Shown in pieces: positions 1-64,000 of a stretch of DNA of 64,000 nucleotides. How positions within the stretch are numbered: position 1 is the first letter of the stretch; the number at the start of each line of letters is the position of its first letter. The stretch comes from Fulvia fulva (Eukaryota; Ascomycota; Dothideomycetes; Mycosphaerellales; Mycosphaerellaceae), in NCBI RefSeq assembly GCF_020509005.1, contig NC_063023.1, positions 806,001 to 870,000 of the forward strand, read 5' to 3'. Under the pieces are notes generated by a model. The model did no database searches. It had not been told where the DNA came from and saw only the letters and a program-made list of their open reading frames with translations. Made by a program: the position numbers and the translations under genes.

Positions 1-1703
1 AACCCTTATAGACAGAATACCTAGGGCTACTAAAACCCCTACTAATCCCGTTTAAACTATAGGACGAAATTGCTATAGATTTCGTAGTAGGACTACCGAA
101 GAGTACTAATTACAATGGCGTTATATATACTAATACCCTTACGATTACTAACCGTACGGGTAAGGGATGCTATATAATCCTAGTAAAGGAGATAACGGCC
201 GAAGATATCGCCGAGGTCTTTGTCCGGGACTACTACTACTTATATAGTACCCCTCTATCTATTATTTAGATCGAGGTAGTTAGTAGCTATTAGCTTTTTC
301 GTAACGCTTCTACGAACTAGTAGGGATAGTCTATAAGTTGTCTATAGCCTTCTATCCTAAGACCGATAGACAGTCTAAGAATACAAATAAGGAGATAGAG
401 AAGTACCTCCGTATCTTTATCGACTACGTATAAGAAGATTAGGTATAGTAGCTTCCGCTAGCGGAATTCGTAAAGAACAACTACGTTATAGAAGTAATAG
501 GTATATCGCTATTCTTTACCGAACGAGGCCGTAATCCTCGTACTAGTAACTTCAATAGAGATAGCCTCTCTAAGCGTCTAATACCTACTAAGTAACGCCT
601 ATCCGCCGAAAAGGCAGAGCGTTTTACTTAATAGATAAAGGGCTTCTATACGTACCTATACGAATACTTACGTTACGATCAAGCCCTATAAGTAGATAAC
701 GCTAATATATACCGTACTATACTACCGCGATATAGCCTAGGCGACCGTATCTATAATAATACTAAGAACTAGAAGTTATTACGCCTAGCTAAGAAGCTTA
801 ATATTAAATAGTTTAGACCGGTAATAATTACTACCGCGCTTAGTAAGAATACGTATAGTATTGCTCTACTAGAGACGATCCGCGTATATAACTCCTTCTA
901 TTTAAATCTTCTCCGACCGGTAGATCTAGAAGATAACGTACGACCGCCGCCGATCGAGGTTACTAATAAAACTAGTAATACGTTCAAGACCTAGGAGGTT
1001 AAACGCGTCCTAGATTCTAAGCCGAAGGGTAGAGGCATTACTATACTAGTAAAATAGAAGGGCTATTAAGATAGTAAGTCTACCTAGGAGCCCGCGAGCG
1101 TAGTATATAAGGATATACCGAAGGTAGTCGTAGACTTTAAGTATAATAACCTAACTAAGTCTATACCGATCAACTTTTATCCGCTAGAAGATTAGATTCC
1201 GAATAAGACCTTAGTCGATATAAGGCTAGACGCGAACGTAATAGATCTAGTACCTTAGTTAACCGTAACGGTATAGCCTCTACGGAAAGGTAATAGCCCT
1301 ATAGCTCTAGCTAAGGATAACTATACGCCTAATACTAACGATAGCTATATTAAAAGGGTTTTAGTACCTACTTCTAGTAGGTTATTAGAGCTAATAGACG
1401 AAACGAACGATATAGAGGATAATAAAGCTTTCGTATTTACGCTAAGGGAGATTAAAGGACATTCGCTTCGAGACAAAGGTGTTTTAGAGGGGGGGTAGTA
1501 TTACGGCCGCTCCGTAAGTAAAGGATTCGAATCTGATCACGTGACTCCGAGTCACGTGACCCGGATGACTAAGCTCGGCCCGATGCCGACGCCCGATACC
1601 TCGGCCTTTAAGTATAGGCCTCGTTCTAAGACTCTCTTCTCTCTTTAGCTATCGACTTCGTTAATACTATACCCTTATACTCTCGTACTATAGTCTCGTA
1701 ATA
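1..1703 (+). mobile_element. 3' part of a Ty3/Gypsy chromovirus (Gypsy-0), RIP-mutated
   Basis: The left end is cut by the window. Reading frame 1 through TAG/TAA stops gives an integrase core: DFVVGLP near 79-99, the STPLSII motif near 250, and a run like AFHPQTDGQSERTNQ near 340-390 with several residues changed by RIP. A chromodomain-like segment follows at about 990-1135 (EVKRVLDSKPKGRG, then LVKWKGY). The element closes with a polypurine tract at 1485-1498 and its 3' LTR. Every stop I checked in the integrase can be explained as CAG, CAA or TGG after C-to-T or G-to-A change. The integrase-chromodomain order defines chromoviruses. The copy cannot encode a working protein. Confidence 0.88.
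1499..1703 (+). repeat. 3' LTR of Gypsy-0
   Basis: It begins TATTACGG (expected TGTTACGG before RIP) directly after a purine-rich tract ending GGGGGGGTAG and ends GTAATA. The length is about 205 bp. It contains a CACGTGAC pair around 1538-1560, i.e. two CACGTG-type E-box palindromes, possibly promoter elements. No second copy lies in the window, so the 3' boundary is inferred from the start of LINE-2 homology just beyond. Confidence 0.65.
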
Positions 1704-2024
1704 TATATACTACGGCCGAAGGTACCTAGCGTATATAAACTAATACCTAGCTAGAATAGTAGTATAAGAACGAGCGAGATAAGTAAGGATCTCTATACTA
1801 GCTAGGTACCCCTAATAATAGTAGGAGGGACCTACCGTATATAAGGGCTTCGAGCCGAGTAAGAGGAAGAGGGTAGAAGAGACGAATAAGGGAACCTAAC
1901 CTTAAACGTATCTACCTCCCGGTAGGCCTAGATACCTTAACCGGGCTACTAACGAACTAGGCTAAATACGTATCTTTAGGGCGCCCTAGCGGTCCTAGGG
2001 CTAGCCGGATAGCGGGATATAGAC
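1704..2024 (+). mobile_element. LINE-2 fragment
   Basis: This stretch is the reverse complement of about 14980-15290, which lies inside LINE-2 copy E near its ORF1/ORF2 junction. It is an internal scrap bounded by the Gypsy-0 LTR on the left and the Gypsy-A1 LTR on the right. It carries no readable frame of its own because of RIP. Its presence on both sides of LTR insertions indicates that a LINE-2 copy was an older resident that later LTR elements hit. Confidence 0.7.
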
Positions 2025-2219
2025 TAGTACGGTTCACCTCGTAAGACTATACTTAGTATTACGTAACCTAGTATACTAGCGCGCCCGGACCCTAGACCCT
2101 AACCTCGACGTTTACTTTATCGTAGCTTCGCGACTTTCTTATCTTCTCTTCTTCGTAGAACTTATTCGATTCTAAGGTATTAATACGTTTACGCCCTATC
2201 TTACGCCTTATCCGTATTA
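2025..2219 (+). repeat. 5' LTR of Gypsy-A1
   Basis: The LTR is 195 bp. It is matched in inverted orientation by the 195 bp LTR at 47882-48076, which has the same length and corresponding ends (TAGTACGG or TAATACGG to CCGTATTA). Confidence 0.85.
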
Positions 2220-2627
2220 TTAAGTTCTACCGCCCTTAGATCGCTAAGCCGTACGATTATAGACTACGTATCGCTACTACGACCGCGTACGACCGAGACT
2301 CGAATAGCCGTAGGTACTAATACGACTATCGGACTAGACAAATCATCCTTTATCCTAAGACTTAACCTAAATCCTCTTACGAAGGCGTTCCCCCGAGAAG
2401 CCCGATAAAAGCGAAACGGCGTACTTAGCGTAGCGTAGTAAGAGGTAGAAGACGAGTCGTAGTAGGATCCGGATTTCGACGATACCGTAGGTATAGAACG
2501 ACTACGTAATATAGCGTAAGAGATATAGAACGAGACTTAGGGTCGCGGAGATACTAAGTAGGCTCGTTAGTAAGAGGAAGAACGTCGGCGCTAGAAGTAC
2601 TAAGAGCTACTACGTAATAAGTATAAC

Positions 2628-2862
2628 TATTAAGATGTAGTATCTTAAAGGGAGTCAATAATTAGGAAGTGATCTAGTAGCCTAAGGTATCTACGATAAC
2701 TTAGCTTATAGAGAGATACCTTCTCTCCCCTTTAGCTTAGATAGACATCTAATATAATCAACATATTCGTTCCTAATATATTGCTATATACTCGTACTAT
2801 TAGTTAGTTAAAGATTGATCTCTTACTCTACTCCGCTACTATCTACCCGTACCTGTTTAATA
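2628..2862 (+). repeat. 5' LTR of Copia-1
   Basis: The LTR is 235 bp, starting TATTAAG (the partner LTR has TGTTAAG) and ending TTTAATA. It differs from the 3' LTR at 13 sites by my alignment, 11 of them of CpA/TpG type. Confidence 0.92.
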
Positions 2863-2874
2863 GGTTATAAGCCC
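2863..2874 (+). other. Primer-binding site of Copia-1 (half-tRNA type)
   Basis: GGTTATAAGCCC directly follows the 5' LTR. With one TG-to-TA change undone it is complementary to the anticodon stem-loop of initiator tRNA-Met (GGGCUCAUAACC) rather than to a tRNA 3' end. Drosophila copia and yeast Ty5 prime in this way. Confidence 0.7.
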
Positions 2875-5800
2875 GGGTTTATATAGGAATAAGAGCAACC
2901 TATATTAGTATAAGTTACTTATATCCCTTACTATCGTAGTAGAAAACATCTAGGAATCAGAAGTCTACCCCGTCTATCCTATTAAGGAGCTTAGTTCGAT
3001 ACTAAGTAATAGGTAACCTAGATAAGGACTCTATACGGCTTACTTAAAGCTAATACCTTAAAGATACTCTATAGGCAGAACTGTATCGAGATACTATTAA
3101 GAAGGACTTTAAGTAAGTCATTTGAAGCTCTACTAGGAGAGACGGACCTATGTCCTAGCCCCGAGACCTTATACCGCTCCTTCTTTACTTTACTAAGTAG
3201 GCCTTAGTATCTATACCTACGAACTTTCCTACTCTATACTAGAAGCCTTAGTAGGATCTGAGCTACTACTTTAGAACATATATACCTTGTTTTATTATAT
3301 CTAATCTATTATAGATTTATACTAAGAGAAGATAGAGGAGAAGGGAGGCAAAATCCCAATTCTTAGGAGGGATAATTAGAAGAGATAGTTCAACCTTTAG
3401 AGATATCAGATAGAGAGCCAATTAGCATTCTTTACAATTAATAACCTAATAGAAGTGTCTTTTGACAATATTAAGGGCAAGACTCTAAAACTCTAAGAAG
3501 AGGCTACAACTAAAGAGATCCTTAATACGCTAATATAGACAAGACACAATATAGTGTACAACTTTAGTATCCTTAGTAGGATTATAGAAGAAGATGAATT
3601 TAAGCTTAAGGGCTTATATAAATCTAGAAGAGCTACTAAGAAGTAGGTGTATCTCTAGAATAAGTATAGCTAGGTACTACTAACCTATATATATAAGCTT
3701 ATAAAGCAATTTGTAACCTTTGAGATGAGTAAAGAGTTCACTATTAGATCTGTATAGACACACCTAGTTTCTCTTAGAAAAAGGATTACTAATGTTAACC
3801 TAGAGGGTCAGCATTATAGAAAAGCTAATATAAGGATGACCTAGCTCTTAAGCTTACTACTACCTAACTACTATATAGCTAGGGATACTATTATAGCTTA
3901 GCTAAAGATAGATTATAAAAGGACCTTAAAGATCCTTAAAGCTTAAGAAGCTAGGTTAGATCTCTCTAAGGCTAAGTATAGTATAGTAGCTACCTAGGTC
4001 AAGCCCTTAGGTCTAGTAAGACCACTCTCCTACCTTCTCTATAAGAAGGATCATCTAATCAAGGACTGCTCTAGTCTACCTAAGGTAAGAAAGGTCCTTA
4101 GATCTCATTCCTAACCACTATCTTCCTAGAATATAATATATATTAAGAAGAAGAGAACTCCACTACCTACTTTAAGGAGGACACTAAGAGAGAAGTCCTC
4201 TATAGAAGAAGTTAAGAAAATAGTAAAGAAACTCAGCTCTAACATGCTGTTACTCTAGAAGAACTAGGCCTAGTCTTATACCTCTAAAGCAAAGAAGACT
4301 AGAAAAGGTTTTTCCGCCTAAGAGTCACGTGACTTATGCAGCTCATCCCTAGAGACAATGTCTAATGATAATGAGTATGATAAAGTGGCTTACTTAACTA
4401 CAGAAGTCTAAGGCAAGTTCCCCTCGTTAGAGTAGTTACTTAACTTATATACTTTATCCTATATAACTGACTAAAGCTACCTCTTTAGATCTATAACTCC
4501 CTTAATAAGGAAGAAATGGATTAAAGTAGGAGGTGGGTTTTTATTAGCCACTTATATTAGGAATGTAGAGATAAGTAGGAGAGCTAGTAGAAAAGTTGTT
4601 TTAGAAGATGTCCTACTTATACCTAAGCTAGGAGTAAACCTGGTTTCAAGGAACTAGTTTAGTAAGCAGTTTAGTGTTTAACCTCTATCATTTTCTCTTG
4701 TTTCCCCCTCTAGTAAGACTGTTGTCTAGACAAAGCTCCTTAGGGGGGTTCTATTTATTAATGAGATTTCTCCTCTCCTATAAGAACGGGCACATTACTT
4801 ATTATATGCACTACTAATAGAGAATGCCTTTATGACTGCTTAATTAGAGACCGATCTGAAGTAGTAGGAGCTTTAGTATAGAAGATTTATACACTTTAGG
4901 AAGAATTTGCTCTAGAATCTTTATAAGGTAACAGACTTAAAAGAACCTATTCCTATCCCTAAAGATAGCTTTCACTAGTACAGAGTATGTTTAATAGCAA
5001 AAATGAAGAAGTATAAAGGCAAAGTTATAGAGAGAAGACCTAAAAGACTTGCCCTTATATCTATTAATATATATAGCCCACTACTAATCTTAAGACTAGG
5101 ATTCAAATACTAGCTTAAGATTATTAACAACTTCTCTAGGAAGAAGTGGACCTTTCCTCTTAGGAAAAGAGAAGATGCTCTAGTTGCCCTCTAGAACTAG
5201 AAGATCAAAGTAGAGAGGAAATCATTAGCGTAGCTAAAAGCAGTAAGGCTTAATAATATAAAAGAACTTATTATATTAGTGAAGTAGTAGGAGAAGGATT
5301 TAGGGATTAGGCTCGAGCCGACTAAGGCATGTAACTCTCTATAGAATGGACTAGTTGAGAGGTCAATATAAACCTTAGAGGACTCTATAAGGGCAATGCT
5401 TAAAGAGGCTAAAATGCCGGTTGAATTTTAGCGTAAAGCACTAGAGGCCTAAACTTATATAAGGAACAAACTACTAAATAGCCTAGATTACAATAGGTTC
5501 AAGGTTTTACTAGATAAGGCTTTTGATAGTATCAAACCGACTATCAACTATTTGAAAGTTTAGGGATATAAAGCTATTGTCTATATAGATATAAGATCCT
5601 AACCTTAATAGGTAAGAAGTAACAAGCTAATAAATAGGGATAAAGAAGTAGTGTTTATTAGGTATATTAAAAACATAGCTAAAGCCTAGCTCTTTTAGGA
5701 ACTAGACATAAGAGCTATTAAACAACACATATATATAGACTTCTTTAAGGACTAGGCTAGAGGTGATATAGGTCTTAATGTTCTCACATTAAATCTACTA

Positions 5801-6439
5801 AGTAGTATACTAGCTAGGAAGCCCTTAGGAAGGCCGAGGAAGAACGTATCTTTAGGACAATCTACCTACTATTTAGGCGTCTATTAAAGCACCCCCGAAA
5901 TAGATCAGCTAATTAAGAGCTCTAAAGTCGCTTAGCCGAGAAAGCTGTTTATACAACTTCCCTAACCTCCGGAGAACGTAGGGAAATTTCAGACAATCGA
6001 TTAGCTAATTAAGAGAAGCTCCCTAGATCTCTAGGAAATAGACGTTACTAGGTTATAAGTAACGGTCCCTAAATCATTCCTTAGAAAGAGAAAGGCTGAC
6101 TATGATATTAAGGGCTATAATATGAAATAGAAAGCCCTAAAATCTATAGTCCCTAAGCCCGAACTAACTACTAAAGTAGGAGAAGCAATAGACCTCTTAG
6201 AGAACCTTGCTGCTTTTCACTAAGCTTTCTTTATAGCTATATAATCAGTGGACAGTTCAATACTATAGGATAGCGAATTCCTAGAAGAAGTTAAGGAAAT
6301 GGCCTTTATAGTAACTATAGAAGCCATTATATATAAGTAAGAGGTCCTAATTCCAAAATCCTATAAGGATGCTATAAATAATAAGAAATAGGGACATCTT
6401 TAGAAGGAAGCAATCTAAAAGGAACTAGATGCTCTATAG

Positions 6440-7620
6440 AGTAACAACACCTAGGAAAATTCTGTTCTACTAAAAGGAGCAAATCTAGTTACATTAAGAT
6501 AGGTCTTTGATATTAAGAGAAGCATTAGTGGAGCTATTGAAAAGTTCAAGGCTAGACTAGTTATAAGGGGCTTCTTATAGAAGTTTAGTGTTAACTTTAT
6601 AGAGACATTTGTACCTATAGTAAGATAGGACACCCTTAGGGTATTTATAGCTATTATGTGTAAGAAGGATCTTTATCTTCACCAAGTGGATATGAACAAT
6701 GTATTCACAGAAAGCACCCTCTATAAAGACATCTTTATGTTACTACTACTAGAAGTTGAGCTTCTACTAAACATAGTGTTCAAAATCCTTAAAAGCTTAT
6801 ATAGACTTAAGCAAGTAGCTAGAGATTGGAATCAACTCTATGTGTCAAAGCTTAGAGAGATTAGATTTATATAGTTAGAAGTGGATCTATGCCTACTTAT
6901 CTATAAGAAGAGGGAGATTATAATCCTTATATATATAGATGACATTCCAATTGCTATACTAAAGTTAACAGATGTTCTCTAGTTTAAAAGAGAACTTGGC
7001 AAGATCTTTAAGATCAAAGATCTAGGTGAACCTGAAAAGATCCTTAGCATGAGAGTTATAAGGGACAGGAAGAGAGGAATCCTAAAACTTGACTAAGGAC
7101 ACTTTGTTAGGGACAGCCTAGCTAAGATAGGAATGAACTATAAGAAGGCAGCACCTACACACTCACCTATAGACAGCTATAAGGCCCTCAAACCTTCAAG
7201 CCACATAGATAAGAGGTGTAACAAGGCAGAGTACTAGAGTATCAATAGTACTTAGATGTAGTTAGTAATAATCACAAGGCTAGACATTGCTTTTGCCCTA
7301 GGAAGGATGAGCTCATTTGTGAGTGACCTATCCACCTACTACATAAAGGTTTTGAAGAAGATCACTAGGTATCTAAGATCATACCCTGATCTAGGACTTC
7401 AGTTCTTAAAGTCTAGAAAAGGACACCTTATTAGATACTATAATTCTGATTATATAATAGACAAAGTAGATAGAGTCTTAATCCTTAGGTATGTCTTCTT
7501 CCTCTATAGGGCACTAGTTTCTTAGATGAGTAAGAAGCAAAAGTCTGTAGCAACATCTATAATAGAGGCTGAATATATAGCTATAAATATATATACAAAG
7601 CAGTCCTAATTCCTAGCTTT
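6440..7620 (+). pseudogene. Copia-1 reverse transcriptase / RNase H remnant
   Basis: Open pieces at 6656-6874 and 7307-7525 carry recognisable Ty1/Copia RVT_2 sequence: YLHQVDMNNVFTES, then KILKSLYRLKQVARDWNQL. A YVDD-type catalytic box follows near 6931, reading Y-I-D-D. The RNase H end has the signature KKITRYLRSYPDLGLQF and KKQKSVATS near 7530. In-frame TAG/TAA codons and Cys-to-Tyr or His-to-Tyr changes make it non-functional. The enzyme would have copied the element RNA into DNA in cytoplasmic particles. Confidence 0.88.
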
Positions 7621-8013
7621 ACTACTAAGAGAAATGGATTATCTAGAGTTAGTAGGAGACTGTTCCTATTAACTAAGAATTACTAGAAACTAGGAGACTG
7701 TATTAAATTTGAGACTAGTCTAATTAAGAGGTGACAATCAAGCTGCCCTTACCCTAGTAAAAGATATATATGTTTATAACAAGTCGAAGCACATTGACAT
7801 TGCCTATAACGCTATTAGGAAACTTTAGTAGAGGAGGCTTATTACTATTAAGTACACCCTAACCTCTAGGATAGTTATAGACGGGTTTATAAAACTAAAG
7901 ACTAGTCTATACTTCTAGAGGTTTATAAGCTAGCTTAACCTGTTATAAAAAGGTCTAAGTACTATTGATAGGAAGTAAGCAGACTATAACCTCCTATACG
8001 AGATGAGTAGGAG

Positions 8014-8248
8014 TGTTAAGATATAGCATCTCAAAGGGAGTCAACAATTAGGAAGTGATCTAGTAGCCTAAGGCATCTACGATAACTTAGCTTATAGGGA
8101 GATACCTTCTCTCCCCTTTAGCTTAGATAGACATCTAACATAATTAATATATTAGTTCCTAATATATTGCTATATACTCGTACTATTAGTCAGTTAAAGA
8201 TTGATCTCTTACTCTACTCCGCTACTATCTACCCGTACCTATTTAATA
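8014..8248 (+). repeat. 3' LTR of Copia-1
   Basis: The LTR is 235 bp, starts TGTTAAG after a purine-rich tract (GAGATGAGTAGGAG) and ends TTTAATA. It is followed by the target duplication ATAAC. Confidence 0.92.
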
Positions 8249-10480
8249 ATAACCGACGTTAGTCTAAGAAGGAAACTCGACTCTATATAGGTAGAGAGGA
8301 TAAGACCTTATAATAGGGCATACGTACGCCGAAGGAGGAATATCTTAGCTACCGCTATACGATACTAATTAACTTTACCTAGAAGGGCGAAGAGGTAGAA
8401 TATAGGCTACGGTATAACCCTACCGAGTTCTAGATTACTATAGCCGAGGAGCTTTCTCGCTCGGTTATTAAGAACCTAGAAGCCTAGCTAGATATCCTAG
8501 ACGAACACCGTCTCGCCTACCTCGGTCTTAAGGAGGTACGGGAGGTATTAACTACTTAGAAGAGTCGGCTATAGGCTAAGGCTAATCGGTATAAGGATAA
8601 GTTAGTATCGCTCTAAGTAATACTCGACGAGCTTAGGGACGATAAGGACTTAGTAGCTAAGATCGCTTACCTAAAGAAGTTAGGTAAGAAGGCGGCCGCT
8701 AAGATTAAGAACTTACGTAGTCGTAATATAGATCTAGCTAGCGAACTTAAAGCGACCTAGACTAAGTTAGCTACTAAGTAGAGCTTAGGTAAGCGTACTA
8801 CCGCGTTTATTACGGATCTATAAGCTTAGCTAAAGGAGCGCGATGACTATATCGCTTAGCTAAAGCCTAAGGAACCGACACCTCTACTACCTCCTACGAG
8901 GTAGAAGTCCGCCCTCGAGAAGCTACTTAACGGCGAGGACTCTAGTATTAAGATAGGTATAACAAAGACTAAGAAGGCTACCTCTACCGTAGCTAGCGAC
9001 AATAACAACACTACGGCAGTCTTAGTTAACGCCGCTATCTAGCGTAGTAACGGCGGTACCTATAACCTAATTAACTCGAGGAAGATTCCTATATTCTTAG
9101 CTAATATACCTAATTATAAGGATGAACTAGAATTTATAGAGTAGAAGGAGCAAGTAGAGGACTACATAACTATAGAAGAGTTATATAGCCGATTATCTAT
9201 AGTATACTTAGTAGTATTTAATAACTTCGTCGTCGGTAATACTAACGCCCGCCTACGGCTATATAAGAAGAAGGTGACCGGTTAGCGTAAGTTAATAACA
9301 GTACTAAACGACTTTTACGGCGAGTACTATAAGCTTAGGAAGCATAAGAAGGCTTATAATAACTATACCTAAGGTAATCGTATATTTAACGTATTTTATA
9401 CTAAGTTCCTAGAGTACGGGTACTACCTAGAGAAGATAGATAAGGAACTTATCGACGATATCTAGGACAAGCTAAACGATAAGTTAAAGTAGGCACTAGT
9501 ATATCGCGACGACTTTGATAACCTCCTAGCCCTTTAGCGATACCTTCGCGATGTCGAACTGAAATTAGACGATATTAAGGGTTCCGGCGGAGGCGGTAGC
9601 GGCCGTAATAATAGTAGCCGTCGCGGTAGTAACGAAGGTAAGCCTAAGTATATCTACTATAACGAGAAGATTCGTAAGGAATATAATCTGAAAGCCGCTA
9701 AGTACGATAGTTATACCTTCCGTAATCTTACTAAGGAAGAAGTAGCTAAGCCTAAGGAGGATATATTCTACTACGTATATAAGGCTATAGACTATAAGGG
9801 TGCCTAGTCGCCTAAGTATCCCTTTAAGAAGTACAAGAAGACTAGTAGCGACGCTAATAACGCTACGAAGAACGTATCGATCTAGGTCGGCGACGTACTA
9901 GTAGAGCTTAAGGCTACCGAGTCGGGGGAAGCCTAGGCTCTAGTCGTATACGTACCGACTAGTAGCCTATACTCGCGCCTAGTACTAATCCTCCGAAGAC
10001 GGTACTACTAGAGCCTCCTAAGGTTACGCCCTTATTATATTACCGTTATAGAGGAAAGAGGAACCCTATATAGTAGGAAATAGTAATTAGTAATATCCCC
10101 GTAATCTTTAGTCCGGAGGTTATACTATATACTATAAAGACGATAGACCTTCCGCTAAGAAGCTCGTATATTATAGTAGTAGGCGTAGCGGGTAGTAAGC
10201 TAGTACGTATACTAATAGATCCCGGTACCGAGTCGCTATTTTGTAATACGAAGTTTACGAAGAAATATCTATTACGAATACCACTGCCTTAGGCTTAGAA
10301 GATAGGCCTAGGAGCTAACCCTAAAGTATCTAGTTAAGCTACGGAATGTGTTAAGACTAAGGTCGACCTAAACAGTTATATCGAGGAAGTTAGTTACTTT
10401 ATTACTAACCTCGACTACGACTTCGTGTTTAGTATACCCTAGTTCTAGAAGTACTACCCTATACTAGAACTATTAAGAGC

Positions 10481-11370
10481 CTAGCCGAGTTCGCGACTCG
10501 TACTATAGTATACCCGGAGATTATTTTTCATATCGTTCGCTAGATATAGTTAGACTTTATTATACTTTTTAACTAGGTTGAGTGCCTAAAGAAGGCTAAT
10601 AAGGTTATATAGCGTAAGTACGCCGATATAAAGAAGGAACGTAACATTGTATCCGAGAGTCTTAGTCAACTCGAAAAGGATAAGAATGTTAAGGGCCTCT
10701 TTTTATTCTACTTTAACAAATACTAGAAGTATAAGAGTTAGATATAAGACCTTAAGGAAGCTAATTAGCGCCTCTTATAGGATAACGATACGCTCTTTAG
10801 ATAGGTCGTAGAGTCGTAGGTAGATATATTACCTAACAATATTAAAGCCCTATCTAAGCGTAATTAGGCTCTAAACAAGGAGGTAGTAGAGCTAAAGGCT
10901 TAGCTAGTAGCTAAGGACACAAACGGTACTAGCGATACTAGCGGTACTAACGGTAATAATAATAATAACTATAGTCGTTAGGTCCGCGTCTACTCCCCTC
11001 GTCGTAACGGTGTTTTACGATCACCTACGCCTCCTACTTAGTAGGACCGTATAGGTAGAGGCACCCGACGAGGAGGTAGTAGAAGTAGTAGCGATAACGA
11101 CGGAGACAACTCTAATAACGATAAGGGTAGAGATAATAGTCGACTACGCTATTACCTACGCCGTAACTCCTTACGACGAGAACGCTAGGGTATACCTAGT
11201 AGTACTTCTAGGGTAACTAGTAATACCGCCGTTAGCTAGTTTACTACTATCGAACCCTCCGTTAATATTATATATACTAATAAGTTAGTTAAGGACCTAG
11301 AAAGTAAGTTTAATAATAAGAATATTAACTTTAACCGTTAGCTCGATTAGCTAGGGATCAAGCTGTCTAT
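10481..11370 (+). mobile_element. gag remnant of a further Gypsy element
   Basis: Reading through stops gives a coiled-coil, Lys/Glu/Gln-rich segment (about 10570-10920) followed by an Asn/Gly/Ser/Arg-rich low-complexity stretch (about 10925-11150). The same architecture is seen in Gypsy-B1 gag at 17700-18130, but the sequence is not the same copy. No LTR, protease or RT is visible. It is truncated by Gypsy-A1 on the left and LINE-2 copy E on the right. Confidence 0.55.
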
Positions 11371-14300
11371 AATATAGATAGATATTTTATTAAGCTGTTG
11401 TAGTGCCCTTTGGCCTATATAGCTATACTATCTTGTTTTCGTATATATAGAGGGGAAACCGTATTAGTGAAAACCCCTCCTCCTTCCCGCCTGTCTTTTC
11501 CTCCTAGTTGTTGTCTTAATTTTCCCTTATTAGGGGTACGCTAGTGTTATAGGCCTGCCCTAATAACTACCCTATCTGCTACCCTCTAGCTTCCGCCTCT
11601 TGTCTATCCACTCCTCCGTCTCGCTAGCGAGGCTAAACTACTAGAGGTATCCCTACTATAGTATCTACTAAGAGATTCGGCGAATGTTACCTTTGTCCCT
11701 AATGATTGACTTATAGTCTCTCCTTCCCGCTTAGTACCTCTAATTTCCCCTACCTCTCGCCTACTACGGGCATCGTAGTAGTATATGTTCTAGGTTTTAC
11801 GATAGGTAGCTACACTAGTAGGCTAGGCTATAGATGTCTAGTACGCGTCTTCTAAATAGGTAGGCCCTTAACCTAATGTGTTCGGACCTAATTTGGATCG
11901 CTATGCTTACCTCGGCCCTTGTCAGGTCCCTATATAGCTAGTAATTGTGTCTCTAGAAGGCTCGGAGCGCTATCGGGCCTATTGTCTTAGGGGGCTTCTT
12001 TTTCTAGTCCTACTCCTATAGGTAGCTCGCTATCTATTCCGCTAGGCTTTAGGTATTAGCCTTGCTCCCGCCGGCCTAGCGAGTCCTACGCTCCTCCTCT
12101 TTTCGTACTAGCCATTCGGTGCTTGTCTATATAGCCGTAAAGGTAGTAAGGTCATCCTCTTTTTGGCTTGTCCTATGTCCGGCCCCTCTCCGGTAGTGGC
12201 TTTCTATCTTATTCTTTGCCTCCTAGATCGTAGTTTATACTAGGTAACCTGTCGTCCTTGCCGCGTATTAAATTCTTATTCCCCGGATATACTAGCCGAT
12301 TAGTAGTGTTCCTATCTCTATTTCTACCGTGCTTATTAACGTTGTCTTATATACGCCTAGTACCCTACGTAGGTTACCTACCTATATCCTATTTAGGGGT
12401 TGCTCTATCCGTTTCGGGATCGGCTTACCTACGCCTCCTATTCCCTAAATCTGTGCCCCGTATAGCATAGCTCGTCTAACGATCGCCTTATATATTACTC
12501 TTGCCTTGTCGAATGTTGCTCCCTATATAGATGCCGTAAGCCTCTTTATCGAGGCTTCGTTAACTTATACTCGACTCTAGGCTTTCTTAACCTATACATT
12601 CTAGCTTAGCTTCGGGTCGAGCTAGATCCCTAGTACTCGTAGCTCCGCTAATAGCTTTGTCTCGTAGCCTTAGATTCTTACCGCCGCCTTTATATTATAG
12701 TGTGTTCTCGCTTTACTAAAGTGTATAAGTTAGTACTTTTTAGGGGCGAACTAGGTACTATACTTCTTTGCCCACTCCTCGTATTTCTTATACCTATCTT
12801 CGAGGAGGCGACAGTTCTCTTCTGTCGAGTCTAACTAGGCTAGGATGTTTATATCGTCTACGAACCCCGATACTAAGGTTTGCGGAGAGGTGAGTAGGGG
12901 GATTAGATTAGACATAAATATTAGAAACAGGATAGGGGAGAGAGTAGATCCCTAAGGTATTCTAGTCTCTACCTTTACCGGGTCGGACGTATACCTTCCT
13001 AGGACTAGGTATGTCGTCCGTTCCTAGAGAAAGGAGTAGACGAACGTCGTTACCTACTAGGGGATGCCTTTCTGCTATAGGATATGTATTAGCCTTTAGT
13101 ATAAGACGTTATTGAAGGCTCCTACGATGTCGAGGGATAGTAAGGACGCCGCTCGGTTCCTACCGTAGTACTAGAGGGTCTGAATTTGCTCCGTAATTAG
13201 CTCTATTACTATTAGTATCGATCGCTAGCTTCTTCCCCCTATCTATGTTACTAGGAGTACGTAGTTGTCCTCGGCTAGCTACGTAAGTCTCTAGGCTACT
13301 ATCTTTTCTAGGACCTTCCCTATCGTGTTTAGAAGTACGATTAGTCTATACGATTCAGGCTAAGTATAGTCCTCCTTCTATAGCTTACGTAGTACTACTA
13401 TTATAGACTCTCTATACGGCTTCGGGTAATACCCTAGCCGTAGGTACGCGGTAAATAGGTTAGTAAGGCTCGGCGCGATCTCTTCTCTATACTCTTTTAG
13501 TAGTATATTTGGTATCCTATCTAGGCCTAGGGCTTTTTGTCCTTTTAGCTTACTTATGACTCCTATTACTATATTAGAGCTAACCGCCTAATCTATGTCT
13601 AGGGGTTCCGGGTATATGCTCGGGTTAATATCCGTAAGGTCTACCTCTACTTACGTCGAAAAGAAATGGTCGGCTAATACTTTTGCCTTGCCCCGGGGCG
13701 TAGCCTAGGCAATCCCTTCGCGGTCTACGATTAGGGGGAAGTAAGGGGTTTGCTACTCTTTAGGTAGTCGTGCCTATTTAGTAAGTCTCTATATCTGTTC
13801 CGGGTTTTCTATAACGAGCCCGATCGTCGCTCTCTAGTCCTATAGCTTATCGCGTCTTATCTATGCCTTCTTCTCTTATGTCGCGCGACAGTATTGCTCC
13901 TACGTCTCTTAGGTGTGCTCCTTCGTCTACTGTCGCCTTGCCCTTCTAGCCTCCCTTACCTTCGTAGAGCATTTAGGGGTCTAGAAGGCCTTCTACTACG
14001 TTAAGGGCCGGAGTAACGGCGTAGATTGTTCCGCTACTTACTATATAACCGAGGTAATCTGTTCCGCTACTTGATCTAGCTAAGCTGTCGTCTCGAGTTC
14101 TCTATGCTATAGTAGGTTCGCTATTAGGAAGCCTCTTATGTCGTCCTAGCGTGCCTTCTTCTAGTTACGGCGTAGTTCGCTTACTAGCTCCTCTATCGCC
14201 TTTACCCCTAGCGTCGTTTAGATAGGGATATAGTCTAAGGAGGCTTCTAGCGCGTAGTTCGGTTGGCATTAGACTAGTCTCTCTTTAAGTTCTCGTAATA

Positions 14301-16406
14301 GAAAGTATAGGTCGATCGTACTTATACTTAAACGGGCCTTCTACGTCTCTATTCCCTTTAGTATTACTAAGGCCATTCCGTAGCGTACGGTTATATCTAG
14401 TAGCCTTTCCCCTAGAAACGCGTACGGGGGAGTGAATTCGAGTCCCTACCGTAGGTAGTAGAGGTTAAAGTCGCCGAGGAGTACTTGCTTTATGTCTTAG
14501 CTTAGGGTCCGCTCTAGGTAGGCGAGGGTTCCTAGTTCCCTACTCGTCCGACCCCGCGGTAGCGGGTTATAAACGTTATAGATCTAGATAGGGCCTTATG
14601 TCGTGTCGATCTAGATTAATGTTATGTCTCCTAGGTTGCCCTACTACGGTAGTATAACCTTCTACGACTCAAGGTCTATAGTCTTGCTTACGTATATATA
14701 TGTCCTCGGGATAACGCCTCGTTAGCCCGCGATTACGGTATAGTATCTCCGGTCATTATAAGTGGCTAGGAGTCCTTCGTAGGGGTTGATCTATAGTTCC
14801 TATACCGCGATAACGTAGTGCCGTAGCGGGTCTAGCTCTTATAGAAAGTGGCGCTAGACCTTGTCCCTACTTTTGTTTACGTTATACTATACGATAGTAA
14901 TGTCGTCGTATAGTATTATTCGTTATCCGTAAGGTCTATTTCCGTACTAACCTACTATGTCTCCTAAGCCTATATCTCGCTATCCGGCTAGCCCTAGGGC
15001 CGCTAGGGCGCCCTAAAGATTCGTATTTAGCCTAGTTCGTTAGCGGCCCGGTTAAGGTGTCGAGGCCTACCGGGAGGTAGATACGTTTACGGTTAGGTTC
15101 CCTTATTCGTCTCTTCTACCCTCTTCCTTTTACTCGATTCGGAGCCCTTATATACGGTAGGTCCCTCCTACTGCCGTTAGGGGTACCTAGCTAGTATAGA
15201 AATCCTTACTTGTCTCGCTCGTTCTTATACTACTATTCTAGTTAGGCATTAGCTTAAATACGCTAGGTACCTTCTACCGTAGTATATACACCTACTCTCC
15301 TTTTTTAGGCATTCCCTTCCCTAGTATAGGCCTACGTAGTAAGGACACCTTAGGGTCTTCTCCCCGTATTTTAGGGTTATATAACCGTACTATTAGCATT
15401 AGAAGCATTATAGTACCCTATAGCTACTCTAATAGATCTCCGTGTCCATTCTCTCGTAGTTCTAGAATAGCCTATTATCTAGTATCTAGTTAGCTTGTTT
15501 TGCTGTCTCTACCTAGATAATAAGCGATAAGTATATCTTTTCTCGGTCTACTGTCTTATATAGCTATGCCGCCTTCGTTAGTCGTACTCCTAGGGAGGTG
15601 TTCTAGTTCTATACTTAGAGGTAGGGAAGGTCTTCGACCTTGAATATCCTAGGGACCCCGTAGGCGATAACGGTATACTATTAGTAGGAGACTCGTACCG
15701 ACTTCGCGACTTTAGTAGTCTACTCCTTATAGGTCTCTAGCTTTTGTCTATTAGACTCTTATATAGTAAAGAGTCTTACTACGCCTATTGCCTCTACCCT
15801 CGCTCTAACTACCTCCTTTTGGCCGATTCTGTCGACAATCTCCTTGCTTATTAGGGCTACGATTTCTTGTTTTTCCGCCGGATTAGTAATATATAGGCGT
15901 ACCGCCTTGCTTGCCTTCGGAGGGGGTTAATTCTTACCTACTACTACTATTGCCTATATAGTTAGTCTCTAGGCTACTTTCTGTGTTGCTTATTAGATTG
16001 TTTTCGGGATTTAGTGTAATAGCGCTTTTAGCGCTCCTAGTAGCTATACTATAGTGTTCTTATATATCCGGGCTAGGTGTTCGCTATCCCCTAGCAAGTC
16101 TTCCGCCTCCGTATATAGGGTCGTCTACGCTATATTGTTTGTCGTTAGCCTCTACTTTCTATATAGTAGGCCTTAGCTTATGTCCTAGGTTTTTCCTTAG
16201 TCTATTCCCCGGTTTGACTCTTAGTATAGAGTGTTCCTAAGGCTATAGCTCTCGTTAGTTACTATCCTTCGCTACTATTCGGGGTCGCGCTTCCTAATTA
16301 GGCAGTTGTCCTCCGTAACTCCGTAACTCTAGGGTCTACCTTTAGGGGAACGGAACCTTAGTTTTAGGGTTCTTTATACCACGATTACGCCGCCGCTAGC
16401 GTAGGC
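11371..16406 (-). mobile_element. LINE-2 copy E (Tad-like non-LTR retrotransposon)
   Basis: This is an approximately 5.0 kb minus-strand element. Its 3' end lies on the left with a short ATAG-type tail near 11375-11385. Reverse-strand reading shows an RT with the catalytic FVDD box at about 12853-12869, an AP-like endonuclease region at about 14200-14950, and an ORF1 with CCHC knuckle remnants near 15390. The 5' end (GCCTGCGCTGGCGG-type) at 16406 is shared with the fragment ending at 56374. The ORF1 start there is ATG, but here it reads ATA, a RIP-type change. No target duplication was found, so the flanks may be rearranged. Confidence 0.82.
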
Positions 16407-16410
16407 CTCC

Positions 16411-16732
16411 GGCAATATAATAATAAAGAAGTGTTCGACGTACGAAAAGTACGGGCGCGTATATAAGGTATATATTCGTTCCGGGAAATATAGCGAGTAC
16501 CTTCGTCGCGGTTAGAGATACGACGTAAAGGTAACTTAGTCGGAGTTTAAGACGTTAGCGGAGGAGAAGGTCCGTCTCCGCGAAAAGATCTAGGAGTCTC
16601 GGTCCGCGTAGGACGAAGCTATACGGGTATAGAAAGAAGCTACGCGGGTATACGAGAAGGCTCTATATCCGTAATATAGTTCTAGACTATCGAGGATAGA
16701 CTACGCTATATCCTTAACTACCTCGACGGGTA
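16411..16732 (+). pseudogene. Decayed Zn2Cys6-type zinc cluster plus coiled coil
   Basis: In one frame from 16432 there is a Cys codon and five Tyr codons (16441, 16462, 16489, 16498, 16519). If each Tyr was Cys before TG-to-TA change, the spacing is C-x2-C-x6-C-x8-C-x2-C-x6-C, exactly the fungal Zn2Cys6 (GAL4-type) pattern. It is rich in Arg/Lys. A predicted coiled coil follows (SEFKTLAEEKVRLREKI). Stops in the segment are TAG or TAA of RIP type. It lies between the LINE-2 5' end and the Gypsy-B1 insertion, just upstream of Gypsy-C gag, which continues at 23964 in another frame. It could be the N-terminus of an element protein or a captured host transcription-factor piece. Confidence 0.5.
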
Positions 16733-16737
16733 CCCGT

Positions 16738-16921
16738 TGTTACGGGTAGCCCGCGACCCCTCACTATAGCTACGTCGGCCCGGCTGAACCGCGGACCTTC
16801 TATATCGGGTTAGCGCGGCTTGGCTTTGCTTTATAACTTCGCCGCGCCTTGCGCTCCTCTTTCGTAGCTTCGTAGAACAATAACTATCTCATTCGGACCC
16901 TATAGTACGCGCGCCCTTATA
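16738..16921 (+). repeat. 5' LTR of Gypsy-B1
   Basis: The LTR is 184 bp, TGTTACGGG to CGCCCTTATA. It differs from the 3' LTR at nine positions, all transitions. Confidence 0.95.
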
Positions 16922-17149
16922 GTTTGTTCTACCTTACTACCTAGATCGCGGATCTAGGTAAGGGACGCGTAACAATAGGAATAGACAGAACCGTAGAACT
17001 CGAGAACGCGTAGAGCCGTATTAGAACATAGAATACGGTAAGGCGTATAGCGCGTAGATGCCTAGAGAACGTAACGCGGCGACACTATTAGTAGGTAGTC
17101 GCGCGCTCGTAGACAGTCAGGATATAGGCACCGTCACGCCTCCCCCGAA

Positions 17150-19140
17150 CCTAGATAACATAACTTTATAAATAGCGAACGGCGGCATACTACCGCTACC
17201 TAAGCCTAAGGGTAAAAGCAAGTAGCGTATATCTCTTTTCCCCGACCTCTCCTCTTTTCCTTAGAGTTAGACATAGGACGATAACCGGCGGGTTATAGTA
17301 GACACCGGTATCGCGCTATAACAAGAGATTGATAAAGCTTACTAGAAGGCCTTCGAGCGAGAAGAAGGTAGTAAGATTGACTTTATAGAACTGTTCGAGT
17401 TCAAGCTCGAAGAGAACCTAGGCGGCGACCTAGACGAGGTATATCTATTACTCGACGAGGCAGAACACATTCTCGCATCCGAATACTAGAATGTTACCCT
17501 AGACAACCTTACGACCCTTACATCCTAATACCCGAAGACTACCTACGACTTCGTGCTATAAGTAGTTAACACGGCAATTACTAAGGGCAGACAACTCGAT
17601 GTAATAGAGCGAGCTAACGACCTCTAGAACACCTAGTATACTACGCTATACACCGAATACGACCGCATCTACAAGATGCTACGAAGTGAAGAGCTTGTTA
17701 TATAGAAAATAGTAGCAGATCTTAAGAGTAAGAAGGATTACGACCTAGCTAAGTTATAAGAGCTAGGGAAGAAATATAAGGAAGCTAATAACCTATATAA
17801 GCAGTTTAGCGAGATCTACGAGAAGGAGAAGAAGAAGGCATAAGATGCTAAGGCGAAGAACTAGGCCCTATAACAAGAAGTCGATAACCTAAAGGCTCGG
17901 CTTAAGGCAGGAGACACTATATAGAACGGAGGCAGGGGCCGCTTAGGCCGCCGACCCTCTCGTTCCCGCCTACGCGAGACCTTACTCGAGCAGCTATTAC
18001 GTAGGTATCGCGAAGCTGCTAGTGGAGGGGGCGGTGGCGGTAGTAGTAATAACGATAACGATAGAGACGACGATAACCGTAGCGATAATAGCCGAGGACG
18101 TAATAACGACCGTCCGCGACTAGGACCTAACAATAGTCGTGACTCGAGAATGCGTAATACCCGTACCTAGACACTACTAGTTGACCTTCTAGAACGTCTC
18201 TTTACTATTAACCGCACCCTTACTCGCGGTATAGAGATCGGTAAGGGTGTGCCCGACCCTAAGCACTTTAAGAACGATGACGACCCTAATTTCGATAGCT
18301 AGTATAGTAGTGTTCTCCTAAAGCTAACTATAGTAACCTTCCGTACTAAGGCAGATAGTCTACGCTTCGTATATAGGTAGACATAAGGTGATCCTTAGCG
18401 AAGCATTAAGCCGAGGATCCCTATGCCTAGACAGCAGTCCTTTAACGAGTTCAAGACTAGAGAAGAGTTATTAGACTAGATAATACGCTAATATAGTATA
18501 CGTAATAAGGGAACTAAGGCTATAGTTAACATTGCTACCTATAAGCAAGAATAAGGCGAAACCTTTATAGCCTTCTATACCCGCTACTCGAAGTTGCGCG
18601 CCTAGATATTATAGACCGATAAGACCGAGCTTATACTATTCCGTAACCGACTGAACCGTAAGTACTTCATTAAGACCTTCGGCGACCGCGAAGTCGACCG
18701 CCGCCTAGATAGTATATAAGACGTTATCGAGGAGTATACCGTACTAGACGAGAGTTTCTACGAGACAGATCGACTATACCCGTAGAAGGAGCGCCCCCGG
18801 GGCAATAGCAACTCGAATAGCAATAGCGGCTAGAACAACTAGAACAACGGTAACGTAGTTACTAGTGCCGCTACCGGTGTAGTAGGTGCCTTAGTATAGC
18901 GCCTACTATAGTACGCTAGTACTAAGAAGAAGGAGGATCTGCCGACACATCTATAGAACCTACCTACGCTTAACCGTAAGTAGCGCGAAGACCTTAAGAA
19001 GTAGGGTAAGTGCTACCGCTACCGTATAGGTTCTTACGTATCGACTAACCCTAAATGCCTAATATATAGGTACGATAGCGACTATCGCCTACCGCGTCTA
19101 CGTAATACCACGCCGAATCCGAACGCGAACCTCAGTTCCC
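17150..19140 (+). pseudogene. Gypsy-B1 gag remnant
   Basis: One frame can be read for nearly 2 kb if TAG/TAA are taken as altered Gln codons. In order it shows an acidic N-terminal part, a Lys/Glu-rich coiled coil (about 17700-17900), a Gly run followed by an Asn/Asp/Arg-rich stretch (about 18020-18130), a capsid-like region (about 18160-18790), and a CCHC knuckle near 19011-19062. In the knuckle one Cys and the His are now Tyr (CYRYRIGSYVSTNPKC). Gag would form the virus-like particle and bind element RNA. The loss of zinc ligands and the stops rule out function. Confidence 0.8.
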
Positions 19141-19459
19141 TAGCCGCCGATCCGCGGTAGGGAAATGGCACGACCGCTGCCTAAGCGTAGTAGATAGCGG
19201 TCACCCGAACTTCCTAGGACAGAAAGAGCATAAGATTGAGAGACACGGAACGCAAGAGACGGTAATAGACTATAGTGAGGAGCTTAAGATATCGGCATAC
19301 GTACTAGATAAGTAATAGCTAGCTATGTACCCTTATATAGTGTTACCCGTAATGATATAATAGAGAAAGGCTCGAGGCCTTATAGATTCTACTTCTACCT
19401 CTCTCTTTCTTGACTAGAAATTTATACGCAAATACACAATACCCCTGATCCTTTTGACG

Positions 19460-22400
19460 TAAAGCCGACGACTAACACTAGGAGATAGAACGGCCACTAC
19501 GTAGCAGATTATATACGCGGCCCCTATAGACGTAGTTATAGGCGATCATTACGAGCAAATGTTATACTACGTCACCGACCTCGAATACGACATCGTCTTT
19601 AGCCTGCCGTAGCTTATAGCGCACAACCTAAACATCTTCTAGGAGATAGGCGAGGTGGCATTTAGGTCGGATTACTGCTTTGGTCACTGTCTATAGAATA
19701 AGACACCGACAACAGTACAATCCCTAAACTACCGCGAGAAGAAGAAGTAGGCACTAGTACGGTACGGACTAGAGCCCTTTACTAGAGATGTAGCGAGCTT
19801 CATAGTAGGAGGGGCAGAGCTGAATGTCTTATTATATGACCTAGAAGACATAGACGATGAAGAAGTGGACTACTAGGGCGTTTCTTAACGCGCGTAGGGG
19901 ATGTACGCGCACCGGCCTAGGGCTAAGTGCTTCTATATTATGCCTACTAGGCGTAAGAGCGACGGCGGAGAGCTTAAGCTAAGTGTAATAGCTGCTAATG
20001 ATCTAGACCAATTCTTGAACAAGCAGTTCAATCACAACCCGAAGAAGAAGTTGCCGCTAATATACTACGATATTACGGACGCTTTCTTAGCTAAGGATCA
20101 TAAAGGACTCCTACCTTACCGACTAGGCGTAGATCATGAGATTCACATTAAGCCTAATGGTCTATAAGAGCTACTATACCGCAAGCCCTACGGCCTAGCT
20201 AAGAAGGAGAACGAGGCAGTTAAGAAATGGCTAGACGAGTAAACATCTAAAGGGAAGGTACGGAAAGTAGGGCAAAAGACGAACTAGTCTCCTATACTAG
20301 TGCTAGTAGTACGTAAGCCTAGAGGTAGGCTACGTGTTTGTATCGACTACAGAGGATTGAATGCGATCACTATCAAGAACCGGTATCCGATTCCCTTGAT
20401 ATAAGAGACGCTTAACCGTATATACGGTAAGAAGTACTTTATAAAGCTAGACATTATAGCAGCCTTTAACAAGTTACGGATAGCTAAAGGGTACGAGTAG
20501 TTGATAGCGTTTACGACACGATACGGTATCTACGAGTGTCTAGTGTTGCCATTCGGCTTGTATAACGGACTAGCATCGTTCTAATTATACATTAACAAGG
20601 TCTTATAAGAACACCTAGACGACTTTGTGTCGGCCTACCTAGATGACGTACTTATCTTTAGTGACACCTTAGAGGAGCATATTAAACACGTACGGAAGGT
20701 TCTCACTAAGCTACGCGATGTAGGACTTATAGTAGACATCGATAAAAGCGAATTCTACTAATAGAAGGTGAAGTATCTTAGGCTAATCATAACCCCTAAC
20801 GGTATTAGATAGACCCCGAGAAACTCGAATGTATTCAGACATAGGAAGCTCCTAAGAACCTAAAGGATGTCTAGGCCTTCCTTAGATTTGCCAACTTCTA
20901 TAGGCGATTCATCGAAGCATTTTCGCGTATAGCTGCTCCTCTTACAAACCTGACCAAGTCGGACGGACTAAGCAATCACAAGAACAGAAGGATTTAATAG
21001 TCACTAGATTACTAACGAGCCTTTGACAATTTGAAAGCTGCGTTCAGTAAAGCTAGCATACTCGTACATTACGTACTAGGTAGGGAAACAGTAATAGAGA
21101 CAGATTCTTCAGATTTTGTAAACGCCGGCGTACTTTCGTAGTATAACGAGAATAGTATGCTACATCCTATAGCCTTCTACTCGAAGAAGTTGAGTCTATA
21201 GGAGTGCAATTATAAAATCTATAATAAGGAACTGTTAGCTATTATTAAGGCTTTTGAGGAATAGAGACCCGAGCTCGCCTACGAGGCAGATAATAAGGAC
21301 TTATAGCTAGTTAAGATTTATACCGACTATAAGAACCTAGAATACTTTATGACGACAAAGCAGCTAAATCGGCGACAAGCGCGTTAGGCTAAGTTCTTGT
21401 TACAGTTCAACTTCAAGATAATATACCGTCTAGGACTTTAAGGTACAAAGCTAGACAGCCTAACGAGACGTAGCTAGGACCTTCCGTAGGGGGTAGACGA
21501 CCCTCGGAACTAGCATTAGTATTAGACATTGCTGCCTCCTAAGCGATTCCTTAAGATCGCCTTACTATAGGCAACAGTAGAAGATCCGCCGGAAGAAGAG
21601 GAACCAGTACTACTAAACCCTAAAGCTAAAGAGTTTATGCCTATAGAACGAGATGCGCCTACTAAACAACCGGCGACGCGTGAAAGTTAGCGGGAAGCCG
21701 AACTCGAGTATCGAATGTCGACGGCGTACGTAACCGATAACGAGCTTAAGACCGCGATTAAGGACCTATAGAAAGACCGTACTCCTACACTGCTATAGAG
21801 AGCGAAGATTCACCTAGTACACTACAAAGTAGATAGCGACCTGCTATATGTTCGAAACTAATACGACGGCTAGAGCTTATAGGTACCAAATGACCAAGCT
21901 TTATAGACTAGGATAATCAAGATAAACTATAACGCTCTAGTAGTAGGCCATCTAGGACGAGCTCGTACTTATGAACTCGTAGTACGTGAATTCTACTGGC
22001 CTAGATTAGCGAGATCCGTACGTAGATACACCGCGAATTGCCGCACCTACCGTACAACAAAATCTCTACACTCCTAGCCACTAGGATTACTATAGCCACT
22101 TCCTATTCTAGATCGGCCTTAGAAACACATTGTAGTCGACTTCGTTGTCGGACTCCTAGATAGCACTCTTAACGGTATAGTCTATAACAACATTATAACC
22201 GTTACTAATAGGCTTACTAAGGAAGTCGAGCTGATCCCTATTAGCGTAATAACAGTACAGAATACGGCAAGGCTTTTCCTTAAATATATGTTCTATCGGC
22301 GCGGGTTTCCTAACACTATTACATTAGACCGTAGCAAGTAGTAGGTTACTACCTTCTAGAAGAAACTCTATAAGATGCTCCGTACAAATCGTAAGCTAAG

Positions 22401-23580
22401 TTCTTCGTATTACCTAGAAACTGATAGATAGTTAGAACGTACTAACTAGGCGATAGAACAGTATCTCCGTATATTTACTAACGAGGCATAGGATAACTAG
22501 GCAGAATGGCTATGCCTTGCTCAGTTCGCGATCAACAATCACCTGTCTAAGACTACTAGTGTGTTACCGTTCTACGCTACCTTAGGATACAACCCTAAGT
22601 TTATAGAGCGAGTTGACCTAAACGCTAGAAAGGAGGGAGGACTGACCACTCTCTAGCGACTAGACGCGCGATCAGCAGAAACCTTTATACGTCGAATTTG
22701 CGAGCTTTATAAACACCTTTAAGAGAATATACGAATGTTATAAGCTCTCTAAGTAGAGGTAGCAAACCGCTACCGAAGCATTCCTCTAGACTATAAGGTA
22801 GGTAATTAGGTGTATCTTAGTACTAAGAACATCCGTACGACTCGACTATCTAAGAAGCTAGACAGGAGATATACCGGCCCTTACTAGATCACGGAAGTTA
22901 TACCGGCTAGACTCTCTTATCGACTGAAACTATTAGACGCTCTAGTAGGACTTAATAACTACTTCTATACCTCACTACTATAACGAGCCGACCACCCCGA
23001 TTTCCTACTACTTGAAGGGCAGCATCTAGCGCCGCTACTACCGATAACTATCGAACCTAACACTACCGAGGCTAATATAGTAGCCGATATAGTAGTAGCA
23101 CCTACGTATATATACGAGGTGGAAAAGATCCTTAACATATACACCCGTAAGCGGGTAGGCAAGGTGAAGAAGGGGCATAAGCGCAAAGTAGATACATAGT
23201 ACAAGGTGAAATGGGCTAGATATCAGAACGAGGAGGATAGTGAGACCTAGTAACCTATAGAGGACATACTTAAACACGTAGCCGCCGCTATTATAGACTT
23301 TCACTATAACCGGCCGGAGTTGTCTACGCCTAAAGGCTTCGTAGCTCTATCTGACTGGTCCCTACTAGCTACTAAGATACTCGGGCTCAACTCGATCAGG
23401 GTCATTCCGAAAGACACCGTTACGAATGAGTCGCCTCGAGCCTTACCTCTAATAGAATCTGCTCCGCACATATTCGATACTCGAGTGGAGCCTATAGAGC
23501 CTATAATAATACCTAACTTTGGTCATAAGGATTATACGCGAGTACGAGCCGAAGACAGACTTAGATCTAGGGCAAGCTAG
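19460..23580 (+). pseudogene. Gypsy-B1 pol remnant with chromodomain
   Basis: Retropepsin-like sequence lies near 19470-19640. The RT has [15 protein letters not shown] near 20325 and the catalytic [10 protein letters not shown] near 20632-20661. RNase H runs about 21060-21420 (NKELLAIIKAFEEWRPEL). The integrase runs about 21950-22720, with a changed HPQTDGQ motif and then TNQAIEQYLRIF. A chromodomain lies at about 23112-23310 (YEVEKILNI, then YKVKWARYQNEEDSE). Chromodomains of this class guide integration to H3K9-methylated heterochromatin. Remaining open stretches such as 19901-20167 and 23320-23580 are islands between RIP stops. Confidence 0.9.
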
Positions 23581-23774
23581 CTAACTAGGCAACATGTTTC
23601 TCGAAGGAAGCCGGTCGAGGATAGTCTTAATAGAGCGAATGCGATGTTATCGGATGACGACAGGGCACTAGAGGATAATTCGGCGTTCGCGCGATTATAG
23701 AGCTCGACAGGCAAGTGGCCTTATAAGGTGAATAACGCTTAGAGGACTGAGGCGTATTTTGGGAGGGGGGGTAC

Positions 23775-23958
23775 TATCACGGGCAGCCCGCGACCCCTTA
23801 CTATAGCTACGTCGGCCCGGCTGAACCGCGGACCTTCTACATCGGGTTAGCGCGGCTTAGCTTTGCTTTATAACTTCGCCGCGCCTCGCGCTCCTCTTTC
23901 GTAGCTTCGTAGAACAACAACTATCTTATTCGGACCCTATAGTACGCGCGCCCTTATA
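23775..23958 (+). repeat. 3' LTR of Gypsy-B1
   Basis: The LTR is 184 bp, starts TATCACGGG after GGGAGGGGGGG, and is followed by target duplication CCCGT. Confidence 0.95.
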
Positions 23959-23963
23959 CCCGT

Positions 23964-26900
23964 ACTAGCTATATAATCCGCAAGTACCCTCTAAGAGTAC
24001 TAAGCGCAATTACGTTAACCTATTCAAGTCTATTAATAGTATAATCTAATTCCTTATCGATCGGTATAGTAAGAAGGACGTCGTAGGTAAGGCCTTCTAG
24101 AAGCTCTAGGTCTTATAGTAGGGTAAGAACGAGTCATTTTCTATCTTTATTACTAAGTACGACGAATAGCGTAACTTATACGACCTATTAGCTAAGACTA
24201 ATTACCGCCTACTCGAGGGTAAGCTTAACTACAAATATATAGAGGCACTACCTATAGAGACTAAGGACCGCGAAGACTTAGTCGACCTATACTATAAGCT
24301 CGAAGCTAAGTTCGAGCGCCTAAAGTCAAAGACTCTAGCTATACTACGACTACCTCGTAGTACTAGCGGTAGTAACGGTACTATACCTACCGCGCCCGGC
24401 GTAGCCTAAGGTTTAGGCCTTAAGCTTTACGCTTAGATACCGCGCGAATTTAAGGAACTTAAGAAGCTCGAGCCTAAGGAGAAGGCTAGCATTATCGTAG
24501 TAGGCGGTTATATCCGCTACCGCCGTATAGACTATAACTTATACTTGCTAGACTACCCTATTAAGTAGTATAAGCGCCCTCCGCCGCGCGCGAATACTAG
24601 CTCTATAATATAGATACCGGCCAACTCTTAGTAATAGGGAAATAGCTAGACTAACGCTTAAGTACAACAACTATTAGTCCTACTTACGAATATAATACTA
24701 AGAAGGTAATATAGCGAGATACGGTAATATAAGGACTAGAGTACGCTTTACGTATATTAGTAAGCTCTATAATACCGCCTATTATACGAGGGGTACTAAG
24801 GCCGAGAGTGTCCCCTTACCTTATAATATCTAGTAGTATAGATAGTAATTAAGCTCTTGCCTTCCTTAATTATAGTACTACCTCTTAGTATATAAATTCT
24901 ATATACGCTCGTATATATAATCTTCCTCGACTCTAGGAAGAACCTCTTTAATTAGGACTAGCTAATAGCGGCTCCGCTAACGAGCTTATTACCGAGTCTA
25001 CGTACCTTCCTTTTAATATCGGCGGCTACGTCGAAATCCTTAGCTACTATTTAGTAGAATTACTAGAGTATAACATCGTGCTCGGCTCTAGTTAGTTCGT
25101 AGACTACGAACTAGAGATATAATAGGAGAAGGGCATTATAATAATGAATCATTTAAAATGCCGTACCTATAAGGTAAACTAGAGGTCTAATAAGCACCTA
25201 ATAGTATAGTTTATTAACTATCTAGCTATACTAGTACTATTAGGCAATTATCGACCACCGATAGTAGGAGATAACCCCGACGAAGTTACTACTCCTACGC
25301 TATCATTACCTAAGTACATACCCTAACTATAGTTCTATACGACGTTCGAGAACGAAGAGGATAACTTCCGTATATATACTCGATAACCGTTACCGGTAGA
25401 CGGCGTTAAGACATTAAAGCGACCGTACCGATATACAAAACAAAAGTAACGAGTTATTAAACTAGAACTAGAGATCGATATCGTAAAAATCTCCGCGGCC
25501 TACGTAGTAAAACTAGCTCGTAAGAAAGGAGCGGAAGTCTATATAATATAGATTATACTACCTAGTTAGAAGCACTACGCTCACCTATTACGAGCCTACG
25601 TAATAGTAGCGACTAGGCAAGACTTCGATCCTACTAGGCTCTACGCTATAAACCTTTAGAAGGTATAGTTAGTAAACTCCTTAATAGTATATATAATAAT
25701 AGTGAATAGCGACTTCGATAGATTTATAAAAGTTAAAGACAAGGACTAAGATACTAAGGTCTACTTACTCTAGGAACTATACGATTTCGAGGGCTGTTTT
25801 AACCGTTAGGATATATCAAAGATCCTACCTTACCACCCTAGTAAAGACTATAAAATACACCTTAAAGACGAAACTAAGTCACCTCCTTTTAAGCGGCTAA
25901 ACGTAATGTCGTCTCGTAAGAATAAGGTAATTAAGAAGTAGGTCGATAATTAGCTAGAATCTAGAGCAATATAACGAAGTACGAGCCCGGCTTCTATACT
26001 AGTACTAATTATACGCAAACTAGGCGGCGGTCTACGGGTCTATATCGACTATAGAGCTCTTAACGCCCTTACGGTCAAAAGTAGATACCTAATACCGCTA
26101 TTCTAAGAAACGCTAAACCGCCTAAATAGGAAGAAGTACTTTACTAAACTCGATATTATCTCTACCTTTAACCGTATTCGTATTACGGAGGGCTACGAAT
26201 AGAAAACTACGTTTAGTACTCGCTATAGTCAATTCGAGTATATAGTAATGCCTTTTGGCCTATATAATGCTCTAGGAACATTCTAATTATATATTAACGA
26301 TACGCTTAGGGAGTATCTCGATGACTTCTATTTAGTATACCTAGATAATATCCTGATCTTTAGCGACATATTCGAGAAATATATATAATACGTACGTAAA
26401 GTACTATAACGTATACGTAAAGCCGGCCTATAATTAGATATCGACAAATACGAGTTCTACTAAATAGAGACGAAGTACCTTAGTGTTATTATAGGAGTCG
26501 ATAGTATCTATATAGACCTAGAAAAGGTCGACGTAGTTAAGAACTAGCTTACTCTAATATGCCTAAAGGATGTATAAGCATTCCTTAGGTTCAGAAACTT
26601 CTATTAAAGGTTTATATAGAACTTCTCTAAAATCTATATACCCCTTACGAATTTAATAAAGACTAGTAAGAATAGTAAGCTAATACTATTCGTTTAGACA
26701 ATAGAATATAAAGTAGCCTTCTAAGGATTAAAAGATGTATTCTTAACAGACACGATACTCGTATACTTCGTACTAGGGTTAGAAACTATAGTCGAAATAG
26801 ATGCCTTAGATTTCGTTACTACGGTAGTAATTTTATAGGAATACGGAGACGTCTAGAGACCGGTAGTATATATATCTAAGAAGATGTTACTATAGGAGTA

Positions 26901-29900
26901 TAACTATAAGAATATAATTTGCTAATATTGGTAGCTACGCCAAAACACGACATATTCGAAAGCTCTTATCAAGGCCATTCTAACGATATATAAAGCAGGC
27001 CACTGCCCCTAGGACTAAGGGAGTTCTACCTTATTCAATCTAGATAGCTTAAAGCTCTCTTCACCCTGTTTCTTTAGCTCTAAACGCCGCGGAGGTGCCT
27101 AGCTACATTAGGCAACTCCTAGGCAATAGTAGCCTAGGCTACGGTACTAACGGCGCCTACGGCCCTATAGGCGAAGCCCCTCTAAGACAACTAGTAGCAA
27201 CTTATAGAGGACGTAAAAAGTATAGAAACTAACGATTAGCTCCCTTACCGGTCTCTATAGGTAATGATCACTTAGCTACGTACGGCGCTTATACTGTCGT
27301 ATTACCGAGGGTAATAAGAAATAAGGACGACGTCCTAGGCGATTAGTAAGGCCACCCGGAATTAACACCCCTATAGCTAGGTATCGGTCGCGGTATCGAT
27401 ACTAGGCCCCCGCCTAACGTACGATACAGTTACGATCCGCATTATAGTAAAGGAAGACTAGGCCGAAGTTACGAAGCTATCGAATAAGGAGCTCGCCTAA
27501 CGAATTAACTAACTAGGGGTGGTCGTAGTAAACTAACAGTCTAACGGTACTCTATAGATCTATACTAGCTCTACTACTACTAGGAGGCACCTAGAGGTAT
27601 AGCTATAGTAGGTATCTAAGGTTACGGTATTAGCGAAGGTCTTAACGAAACAATTCACGATCCTAGTCTACGACATACCTAAGGAGTTTGACCTAACTAA
27701 CTAGGGTCACCTACGCGCTCTCTAAGAGGACAACCCGGTCACTCTTAACTCTCTAATCTAGAAGGCGACTTAGCTCTATAGGAAATGGCTAGAAGGTAAG
27801 AAGGCCTCGGCGCTAATAGTATAGCTATAAGACGCGAAAGCGGCGGATCTAGCGATAGAACAAGGCCTAGTCTAGCAATATAGCCTTAAGATAGTAGAAA
27901 AGCACTCCTTATCCTTTCGTGTCCTCTAATGCTTCAAATGCTAACAGTATAGACACCAAACCTATACGTATACAAACAAGTAGGCCTACTCGAACTATAT
28001 AGGAGACTATATATCTAGAGACTATATATCGCCTACGAGACGGTACGCGAACTGTCCGGGGTACTACCTATCGTATAGTGCGGAATGCCTATAGCGGAAA
28101 CTAGCGAAAAACAAGGCAATTACAAACAGAACCGTCGCCCTAAGATTCTACGGCGACCGTAAGGCTAGCCTATACCGGAACTAACTAGCGGCGGTCGGGC
28201 ATAAGCGCCCTAGGGCCGAGAACGATATAAAGGATACGTAACCTAGGGCGTACGGGAGGCCACGTGCTCTACTAGCTACGGCGAGGGAATCTAACTAGGC
28301 CCGGCTCCCCTTTAGTATATAGCCGATAGGCGTAGACTAGGACGTATAGGGTAGTAGGACATAGGACGATATAGAGGAAATGATTGTCGATGCCGATAAC
28401 TAGCCTCGACACGCTTAGTATTATCTAGTATAACGTTAACTATAGCAAGGATATAGTCTAGAACTATTTCCTATACGAGGCGGACCCGCGCGTCTACTAC
28501 GTCCTTATAATCTAGGAGCTATAGATTAACCCGTACTATAAGAGACTAACGACCTACAAGTTACTAGGCTATACGACATACCTACGAGGCGACGGTAGAC
28601 CCCGTACGTACTTCTATGTCAGTAAGGACATACTAGAATCCGACTAGGAGGTAGTGTACTACGTAGACGAAGAAGGCGGGGGCGATATTACCTCCCTCTA
28701 CGTAGATAGCACCTAGATATACAACCTATATATATAACCGCTAGCCTCGAGGTCTAGCCGCGACCTAGGGGTCTATAGATACCTAGACAGTGCGCTTAAG
28801 AGACAAGGGTGCCATATCGTAGTAGGAGACTTCAACATATACTACCCTTCCTAGGAAAGCCTTATATAGCCGTACCCTATAGCCGACGAAGTACTCGACT
28901 TAATAGCGAGTAACGTAATTGCCCTTAATACCCCGAAGGACCTAGGTACCTAGAAGAGAGGGGGACTCTAAGGTACGATCGACCTCTCCTAGATCTTAGA
29001 TAGCTACTACTATATAGTAACCTACTATAGGATCGAATATAAACTCGAGGCGTCGTTAGACTATATACTAGTTGGGACCTCTATTACGATATAGATATAA
29101 CGTATACTAACGAGAGCCCCTAAGCTAAACTAGGAAAAGGCCTACTAGACTAATATCTAGGCGTACCTTAATAACTCCGAGAGGCTAGTCTAGATCGCGT
29201 AGTAGTAATATAATAGTAAAGACGAGATAGACAAGGTAGTCTAAGGGTTAATAGACGAAATAAGAAAAGCGACCTTACTTTACGTTCCGCTTACCTAACT
29301 AACGATATAGTCTAAACTATACTAGACGCCGAAGTCTACTACGGTAGTAAGAGAAGTAAGGAGAGCCCGCCGGGTATAGACGAGCAGCTATAGCGAGGAG
29401 GCCTAGAACGTATATAGGGAGGTATACTAATAGAAGAAAGCTATAATACGGAGGGAGAAAGTAGTTAGCTAGAGGGCTATAGTAGAAGAAATCGCCGGCA
29501 AGCTAGCGAGGATGTAGAAGCTAGTAAAAAAGGCCTAATAGGACCCTATATATAGCCCCTCCTTCTCTATCCTAGCGCTATAATCGCCTAGTAGCCCGGT
29601 TAGCGACCCCGAGGCTAAGGCGCGTCTAGTAGCTAGCAAGTTCTTCCCGCCCCTAGTCGAGGCTAATCTAAGTAATATAAACAGCTCTACTCCCCTAGCC
29701 CCTAGTATCGCGGTCTAATAGGAGGTGTCCGAGGGAGAAGTTACCGCTATACTTAGGAAGTTACTAGCGAAGAAAGCCCCGGGGCCGGATAGGATTCCAA
29801 ACGAGCTACTAAAGAAGTGTAGAGATTAACTAGCCCTACTAGTCGTAGCGATCTTTAACGCCTAACTATAGACCGGATACTACCTAATAGTATTTAAACA

Positions 29901-32755
29901 ATCGACGATAGTAGTCCTACGTAAGCCGTAAAAGGAAGACTATACGTAGGTAAAGTCGTACCGCCTAATTGCGCTCCTTAACACTCTTAGGAAGGCGCTT
30001 AAGAAGCTAGTTATAACGAGACTCTCCGAGGCGGTAGAGGAACACTCCCTACTCCCGGACACCTAGATAGGTACGCGCCTATAGCGATCGACGCTATCCG
30101 CGATAGAACTTATCACCTCTTAGGTAAAGGCTATCTAGTATAAGAATAGGGACAAGGTGGCTTCCTTACTTAGCCTAGATATCTCGGGAGCCTTCGACTA
30201 CGTGTTATACCCGCGGCTACTCTATATCCTAAGGTCGAAAGGACTCCCTAAGTAGCTTGTCAACTTCGTACGGTCCTACCTCTAAAACCGTAATACGTCG
30301 ATCCTAGTCGGCTAGTATAAAAGCCTATTTCAAGTAGTCTATACTAGAATCCTATAAGGCTTAACGCTAGTACCTATTCTATTCCTCTTCTTTATAGCGA
30401 CGCTACTCCTAGCCCTAGAATCCTAGAACACCGCTACGAGCGGCTTCGTAGACGATATAAACATCCTAGCGTAGTCTTCCTCGACTAAGGAGAACTATAG
30501 GCTACTAGAAGAGAAGTATAAGATCTACGAGGACTAGGCTAGGAGGTACGGGGCTCGGTTTACCCTAGAAAAGTACAATCTAATATACTTTACGCGCCGG
30601 CTACGGTTCTATAATATATAAGCTTCTATCTAGATATAGGGGTATACGACTAACCCGGCAAATTAGCTTAGGATCCTCGGACTATAGGTAGACCCGGCGC
30701 TACGGTAGAGGAAGTACGTATAGGCAATATTACGGAAAGCTAAACAGAATATAGCATTATACTAGAGGCTTACTACGTCTATATAGGGGGCGGACTTTTG
30801 GTAGTTACGACTTCTATATACGGCTATTATACGGCTAGTCCTTACCTATAGTAGCTAAGTATAGTCCTTAGGCGAGAGGGCCTACCTATTAAAGGGACTC
30901 GTCGCGCCGTTAGCGAAGATCTAAAACTAATGCCTAAGGAAGGTCACCGGGGCATATAAGTCGACACTAATAAGAATACTTAAGTACGAGACCGCTATAC
31001 CGCCGATCGACCTATATATCTAGGGACTACGGACCTCCTACTTAGGCAAGTCGGTACAGTACCTAGTATAGAAGGTTATCGCTAGTATAGTCGTAAGGGC
31101 CCGCGAATTAGTACTAGCGTATAAGGGCATTCGACCCGGAAACGAGCCGAACTACCGGGCAAGGGACGAACAGCTAGTAATATAATAGGAAGGTAAGAAA
31201 TCGTTTATAGAGCAACTATAGAAAGAGAGGTAGAACAACTAGGTTATAGGGTATAGTAGACGCCCTTAGCTAGCGGGACAACCTAAGGAATAGTTAGCTA
31301 CAAAATCCGCGGTCAAGTACCCCCCGAAGCTTATCTACTACCGCCTTATAAGGGTATAGAGTAGTATAGTAACCTAACTACGAAGCGAACATATCGGCCT
31401 CTAGGTGTACCTATTATAGAGGAAGGTTCTAGGATACACGAATACTAGCTACCCCTACGGCTATCGCTCCTAGAACGTACGGCACGTACTCCTCGTCTAT
31501 CCGAGGTGGTCGCTAGGAAGGGGGGAGTAGATAGTAAAGGCGAGGAACCGGACGATTAGGGCACTTCTTAACAACGCTAAGGACCTACGGCGCATTACGA
31601 ACTAGATACTAGAGAAGGGCTAGCTAGAACAGTACCGCCTAGTAGGAGTAGTATAGGAAGAGAGGACACGACGTAGCGCGACGAGACCGGCTAGGAGCGG
31701 GGGCTAACGGGGTAGTAACATAGACTACGTACGTTCAGAGGGAAAGCTAAACTAGATAAGGAGTAGTCGGGAGTAGGAAGGGTTTTCACCTATTCGGGTT
31801 TCCCTTTATATATAACAATAGATATATACCTATATAGGCCGGATAGGGTCCTAGAATAGGGGAATGACAAATCTATCTATAACTATAAGATTTATAATAA
31901 GGAACTATTAGCTATCGTCCTTACCTTCGAAGAATAGAGACCTAAGCTTACCGTCAACTTAGACGATAATATAGATACCGATTTCGAGAATACGAAGGAT
32001 ATAGACAATAATCCCGTTATTATCTACTCCGATTATAAGAACCTAGAATACTTTATAAGCACGAAATAACTTAATAGACGGTAGGTACGCTAGGTACAGT
32101 TCCTAGTACAGTTCGTATTCAAAATCACCTATTATCTAGGTATATAGGGTATAAAGCCTAATAGTCTTACTAGACGATCGTAAGATCTACCGTCGGATCT
32201 AAGCGATCTACGTCTATAGTATTAGAGCTAGGTCATCCTACCGCCCGCTCGCCTCGATATTAAGCTTAATTTAAGCGAGCTACGGGAGGGGGAGGTAGCG
32301 TAGTAGGTAGTATAGTAGGAATTACTTATATAAGTTAAGGCTCTATATAACGAAGAGACCGTTTAGGCTACTATATAATAGCTATCCTAGAACTAGTAAG
32401 TACCCCTATTACGTAAATATAAGATCAACGATCGTACGTCTAAAGTAGAAGATAGTATAATCTATATAAAGAACGCCTACGGAGGATATAGCTTATTTGT
32501 TCTAGAAGTTACTAGCGTAGTAGAACTTCGTACTTTAATTACGAAACGTTTCTACGATATACCCGCGGCTAGGCATTCCGGCCGTAAAAAGACATTCGAG
32601 TTAATTAGTAGATACTACCGCTAGCTACGTATAGTACAAACGATTAAGAGATTCGTCCGTAATTATATTATATATAGAACAACGGTTCCGTCAAATTAGT
32701 AGTATTAGGGCCTCCTTATACTATTACCGGTACCCTTCGGAGTATAGGAGGATAT
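23964..32755 (+). mobile_element. Gypsy-C, Ty3/Gypsy element split by LINE-1 copy A
   Basis: Gag starts before the Gypsy-B1 insertion and continues here (about 23964-24450). A damaged CCHC knuckle lies near 24500-24560 and a protease region near 24900-25100. The RT is at about 25870-26640 ([22 protein letters not shown], with catalytic DD changed to DN). RNase H is cut at 26898 and resumes at 31878 (IYNKELLAIVLTFEE). The integrase zinc-binding part is at about 32570-32690. It ends where the Copia-2 LTR begins. RIP is severe. No LTR of its own is visible. Confidence 0.82.
26912..31877 (+). mobile_element. LINE-1 copy A, full-length Tad-like non-LTR element
   Basis: This is a 4966 bp element with a 13 bp target duplication TATAACTATAAGA at 26899-26911 and 31878-31890. 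It is inserted in Gypsy-C RNase H. ORF1 has CCHC knuckles at about 27930-28090 (CFKC motif still readable). An AP-like endonuclease follows at about 28400-29050 (VVGDFNI). The RT runs about 29730-30700, with FVDD at 30445-30456. A C-terminal CCHC-like zinc finger lies near 31400-31490. It ends in an ATCT-type tail. It is heavily RIP-mutated and no open frame survives. Confidence 0.92.
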
Positions 32756-33163
32756 TATTACAAATATAGGTTAGTAGGTATATCGTACGGTACTAAGACT
32801 AACTTAGTATATACTAAGCTAGTCGAGATAGTAGTACGGCAATACTACCGAGATACCGTACGAATAGTAGGAGCGACTTAGAGGACCTAAAGTCGCTTAG
32901 CTAGTTAGTACGAGACTATCGGGAGAACTACCGTCGTAGGATAAGATATAGGTAAAACCGATAAGGCGAAGTAAAACAGAACTAGGACTAGAGCAATATC
33001 CCTCTATATAGATATAAGAGACGTAGTCTCTATACCGATAGTAGAGATACCTTTAGTACTAAACACCTTTCTACTATATACCTTCGTATACTATATTAGT
33101 CCTTCCTCCTTCCCTATTACGTATCCTAACTTCCGTATATATATACATTATACCTATTTAATA
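32756..33163 (+). repeat. 5' LTR of Copia-2
   Basis: It starts TATTACAAA, where Gypsy-C integrase homology ends, and ends TTTAATA next to the primer site. The length is about 408 bp. The partner LTR is absent, so the left edge is an inference. Confidence 0.6.
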
Positions 33164-33175
33164 GGTTATAAGCCC
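33164..33175 (+). other. Primer-binding site of Copia-2
   Basis: GGTTATAAGCCC immediately follows the LTR and is identical to the Copia-1 site, with the same relation to the initiator tRNA-Met anticodon arm. Confidence 0.65.
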
Positions 33176-36100
33176 GGGTTTACTTAATAGGACATCGATA
33201 TACTAAGGAAGTACGACGTAGGGTATTATACCCTATACCTAGTATCTATACGGTTACGTACTAATAGACTCGGGGAGTCTACTATACGGAACGCTACTAA
33301 TAGACTCGGGGAGTCTAAGCTTATTCTAACTACCGTAGTCAAGTAGAGCATACTATATATCTAAGGCTACCTTCGCTATAGAAAACTTAACGAGTTACGA
33401 GGGCCCCCGGAAGGTCGGCCCTACTCTTAATCGTAAGAACTAGAAGCGCTAGTTCGTTATACTACGAGACTATCTCGAAAGCCGGGAGGTATTCTAGGTT
33501 ATCGACGACTCGTCGGCTGATCTCCTAGAATCCGTTACGCCTAAGATTACTTCGAAGGCGAAAGTTATAGCGAGATATACTATCTTAGTATATTTGTCCG
33601 AGGAGGATAACTAAGAAATCTTAGATATACGAGATACGAAAGAGATCTAGAAACTTCTATAGAAGAAGTATAGTAAGATCTATAAGGCATACGTAGTAGC
33701 GCTTATAAAACAGCTAGTATCGTTTAAGCTACCGGACGATTAGACAATTAGATAAGGGTAGACATATCTAGGTAACCTATCTATATAGATTACCGAAATA
33801 GATAGTAAAGAGACCTACTATAAGGACCCTATCCGGAGGTTCAAGTACCTACTAAGTAGCCTCCCGGACGTCTACGCTAGTACTAGGGACACTATCCTAG
33901 CCTAGCTAAACCTAGGCTAGGAATCCGCTATAACCTTGCTTAAATTATACGAATTACGGATCTAAGAGAGTAAGGGCGAGACCGCTCTATACTCCTAGAG
34001 GTAAGGGGGTAAGAGCGGCTACTTTATCTACGATAGTAACTACCTAGTTATATCGTACCCGGAACTAGATTCCGTAAAGGAGTCTATTAAAAAGAAGAAT
34101 ACCTAGAAGTAACCGGAGAAGAAGTCCTATAAAGAGCTAGTCCGAGATCTAGAGAAGGCCTAAAATACCCTTAAGAAGTCTAGGAAATAGTAGAAGGACA
34201 GGAGAAGCCAATCTAACAACAAGATAAAGGTAAAGGCGATACGAGCCTATACCTTACGAGAAAGCGATACCGAGGAAATATACGACGACGAAGTCGCCTA
34301 TTCTACTACTAAAGTAAAAGGCAAGTTTCCCGCCTCCGAATAGTTACTAGACTCCTATACCTCCTTATATATAACTGATAATAAGTCTCTATTTAGATCG
34401 CTTAGGAAATTAGCGAGAAGGAAAGTAATTAAAGTCGGTAGGGGGTACCTAGATACATTCTTTAAAGGAATAGTAACTATAGGAGGCCTAATAGGGAAAT
34501 GAATTACGCTAGAGAAAGTCTTGTTTTTTCCTAATCTCGGAGTTAATCTAGTTTTATAGAGGCAGTTTAGTAAGTAATTCGATATCGAACCTCTAAACTT
34601 TATACTTAAGTATAAGAGCGGAAAGCCTATCGTACGAACAGTACTACGAGAGGGGGTACCGGTAGTATCTTCGATATCCGACTCCCTAAACTAGGTAGAT
34701 AATAGACCCCCGGAGATACTATACGAGGAAGCTCTAGCCACGGTAACTACCGAGGATTAGTAGGAGCTTTAGTATAGAAGATTCGTATACCTAGGTAAAG
34801 GATTGCTCCGGAACGTCTATAGGGTAAGTAATAAAAAGGACCCGATTCCTATCCCGGACGAGTATAACTATAAGGTATAATCTATTACGAATATACGGAA
34901 GTTTAAAGGCGCTATCGTAGAACGAAAGAACGAAAGACTTACGCTTATATCTATCGACATCTACGGACCCTTCAAAAATACGACATCTAGGCTAGGTTTT
35001 AAATACTAGCTAGAGATCGTAAATAACTTCTTAAGAAAGAAGTAGGTAATCCCGCTTAAGAACAAATCCGACGCACTGTAAGCACTACGATAATAGCGGC
35101 TAACTATAGAGAAAGCATCGAAATGCTACGTAAGAGTAGTACGGAGTAAAAATATACCTAAGCTACTAATAGTTCTAAAAGAATAGGAGAAAGAATCGGG
35201 GGTTTAATACGATACGACGGATACTTATAACTCTATATAAAACGGAGTAGTAGAAAGGTTAATCTAGGCATCGGAGAACGCGATCCGCGTAATACTCGAG
35301 GAATCGGGGATGCCGGTAGAATTCTAGCCTAAAGCGCTAGAGGTATAGGCGGTTATACGTAACCTACTACCGAACGGACCGTTACTTAACGGTATCTAAC
35401 TTTCGCCGGAAGAAGCATTTACTAGCAAAGTACCGACGGTAGATCACCTAAGAGTATAGGGTTATAGGGTAGTAGTTTACGTAGAACCGAAATTATATCT
35501 AAAAGGGCTATAATAGAGTAAGTTAATAAACCGGGGTAAGGAAGCTATTTTTGTTAGATACGGTCAATCGACTAAGTAATAGTTGTTCTAGGAGCTAGAT
35601 ATACGAGCTATTAGGTAGTATAGCTAAGTAGATTAGTTCGAAAACGAGAAGGGGGGAGATCTAGACTTAGGTATCTCCTTTATAAACTAACCTAGTAGGG
35701 TACCCGAACGAAGGCTAGTTAGTCGAATACCGGCGGTCTCGCGACTACTACTAGTTTAGCGACTAGCGGATACCCCGATAGTAATCTTACGATCCTCGGG
35801 TAGTATAATACCCTAACTTTCTACTACTAAAGTAGGCGAGTCCTCTATAGAAGAACCGACCTAGCTAATCCCCGCTCCCTATATAGAGACCGAACCCGCT
35901 ACGGCTAAGGACAAAGGACTAACTGTCTTAAGACCGCTCTATATCTAACTTCCCGGTAGACTAGATAATATCGCGGACTATAAGAAGATCGAGGAAACCC
36001 CGGAGCTACCGGAACTAATCGTTCGGAGGAAAAGGACTAGAGATCCTAACGACAACTACGGCTAGGACTAGGACTATAAGGCTAAGTACTATAAAGCTAT

Positions 36101-39100
36101 AATAGCTTTGTTCTACTAACTACTATAGGTGAATAATAGACTTACTAATACCGACGAACGTATATTTATAGCTAGGTACTATTAATCGACGGGATCAAAA
36201 AACGCTTATCGATCTCTACGCTAAAACAAGACACATTCGAAAGCTCTTATTAAGGCCATTCTAACGATATATAAAGTAGGCCACTGCCCCTAGGACTAAG
36301 GGAGTTCTACCTTATTTAATCTAGATAGCTTAAAGCTCTTATCACCCTGTTTCTTTAGCTCTAAACGCCGCGGAGGTGCCTAGCTACATTAGGCAACTCC
36401 TAGGCAATAGTAGCCTAGGCTACGGTACTAACGGCGCCTACGGCCCTATAGGCGAAGCCCCCTAAGACAACTAGTAGCAACTTATAGAGGACGTAAAAAG
36501 TATAGAAACTAACGATCAGCTCCCTTACCGGTCTCTATAGGTAATGATCACTTAGCTACGTACGGCGCTTATACTGTCGTATTACCGAGGGTAATAAGAA
36601 ATAAGGACGACGTCCTAGGCGATTAGTAAGGCCACCCGGAATTAACACCCCTATAGCTAGGTATCGGTCGCGGTATCGATACTAGGCCCCCGCCTAACGT
36701 ACGATATAGTTACGATCCGTATTATAGTAAAGGAAGACTAGGCCGAAGTTACGAAGCTATCGAACAAGGAGCTCGCCTAACGAATTAACTAACTAGGGGT
36801 GGTCGTAGTGAACTAATAGTCTAACGGTACTCTATAGATCTATACTAGCTCTACTACTACTAGGAGGCACCTAGAGGTATAGCTATAGTAGGTATCTAAG
36901 GTTACGGTATTAGCGAAGGTCTTAACGAAGCAATTTCCGATCCTAGTCTACGATATGCCTAAGGAGTTCGACCTAACTAACTAAGGTCACCTACGTACTC
37001 TCTAAGAGGACAACCCGGTCACTCTTAAATCTCTAATCTAGAAGGCGACTTGGTTCTATAGGAAATAGCTAGAAGGTAAGAAGGCCTCGGCGCTAATCGT
37101 ATAGCTATAAGACGCGAAAGCGGCGGATCTAGTAATAGAACAAGGCCTAATCTAGTAATATAGCCTTAAGATAGTAGAAAAGCACTCCTTATCCTTCCGT
37201 ATCCTCTAATGCTTCAAATACTAATAGTATAGACACCAAACCTATACGTGTACAAACAAGTAGGCCTACTCGAACTATATAGGAGACTATATATCTAGGG
37301 ACTATATATCGGCTACGAGAAGGTACGCGAACTATCCGGGGTACTACCTATCGTATAGCGCGGAATACCTATAGCGGAAACTAGCGAAAAACAAGGCAAT
37401 TACAAACAGAACCGTCGCCCTAAGATTCTACGGCGACCGTAAGGCTAGTCTATACCGGAACTAGCTAGCGGCGGTCGGGTATAAGCGCCCTAGGGCCGAG
37501 AATAATATAAAGGATATATAATCTAGGGCGTACGGGAGGCTACGTACTCTACTAGTTACGGCGAGGGAATCTAACTAGGCCCGGCTCCCCTTTAGTATAT
37601 AACCGATACGCGTAGACTAGGACGCGCTAGGCTATAGGACATAGGACATTATAGAGGAAATGATTGTCGATAACGATAACTAGCCTCGATACGCTTAGTA
37701 TTATCTAGTATAACGTTAACTATAGCAAGGATATAGTCTAGAACTATTTCCTATACGAGGCGGACCCGTACGTCTACTACGTCCTAGTAATCTAGGAGCT
37801 ATAGATTAACCCGTACTATAAGAGACTAACGACCTATAAGTTACTAGGCTATATAATATACCTACGAGGCGACGGTAGACCCCGTACGTACTTCTATATT
37901 ACTAAGGATATACTAGAATCCGACTAGGAGGTAGTGTACTACGTAGACGAAGAAGGCGGGAGCGATATTACCTCCCTCTACGTAGGTAGTACCTAGATAT
38001 ATAACCTATATATATAACCGCTAGCCTCGAGGTCTAGCCGCGACCTTAGGGTCTATAGACACCTAGATAGTACGCTTAAGAGACAAGGGTGCCACATCGT
38101 AGTAGGAGACTTCAATATATACTACTCTTCCTAGAAAAGCCTTATATAGCCGTACCCTATAGCCGACGAAGTACTCGACTTAATAGCGAGCAAATCGAAT
38201 ATAAACTCGAGGCGTCGTTAGACTATATACTAGTCAGGACCTCTATTACGATATAGATATAACGTATACTAGCGAAAACCTCTAAGCTAAACTAGGAAAA
38301 GGCCTACTAGGCTAATATCTAGGCGTACCTTAATAACTCCGAGAGGCTAGTCTAGATCGCGTAGTAGTAATATACTAGTAAAGACGAGATAGACGAGGTA
38401 GTCTAAGGGTTAATAGACGAAATAAGAAAAGCGACCTTACTTTACGTTCCGCTTACCTAACTAACGATATAGTCTAAACTATACTAGACGCCGAAGTCTA
38501 CTACGGTAGTAAGAGAAGTAAGGAGAGCCCGCCGGGTATAGACGAGTAGCTATAGCGAGGAGGCCTAGAACGTATATAGGGAGGTATACTAATAGAAGAA
38601 AGCTATAATACGGAGGGAGAAAGCAGTCGGCTAGAGGGCTATAGTAGAAGAAATCGCCGGTAAGCTAGCAAGGATATAGAAGCTAGCAAAATAGGCCCGA
38701 TAGGACCCTATATAGGGCCCCTCCTTCTCTATCCTAGCGCTATAATCGCCTAGTGGCCCGGTTAGCGACCCCGAGGCCAAGGCGCGTCTACTAGCTAGCA
38801 AGTTCTTCCCGCCCCTAGTCGAGGCTGATCTAAGCGACATAAATAGCTCTACTCCCCTAGCTCCTAGTATTACGGTCTAATAGGAGGTGTCCGAGGGAGA
38901 AGTTACCGCTATACTTAGGAAGTTACCGGCGAAAATAGCCCCGGGGCCGGATAGGATCCTAAACGAGCTACTAAAGAAGTATAGAGATCAACTAGCCCTA
39001 GTAGTTATAGCGATCTTTAACGCCTGCCTACAGACCGGGTACTACCCGATAGCTTTTAAACAATCGACGATAGTAGTCCTACGTAAGCCGTAGAAGGAAG

Positions 39101-41696
39101 ACTATACGTAGGTAAAGTCGTACCGCCTAATTACGCTCCTTAACACTCTTAGGAAGGCGCTTAAGAAGCTAGTTATAACGAGACTATCCGAGGCGGTAGA
39201 GGAACACTCCCTACTCCCGGACACCTAGATAGGTACGCGCCTATAGCGGTCGACGCTATCCGCGATAGAACTTATCACCTCTTAGGTAAAGGCTATCTAG
39301 TATAGGAATAGGGACAAGGTAGTATCCTTACTTAGCCTAGACATATCGGGAGCCTTCGACTACGTATTATACCCGCGGCTACTCTATATCCTAAGGTCGA
39401 AAGGACTCCCTAAGTAGCTTGTTAACTTTGTACGGTCCTACCTCTAAAACCGTAGTACGTCAATCCTAGTCGGTTAGTATAGAAGCCCATTTCAAGTAGT
39501 CTATACTAGAATCCCGTAAGGCTTAACGCTAGTACCTATTCTGTTCCTCTTCTTTATAGCGACGCTACTCCCAGCCCTAGAATCCTAGAACACCGCTACG
39601 AGCGGCTTCGTAGACGACACAAACATCCTAGCGTAGTCTTCCTCGACTAAGGAGAACTATAGGCTACTAGAAGAGAAGCACAAGATCTACGAGGACTAGG
39701 CTAGGAGGTACGGGGCTCGGTTTACCCTAGAAAAGTACAATCTAATATACTTTACGCGCCGGCCACGGTTCTATAATATACAAGCTTCTATCTAGATATA
39801 GGGGTATACGACTAACCCGGTAAATTAGCTTAGGATCCTCGGACTATAGGTAGACCCGGCGCTACGGTAGAGGAAGTACGTATAGGCAATATTACGGAAA
39901 GCTAAACAGAATATAGCATTATACTAGAGGCTTACTACGTCTATATAGGGGGCGGACTTTCGGCAGTTACGACTTCTATATACGGCTATTATACGGCCAG
40001 TCCTTACCTATAGTAGCTAAGTGTAGTCCTTAGGCGAGAGGGCCTACCTATTAAAGGGACTCGTCGCGCCGTTAGCGAAGATCTAAAACTAATGCCTAAG
40101 GAAGGTCACCGGGGTATATAAGTCGATACTAATAAAGATCCTAAAGTACGAGACCGCTATACCGCCGATCGACCTATATATCTAGAGACTACGGACCTCC
40201 TACTTAGGCAAGTCGGTATAGTACCTAGTATAGAAGGTTATCGCTAGTATAGTCGTAAGGGCCCGCGAATTAGTACTAGCGTATAAGGGTATTCGACCCG
40301 GAAACGAGCCGAACTACCGGGTAAGGGACGAATAACTAGTAATATAATAGGAGGGTAAGAAATTGTTTATAGAGTAACTATAGAAGGAAAGGTAGAACAA
40401 CTAGGTTATAGGGTAGAGTAGACGCCCTTAGCTAGCGGGACAACCTAATAAATAGATAGATAGATTTGTTATTCCCCTGTTCTAGGACCCTATCCGGCCT
40501 ATGTAGGTATATATCTATTGTTATGTACAAAGGGAAACCCGAATAGGTGAAAACCCTTCCCGCCCCCGACTACTCCTTGTCTAGATTAGCTTTCCCTCTG
40601 AACGTACGTAGTCCATGTCACTACCCCGTTAGCCCCCGCTCCTAGCCGGTCTCGTCGCGCTGCGTCGTGTCCTCTCTTCCTGCACTGCTCCTACTAGGCG
40701 GTACTGTTCTAGCTAGCCCTTCTCTAGTATCTAGTTCGTAATACGCCGTAGGTCTTTAGCGTTGTTAAGAAGTGCCCTAATCGTCCGGTTCCTCGCCTTT
40801 GCCATCCACTCCCCCCTTCCTAGCGACCACCTCGGACAGACGAGGAGTGCGTGCCGTACGTTCTGGGAGCGATAGCCGTAGGGGCAGCTAGTATTCGTGT
40901 ATCCTAGGACCTTCCTCCATGATAGGTACCCCTGGAGGCCGATGTGTTCGCTTCGTAGTTGGGTTGCTATGCTACTCTGTGCCCTCGTAAGGCGGTAGTG
41001 GATGAGCTTCGGGGGGTGCTTGACCGCGGATTTTGTAGCTGACCATTCCTTAGGTTGTCCCGCTAGCTGAGGGCGTCCACTATGCCCTACAACCTGGTTG
41101 TTCCACCTCTCTTTCTATAGTTGCTCTACAAACGATTTCTCACCTTCCTATTGTGTTGCTAGCTGTTCGTCCCTTGCCCGGTAGTTCGGCTCGTTTCCGG
41201 GTCGAATGCCCTTATGCGCTAGTACTGATTCGCGGGCCCTTGCGACTGTACTAGCGATGACCTTCTATACTGGGTACTGTGCCGACTTGCCTAAGTAGGA
41301 GGTCCGTAGTCCCTAGATGTATAGGTCGATCGGCGGTATAGCGGTCTCGTGCTTAAGCATCCTCGTTAGTGTCGACTTATATGGCCCGGTGACCTTCCTT
41401 AGGCATTAGTTTTGGATCTTCGCTAGCGGCGCGACGAGTCCCTTCGATAGGCAGGCCCTCTCGCCTAAGGACCACACTTGGCTGCCATAGGTAAGGACTG
41501 GCCGTACAATAGCCGTATATAGAAGTCGTGACTGCCGGAAGTCCGCCCCCTATATAGACGTAGTGAGCCTCTGGCATGATGCCATATTCTGTTTAGCTTT
41601 CCGTAATATTGCCTATACGTGCTTCCTCCACCGTAGCGCCGGGTCCACCTATAGTCCGAGGATCCTGAGCTGATTTGCCGGGTTAGTCGTGTGCCC

Positions 41697-42854
41697 CTAT
41701 ATCTGGATAGAAGCTTGCATATTGTGGAACCGTAGCCGGCGCGTAAAGTGTATCAGATTGTACTTTTCTAGGGCAAACCGAGCCCCGTGCCTCCTAGCCC
41801 AGTCCTCGCAGATCTTGTGCTTCTCTTCTAGTAGCCTATAGTTCTCCTCAGTCGAGGAAGACCACGCTAGGATGTTTGTGTCGTCTACGAAGCCGCTCGC
41901 AGCGGTGTTCTGGGATTCTAGGGCTGGGAGCAGCGTCGCCATAAAGAAGAGGAACAGAATAGGTGCTAGCGTTGAGCCTTGCGGGATTCTAGTGTGGACT
42001 GCTTGAAATGGGCTTCTGTACTAGCCGACCAGGATCGACGTACTGCGGTTTTGGAGGTAGGACCGTACGAAGTTGACAAGCCACTCAGGGAGTCCTTTCG
42101 ACCTTAGGATATAGAGAAGCCGCGGGTGTGACACGTAGTCGAAGGCTCCCGATATGTCTAGGCTAAGTAAGGAAGCCACCTTGTCCCTATTCTTATACCA
42201 GATGGCCTTTACCTAAGAGGTGATAAGTTCCATCGCGGATAGCGTCGATCGCTGTGGGCGCGTACCCATCTGGGTGTCCGGGAGTAGGGAGTGTTCCTCT
42301 GCCGCCTCGGAGAGTCTCGTTGTAACCAGCTTCTTAAGCGCCTTCCCAAGAGTGTTAAGGAGCGCAATTGGGCGGTACGACTTCACCTGCGTATAGTCTT
42401 CCTTCTACGGCTTGCGTAGGACCACTGTCGTCGATTGTTTAAAAGCTATCGGGTGGTATCCGGTCTGTAGGCAGGCGTTGAAGATCGCTACAACTGCTAG
42501 GGCTAGTTGATCTCTACACTTCTTTAGTAGCTCGTTTGGGATCCCATCCGGCCCCGGGGCTTTCTTCGCCGGCAACTTCCTTAGCACAGCGGTAACTTCT
42601 CCCTCGGACACCTCCTGTTGGACCGCGATGCTAGGGGCTAGGGGAGTAGAGCTGTTTATGTCGCTTAGATCAGCCTCGACTGGGGGTGGGAAGAACTTGC
42701 TAGCCAGTAGACGCGCCTTAGCCTCGGGGTCGCTAACCGGGCCACTAGGCGATTGTAGCGCTGGGATAGAGAAGGAGGGGCCCTGTGTAGGGTCCTGTCG
42801 GGCCCATTTCGCTAGCTTCCACATCCTCTCTAGCTTGCCGGCGATTTCTTCCAC
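41697..42854 (-). pseudogene. LINE-1 C reverse transcriptase remnant
   Basis: The 42405-42854 piece holds the N-terminal RT motif of non-LTR elements (LRKLPAKKAPGPDGIPNELL). The 41697-41942 piece holds the catalytic SGFVDDTNILA. A TAG-type stop and a broken segment separate them. Target-primed reverse transcription would have used this enzyme in the nucleus. The open stretches are long because RIP is light here. Confidence 0.9.
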
Positions 42855-43382
42855 TGTGGCCCTCCAGCCGACTGCTTTCTCCCTCTATATTATGGCTTTC
42901 TTCTGTTGGTATGCCTCCCTGTATACGTTCTAGGCCTCCTCGCTATAGCTGCTCGTCCACACCCGGCGGGCTCTCCTTGCTTCTCTTACTACCGCAGTGC
43001 ACTCCGGCGTCCAGTATAGTTTGGACCATATCGTTGGTTGGGCAAGCGGAACGTGAAGTGAGGTCGCTTTTCTTATTTCGTCTATTAACCCCTGGACTGC
43101 TTCGTCTATCTCGTCTTTACTGTTATATTGCTACTGCGCGATCTGGACTAGCCTCTTGGAGTTATCGAGGTACGCCTGGATGTTGGCCCAGTGGGCCTTT
43201 CCCCAGTTTGGCTTAGGGGTTCTCGCTAGTGTGCGTTGTATCTGTGTCGCAATAGAGGTCCTGACTGGCATGTGGTCTGACGACGCCTCGAGTTCATGTT
43301 CGATCCTATAGTAGGTTACCGTGTGGTAGTGGCTATCTGAGATCCAGGAGAGGTCGATCGTGCCTTAGAGTCCCCCTCTCTT

Positions 43383-43930
43383 CTAGGTGCCCAGGTCCTT
43401 CGGGGTATTGAGGGCAATTGCGTTGCTCGCCATCAAGTCGAGTACTTCGTCGGCTATAGGGTGCGGCTGCATAAGGCTTTCCCAGGAAGGGTGGTGTATA
43501 TTGAAGTCTCCTACTACGATGTGGCACCCTTGTCTCTTGAGCGCACTGTCTAGGTGTCTGCAGACCCCTAGGTCGCGGCTAGACCTCGAGGCTAGCGGTT
43601 GCATGTATAGGTTGTGTATCCAGGTGCTACCCACGTGGAGGGAGGTAATATCGCCCCCGCCTTCTTCGTCTGCGTAGTACACTACCTCCCAGTCGGATTC
43701 TAGTATGTCCTTGCTGACATAGAAGCACGTGCGGGGTCTGCCGTCGCCTCGTAGGCATGTCGTGTAGCCTGGTGACTTGCAGGTCGTTGGTCTCTTATGG
43801 TGCGGGTTAATCTATGGCTCCTGGATTGTAAGGACGTGGTGGACGCGCGGGTCCGCCTCGTGTAGGAAATGGTTCTAGACTATATCCTTGCTATAGTTGA
43901 CGTTATACTGGATGATACTAAGCGTGTCGA
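43383..43930 (-). pseudogene. LINE-1 C AP-like endonuclease remnant
   Basis: The open piece 43383-43682 contains the exonuclease-endonuclease-phosphatase motif VVGDFNIHHPSW and the downstream LDLMASNAIALNTPKDLGT. Upstream codons toward 43930 are interrupted by RIP stops. This domain nicks target DNA to start insertion. Confidence 0.85.
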
Positions 43931-43979
43931 GGCTAGTCATCGGCATCGACAATCATTTCCTCTGTATCGTCCTGTGTCC

Positions 43980-45300
43980 TACTGCCCTGTACGTCCTGGT
44001 CTACGCCTATCGGCTATGTACTAAAGGGGAGCCGGGCCTAGTTAGATTCCCTCGCCGTAGCTAGCAGAGCACGTGGCCTCCCGTACGCCCTAGGCTGCGC
44101 ATCCTTTACATCGTTCTCGGCCCTAGGGCGCTTGTGCCCGACCGCCGCTAGTTGGTTCCGGTGTAGGCTAGCCTTACGGTCGCCGTAGAATCTTAGGGCG
44201 ACGGTTCTGTTTGTGATTGCCTTGTTTTTCGCTAGTTTCCGCTATAGGCATTCCGCACTATACGATAGGTAGTACCCCGGACAGTTCGCGTACCGTCTCG
44301 TAGGCGATATATAGTCTCTAGATATATAGTCTCCTATATAGTTCGAGTAGGCCTACTTGTTTGTATACGTATAGGTTTGGTGTCTATACTGTTAGCATTT
44401 GAAGCATTAGAGGACACGAAAGGATAAGGAGTGCTTTTCTACTATCTTAAGGCTATATTGCTAGACTAGGCCTTGTTCTATCGCTAGATCCGCCGCTTTC
44501 GCGTCTTATAGCTATACTATTAGCGCCGAGGCCTTCTTACCTTCTAGCCATTTCCTATAGAGCTAAGTCGCCTTCTAGATTAGAGAGTTAAGAGTGACCG
44601 GGTTGTCCTCTTAGAGAGCGCGTAGGTGACCCTAGTTAGTTAGGTCAAACTCCTTAGGCATGTCGTGGACTAGGATCGTGAATTGTTTCGTTAAGACCTT
44701 CGCTAATGCCGCAACCTTAGATGCCCACTATAGCTGTGCCTCTAGGTGCCTCCTAGCAGTAGTAGAGCTAGTATAGATCTATAGAGTACCGTTAGACTGT
44801 TAGTTCACTACGACTACCCCTAGTTAGTTAATTCGTTAGGCGAGCTCCTTGTTCGATAGCTTCGTAACTTCGGCCTAGTCTTCCTTTACTATAATACGGA
44901 TCGTAACTACATCGTACGTTAGGCGGGGGCCTAGTATCGATGCCGCGACCGATGCCTAGCTATAGGGGTGTTGATTCCGGGTGGCCTTGCTAATCGCCTA
45001 GGACGTCGTCCTCATTTCTTATTGCCCTCGGTAATACGATAGTATAAGCGCCGTACGTAGCTAAGTGATCATTACCTATAGAGACGGGTAAGGGAGCTAG
45101 TCGTTAGTTTCTATACTTTTTACGTCCTCTATAAGTTGCTACTAGTTGTCTTAGGGGGGCTTCGCCTATAGGGCCGTAGGCGCCGTTAGTACCGTAGCCT
45201 AGGCTACTATTACCTAGGAGTTGCCTAATGTAGCTAGGCACCTCCGCGGCGTTTAGAGCTAAAGAAACAGGGTGAAGAGAGCTTCAAGCTGTCCAGATTG
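43980..45300 (-). pseudogene. LINE-1 C ORF1 (gag-like) remnant
   Basis: The minus-strand frame with Cys-rich knuckles near 44390 matches copy A at 27000-28240 closely. It would encode an RNA-binding protein of the LINE particle. No open frame above 60 codons remains, unlike in the downstream half of the same copy. Confidence 0.65.
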
Positions 45301-45548
45301 AATAGGGTAGAACTCCCTCAGTCCTAGGGGTAGTGGCCTACTTTTTATATCGTTAGAATGGCCTTAATAAGAGCTTTCGAATGTGTCGTGTTTTGGCGTA
45401 GAGATCGATGATTCCGTCCAAACCTAATAAATAGTTAGCTACGAAATCCGCGGTCAAGTACCCCCCGAAGCTTATCTACTACCGCCTTACGAGGGTATAG
45501 AGTAGTATAGTAACCTAACTACGAAGCAAATATATCGGCCTCTAGGGG

Positions 45549-45732
45549 TATAAGGGCGCGCGTATTATAGGGTCCGAACGAGATAGTTATTATTCTACGA
45601 AGCTACGAAAGAGGAGCGCGAGGCGCGGCGAAGTTATAAAGTAAAGCTAAGCCGCGCTAACCCGATACGGAAGGTCCGCGGTTTAGCCGGGCCGACGTAG
45701 CTATAGTAGGGGGTCGCGGGCTACCCGTAATA
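45549..45732 (-). repeat. Solo LTR of the Gypsy-B family
   Basis: This is 184 bp, reverse complement of the Gypsy-B1 LTRs over the full length, with the 5 bp duplication AGGGG at 45544-45548 and 45733-45737. LINE-1 copies A and C show the unoccupied site. It is the product of LTR-LTR recombination of a second Gypsy-B copy. Confidence 0.95.
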
Positions 45733-46198
45733 AGGGGTACCTATTATAGAGGAAGGTTCTAGAATACACGAATACTAGCTACCCCTACGGCTATTACTCC
45801 TAGAATATACGGTACGTACTCCTCGTCTACCCGAGGTAGTCGCTAGGAAGGGGGGAGTAGATAGTAAAGGCGAGGAACCGGACGATTAGGGCACTTCTTA
45901 ATAACGTTAAGGACCTACGGCGTATTACGAACTAGATACTAGAGAAGGGCTAGCTAGAACAGTACCGCCTAGTAGGAGTAGTATAGGAAGAGAGGACACG
46001 GCGTAGCGCGACGAGACTAGCTAGGAGCGGGGGCTAACGGGGTAGTGATATAAACTACGTACGTTTAGAGGGAAAGCTAATCTAGATAAGGAGAAGTCGG
46101 GGGCGGGAAGGGTTTTTACCTATTCGGGTTTCCCTTTATATATAACAATAGATATATACCTATATAGGCCGAGTAGGGTCCTAGAATAGGGGAATAAC

Positions 46199-46226
46199 AA
46201 ATCTATCTATCTATCTATCTATCTAT
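46199..46226 (+). repeat. ATCT tail of LINE-1 B/D
   Basis: About seven ATCT units sit at the 3' end of the LINE. Shorter forms occur at the ends of copies A and C. The simple repeat is the element's own 3' terminus in place of poly(A). Confidence 0.85.
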
Positions 46227-46404
46227 AAAAGTCGCGAAATCTTCTACGTACTACTTCGATAAGGCCTATACTTTCGGAAGCTTAGTACCGTTATCGCTCG
46301 TAGCCTAAGGCAACACCTCTATTTAAGGATTACGGCCTAGCGTTATAAAGAACGGTAATATACCTATAGTAGCGCTCTATTAATTGTTTAGGGCAAACTC
46401 TACG
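46227..46404 (-). mobile_element. Gypsy-A family integrase fragment
   Basis: This is nearly identical to 48941-49117 within Gypsy-A2, so it is a piece of an older Gypsy-A copy. It ends at CTACG, the presumed target duplication of the Gypsy-E LTR that starts at 46405. In the undisturbed copy the sequence runs on past CTACG, which confirms the junction. Confidence 0.8.
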
Positions 46405-46589
46405 TATTATAAGTAGGTATAAGTACGTAGTCGGGTAAGGCACAAGTCGAATAGATATTCTATCTAAGGGAGGCGTAGAGGGCGCGAGAGTTATATACGG
46501 GCGCTAAGCCGCTAGTCGGATTAGTTAGCGGGCGCGAGGTCTAGGTACGTACCCGCGGGTTTAAGTAAATATACGCCGGTACGGTAATA
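46405..46589 (-). repeat. 3' LTR of Gypsy-E
   Basis: The LTR is 185 bp on the minus strand, TATTACCGTACC to TATAATA, adjacent to a C-rich (complement of purine) tract. Only one copy is in the window. Confidence 0.75.
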
Positions 46590-47881
46590 CTACCCCCCCC
46601 TCTTAGAGTACGCTCCGGAGCACTCTCCTCTCCTCTTATATCTTTCGTATCTATTATATCTCTTATTACCTTCGTAAACACCTTATTATCTATTAGACTA
46701 TACGTATCGCTCTCTTTCTTATAAGCCCGGAGGCCTCGTTCTACCGGTATTAGAGTCATCGCTACTTTTACTAGTTAGCGCGCTATACGTATACCTATAG
46801 CATTCTTATTCGGTATCTAGTCTATAGGTAGTTAAAAACTAGGTAGCTTAGTCGCTCTCGGGTAGTTATAGTAAAAGTCGGCTACGGAGGCGGCGGCGGT
46901 CTCGATAACCTAGTTCGTAGCTTTATAGGATAGCTTATTATATCTAATGTACTTTACTAAGTATTCCTAATATAGCTATTTGCCTCCTACCGGTATTAGT
47001 CCTCGCGGCTATCTCTTCTTATAGTCTAGAATTTGCTTAACTTCCTATTAATCGGGTTCGGCGGGATCGGTTTCGTATTATTCGTCGTCGACAATTCGGA
47101 TTAGTAGTAGTACGGGTTATGTCTGTCCTATAACCGGCGGATAAACTAGTATAAGAAGGTATAAGTAGAAGCGATTATCGATATTCAAAGTAGGTAGGAG
47201 CTCTACTTTATAAGTGTTACCTAGTAGTACCTCCGTAATTATATACGGTCTAGACTACTTTACGTCTATCTTATAAGAAGGTCTCTCTATCGTCTAGTTC
47301 TTAGTGCTTACCTATACTTCGTCGCCTTCGGCGTACCGTAGTATAGGTATACGCGTCTAGTTTACGTACTTAGCTTAGACTACTTATACTAAGGCTATCT
47401 ACTATCGTAAGTATTAGTATATCTCTTATATCTTAGCTATAAACTTGTCCGCGGACTCGGCGTCTAGTCGCTATTTATATAGTATTAGTAGTATAGGCAA
47501 GTCTAAGTCGAACTTAGAGAACCTTAGATTACGCCTAGTATTAGTATAGGACGGCGAGACGCCTATTATTACGGACACTATATTGTTTGCTATAAACTTA
47601 GCTAATAGAGTCTAATCTAGCTAGTCGTTCTAGGTATAGTTAATAAAGATACGTAGGTATTGCTCTATTACTTTGTTCGTGTTCTCCGACTATCTATCTA
47701 TTTCTAGGTAGAACGACAAAGATAGCTTTCGATTAATATTAAGTAGCGCGTATATCCTACGCTAGAATACGGAAACCTATTACGTACTACGATCCGAGAC
47801 AATAGACTTCGGGAGCCTATGTCTACTAAACACGTACTTAAGGAATACTAGTACGTAATACTCTACTATTATCGAGGTGAT
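46405..47881 (-). mobile_element. Gypsy-E, 3' part of a chromovirus
   Basis: The 3' LTR (46405-46589) is followed, reading leftward on the minus strand, by a polypurine tract at 46590-46600. Inside are an integrase C-terminal half at about 47450-47720 (TNKVIEQYLRIFINY) and a chromodomain at about 46870-47060 (QEYLVKYIRYNK). An open C-terminal tail at 46541-46759 runs into the LTR. It is cut on the right by the Gypsy-A2 LTR with duplication GTGAT at 47877-47881. RIP stops run throughout. Confidence 0.82.
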
Positions 47882-48076
47882 TAATACGGACAAGGCGTAA
47901 GATAGGGCGTAAACGTATTAATACCTTAGAATCGAATAAGTTCTATAAAGAAGAGAAGATAAGAAAGTCGCGAAGCCGCGATAAAGTAAACGTCGAGGTT
48001 AGGGTCTAGGGTCCGGGCGCGCTAGCGTACTAGGTTATATAATACTAAGTATAGCCTTACGAGGTAAACCGTAATA
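47882..48076 (-). repeat. 3' LTR of Gypsy-A2
   Basis: The LTR is 195 bp, inverted relative to 2025-2219, with duplication GTGAT on the left. A C-rich tract at 48077-48090 is the complement of the polypurine tract. Confidence 0.88.
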
Positions 48077-51000
48077 CTACTCCCCCTCTTAAACCGCCGT
48101 ACGCCCTCGTACGCGGAAATATATCGCTGTAGGGTATATCCGTAAGGAAGAACCGTACTATTAGGAAGCGCTAGCTTACGTCGGGTTAACCGTAGAGAGA
48201 CTATATATCTTACCGTAGTAAGCCTTAAGTCGAGTCTATATTATACCGTAGCATACCTTAGACAAGCTAACTATATATTAAGCCTTAGCTTTCCTTAAGT
48301 TATATCTATATTACGCGGGCGTCGTAGGGTCGACTATCGGTAACGATATCTAGATCGTCTAATATCTAACCTTTAGGCTTACGCTATCTAGGTAGTAGAC
48401 CGGCCGCTAACGGGCTCTTATAATAATAATCTACTATCGCTTCCTCGGTACTATCTTTTAATTTACTATAAGGCACTTCTATAATAGTACTACCTTCCTA
48501 ACGGACGGTATACTTTATATACTTCTTAGCTCTACTAGTCTATCTACTATCTATAATCGCCTTAACCGTATATTTATCTAGCTCCTTACTATCGCCTTCG
48601 GAGGCCTCGATAAGTAGTTAACCTTAGCTTTAATTAGGGAATAGGTCGTCGTTTGCTAGGCGTAGTACGCTAGTATAGAACCTCGGGTATATACGTATAC
48701 TTTCCTAAAGGTCGAGCTCGTATACGTCTACGTTAATCTTACGGGTAATCGTAAAGGGACCTATATTCTTATAGTCAAGTTTCTTCTAGGGCCTTCGAGT
48801 ACGGATGTTTCTAGTATCTAGCTAAACCTTATCGCCGATTACGTATCTTAGTATAGGCTTACGTTTATTCGCTACGGTGTCTACGTACCGCTCTTAGGTA
48901 TATCTAAGCTATATAATGTAGTATACGTTAACGTTCTCTATAAAAGTCGCAAAATCTTCTACGTACTACTTCGACAAAGCCTATACTTTCGGAAGCTTAG
49001 TACCGTTACCGCTCGTAGCCTAAGGTAATACCTCTATTCGAGGATTACGGCCTAGCGTTACGAAGAACGGTAATATACCTATAGTAGCGCTCTATTAATT
49101 ATTTAGGGCAAACTCTACGATAGATAACTACTAGACCTAATCGTCCTATATATAGTTAACGTACGTAGGTAGGTACTATTCTATAGCTTAGTCCGTACGT
49201 TCTAACTACCTATTAGTCTAAGGGTAAAAGGCAGTCGAGATCTTTATACTTATAGCTAGACGCGCTATTAGAGCCTTCTAGAATTAGCCTACCTACTAGC
49301 TACTACGGTCTAATACTACCGTATCGAATAGGCCCTAATCCTTAATTACGTACTTTAATACGGCGTCGGCCGCTACCTTAGGGGTCAAATCTACTACGGG
49401 CATAAGATACTTCCTCTTAGTAAGTCTATAGGTCAGGATAAGGATAGCGTTATACTTCACGCCCTTAGTACTATAACTATCCGGTAGCTCTACTACGTAA
49501 TCGGGGTACTACCTCCTTATAGGTACCCGAGGGTACGGGTAACTATTAGAGTATACCTTAGTATATATTATAAAAAGCCTTAGATTGTATATATAGGTAA
49601 CAATTCTTAACGTACTTAGCGACATCTACTACTAGACTAGGCTAGTAGTATATACGCGTAAGTAGGTCGACTATCTTCTTACGTATAGGATACCTAGCTA
49701 ATAGAGCATCGTAGTGCCTCGCTATTAGCTCCGGACGAAGCTTATACGGTACGTATATACGTCCTTAGATCTTGATTAGGTTACCGTCTAACTTATAGTC
49801 GCTAAGCAAGATATAGCTAGAGCCTTCTAGGTTTTGTAGTAAAGTACGAGTATTATCGTCTAGGGCCTTCTTAATACCGTACGCTAGCTCGTCTTTAGTA
49901 TAGGCTTCCTCGATAAGTTCTTTGATAGAGGCCTCGTTTACTTCGAGTACGTAAAGTACTAATTAATACTAGTCGGCCGTAGTACGCGGAGTAGTTATAG
50001 CTAATAGCTTTAAGCGCTTATATATATTAGAAGGGAGATTACGTAGCTTTAATATAGCTTGCTACCTATATTTTATATCATCCTTATCGTCTATATCTTA
50101 TCTACGGCGCGTAAGGCTATCGGGCTTTGTCCTAAGCTTACTAGGGCGATATTCTATCTAGAAGTCGAACCCGGATAGGAACTCGCTCTAGCGCGCTTAT
50201 CGGCGGGTTAGCTACTTAGTCGTTATAAACTACTCTAAGCCCTTATAGTCGGTAAGAACCTTAGAGGGAGCGCTTATTAGCTCCGGCCTCTATTCCTCGA
50301 ACGCTCTAATAATAGCTATTAGCTCCTTGTCGTAAATCTCGTAATTATATTCTACTAGGTTTATCTTTATCGAGTAGAATACAATAGGATATAATTCACC
50401 GTCCTCTCTAACCTAAGACAACACGCTAGCTATATACCTGTCTATAGAATTAGTTTCTACGACGTAGGGCTTAGTAATGTCAAAATGTACTAATACTAGG
50501 CGTTTATAGAATACTACCTTTAGGGTCTTGAACGTACTTTAGTAGTCTAGGCTCTATACGAAGGGTACACGATTCTTAAGTACGTTACCGCGTATAAGGT
50601 CGGTTAAAGGTATAACGATACCGGAAAAGTTATTAACGAACCTCCTATAGAAGTTAGCTAGCCTAAGGAAGGACAGTACATCCTTTAAGCTCTATAGAGT
50701 AGCCTAATTTATAATAGTCTAGACCTTGGATTTATCTGTCTAAATGCCCTTATTAGTAATAATCAGTCCTAAGAACTTAACGCTCTTCTAGAAGAAGCGG
50801 TACTTATAGACGTCTATAGGAAGTCGAGCGTTAATCAGACACCTAATAATAGTACGTACGTGTTTCACGTGTTCCTTAAATAAACTATACGTAAACACGA
50901 TGTAGTCGTCTAGGTATATAGACACGAAGTCGTCTAGGTGTCTATATAATACTTTATTAATATATACCTAGAACGCGCCTAGTACGTTATAGAGACCAAA

Positions 51001-52039
51001 TGGCACTATAAGCTATTCGTAGGTGCTATATCGGGTAGTAAAGGCTGTCTTCTATTCGTCGCCTTCACGGATACGTAGCTCGTTAAATGCTATAATAATG
51101 TCTAAGGTAGTAAACTACTATACGCCGCTTATACGAGCTAGGGTCTTACGGACTTGAGGTATTAGGTACCTATTCTTAATAGTAATAGCGTTAACAGCTC
51201 TATAGTCTACGTAGACACGAAGTCCTCTACCTAGCTTCTTAATAATAATGATAGGACTAGCGACCTAGGCCGTAGAGCATCGGATTTTACTAGCGGCTTC
51301 TTCCTTATCGACGTAGGCTTTAGTTATATCGAGCTCTAGTTTCGATATAGAATAAGGACGCTTAAAAGGCAGCTTAGCGCCTTTAACGAATTTCATCGCT
51401 AAATCTAATTCGGGCCGATAGGGAGGCAGGCCTTTAGCGATAGACGGGTCAAATCCGTACTTTAGGTCCTTTAGCTATTAGGGTAGTAAGGATTCGACTT
51501 CTCGTATAGTCGCTTACTTCTTGTTTATATAGATAGCCTTGTCTTTAGCTAATATAGCACTTAGCCGTATACTAATGTCGTGAATAAGTTTCTTAGTCGT
51601 AGGCTCTAGCTTATTAGGGTTAAGAGTCCCTATTTCCTAAATAAGGTAACCTTCGTCTAGGTTTTCTTCGTAGGCTTCGCTAGTTGTTATACTAGACACC
51701 TAGATATTAGGTTCTAGAGTCTATAAATAAGGGATGGCGTACTATATACGAACCTTCGTACCGCCGATAGTCGTAGGGCAAGGATCATAATGATCCGTAT
51801 AGTACTTTTTAGTAAATATAAATATATTAGCTCTCTAGTCTAGTACAGGGCAGTACTTCTAGAACTAGGGTATACTAAACATAAAGTCGTAGTCGAGGTT
51901 AGTAACGAAGTAACTAACTTCCTCGATATAACCGTTTAGGTCGACCTTAGTCTTAATACATTCCGTAGCTTAACTAGATACTTTAGGGTTAGCTCCTAGG
52001 CCTATCTTCTAAGCCTAAGGTAGTTATGTTTATAATAGA

Positions 52040-52559
52040 TGTTATGGTCTCCCTATAGAGTATACAGAAGGTGGGGACAGAAGAGCCTTAGAGTGCTTAG
52101 AAGTCGTCAAGAAGTGACAGTCTAGCTTAGTATATAAGCGCCAAGAATTATATACCCCGTAACATTTACTACGGGACCTAGCCCTCCAAATTCACCCCTC
52201 TACTAAACCTTAACAGATTCACTTCGGCTCGTAACTATATAACTTACGGCACTCCCGCGAGCACCCGCGACTACGCTAGACCCTAGAAGAAGCACGTAGA
52301 AGACTTGGAACGTAGGGCAGGTTAGAATAAGGTTTTGAGCAAAGCTACTAAGCGCGGCTCCGTACGGGTTAGCCCTATTAATGCGGGGACACGTACTCGT
52401 AAGGGTCGCGTATAAATATCTAGCCTTCCCTAGGCCTCTCTTACTTTCTTCGTCTTTTGTTTTGTGTAGCAATTATACTATACCCTTTTGTATCTATACT
52501 TCGCGCCTACATTCTCGCTTTCACCCTTATATCTTATAGGCTAGGCTCTCGCCCTAATA
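52040..52559 (-). repeat. Solo LTR of an unnamed family (520 bp)
   Basis: The insert is bounded by ATAGA at 52035-52039 and 52560-52564, with the empty site visible in Gypsy-A1 near 10265-10290. On the minus strand it starts TATTAGGGCG and ends CCATAACA, typical LTR ends allowing one RIP change. TG and CA are common, so it is among the least RIP-mutated pieces. An 89-codon frame (52203-52472, minus) without family resemblance lies inside. Its last approximately 142 bp match 55316-55457. Confidence 0.8.
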
Positions 52560-53075
52560 ATAGATATTTCTTCGTAAACTTCGTATTATAAAATAGCGAC
52601 TCGGTACCGGGATCTATTAGAATACGTACTAGCTTACTACCCGCTACGCCTACTACTATAATATACGAGCTTCTTAGCGGAAGGTCTATCGTCTTTATAG
52701 TATATAGTATAACCTCCGGACTAAAGATTACGGGGATATTACTAATTACTATTTCCTACTATATAGGGTTCCTCTTTCCTCTATAACGGTAATATAATAA
52801 GGGCGTAACCTTAGGAGGCTCTAGTAGTACCGTCTTCGGAGGATTAGTACTAGGCGCGAGTATAGGCTACTAGTCGGTACGTATACGACTAGAGCCTAGG
52901 CTTCCCCCGACTCGGTAGCCTTAAGCTCTACTAGTACGTCGCCGACCTAGATCGATACGTTCTTCGTAGCATTATTAGCGTCGCTACTAGTCTTCTTGTA
53001 CTTCTTAAAGGGACACTTAGGCGACTAGGCACCCTTATAGTCTATAGCCTTATATACGTAGTAGAATATATTAAA

Positions 53076-55110
53076 TAGGTACGAGTTACGTAGTAGTAGA
53101 AGACGGCGGATTATACGAAAGACGAAGAAGGACCTAATAGGATAGCGATTCTATATATAGTATCGCTAGTATTAGTATAGGTAGATCACTATCCTCTTAA
53201 GTAGTTAGAGATACTACGCTATTAGTAGGTTTATCGCCGATATTTACACCCCTACTAATAGTGCTAATGAAGTGCGCGTTACGCATGTTTTTAGTAACCT
53301 TCGGTAGTACTAGGCCCTCTTTTATAGGCCATTAGTAAATGATAGGTAACTTAGGTAGTATAACCACCTTAAAGAAAGGGATTGTACTAGTAGGGCGGTA
53401 TAGGTCTATCAATTTAGTGTCGTTATGCCACATTGAATTGCTACGTCCGTACTACTAGAGTCCGGCTCTTTCTATACGTATATAAGAGATAACGTTTATA
53501 TAAAAGCCTAGGCAGTAAGCCACATCTAGTAAGGTGAATGAATGGCCCCTAATTAACATATAAATACGCCCTAACGCTACAATTGGAAAGGTGGTTGTTC
53601 TAGCCTAGATTTCTAAGGTAGTGAGGCGCTCTATAATAAACTCTACACCCTCCTGGTTATAATGATTAATTATATAAGTGTCTGAACAGTTATTATATAC
53701 CTAGCAATCCCTAAAGTTAACGCTTAACTTACTAATTGAACTAGAAAGAACAGTAAGGCCAATAAAGCCCTTATTGCTTAGTAATGCCTTCTTCGTATTA
53801 GTAATAGCCTTGTTACGTTCCTAGTCCTTACGATTGTTACGATTTAACACGCTAAGTAGACGCTCGCCGTCGTCGCTCTAGTAGTAGTTAATAAAGTTTT
53901 TCTAGTACTTCTTCTACTACTCTAAGCGCTAATCCTTTACTAGGCGCTTATCGGGGTTGATCACATCGTATAAGAACAGGCCCTTATAACAGGTGTCCTT
54001 AGGCTCGCCGGTAATGTTCTAGTAGCCGCTTAGCCTATTATTATCCTTATCTTTGTTCTTGTCGCCGCGGCTACTACTACGACCCTTATTACCGCGGCTA
54101 TTACTACGGTTATTACTACGGCTACTACTACGGTCACCCTCCTTTTAACTAGCACCTATAGGTGCTGTTTCATCCTCTACTTCTACTAAGGTTTCTCCGG
54201 AGAAGGTTACGAAGACTGATCGACCGTTAGTTATTACTAGTACGGTGTCGCGTATCTATTCGAGGTAACGCTTAGTAAGCTTTTATAGTGACATTTTGTT
54301 ACGCTTCTACTCGTTATATAGAGAAGCACCGTAGGCTAGAGCCTACTTCTACTAAATAGCAAGTAGGAAGTGTCTACTAAGGTCGTCGTACTCGGCGTAG
54401 TTATACTTAAGCATCTTAGTCTATAAAACTAACTAGTCTAAGTACTAGTTATCGATTCTACGTACGCTAGCCTTCTAAAGCCTAGATAGCTTAAGCGTAA
54501 GCTACCGCTTACGTAGTATATCGTCTAGACTATACTGATCCTTAAGAGCCTAGTATTTCGCTCTAATCGTGTTCTAGCCGTGTATTAGCTCTTGCCCTAG
54601 CTCTATTATCGTACGGATAAGGTAGGTAATAAGCTTTGATCGCGTAGTAGTAAAGATGTCGTACATCCGTTACCTTCGGTCTACGTCTGTTTGTCGTAGC
54701 TTAATAAGATCTCTTAATGTAGCGTCTCCTACCGTATACGCTTATTAGATTTCCTTAAACGTTAAGTAAGTAGGCTCTGTTAGCTCGTTACTCAGTTAGT
54801 AAGGATCTATATACTTCTAGACATTTAAAGACTCTACGTAGAGCTCTAGCTAACGGTCAAACTTGTCCTATTAGTTATAGCTCTTTAGAACTACGGTACC
54901 CTTAGGTAGAGTACCGGTAGTTACCGGCGTCTCGGTAGTAGCTATAACTATAAAATAGGTTATAGGCTAGTGAAAGTTCTACGCGGGTTCACTAGGCCTA
55001 GGGGATACTACTATACTAGTTATAGTAGTAGTGCTATAACGATACAAACTCTACTTTAGGGCTTCCTTATCGTAGCGAATGTTAGTAAGCGCTAACCGGG
55101 CTTATAACTA
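53076..55110 (-). mobile_element. Copia-3, 5' half of a Ty1/Copia element
   Basis: On the minus strand a gag frame runs from about 54950 to 54150 and is followed by an Arg/Ser/Asn/Gly-rich stretch (54060-54140). A damaged knuckle lies near 53960-54010. A Copia-type protease to pre-integrase region follows (about 53230-53760; NNCSDTYIINHYN, then LLDVAYCLGFYINVISYIR, the usual YVPGF..NLIS segment). It ends against Gypsy-A2 at about 53075 without LTR or integrase core. RIP is moderate, with TG/CA fairly common at 53400-53800. A likely 5' LTR continues to the right of 55110 but its far edge is unclear. Confidence 0.7.
55096..55108 (-). other. Primer-binding site of Copia-3
   Basis: The minus strand reads GTTATAAGCCCGG, the same 13 bases that follow the LTRs of Copia-1 and Copia-2. 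It marks the inner edge of the Copia-3 5' LTR, which should extend rightward toward about 55280-55315. Confidence 0.6.
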
Positions 55111-55315
55111 TCACGTTAGAAGTGTAGGAAGTTATTGTACGGGCTTATATAGGGTGTTTCAAAAGCAGGTTATATATTGTATATGTCTATCTAGAATAGA
55201 CAAGTGTTGCTCTTAAAGAGGCTATAGGTGACTAATTAGTCACCTAATTCTTAGCGTACGTGGCCTCAAGTTTTGATAATAGGATATTGCCTATATATAC
55301 GCTCGGATCGCGATA

Positions 55316-55457
55316 CTAGGTCCCGTAGTAAATATTACGGGGTATATAATTCTTGGCGCTTATATACTAAGCTAGACTTTCACTTCTTAACGACTTCTAA
55401 GTACTCTAAGGCTCTTCTGTCCCTACCTTCTATATACTCTATAGAGAGACTATAATA
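55316..55457 (+). repeat. 3' end of an LTR related to 52040-52559
   Basis: About 142 bp match the reverse complement of 52040-52180, ending CTATAATA for CCATAACA. Homology starts abruptly at CTAGGTCCCG, so the LTR is 5'-truncated. Together with 52040-52559 it forms an inverted pair about 3 kb apart. Confidence 0.7.
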
Positions 55458-55697
55458 AATATAGAGGATAACGCCGCGTTTAAAGTAGCTATACTACGAG
55501 CTTAAGGGATAGAGCGCGATTTTGAAGGGGGGGTAGTGTCACGGCCCTAGGCCTAGTAAATGTCTAGCTAGTACGTAGGTCACGCAACCGCGCGTACTAG
55601 CGTAGTACCTCGGCTTATATATAGCCTCGGCGTACCTCGCGCTCCTCTTTCCTACGTACCTAGCTACTTTATATTAATACGACTATAAACTGTTATA
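55458..55697 (+). mobile_element. 3' tail of an unidentified LTR retrotransposon
   Basis: A short coding-like tail ends in a polypurine run (GAAGGGGGGG, 55524-55533) and then an LTR at 55537-55697. The arrangement equals the 3' ends of Gypsy-0 and Gypsy-B1. Only these 240 bp are present, and no domain is readable. Confidence 0.65.
55537..55697 (+). repeat. LTR inserted in the LINE-2 fragment
   Basis: It spans about 161 bp from TGTCACGGCC to GTTATA. LINE-2 homology (15785 onward in copy E) resumes right after it at CCTAT, which is the presumed target duplication. The partner LTR is not in the window. Confidence 0.65.
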
Positions 55698-56374
55698 CCT
55701 ATTACCTCTACCTTTACTCTAACTACCTCCTTTTAGCCGATTCTATCGATTATCTCCTTACTTATTAGGGCTACGATTTCTTGTTTCTCCGCCGGATTAG
55801 TAATATATAGGCGTACCGTATTACTTGCCTTCGTAGGGGGTTAATTCTTACCTACTACTACTATTACCTATATAGTTAGTCTCTAGGCTACCTTCTATAT
55901 TACTTATTAGATTGTCTTTAGGATTTAGTCTAATAGCGCTTTTAGCGCTCCTAGTAGCTATGCTATAGTGTTCTTATATACCCGGGCTAGGTGTTCGTTA
56001 TCCCCTAGTAAGTTTTCCGCCTCTATATATAGGGTCGTCTACGCTATGTTGTTTATCGTTAGCCTCTACTTTCTATATAGTAGGCCTTAGCTTATGTCCT
56101 AGGTTATCCCTTGGTTCGTTCCCCGGTTTGGCTCTTAGCTATTCTTTGTTAGAGGGTCTTTGCTAAGGTGAGTGTCCTTTACGAGCTGCTTAATGCTCGT
56201 AAGGCTATGGCTCTCGTTGGTTGCCATCCTCTACTACTGTTCGGGGTGAGGTCCGCGCTTCCTAATTAGGCAGTTGTCCTCCGCAACTCCGCAATTCTAG
56301 GGTCTGCCGTCAGGGGAACGGAACCTCAGTTTTGGGGTTCTTTGTACCACGATTGCGCCGCCGCCAGCGCAGGC
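55698..56374 (-). mobile_element. LINE-2 5' fragment at the border of unique DNA
   Basis: This matches 15787-16406 of copy E. On the minus strand the ORF1 ATG is intact at 56225-56227 and opens MATNESHSLTSIKQLVKD, while copy E has ATA there. The left 430 bp are strongly RIP-mutated, but from about 56130 to 56374 TG and CA are normal. The 5' end at 56374 abuts single-copy sequence. It includes about 46 bp near 56150-56200 that copy E lacks. Confidence 0.85.
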
Positions 56375-57900
56375 GGGTCGCTGCTGCTTGAGTGGATTGC
56401 TCGTCTTGATAAGGGCTGTCGAATAGATGGTCCTCGTCGATGGCCTCTGGTCCTTTGATAATATAAGCCATCGAATTTCACCTCAACATCCTTGCCGCCT
56501 TCTCTACAGGCACTGAGTCTGCAGTATAGAGTGCTTCCCCTTTATGCACCGCAGCGCGATCTTGTCTTACAGGCTCATCAACACTCCCCATTTCAATGCA
56601 ACTACAGTCCGTTCTCAGTTGGCAGCCATCGACATTGACGCTCGTGGAAACCAGATATGGCTGGGAGGTCCTAGAGACGCATTGTGCTTCTGCGAGAGCT
56701 GGCGACGTCTTGAGAAGCCGAGTTCCCAGCATCGATGATCTGAATCTCTTGATCAGATGCCCAACAAGATCATTAAGCGTAGCGACCGAGCGCTAGCCAC
56801 ACCGGAGTACGAGCTTGCGAGTACGTAGGTGAGGCGTCAGCGAGGGAGTGAAGCTCTATACCAGCCCTCAACTAGCCTTGGCGCCCGCTCTGATTGGTCA
56901 ACTTTCAAGTTTTAGGGTCACGTGACCTGCCCCACTGTGCCTGTTGGCGAACTCGCAAACATATACTCGTCGCTAACGCCTATGTCATCGTATAATAAGC
57001 ACTGTACGTCGGGTAGCGGTAGCGTGGATCGCACGCTACTTTGCAGTCTAGAAGGGGTTGGTAGAGAGCTCTACTCCGCTACGCTTACCTTTGGAGGTTC
57101 ACAACCGCCAACAGCACATTTTTTCCTGCGGTAGGCAGCCACGGCTGGCAAGAAGACACGTTGCAGCAGAAAGTGAGAGAAGGATGTTTTCGAATATTCT
57201 CGCGTGTTGTTTCCTTTCTGCTGCAACCCCCTGACTGCCCCGGATTTCGGCAGTTGTTGCCGAAGCGCAAGCCTGTGGGGTGATGCACTCGACATGATGC
57301 ACGCCTTCACTTCCGGCACAGTCATCATGCTAAGAAACAGTGGTTGGTGCATCTTGACAGCTTATCAGGAGCTCTACGGAACCACACTCTCTGCATTCAG
57401 ATGATAAGCTATTGATGGATTGCCCAAGATTGGGAAGATTGAGGTGATGAGACGTGCGAGGACGACGATGACGTACCAGTAAACACTGATCGGCCTGGCC
57501 TGAACGATGGGAACAACAGGAGAACGAAAGCATCGCCGGTCGGCGCATCTTCCGTAAGCTGATGAGCTCTGCAACCGAAGTTGTACCAATGTTCTGCCTT
57601 CATGTCGCTGCTGCGAGAGCTCAAAGCAGTCTGGACCCAAGGTAATGGCACAGCCCCGCCAGCCGTTGCATCTTACGACTGCTCGCGTGCTCTCTCAGCT
57701 TCGTCGCTGGTGGCCGCAGTCGCGAGAGATGTGGACGTAGACGTGCCAGACATCAGAGATCAGTCATAGCACGCCTGAAACACCATCCGCGTGATCCATT
57801 GCGCAAGCCGCTGCCTTGAGCAAAGTGACGATGGTTTACGGCGTCCGACCATCGGTACCTTGCAGAGTCACGCGATCAAGCTCGAGCTGTCAACCTTACT
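56375..57900. other. Gene-poor unique DNA next to the repeat block
   Basis: This is non-repetitive sequence with normal CA/TG content. Several short frames exist on both strands, among them 57374-57640 minus with a hydrophobic run (YWYVIVVLARLITSIFPIL). None has family resemblance, good start context or consistent intron signals, so I call no gene. A 34-codon opening at 56471 (minus) that reads into the LINE-2 5' end is treated as a finding. Confidence 0.5.
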
Positions 57901-58046
57901 TTATATCTACCTCTATCTTCCTTTGTTCCAACTACAATCACACCCTCTACACACACTGTCCACCGCACTTCTATCGCCTCAATAAGCGTACTGTAGTACG
58001 TACCTATACAACCCTCACCTCCAACACCAACCACAGCCTTCAAACA
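57890..58046 (+). promoter_or_regulatory. Pyrimidine-rich leader of the Stf2-like gene
   Basis: A CT-rich, A-tolerant, G-poor stretch (57895-57990 and 58010-58040) precedes the first splice donor. It is typical of core promoters and 5' leaders of filamentous fungi. The transcription start itself cannot be placed. Confidence 0.45.
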
Positions 58047-58728
58047 GTAAGTACCACCTCAGCCGCTCAATGCCTGTTGTTTGGTGCACCTCCTGAAGGT
58101 CCAATTGAGTCACAGCCACCACGAAATGGCTCTCAAACAGCTTCAATCGCAACTTCACCTGCTAACGGCACCTCACAGTGACTCGCACTCACAAGGGCAA
58201 CGACCGTGACCACGTCGGCCTCGCCAATGGCACCGCAGCCCCAGAGGAGCACCTCCCACGCTACTTCGCCAAGTCAGGCTACGACGGCATCGCCCCAACC
58301 GCCATCAAGAAGCAAGGCAGCGGCAAAGGCAACTGGTAAGCCATCACTTCCACCACCTGCCACCCCATTCACCTCCACCTCCAACACCTCACCCACAACG
58401 TCATACCCCATCACCCCTCCACCCTTCCATTCCAGTCCACGTATCTAACATCCCTCCCACCACCAGGGGCCAAGCCGGCATCTCCGAGCTGGAGGACTAC
58501 GACTTCACCATGAGCCGACCCAAGCGCCGCAGCAACAGCTCCTCCGCGGCCGCCGGCCACTCAGCCCTCAAGACCAAGTTCGAAGACTTGGACGCCGACG
58601 CCATCGTCGAGTACGACGAGGACTTGCACGGTCCTACCGACGACGACAAGTTGGAGAAGATGAGCACGTCCAGCTCCGCTGATACTATGGCTAGTGTTGA
58701 GGAGGAAGATGTTAAGGAGCACAAGTAG
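58046..58728 (+). CDS. STF2: Stf2-like small hydrophilic protein (139 aa, three exons)
   Basis: Introns 58047-58178 (GTAAGT to CACAG, branch GCTAAC at 58161) and 58336-58466 (GTAAGC to CCAG, branch TCTAAC at 58443) give coding parts 58046, 58179-58335 and 58467-58728: 420 nt, stop TAG. The protein begins MTRTHKGN, has RYFAKSGYDG (residues 28-37) and IKKQGSGKGNWG (43-54), then an acidic Ser-rich tail. Yeast Stf2 shares MTRT at the N-terminus and KKQGSGKGNWG. Yeast Stf2 stabilises the inhibited F1Fo-ATP synthase and acts as a desiccation-protective hydrophilin; that role here is inferred. The A of the start codon is the last base before intron 1. Without that intron there is no ATG in this frame before exon 3. 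Function by homology: fairly sure; start: likely. Confidence 0.8.
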
Positions 58729-59224
58729 TGTGCAGACCTTTCGGGACATGCTTCTTTTGGGGGATTGAGGGATCGAGCGGCCTAAGCCTGATGGATGCCG
58801 TGATGTATGATGATGGTGTTACTACTGGCTTCTTTTGCTGCTGGAGATGTGGAGTGTACTGATGGGAGAAGCGATGGTGTTTCTTTCTTGCTGGCAAGGA
58901 TAACGAACAGAAGGCGTCGAGAAACTGTAACACTCGATCAATGATGATGACAATGGCACTGTAACAGATAGCAAGCAGACAATGCAAGTGACTTGACTGC
59001 AGTACATTGTTCTGCTTCACCTTAGCGTCACACTCCTTACCTCGAAGTTCATGTTACCGACAGTATTCATGGGAATTGTGAACAGTGTCGTAGCAACCAA
59101 AAGCTTTCATTCCATTGAGCTACTCATTTCATTCATCTCTTCATGTCATGAGCCGGTGCCATCAAGCCACACTGGGAAGGCGCACCTCGTCTCCATCCAC
59201 TCTTTCAATCCCTATCAAGCACAT
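58729..59224. other. Intergenic, 3' ends of two convergent genes
   Basis: About 500 bp separate the stops of the Stf2-like gene and the dehydrogenase. It presumably contains both 3' UTRs. The short frames in it lack coding character. Confidence 0.6.
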
Positions 59225-60173
59225 CTAACCATTAACAATAGCACCACCATTGGCGTGTATTGTCTGTCCACTCAACTGCGAGCTATCCGTGCTAGCCAAG
59301 AACACCACACACGTAGCAATCTCCGACGGCTGACCGGGACGTCCCATTGGGCTGGTGAACTGCTTGATGGCCTCATCGTTCATGGTCGCTGGGATCAAGG
59401 GTGTCCAGACGGGACCTGGAGCCACGGCGTTGACGCGAATGCCCTTGTGGACGAATTGGTTCGAGAGGCCGCGGGTGAAGGCTACGATGGCGCCTTTGGT
59501 GGAGGTGTAGTCGAGCAGGTCGGGACGGCCGATGTAGGCGTTGATGGAGGCGTTGTTGATGATTGTGTCGCCTTGGTTCATGTGCGGGAGGACGTATTTG
59601 GAGAGGTAGAAGAATGCTGAGGTAATGTTAACTGGGTACATCCAGAGGAGGGGATGTGTGGAACTTACGGTGGATGTTGGTGTTGAAGGTGTGCTCCCAC
59701 TGCTCCTCAGTCAAATCGTGAATGTTGTTGGTCATCATCTGGTATGCGTGGTTGTTGAACAGAATGTTGATGGCACCCATCTTCTCAAGAGCCTCCTCCT
59801 GGACCTTCTTGCAGTTCTTCTTGTCCTTGAGATCGGTCGCGTGCAGGTAGCACTTGCGGCCATACTTCTCCACGAGCTTCTTCGTCTCTTGTGCGTCCTT
59901 CTCCTCTTCAGGCAGGTAGGCGATGAAGCTGTCTGCACCCTCCATGGCGAAGAGGACGGCCGTGGCACGACCAATGCCTGAGTCTCCACCAGTGATCAAG
60001 GCCTTCTTGTCCTTGAGCTTGCCGGCGGCTTGGTAGAGCTTGTAGCCGCCTTCTGGTGTTGGGACGTATTCAGTCGATGGTGCTGGGGTCATGTCAGACT
60101 GCAGACCAGGGACTTTCTGGTGCTGCACGTCGGGCTGGAAGCCTGACTCGAACTGCTTCTTGTCCGAAGACAT
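59225..60173 (-). CDS. Short-chain dehydrogenase/reductase (298 aa, one intron)
   Basis: Exon 1 is 60173-59669 and exon 2 is 59616-59225. The 52 bp intron 59617-59668 has GTAAGT, a TTAAC branch-like site and CTCAG. The join turns NIH into NIHPFFYLSK, matching the family. NAD(P)-binding TGGDSGIGRA is at residues 61-70, NNHA (usually NNAG or NNAA) at 140-143, catalytic Ser192, Tyr205 and Lys209 (YTSTK), and VNAVAPGPVWTPL follows. The 50-residue N-terminal extension and overall sequence fit the glucose/ribitol dehydrogenase-like subgroup (bacterial YghA type), oxidising an alcohol or sugar or reducing a carbonyl with NAD(P)H in the cytosol. The substrate is unknown. Start context CCAACATG is good. 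It diverges from the formyltransferase gene. Confidence 0.93.
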
Positions 60174-60693
60174 GTTGGCGGCAGTGGGGGTAGGTTGTGA
60201 TGTGTTTCGGGTGGGCTGGTGTCAGTATGTGAAGACCAGTCAATGAAGAGGCTGCGGTAAGTGAAGAATGAAGCAAGACGTGTGAGGTCAACGTGTTGGA
60301 GATTTTGTATGCCTTCTGAGAGTTTCTGTTGGCATGATGTCACAATTACCTGCGCATCACACCTCGCCATCATTATCGGTGGAGCCATCGTTTCGCTGGC
60401 TTATGCCTCTGCATGTTCCACGACGATAGAGTGATGCAGTGTCGATGTATGATGTATCGAGGTGGGATGCGGGAGGCAGAAGCTGAGTGCAAAAGTCAGT
60501 TGAGTGTTCCAGTTGTTGGCGCGCTTGGAGCATGGCGCGAACGATGCTTTCGAACGCAAAACACCAACGACATTCTATACCAGACTTCTCCAGTACACTG
60601 GCATTGCTCCCCCATCAGACAATCGCTCGCCTGTCGTTCCAAGCTCGTCTAGCCATCACGATGATCGCCTGAAGAGTCTATACCGCAATAATC
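60174..60693. promoter_or_regulatory. Shared divergent promoter interval
   Basis: This 520 bp lies between the dehydrogenase start (minus) and the formyltransferase start (plus). The dehydrogenase side has a CA/CT-rich leader just before its ATG. No specific operator was recognised. Overlapping short frames here are not supported as genes. Confidence 0.5.
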
Positions 60694-61918
60694 ATGTTTG
60701 GCGTACGTCTTCTTCGGCGGAGCGGACCTACAGCACCGTCAACATGGTGCAGATCATTCACATGTAACCATAAACGATTAGCACAGCAGCACAAACCTCT
60801 GAGCGTCCTCTTCTGCGGCGCAGATCAATTCAGTGCTGCCTCACTCCAGGAAGTGTACTCTCTCCAGCAAAAAGACCCATCAAAGATTGCCAGTATCGAT
60901 GTCGTCTGCCGACCTGACAAGAAAGTCGGCAGAGGGCTCAAACAGACACTGGAAGGTAGGCCCGTCTTACAGCAATGAACCACGATAGGGCAGTTGACAC
61001 TTCCCAGTACCAATCAAATCCTTCGCCACCAACCTGGGCCTCGACATTCACCAGATCGACACCTTCAAAGGATGGAGTCCTCCAAGGCCAATCGATCTGG
61101 TCATAGCTGTATCCTTCGGTCTACTTGTTCCATCTCGGATCTTGAACGGCGCTACATACGGTGGTCTCAACGTGCACCCTTCGCTGCTACCAGACCTTCG
61201 CGGCGCGGCTCCCATTCAGCATGCTCTACTACACAACCGTAGCCATACGGGTGTCAGTCTACAAACAATGCACCCAACCAAGTTCGATCATGGCATGATA
61301 CTCGACCAGACGTCAACTTCTGGAATTCCGATATCAGAGAACGCCACGCCAGAAGAGTTGCTTAAGCAGCTCACGCCACTGGGAGCAGAGATGTTGCGGA
61401 AAGCGCTGGAGGAAGGCTCGTTTATGTCGCCTAGACCCTTGGCGCAGGCCAGCAATACATCTGACGGGCACATCCTCGCGTCAAAGATCACACCGGAGGA
61501 CCGCCATATCGATTGGACTACATGGACCGCAGACAGGATAGTCAGATACGACCGGGTTATTGGAAGACTATGGGACACTACGACATATCAACGTTGCTTT
61601 TTACCGCATGAGAAACCGGGCGTCAAACGTATCACCTTCTATGGTCCATGGGAACGGGTATCGAAGAGTGAAGATTCCAAGCTTGAGCCAGGCGAGCCCG
61701 CTCTCTGCATATCGGCAGATAGCAAACTCAAGAGGTTTGGTGTATGTGCTGCTGATGGTGAGATGGTATTGCCGAGGAGTGCCACAGTCGAGGGCGCGGC
61801 GAAAGGAAAAGGATTGCAGAGCTTGATGCACGCGCTGCAGCTGATTGGTCGGGTGGCTGCTTCGCCCCGAGAATTCAAGAAGAGGTATGTACGTCCTGTT
61901 CGGACGACAGGGGCATGA
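60694..61918 (+). CDS. FMT1: Methionyl-tRNA formyltransferase, mitochondrial (390 aa, one intron)
   Basis: Exon 1 is 60694-60955 and exon 2 is 61008-61918. The 52 bp intron (GTAGG to CCCAG) restores the frame as ...LKQTLE-VPIKSFATNLG. The Arg-rich N-terminus (MFGVRLLRRS) suits mitochondrial import. The Rossmann start LSVLFCGADQFS lies near residue 36. The signature NVHPSLLPDLRGAAPIQ spans residues 142-158, with Asn142 and His144 and, further on, Asp181 (KFDHGMIL), corresponding to the catalytic Asn-His-Asp of the bacterial enzyme. The C-terminal domain follows (RPLAQASNTSDGHILASKI to about 380). It formylates initiator Met-tRNA from 10-formyl-THF for mitochondrial translation. Length is normal for fungi. 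A slightly different N-terminal exon is possible. Confidence 0.92.
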
Positions 61919-62493
61919 GCGACGGGAGATGAAGTGAAGGGTCGGGGCAATCCAGTCTCTGGTCTCACATATGGGACCTTCATACGCATCAACCGATCTC
62001 GTACTATGAACATACCACAGGACGCTGAGAAGGATAAAGTCGAAGCTCAGTGGAGGACGCGTGCACATACTGTGAAGAGCAGATAGCCGCGAACGATTCG
62101 CGATCAACATGCGCTACACCAGAGCTGTCGACAGGCCATCACATGCTCAGATGCAATTCCGCGCAAACACGTTCGAGCTCGAAAGGTACCTTAAGGAGGT
62201 CCTGAAAGGTCACACAAAGATCATCACCCGTGTTGCCTGCTTGCCACAGCTGCATCTATCTACAGCGGAAGAAGTCTTGGCACATGAGCTCGACTAGCTG
62301 CATTCACTAGGCTGCTGCCTGCACACACGTAGCTGGCAAGGGAGAGCTCACATGAGGCAAGTATCAAAGTGAGGCGACCTGCATCCACAAGTGAGCTTTT
62401 CCAGCGATATATCTATTTTCCAGCTTCAGATTTGCCAACTCAATACAACAACCACACAAACCATCGACAACCGCAAGTGATAGCGAGGCCGAT
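61919..62493. other. Intergenic region after FMT1
   Basis: This 575 bp has normal base composition. A 62-codon frame at 62109-62297 (plus) has no recognisable motif. I see no supported gene. Confidence 0.5.
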
Positions 62494-62847
62494 ATGGCAG
62501 AACCACAGGCACATCAAGAGAGTCGTACAGATTAAGAGGTGCAAGCGCCAAAAGAGTTGCAGGATCAGATCGAGGCCCTCATCAAGCCATGGTCTGACAC
62601 CGATAAGAAGCCGCCTTTCAGCATCGCGCAGATGATCGTCATGTGCTTGGTACTCAACAAGCCTGTGGACAAGTTTGGTATCTTGACTTGGCTCACGACT
62701 CGCATTGGCTACCTCAGGCAGTTTGCAGTCAACAGGCTTGGCCGGGATCTCTATTGGGAGAACGCTTGGCACATCGATCAACACAGCGTCCACCAAATGA
62801 GGAGCGAAGTGCGAGAAGCCTTGAAGACTTTGATGTTCCCTTGGTAA
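62494..62847 (+). pseudogene. Upstream coding-like frame of the 2EXR-type gene, broken
   Basis: From ATG at 62494 the frame runs 13 codons to an in-frame TAA at 62533. It then continues open to TAA at 62845 with convincing protein character: KKPPFSIAQMIVMCLVLNKP, then FGILTWLTTRIGYLRQFAVN, faintly like a fork-head/winged-helix segment. It ends just where the downstream frame (one base off) begins to look coding (DFDVPLVIRQ, 62826 on). One extra base between 62823 and 62826 would join both frames. It may be a true lesion, a sequencing error or an unrecognised splice. Confidence 0.45.
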
Positions 62848-63719
62848 TACGACAGGCCCACTTTGAGCAAGAGACTTTCACCGTGCAATCCAATGAGGCG
62901 CGGCTCTACCTTTCACCTATTCTGAGATCTATGGGTCAGGTTTGTCTACGACCATTTCCGTTCATCCGCCTCCCAACGGAGCTGAAGCTACGCATCTACA
63001 CCATGGTGCTGTGTCTGCCAAAGTCTGGCGTGAAAATCCAGTACGCTAGTGCCAGCACGTACACTCTCGGCGTCTGGGATCGAGAGCATTCCGACACCTC
63101 ATCAATCATGAGCAGGCCAAACTACCCACAAATAGCTTATCATCCACCACTCTCTGCCGGTCCACTGTCATCACATCTGGCACTGCTTCTCACCAGCAAG
63201 CAGATCTACCAAGAGGCCATGCCAGTCTTCTACTCGGAGAACAACTTCATCACCGGGCTCGGTCCTTTCGACATCTCGCTCCAGGCTCTGAAACCGCGCT
63301 GTGCCGGCCATATTCGACATATCTCCGTCTACTGGGAACCTCTAGGTACCGCCAAAACCACTGTGGCCTGCTTCACCGCCATGAAGCGCATGCAGAATCT
63401 TCGCGTGGTCGACATCTACTTCGATACCGAGGAATGGAAAGAACTCAAGAAGCCATGCAATGCTGGCAACACTTTTATACCCGAGAAGCTGCCAGGTTTC
63501 GCCAAGCTTCGTGATCTCTACAATACCAGGCAGGTGACAGTCTACGGCGATTGTGATGAGCTACGAAGTGCTTTGGTGGCGGCACAGAAGCAAGCTCGGG
63601 AAATCAAGGAGCAGCGATTGACGAAGCGGAAGGCGACAGCTGCTGGTTCAAGCAAGGGACTGGGTAGTGGGTCGAAGCCGAAGAAGGCCAAGAAAGCTCA
63701 CGCTGCAAGTGATGCTTGA
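62643..63719 (+). CDS. F-box/2EXR-like domain protein, start uncertain
   Basis: The longest open frame is 358 codons, but its first about 60 codons overlap a more protein-like frame and are probably not translated. From about residue 62 it looks real. PFIRLPTELKLRIYTMVL (near residue 105) is the F-box/2EXR-like motif common in expanded fungal families. LALLLTSKQIYQEAMPVFY near 180 is the second half of that signature. The end is a Lys/Arg-rich, Ser/Gly low-complexity tail (KRKATAAGSSKG, KPKKAKKAHA) that may be a nuclear signal. Function is unknown; many such proteins are ubiquitin-ligase adaptors or have no assigned role. The start may be a later ATG or the frame upstream at 62494. Confidence 0.6.
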   Translation: MLGTQQACGQVWYLDLAHDSHWLPQAVCSQQAWPGSLLGERLAHRSTQRPPNEERSARSLEDFDVPLVIRQAHFEQETFTVQSNEARLYLSPILRSMGQVCLRPFPFIRLPTELKLRIYTMVLCLPKSGVKIQYASASTYTLGVWDREHSDTSSIMSRPNYPQIAYHPPLSAGPLSSHLALLLTSKQIYQEAMPVFYSENNFITGLGPFDISLQALKPRCAGHIRHISVYWEPLGTAKTTVACFTAMKRMQNLRVVDIYFDTEEWKELKKPCNAGNTFIPEKLPGFAKLRDLYNTRQVTVYGDCDELRSALVAAQKQAREIKEQRLTKRKATAAGSSKGLGSGSKPKKAKKAHAASDA

Positions 63720-64000
63720 TACAACATCAGATGGAGTGGGAAGGAGGGTTGAAATCTGCGCCGGAGTTCATCGAGCACATGAGGGGAGCAGTATCGCGCC
63801 TTCGGGCGGAAGTCAGTTTGGCCAGCAGCACGATCTTTCTCGGAGATCGCGCGAAACCCTGATGGAAAGGGCCAAGGTCAAGCTTGTGCTTCTGATAGCT
63901 GTGGGCCAAATCGGCTGATATAATAGCATTGTGACTGTACCCTGCAATACGTTCAATCGCCAGCGTGGCAGATGAATGGCCTGTTGTTTTAGCTTCACAT
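63720..64000. other. 3' flank to window end
   Basis: This is presumably the 3' UTR and downstream spacer of the preceding gene. The short minus-strand frames at 63727-63998 have no recognisable motif. Confidence 0.4.

What the first reader, a model, noticed from the sequence alone, without database searches (positions are those of the whole stretch)
16411..16732. Decayed Zn2Cys6 zinc cluster hidden in the repeat block
Five Tyr codons and one Cys codon sit at exactly C-x2-C-x6-C-x8-C-x2-C-x6-C spacing, and every Tyr codon (TAC or TAT) is one TG-to-TA step from Cys. A coiled coil follows, as in many GAL4-type factors. Fungal Zn2Cys6 factors are not a standard part of Ty3/Gypsy elements, so this is either a captured host DNA-binding domain or an undescribed N-terminal module of the Gypsy-C gag, which begins just downstream in another frame.
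Basis: partly seen in the sequence, partly recalled or inferred. Interest (0 to 1): 0.75.

Follow-up and report, generated by a model that had tools for sequence, protein, structure and literature searches.

The report
Jumping element's antisense zinc-cluster regulator gene
The decayed zinc cluster is real: it is a dead scrap of a small protein of DNA-binding type that some fungal retrotransposons encode on their opposite strand, beside a stretch of promoter DNA that changes together with it.

Summary
The frame at 16432-16521 has the six positions, one Cys and five Tyr, in RIP-mutated DNA. None of 20 shuffles gave this spacing, and profiles of intact relatives hit this frame alone (E 1.3e-27 and 6.4e-23). 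The same genome holds five near-identical intact copies with all six Cys.

It is not part of the Gypsy-C gag. At 83 of 85 places in the genome this gene runs antiparallel to a Ty3/Gypsy gag or pol; in the eight loci read it lies between gag/pol and the 3' LTR. The window copy is a fragment of about 260 bp fused to a LINE's 5' side inside a 12-bp duplication, probably by template switching.

The intact protein has a basic zinc cluster, an 81-residue helix and an acidic tail. In 7 of 7 element pairs sharing a backbone, R-U5 and gag/pol align at 80-97%, but the upstream U3 and the antisense gene do not. Those U3 parts carry iterated motifs.

My reading: a transposon-encoded regulator of its own U3, exchanged with it as a cassette. 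Binding is untested. Antisense ORFs in fungal Gypsy elements are known (brtn), so this is a new variant.

The parts
16432..16521 (+). Decayed zinc cluster: one Cys codon and five Tyr codons at C-x2-C-x6-C-x8-C-x2-C-x6-C spacing
   Evidence: intact in L031
16407..16667 (+). Fragment of the antisense accessory gene (end of the N-terminal part, zinc cluster, start of the coiled coil), cut off at both ends
   Evidence: 16403-16635 aligns to L031 1078-1311 at 74.8%; junction at 16406; duplication from 16668
11378..16406 (-). LINE, 5' side at 16406; RT domain readable with stops; holds a 322-bp stretch of another repeat at 14967-15288
   Evidence: RVT_1 4.5e-20 for one piece read with X at stops; 39 other scored copies match up to 16406
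11366..11377 (.). Left copy of the 12-bp target-site duplication, two RIP-type differences
16668..16679 (.). Right copy of the 12-bp target-site duplication
16668..16741 (.). Piece of the older repeat (other pieces 10460-11377 and from 23957 on) that separates the fragment from Gypsy-C
   Evidence: uninterrupted in L007 and L008
16742..23958 (+). Gypsy-C, a separate insertion with 180-bp LTRs (16742-16921, 23779-23958); not part of the feature

Best explanation
Window feature: a RIP-killed piece of the antisense accessory gene of a Ty3/Gypsy chromovirus, copied onto the 5' side of a LINE when the LINE's reverse transcriptase switched template (the piece has the polarity of chromovirus genomic RNA) and inserted with it into an older repeat. 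The gene: on the strand opposite gag-pol, starting just inside the 3' LTR, the element encodes a protein of about 130-235 residues with a basic Zn2Cys6-type cluster, a long coiled coil and an acidic, Trp-containing tail. I infer that the dimer binds the iterated motifs in U3, upstream of the sense core promoter, and controls gag-pol transcription from the 5' LTR and its own antisense transcription from the 3' LTR; activation is likelier than repression because of the acidic tail. Gene, polypurine tract and U3 are contiguous, so one recombination exchanges regulator and target together, and reverse transcription then copies the new U3 into both LTRs. Shown: gene, orientation, intactness, mosaic pattern, iterated U3 motifs. 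Inferred: template switch, recombination, expression, DNA binding, target, direction of regulation.
For: 83 of 85 places antiparallel to gag or pol; all 33 stop-free pol rows used, and 32 of 33 stop-free gag-only rows used, have the gene; kept in gag-only elements; six Cys in 94 of 96 relatives and tail more acidic than basic in 93 of 96; all 7 PDB matches of the model at E up to 10 are GAL4-type factors, though weak; 7 of 7 same-backbone pairs lose similarity in U3 and gene only (31% and 47% against 96% either side for L067/L068); iterated motifs in 8 of 8 U3 parts; 12-bp duplication around LINE plus fragment.
Against: Similar zinc proteins do not significantly go with similar U3s (r 0.17, p 0.18): L068/L072 proteins are 48% identical with unlike U3s, and L031/L067 share U3 motifs although their proteins are 26% identical. 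Pfam Zn_clus is below cut-off. One chromovirus copy of another family lacks the gene, so it is dispensable for Gypsy elements in general. One stop-free gag-only row, C9:1164367, has no detected gene. No expression data.
Confidence: 0.6

Rival explanations
1. The protein is a regulator of its own U3 but a repressor or copy-number controller, like a phage repressor with its operators; new cassettes spread because they escape repression by resident copies.
For: Strong divergence of gene and U3 against near-identical gag is what escape from a shared repressor would favour; antisense position allows negative feedback.
Against: Acidic, almost base-free tail in 93 of 96 relatives looks like an activating tail; no direct test.
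Confidence: 0.2
2. The protein has a nuclear role other than transcription, such as import or targeting of the integration complex, or works as an RNA-level antisense control with the protein secondary.
For: Such roles are proposed for plant antisense ORFs (PMC7264820).
Against: Does not explain why the U3 changes with the gene while R-U5 and pol stay; protein-level conservation of cluster and tail speaks against a purely RNA role.
Confidence: 0.13
3. For the window only: the fragment is a remnant of a chromovirus that stood here before the LINE, or filler DNA at a repair junction, not a template-switch product.
For: The second orphan match (L073) also lies near the 5' end of a LINE copy, but about 470 bp from it, so mere neighbourhood is possible.
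Against: Here the fragment is flush with the LINE break at 16406 and with the duplication at 16668, and one search found no LTR of the intact family beside it.
Confidence: 0.22
4. The antisense ORFs are chance frames opposite other coding sequence.
For: Long opposite-strand frames occur in these elements, for example L031 1211-1768 and L065 6416-6994.
Confidence: 0.02

Closest known systems
brtn, antisense gene of Boty-like Ty3/Gypsy elements of Botrytis cinerea (Zhao et al. 2011, not held; cited in PMC7264820, PMC8365987, PMC4227169)
   Same: Antisense ORF between pol and 3' LTR of a fungal Gypsy element (PMC7264820 text)
   Different: I could not see the BRTN sequence or paper, so homology and a zinc cluster in BRTN are unknown to me
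Plant antisense aORFs: Grande gene23, RIRE2, Retand TRP28
   Same: Position and orientation; nuclear localisation (Grande) or predicted DNA binding (Retand) reported
   Different: Other domains (TRP28, SMC-like); no zinc cluster named in the passages seen
HTLV antisense proteins HBZ and APH-2
   Same: Antisense, nuclear proteins from the 3' end (named in PMC11963269 passages); that HBZ has a coiled-coil bZIP domain is recalled
   Different: No zinc cluster (recalled); infectious virus of another group
GAL4-type Zn2Cys6 transcription factors
   Same: Cysteine spacing in several families, coiled coil, weak fold match
Chimeric LINE retrogenes of Magnaporthe (Gogvadze et al. 2007, PMC2104539)
   Same: LINE-driven fusion of transcripts flanked by short direct repeats (14 bp in one case, abstract); here 12 bp
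   Different: Partners there are WEIRD and Mg-SINE; here a Gypsy element's RNA
Immunity regions of lambdoid phages (recalled)
   Same: Regulator and target sites exchanged as one block between related backbones
   Different: Analogy only; direction of regulation here unknown

Membership tests
GAL4-type Zn2Cys6 domain (Pfam PF00172) | Six Cys at canonical spacing | tested here: met
   [not shown]
GAL4-type Zn2Cys6 domain (Pfam PF00172) | Score above the Pfam gathering cut-off | tested here: not met
   [not shown]
GAL4-type Zn2Cys6 domain (Pfam PF00172) | Zinc-cluster fold | tested here: inconclusive
   [not shown]
GAL4-type Zn2Cys6 domain (Pfam PF00172) | Zinc and DNA binding | not testable with these tools
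   none
Ty3/Gypsy chromovirus (host element of the gene) | LTRs, gag with CCHC, PR-RT-RNaseH-integrase-chromodomain | tested here: met
   L066: Retrotrans_gag 8.2e-17, zf-CCHC, RVP_2, RVT_1 1.5e-38, RNase H, Integrase_H2C2, Chromo 3e-14; rve 3.5e-6 but 27.6 bits, below its 32.6 cut-off; LTRs
[quoted passage not shown]
   47 places with pol and 36 with gag downstream, all antiparallel; LTR beside it in L031, L065-L068 and by similarity in L070-L072
BRTN of Boty | Sequence homology | not tested
   BRTN sequence not available here
LINE template-switch chimera (window copy) | LINE fused at its 5' side to another transcript inside one target-site duplication | tested here: met
   break at 16406, duplication 11366-11377 / 16668-16679; that the partner was a transcript is not tested

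The most novel reading that the evidence does not exclude
These retrotransposons carry exchangeable specificity cassettes: a self-encoded antisense zinc-cluster factor plus its own U3 target array. The cassettes define regulatory groups, analogous to phage immunity regions, and spread by recombination across autonomous and gag-only backbones.
Probability: 0.35. Interest if true: 0.82.

Novelty: new variant of a known kind. Interest (0 to 1): 0.62.

Why it matters
Antisense genes of LTR retrotransposons have been described for years without a known function (PMC7264820). A zinc-cluster, coiled-coil and acidic-tail layout, kept even in elements that lack pol, and a promoter block that changes with it, make the function directly testable as a regulator with a target next door. 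If true, these Gypsy elements carry regulator and target sites in one exchangeable block. It also warns that some small proteins named 'Zn(2)-C6 fungal-type' in databases (three such names in the listing) may be transposon genes rather than host regulators.

Tried and rejected

Papers: ten searches ran. Those on this topic listed no paper that, by title and abstract start, reports a zinc-cluster antisense gene in an LTR element. The library lacks most subscription papers, Zhao et al. 2011 among them, so I do not claim it is unpublished.

Full report
Setting. The window is contig 12, bases 806001-870000, of a 67,169,167-base assembly in 14 contigs. Most of bases 1-56000 is strongly RIP-mutated. 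Size and number of contigs agree with Cladosporium fulvum Race 5 (67.17 Mb, 14 chromosomes; PMC9453070, passages); this is an inference, since the assembly is unnamed.

Observation. The exact spacing with Cys or Tyr occurs once in window 1-56000 and in none of 20 shuffles. Profiles of intact relatives match this frame alone. The feature stops at 16667; the rest of the reported range is an older repeat.

Local anatomy. An older repeat, uninterrupted in L007 and L008, is split here into 10460-11377, 16668-16741 and a part from 23957 on. The second gap is Gypsy-C with 180-bp LTRs. The first gap, 11378-16667, is mostly a LINE in minus sense: a piece of its RT, read with X at stops, matches RVT_1 at 4.5e-20. 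The search with 15900-16500 scored 40 of 369 candidates; the 39 besides the window match at 95-98%, all ending at base 16406. In 29 of 29 printed junctions the LINE continues with a shared sequence that is missing here. From 16407 the window reads into the zinc-cluster fragment. A 12-bp duplication, its left copy with two RIP-type differences, brackets the whole. The fragment is antisense to the LINE but has the polarity of a chromovirus gag-pol RNA. The simplest reading is a template switch, as described for Magnaporthe LINEs (PMC2104539, abstract).

Intact gene. Five copies hold a 185-residue ORF with the full cluster; the other four are 99.6-99.96% identical to L002 over 2.2 kb. In L031 the element is 7070 bp with identical 374-bp LTRs. 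Gag (751 aa) and pol (1161 aa) lie on the opposite strand, and the ORF overlaps the end of pol by 74 bp. Two further gag-pol families, L065 (pol in two overlapping frames in this copy) and L066, have the same layout. L067 and L068 have LTRs, gag and the antisense gene but no pol; L070 has gag and the gene in the 2.2 kb read. L071 and L072 have the gene beside a pol end.

Counts. Two protein searches gave 75 and 77 matches, together 85 places. From those rows I count 66 stop-free and 19 with stops. Of the 85, 47 have pol and 36 have gag downstream, all 83 antiparallel; the two without are the window copy and C8:3172929. Of the 63 pol rows used, all 33 without stops have the gene; 16 rows have no detected gene and all 16 carry stops. 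Of the 37 gag rows used, one stop-free row, C9:1164367, has no detected gene. One copy of another abundant chromovirus family (L069) shows no such ORF of 80 aa or more in the 3.5 kb read.

Mosaic. The families fall into three backbones: L065, L066, L071; L067, L068, L070; L031, L072. In all 7 pairs within a backbone blastn aligns the LTR from its outer end through the TATA-like site (90.7-96.6%) and the gag or pol part (80.3-95.8%); in 6 of 7 it also aligns a short polypurine stretch. The U3 upstream of the TATA-like site and all but the last few dozen bases of the antisense gene do not align. For L067/L068 global identities are 96% (R-U5), 31% (U3), 67% (polypurine spacer), 47% (gene) and 96% (gag), against shuffled means of 24% (U3) and 31% (gene). 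Identity profiles show the same sharp steps for L067/L068 and L065/L066. Point mutation alone does not explain this; recombination is inferred. L072 has the backbone of L031, but its zinc protein is 58% identical to that of L067 and 30% to that of L031, and its U3 has a short inverted match to that of L067 (E 5e-6). The TATA-like site was named by eye.

U3 motifs. All 8 U3 parts have more repeated 7-mers than nearly all shuffles (0 of 300 reach the value in six, 1 and 4 of 300 in two). Among the R-U5 parts only L066 comes close (6 of 300; the others 25 to 295). The motifs differ between families, for example TGATCA in L031 and L067 and AGGCAC in L066. A test of whether similar proteins go with similar U3s was not significant (r 0.17, p 0.18), with clear counter-examples on both sides. 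So the target relation is not shown.

Function. Cluster, helix and acidic tail read as binding, dimerising and activating parts. Retention without pol argues for a role in expression or its control. Contiguity with U3 gives a simple route for joint exchange. Repression or copy control is the main rival. None of it has been tested in the laboratory.

Literature. [quoted passage not shown] Zhao et al. 2011 on brtn is not held; brtn was seen in passages of PMC8365987, PMC5987419 and PMC4227169. The Retand paper reports antisense TRP28 proteins with predicted DNA binding (PMC11963269, passages).

Noticed in passing
L073 (G000:C8:3171800-3174300), 3-656 and about 1127-1603: The second orphan zinc-cluster match, decayed, also lies near the 5' end of a LINE copy and in the same orientation to it as in the window, about 470 bp away.
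   Followed up: partly
[not shown]
   Followed up: no
L031 558-931 and about 7224-7253: The LTR holds TTGAACGCC, and just inside the other LTR its complement GGCGTTCAA occurs; this recalls self-primed reverse transcription of Tf1-type elements (sequence; the comparison is recalled).
   Followed up: no
L065 442-7402, L066 432-7414: Size of about 6.97 kb and LTRs of about 425 bp recall CfT-1, the known Ty3/Gypsy element of Cladosporium fulvum (CfT-1 figures recalled, not checked).
   Followed up: no
window 14967-15288: A 322-bp stretch inside the LINE is 92% identical to window 2025-1704 reversed, a further nested repeat.
   Followed up: no
window 58001-64000: Unmutated, higher-GC end of the window that holds all five ORFs of 150 aa or more: ordinary gene-bearing DNA beside the repeat block.
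   Followed up: no
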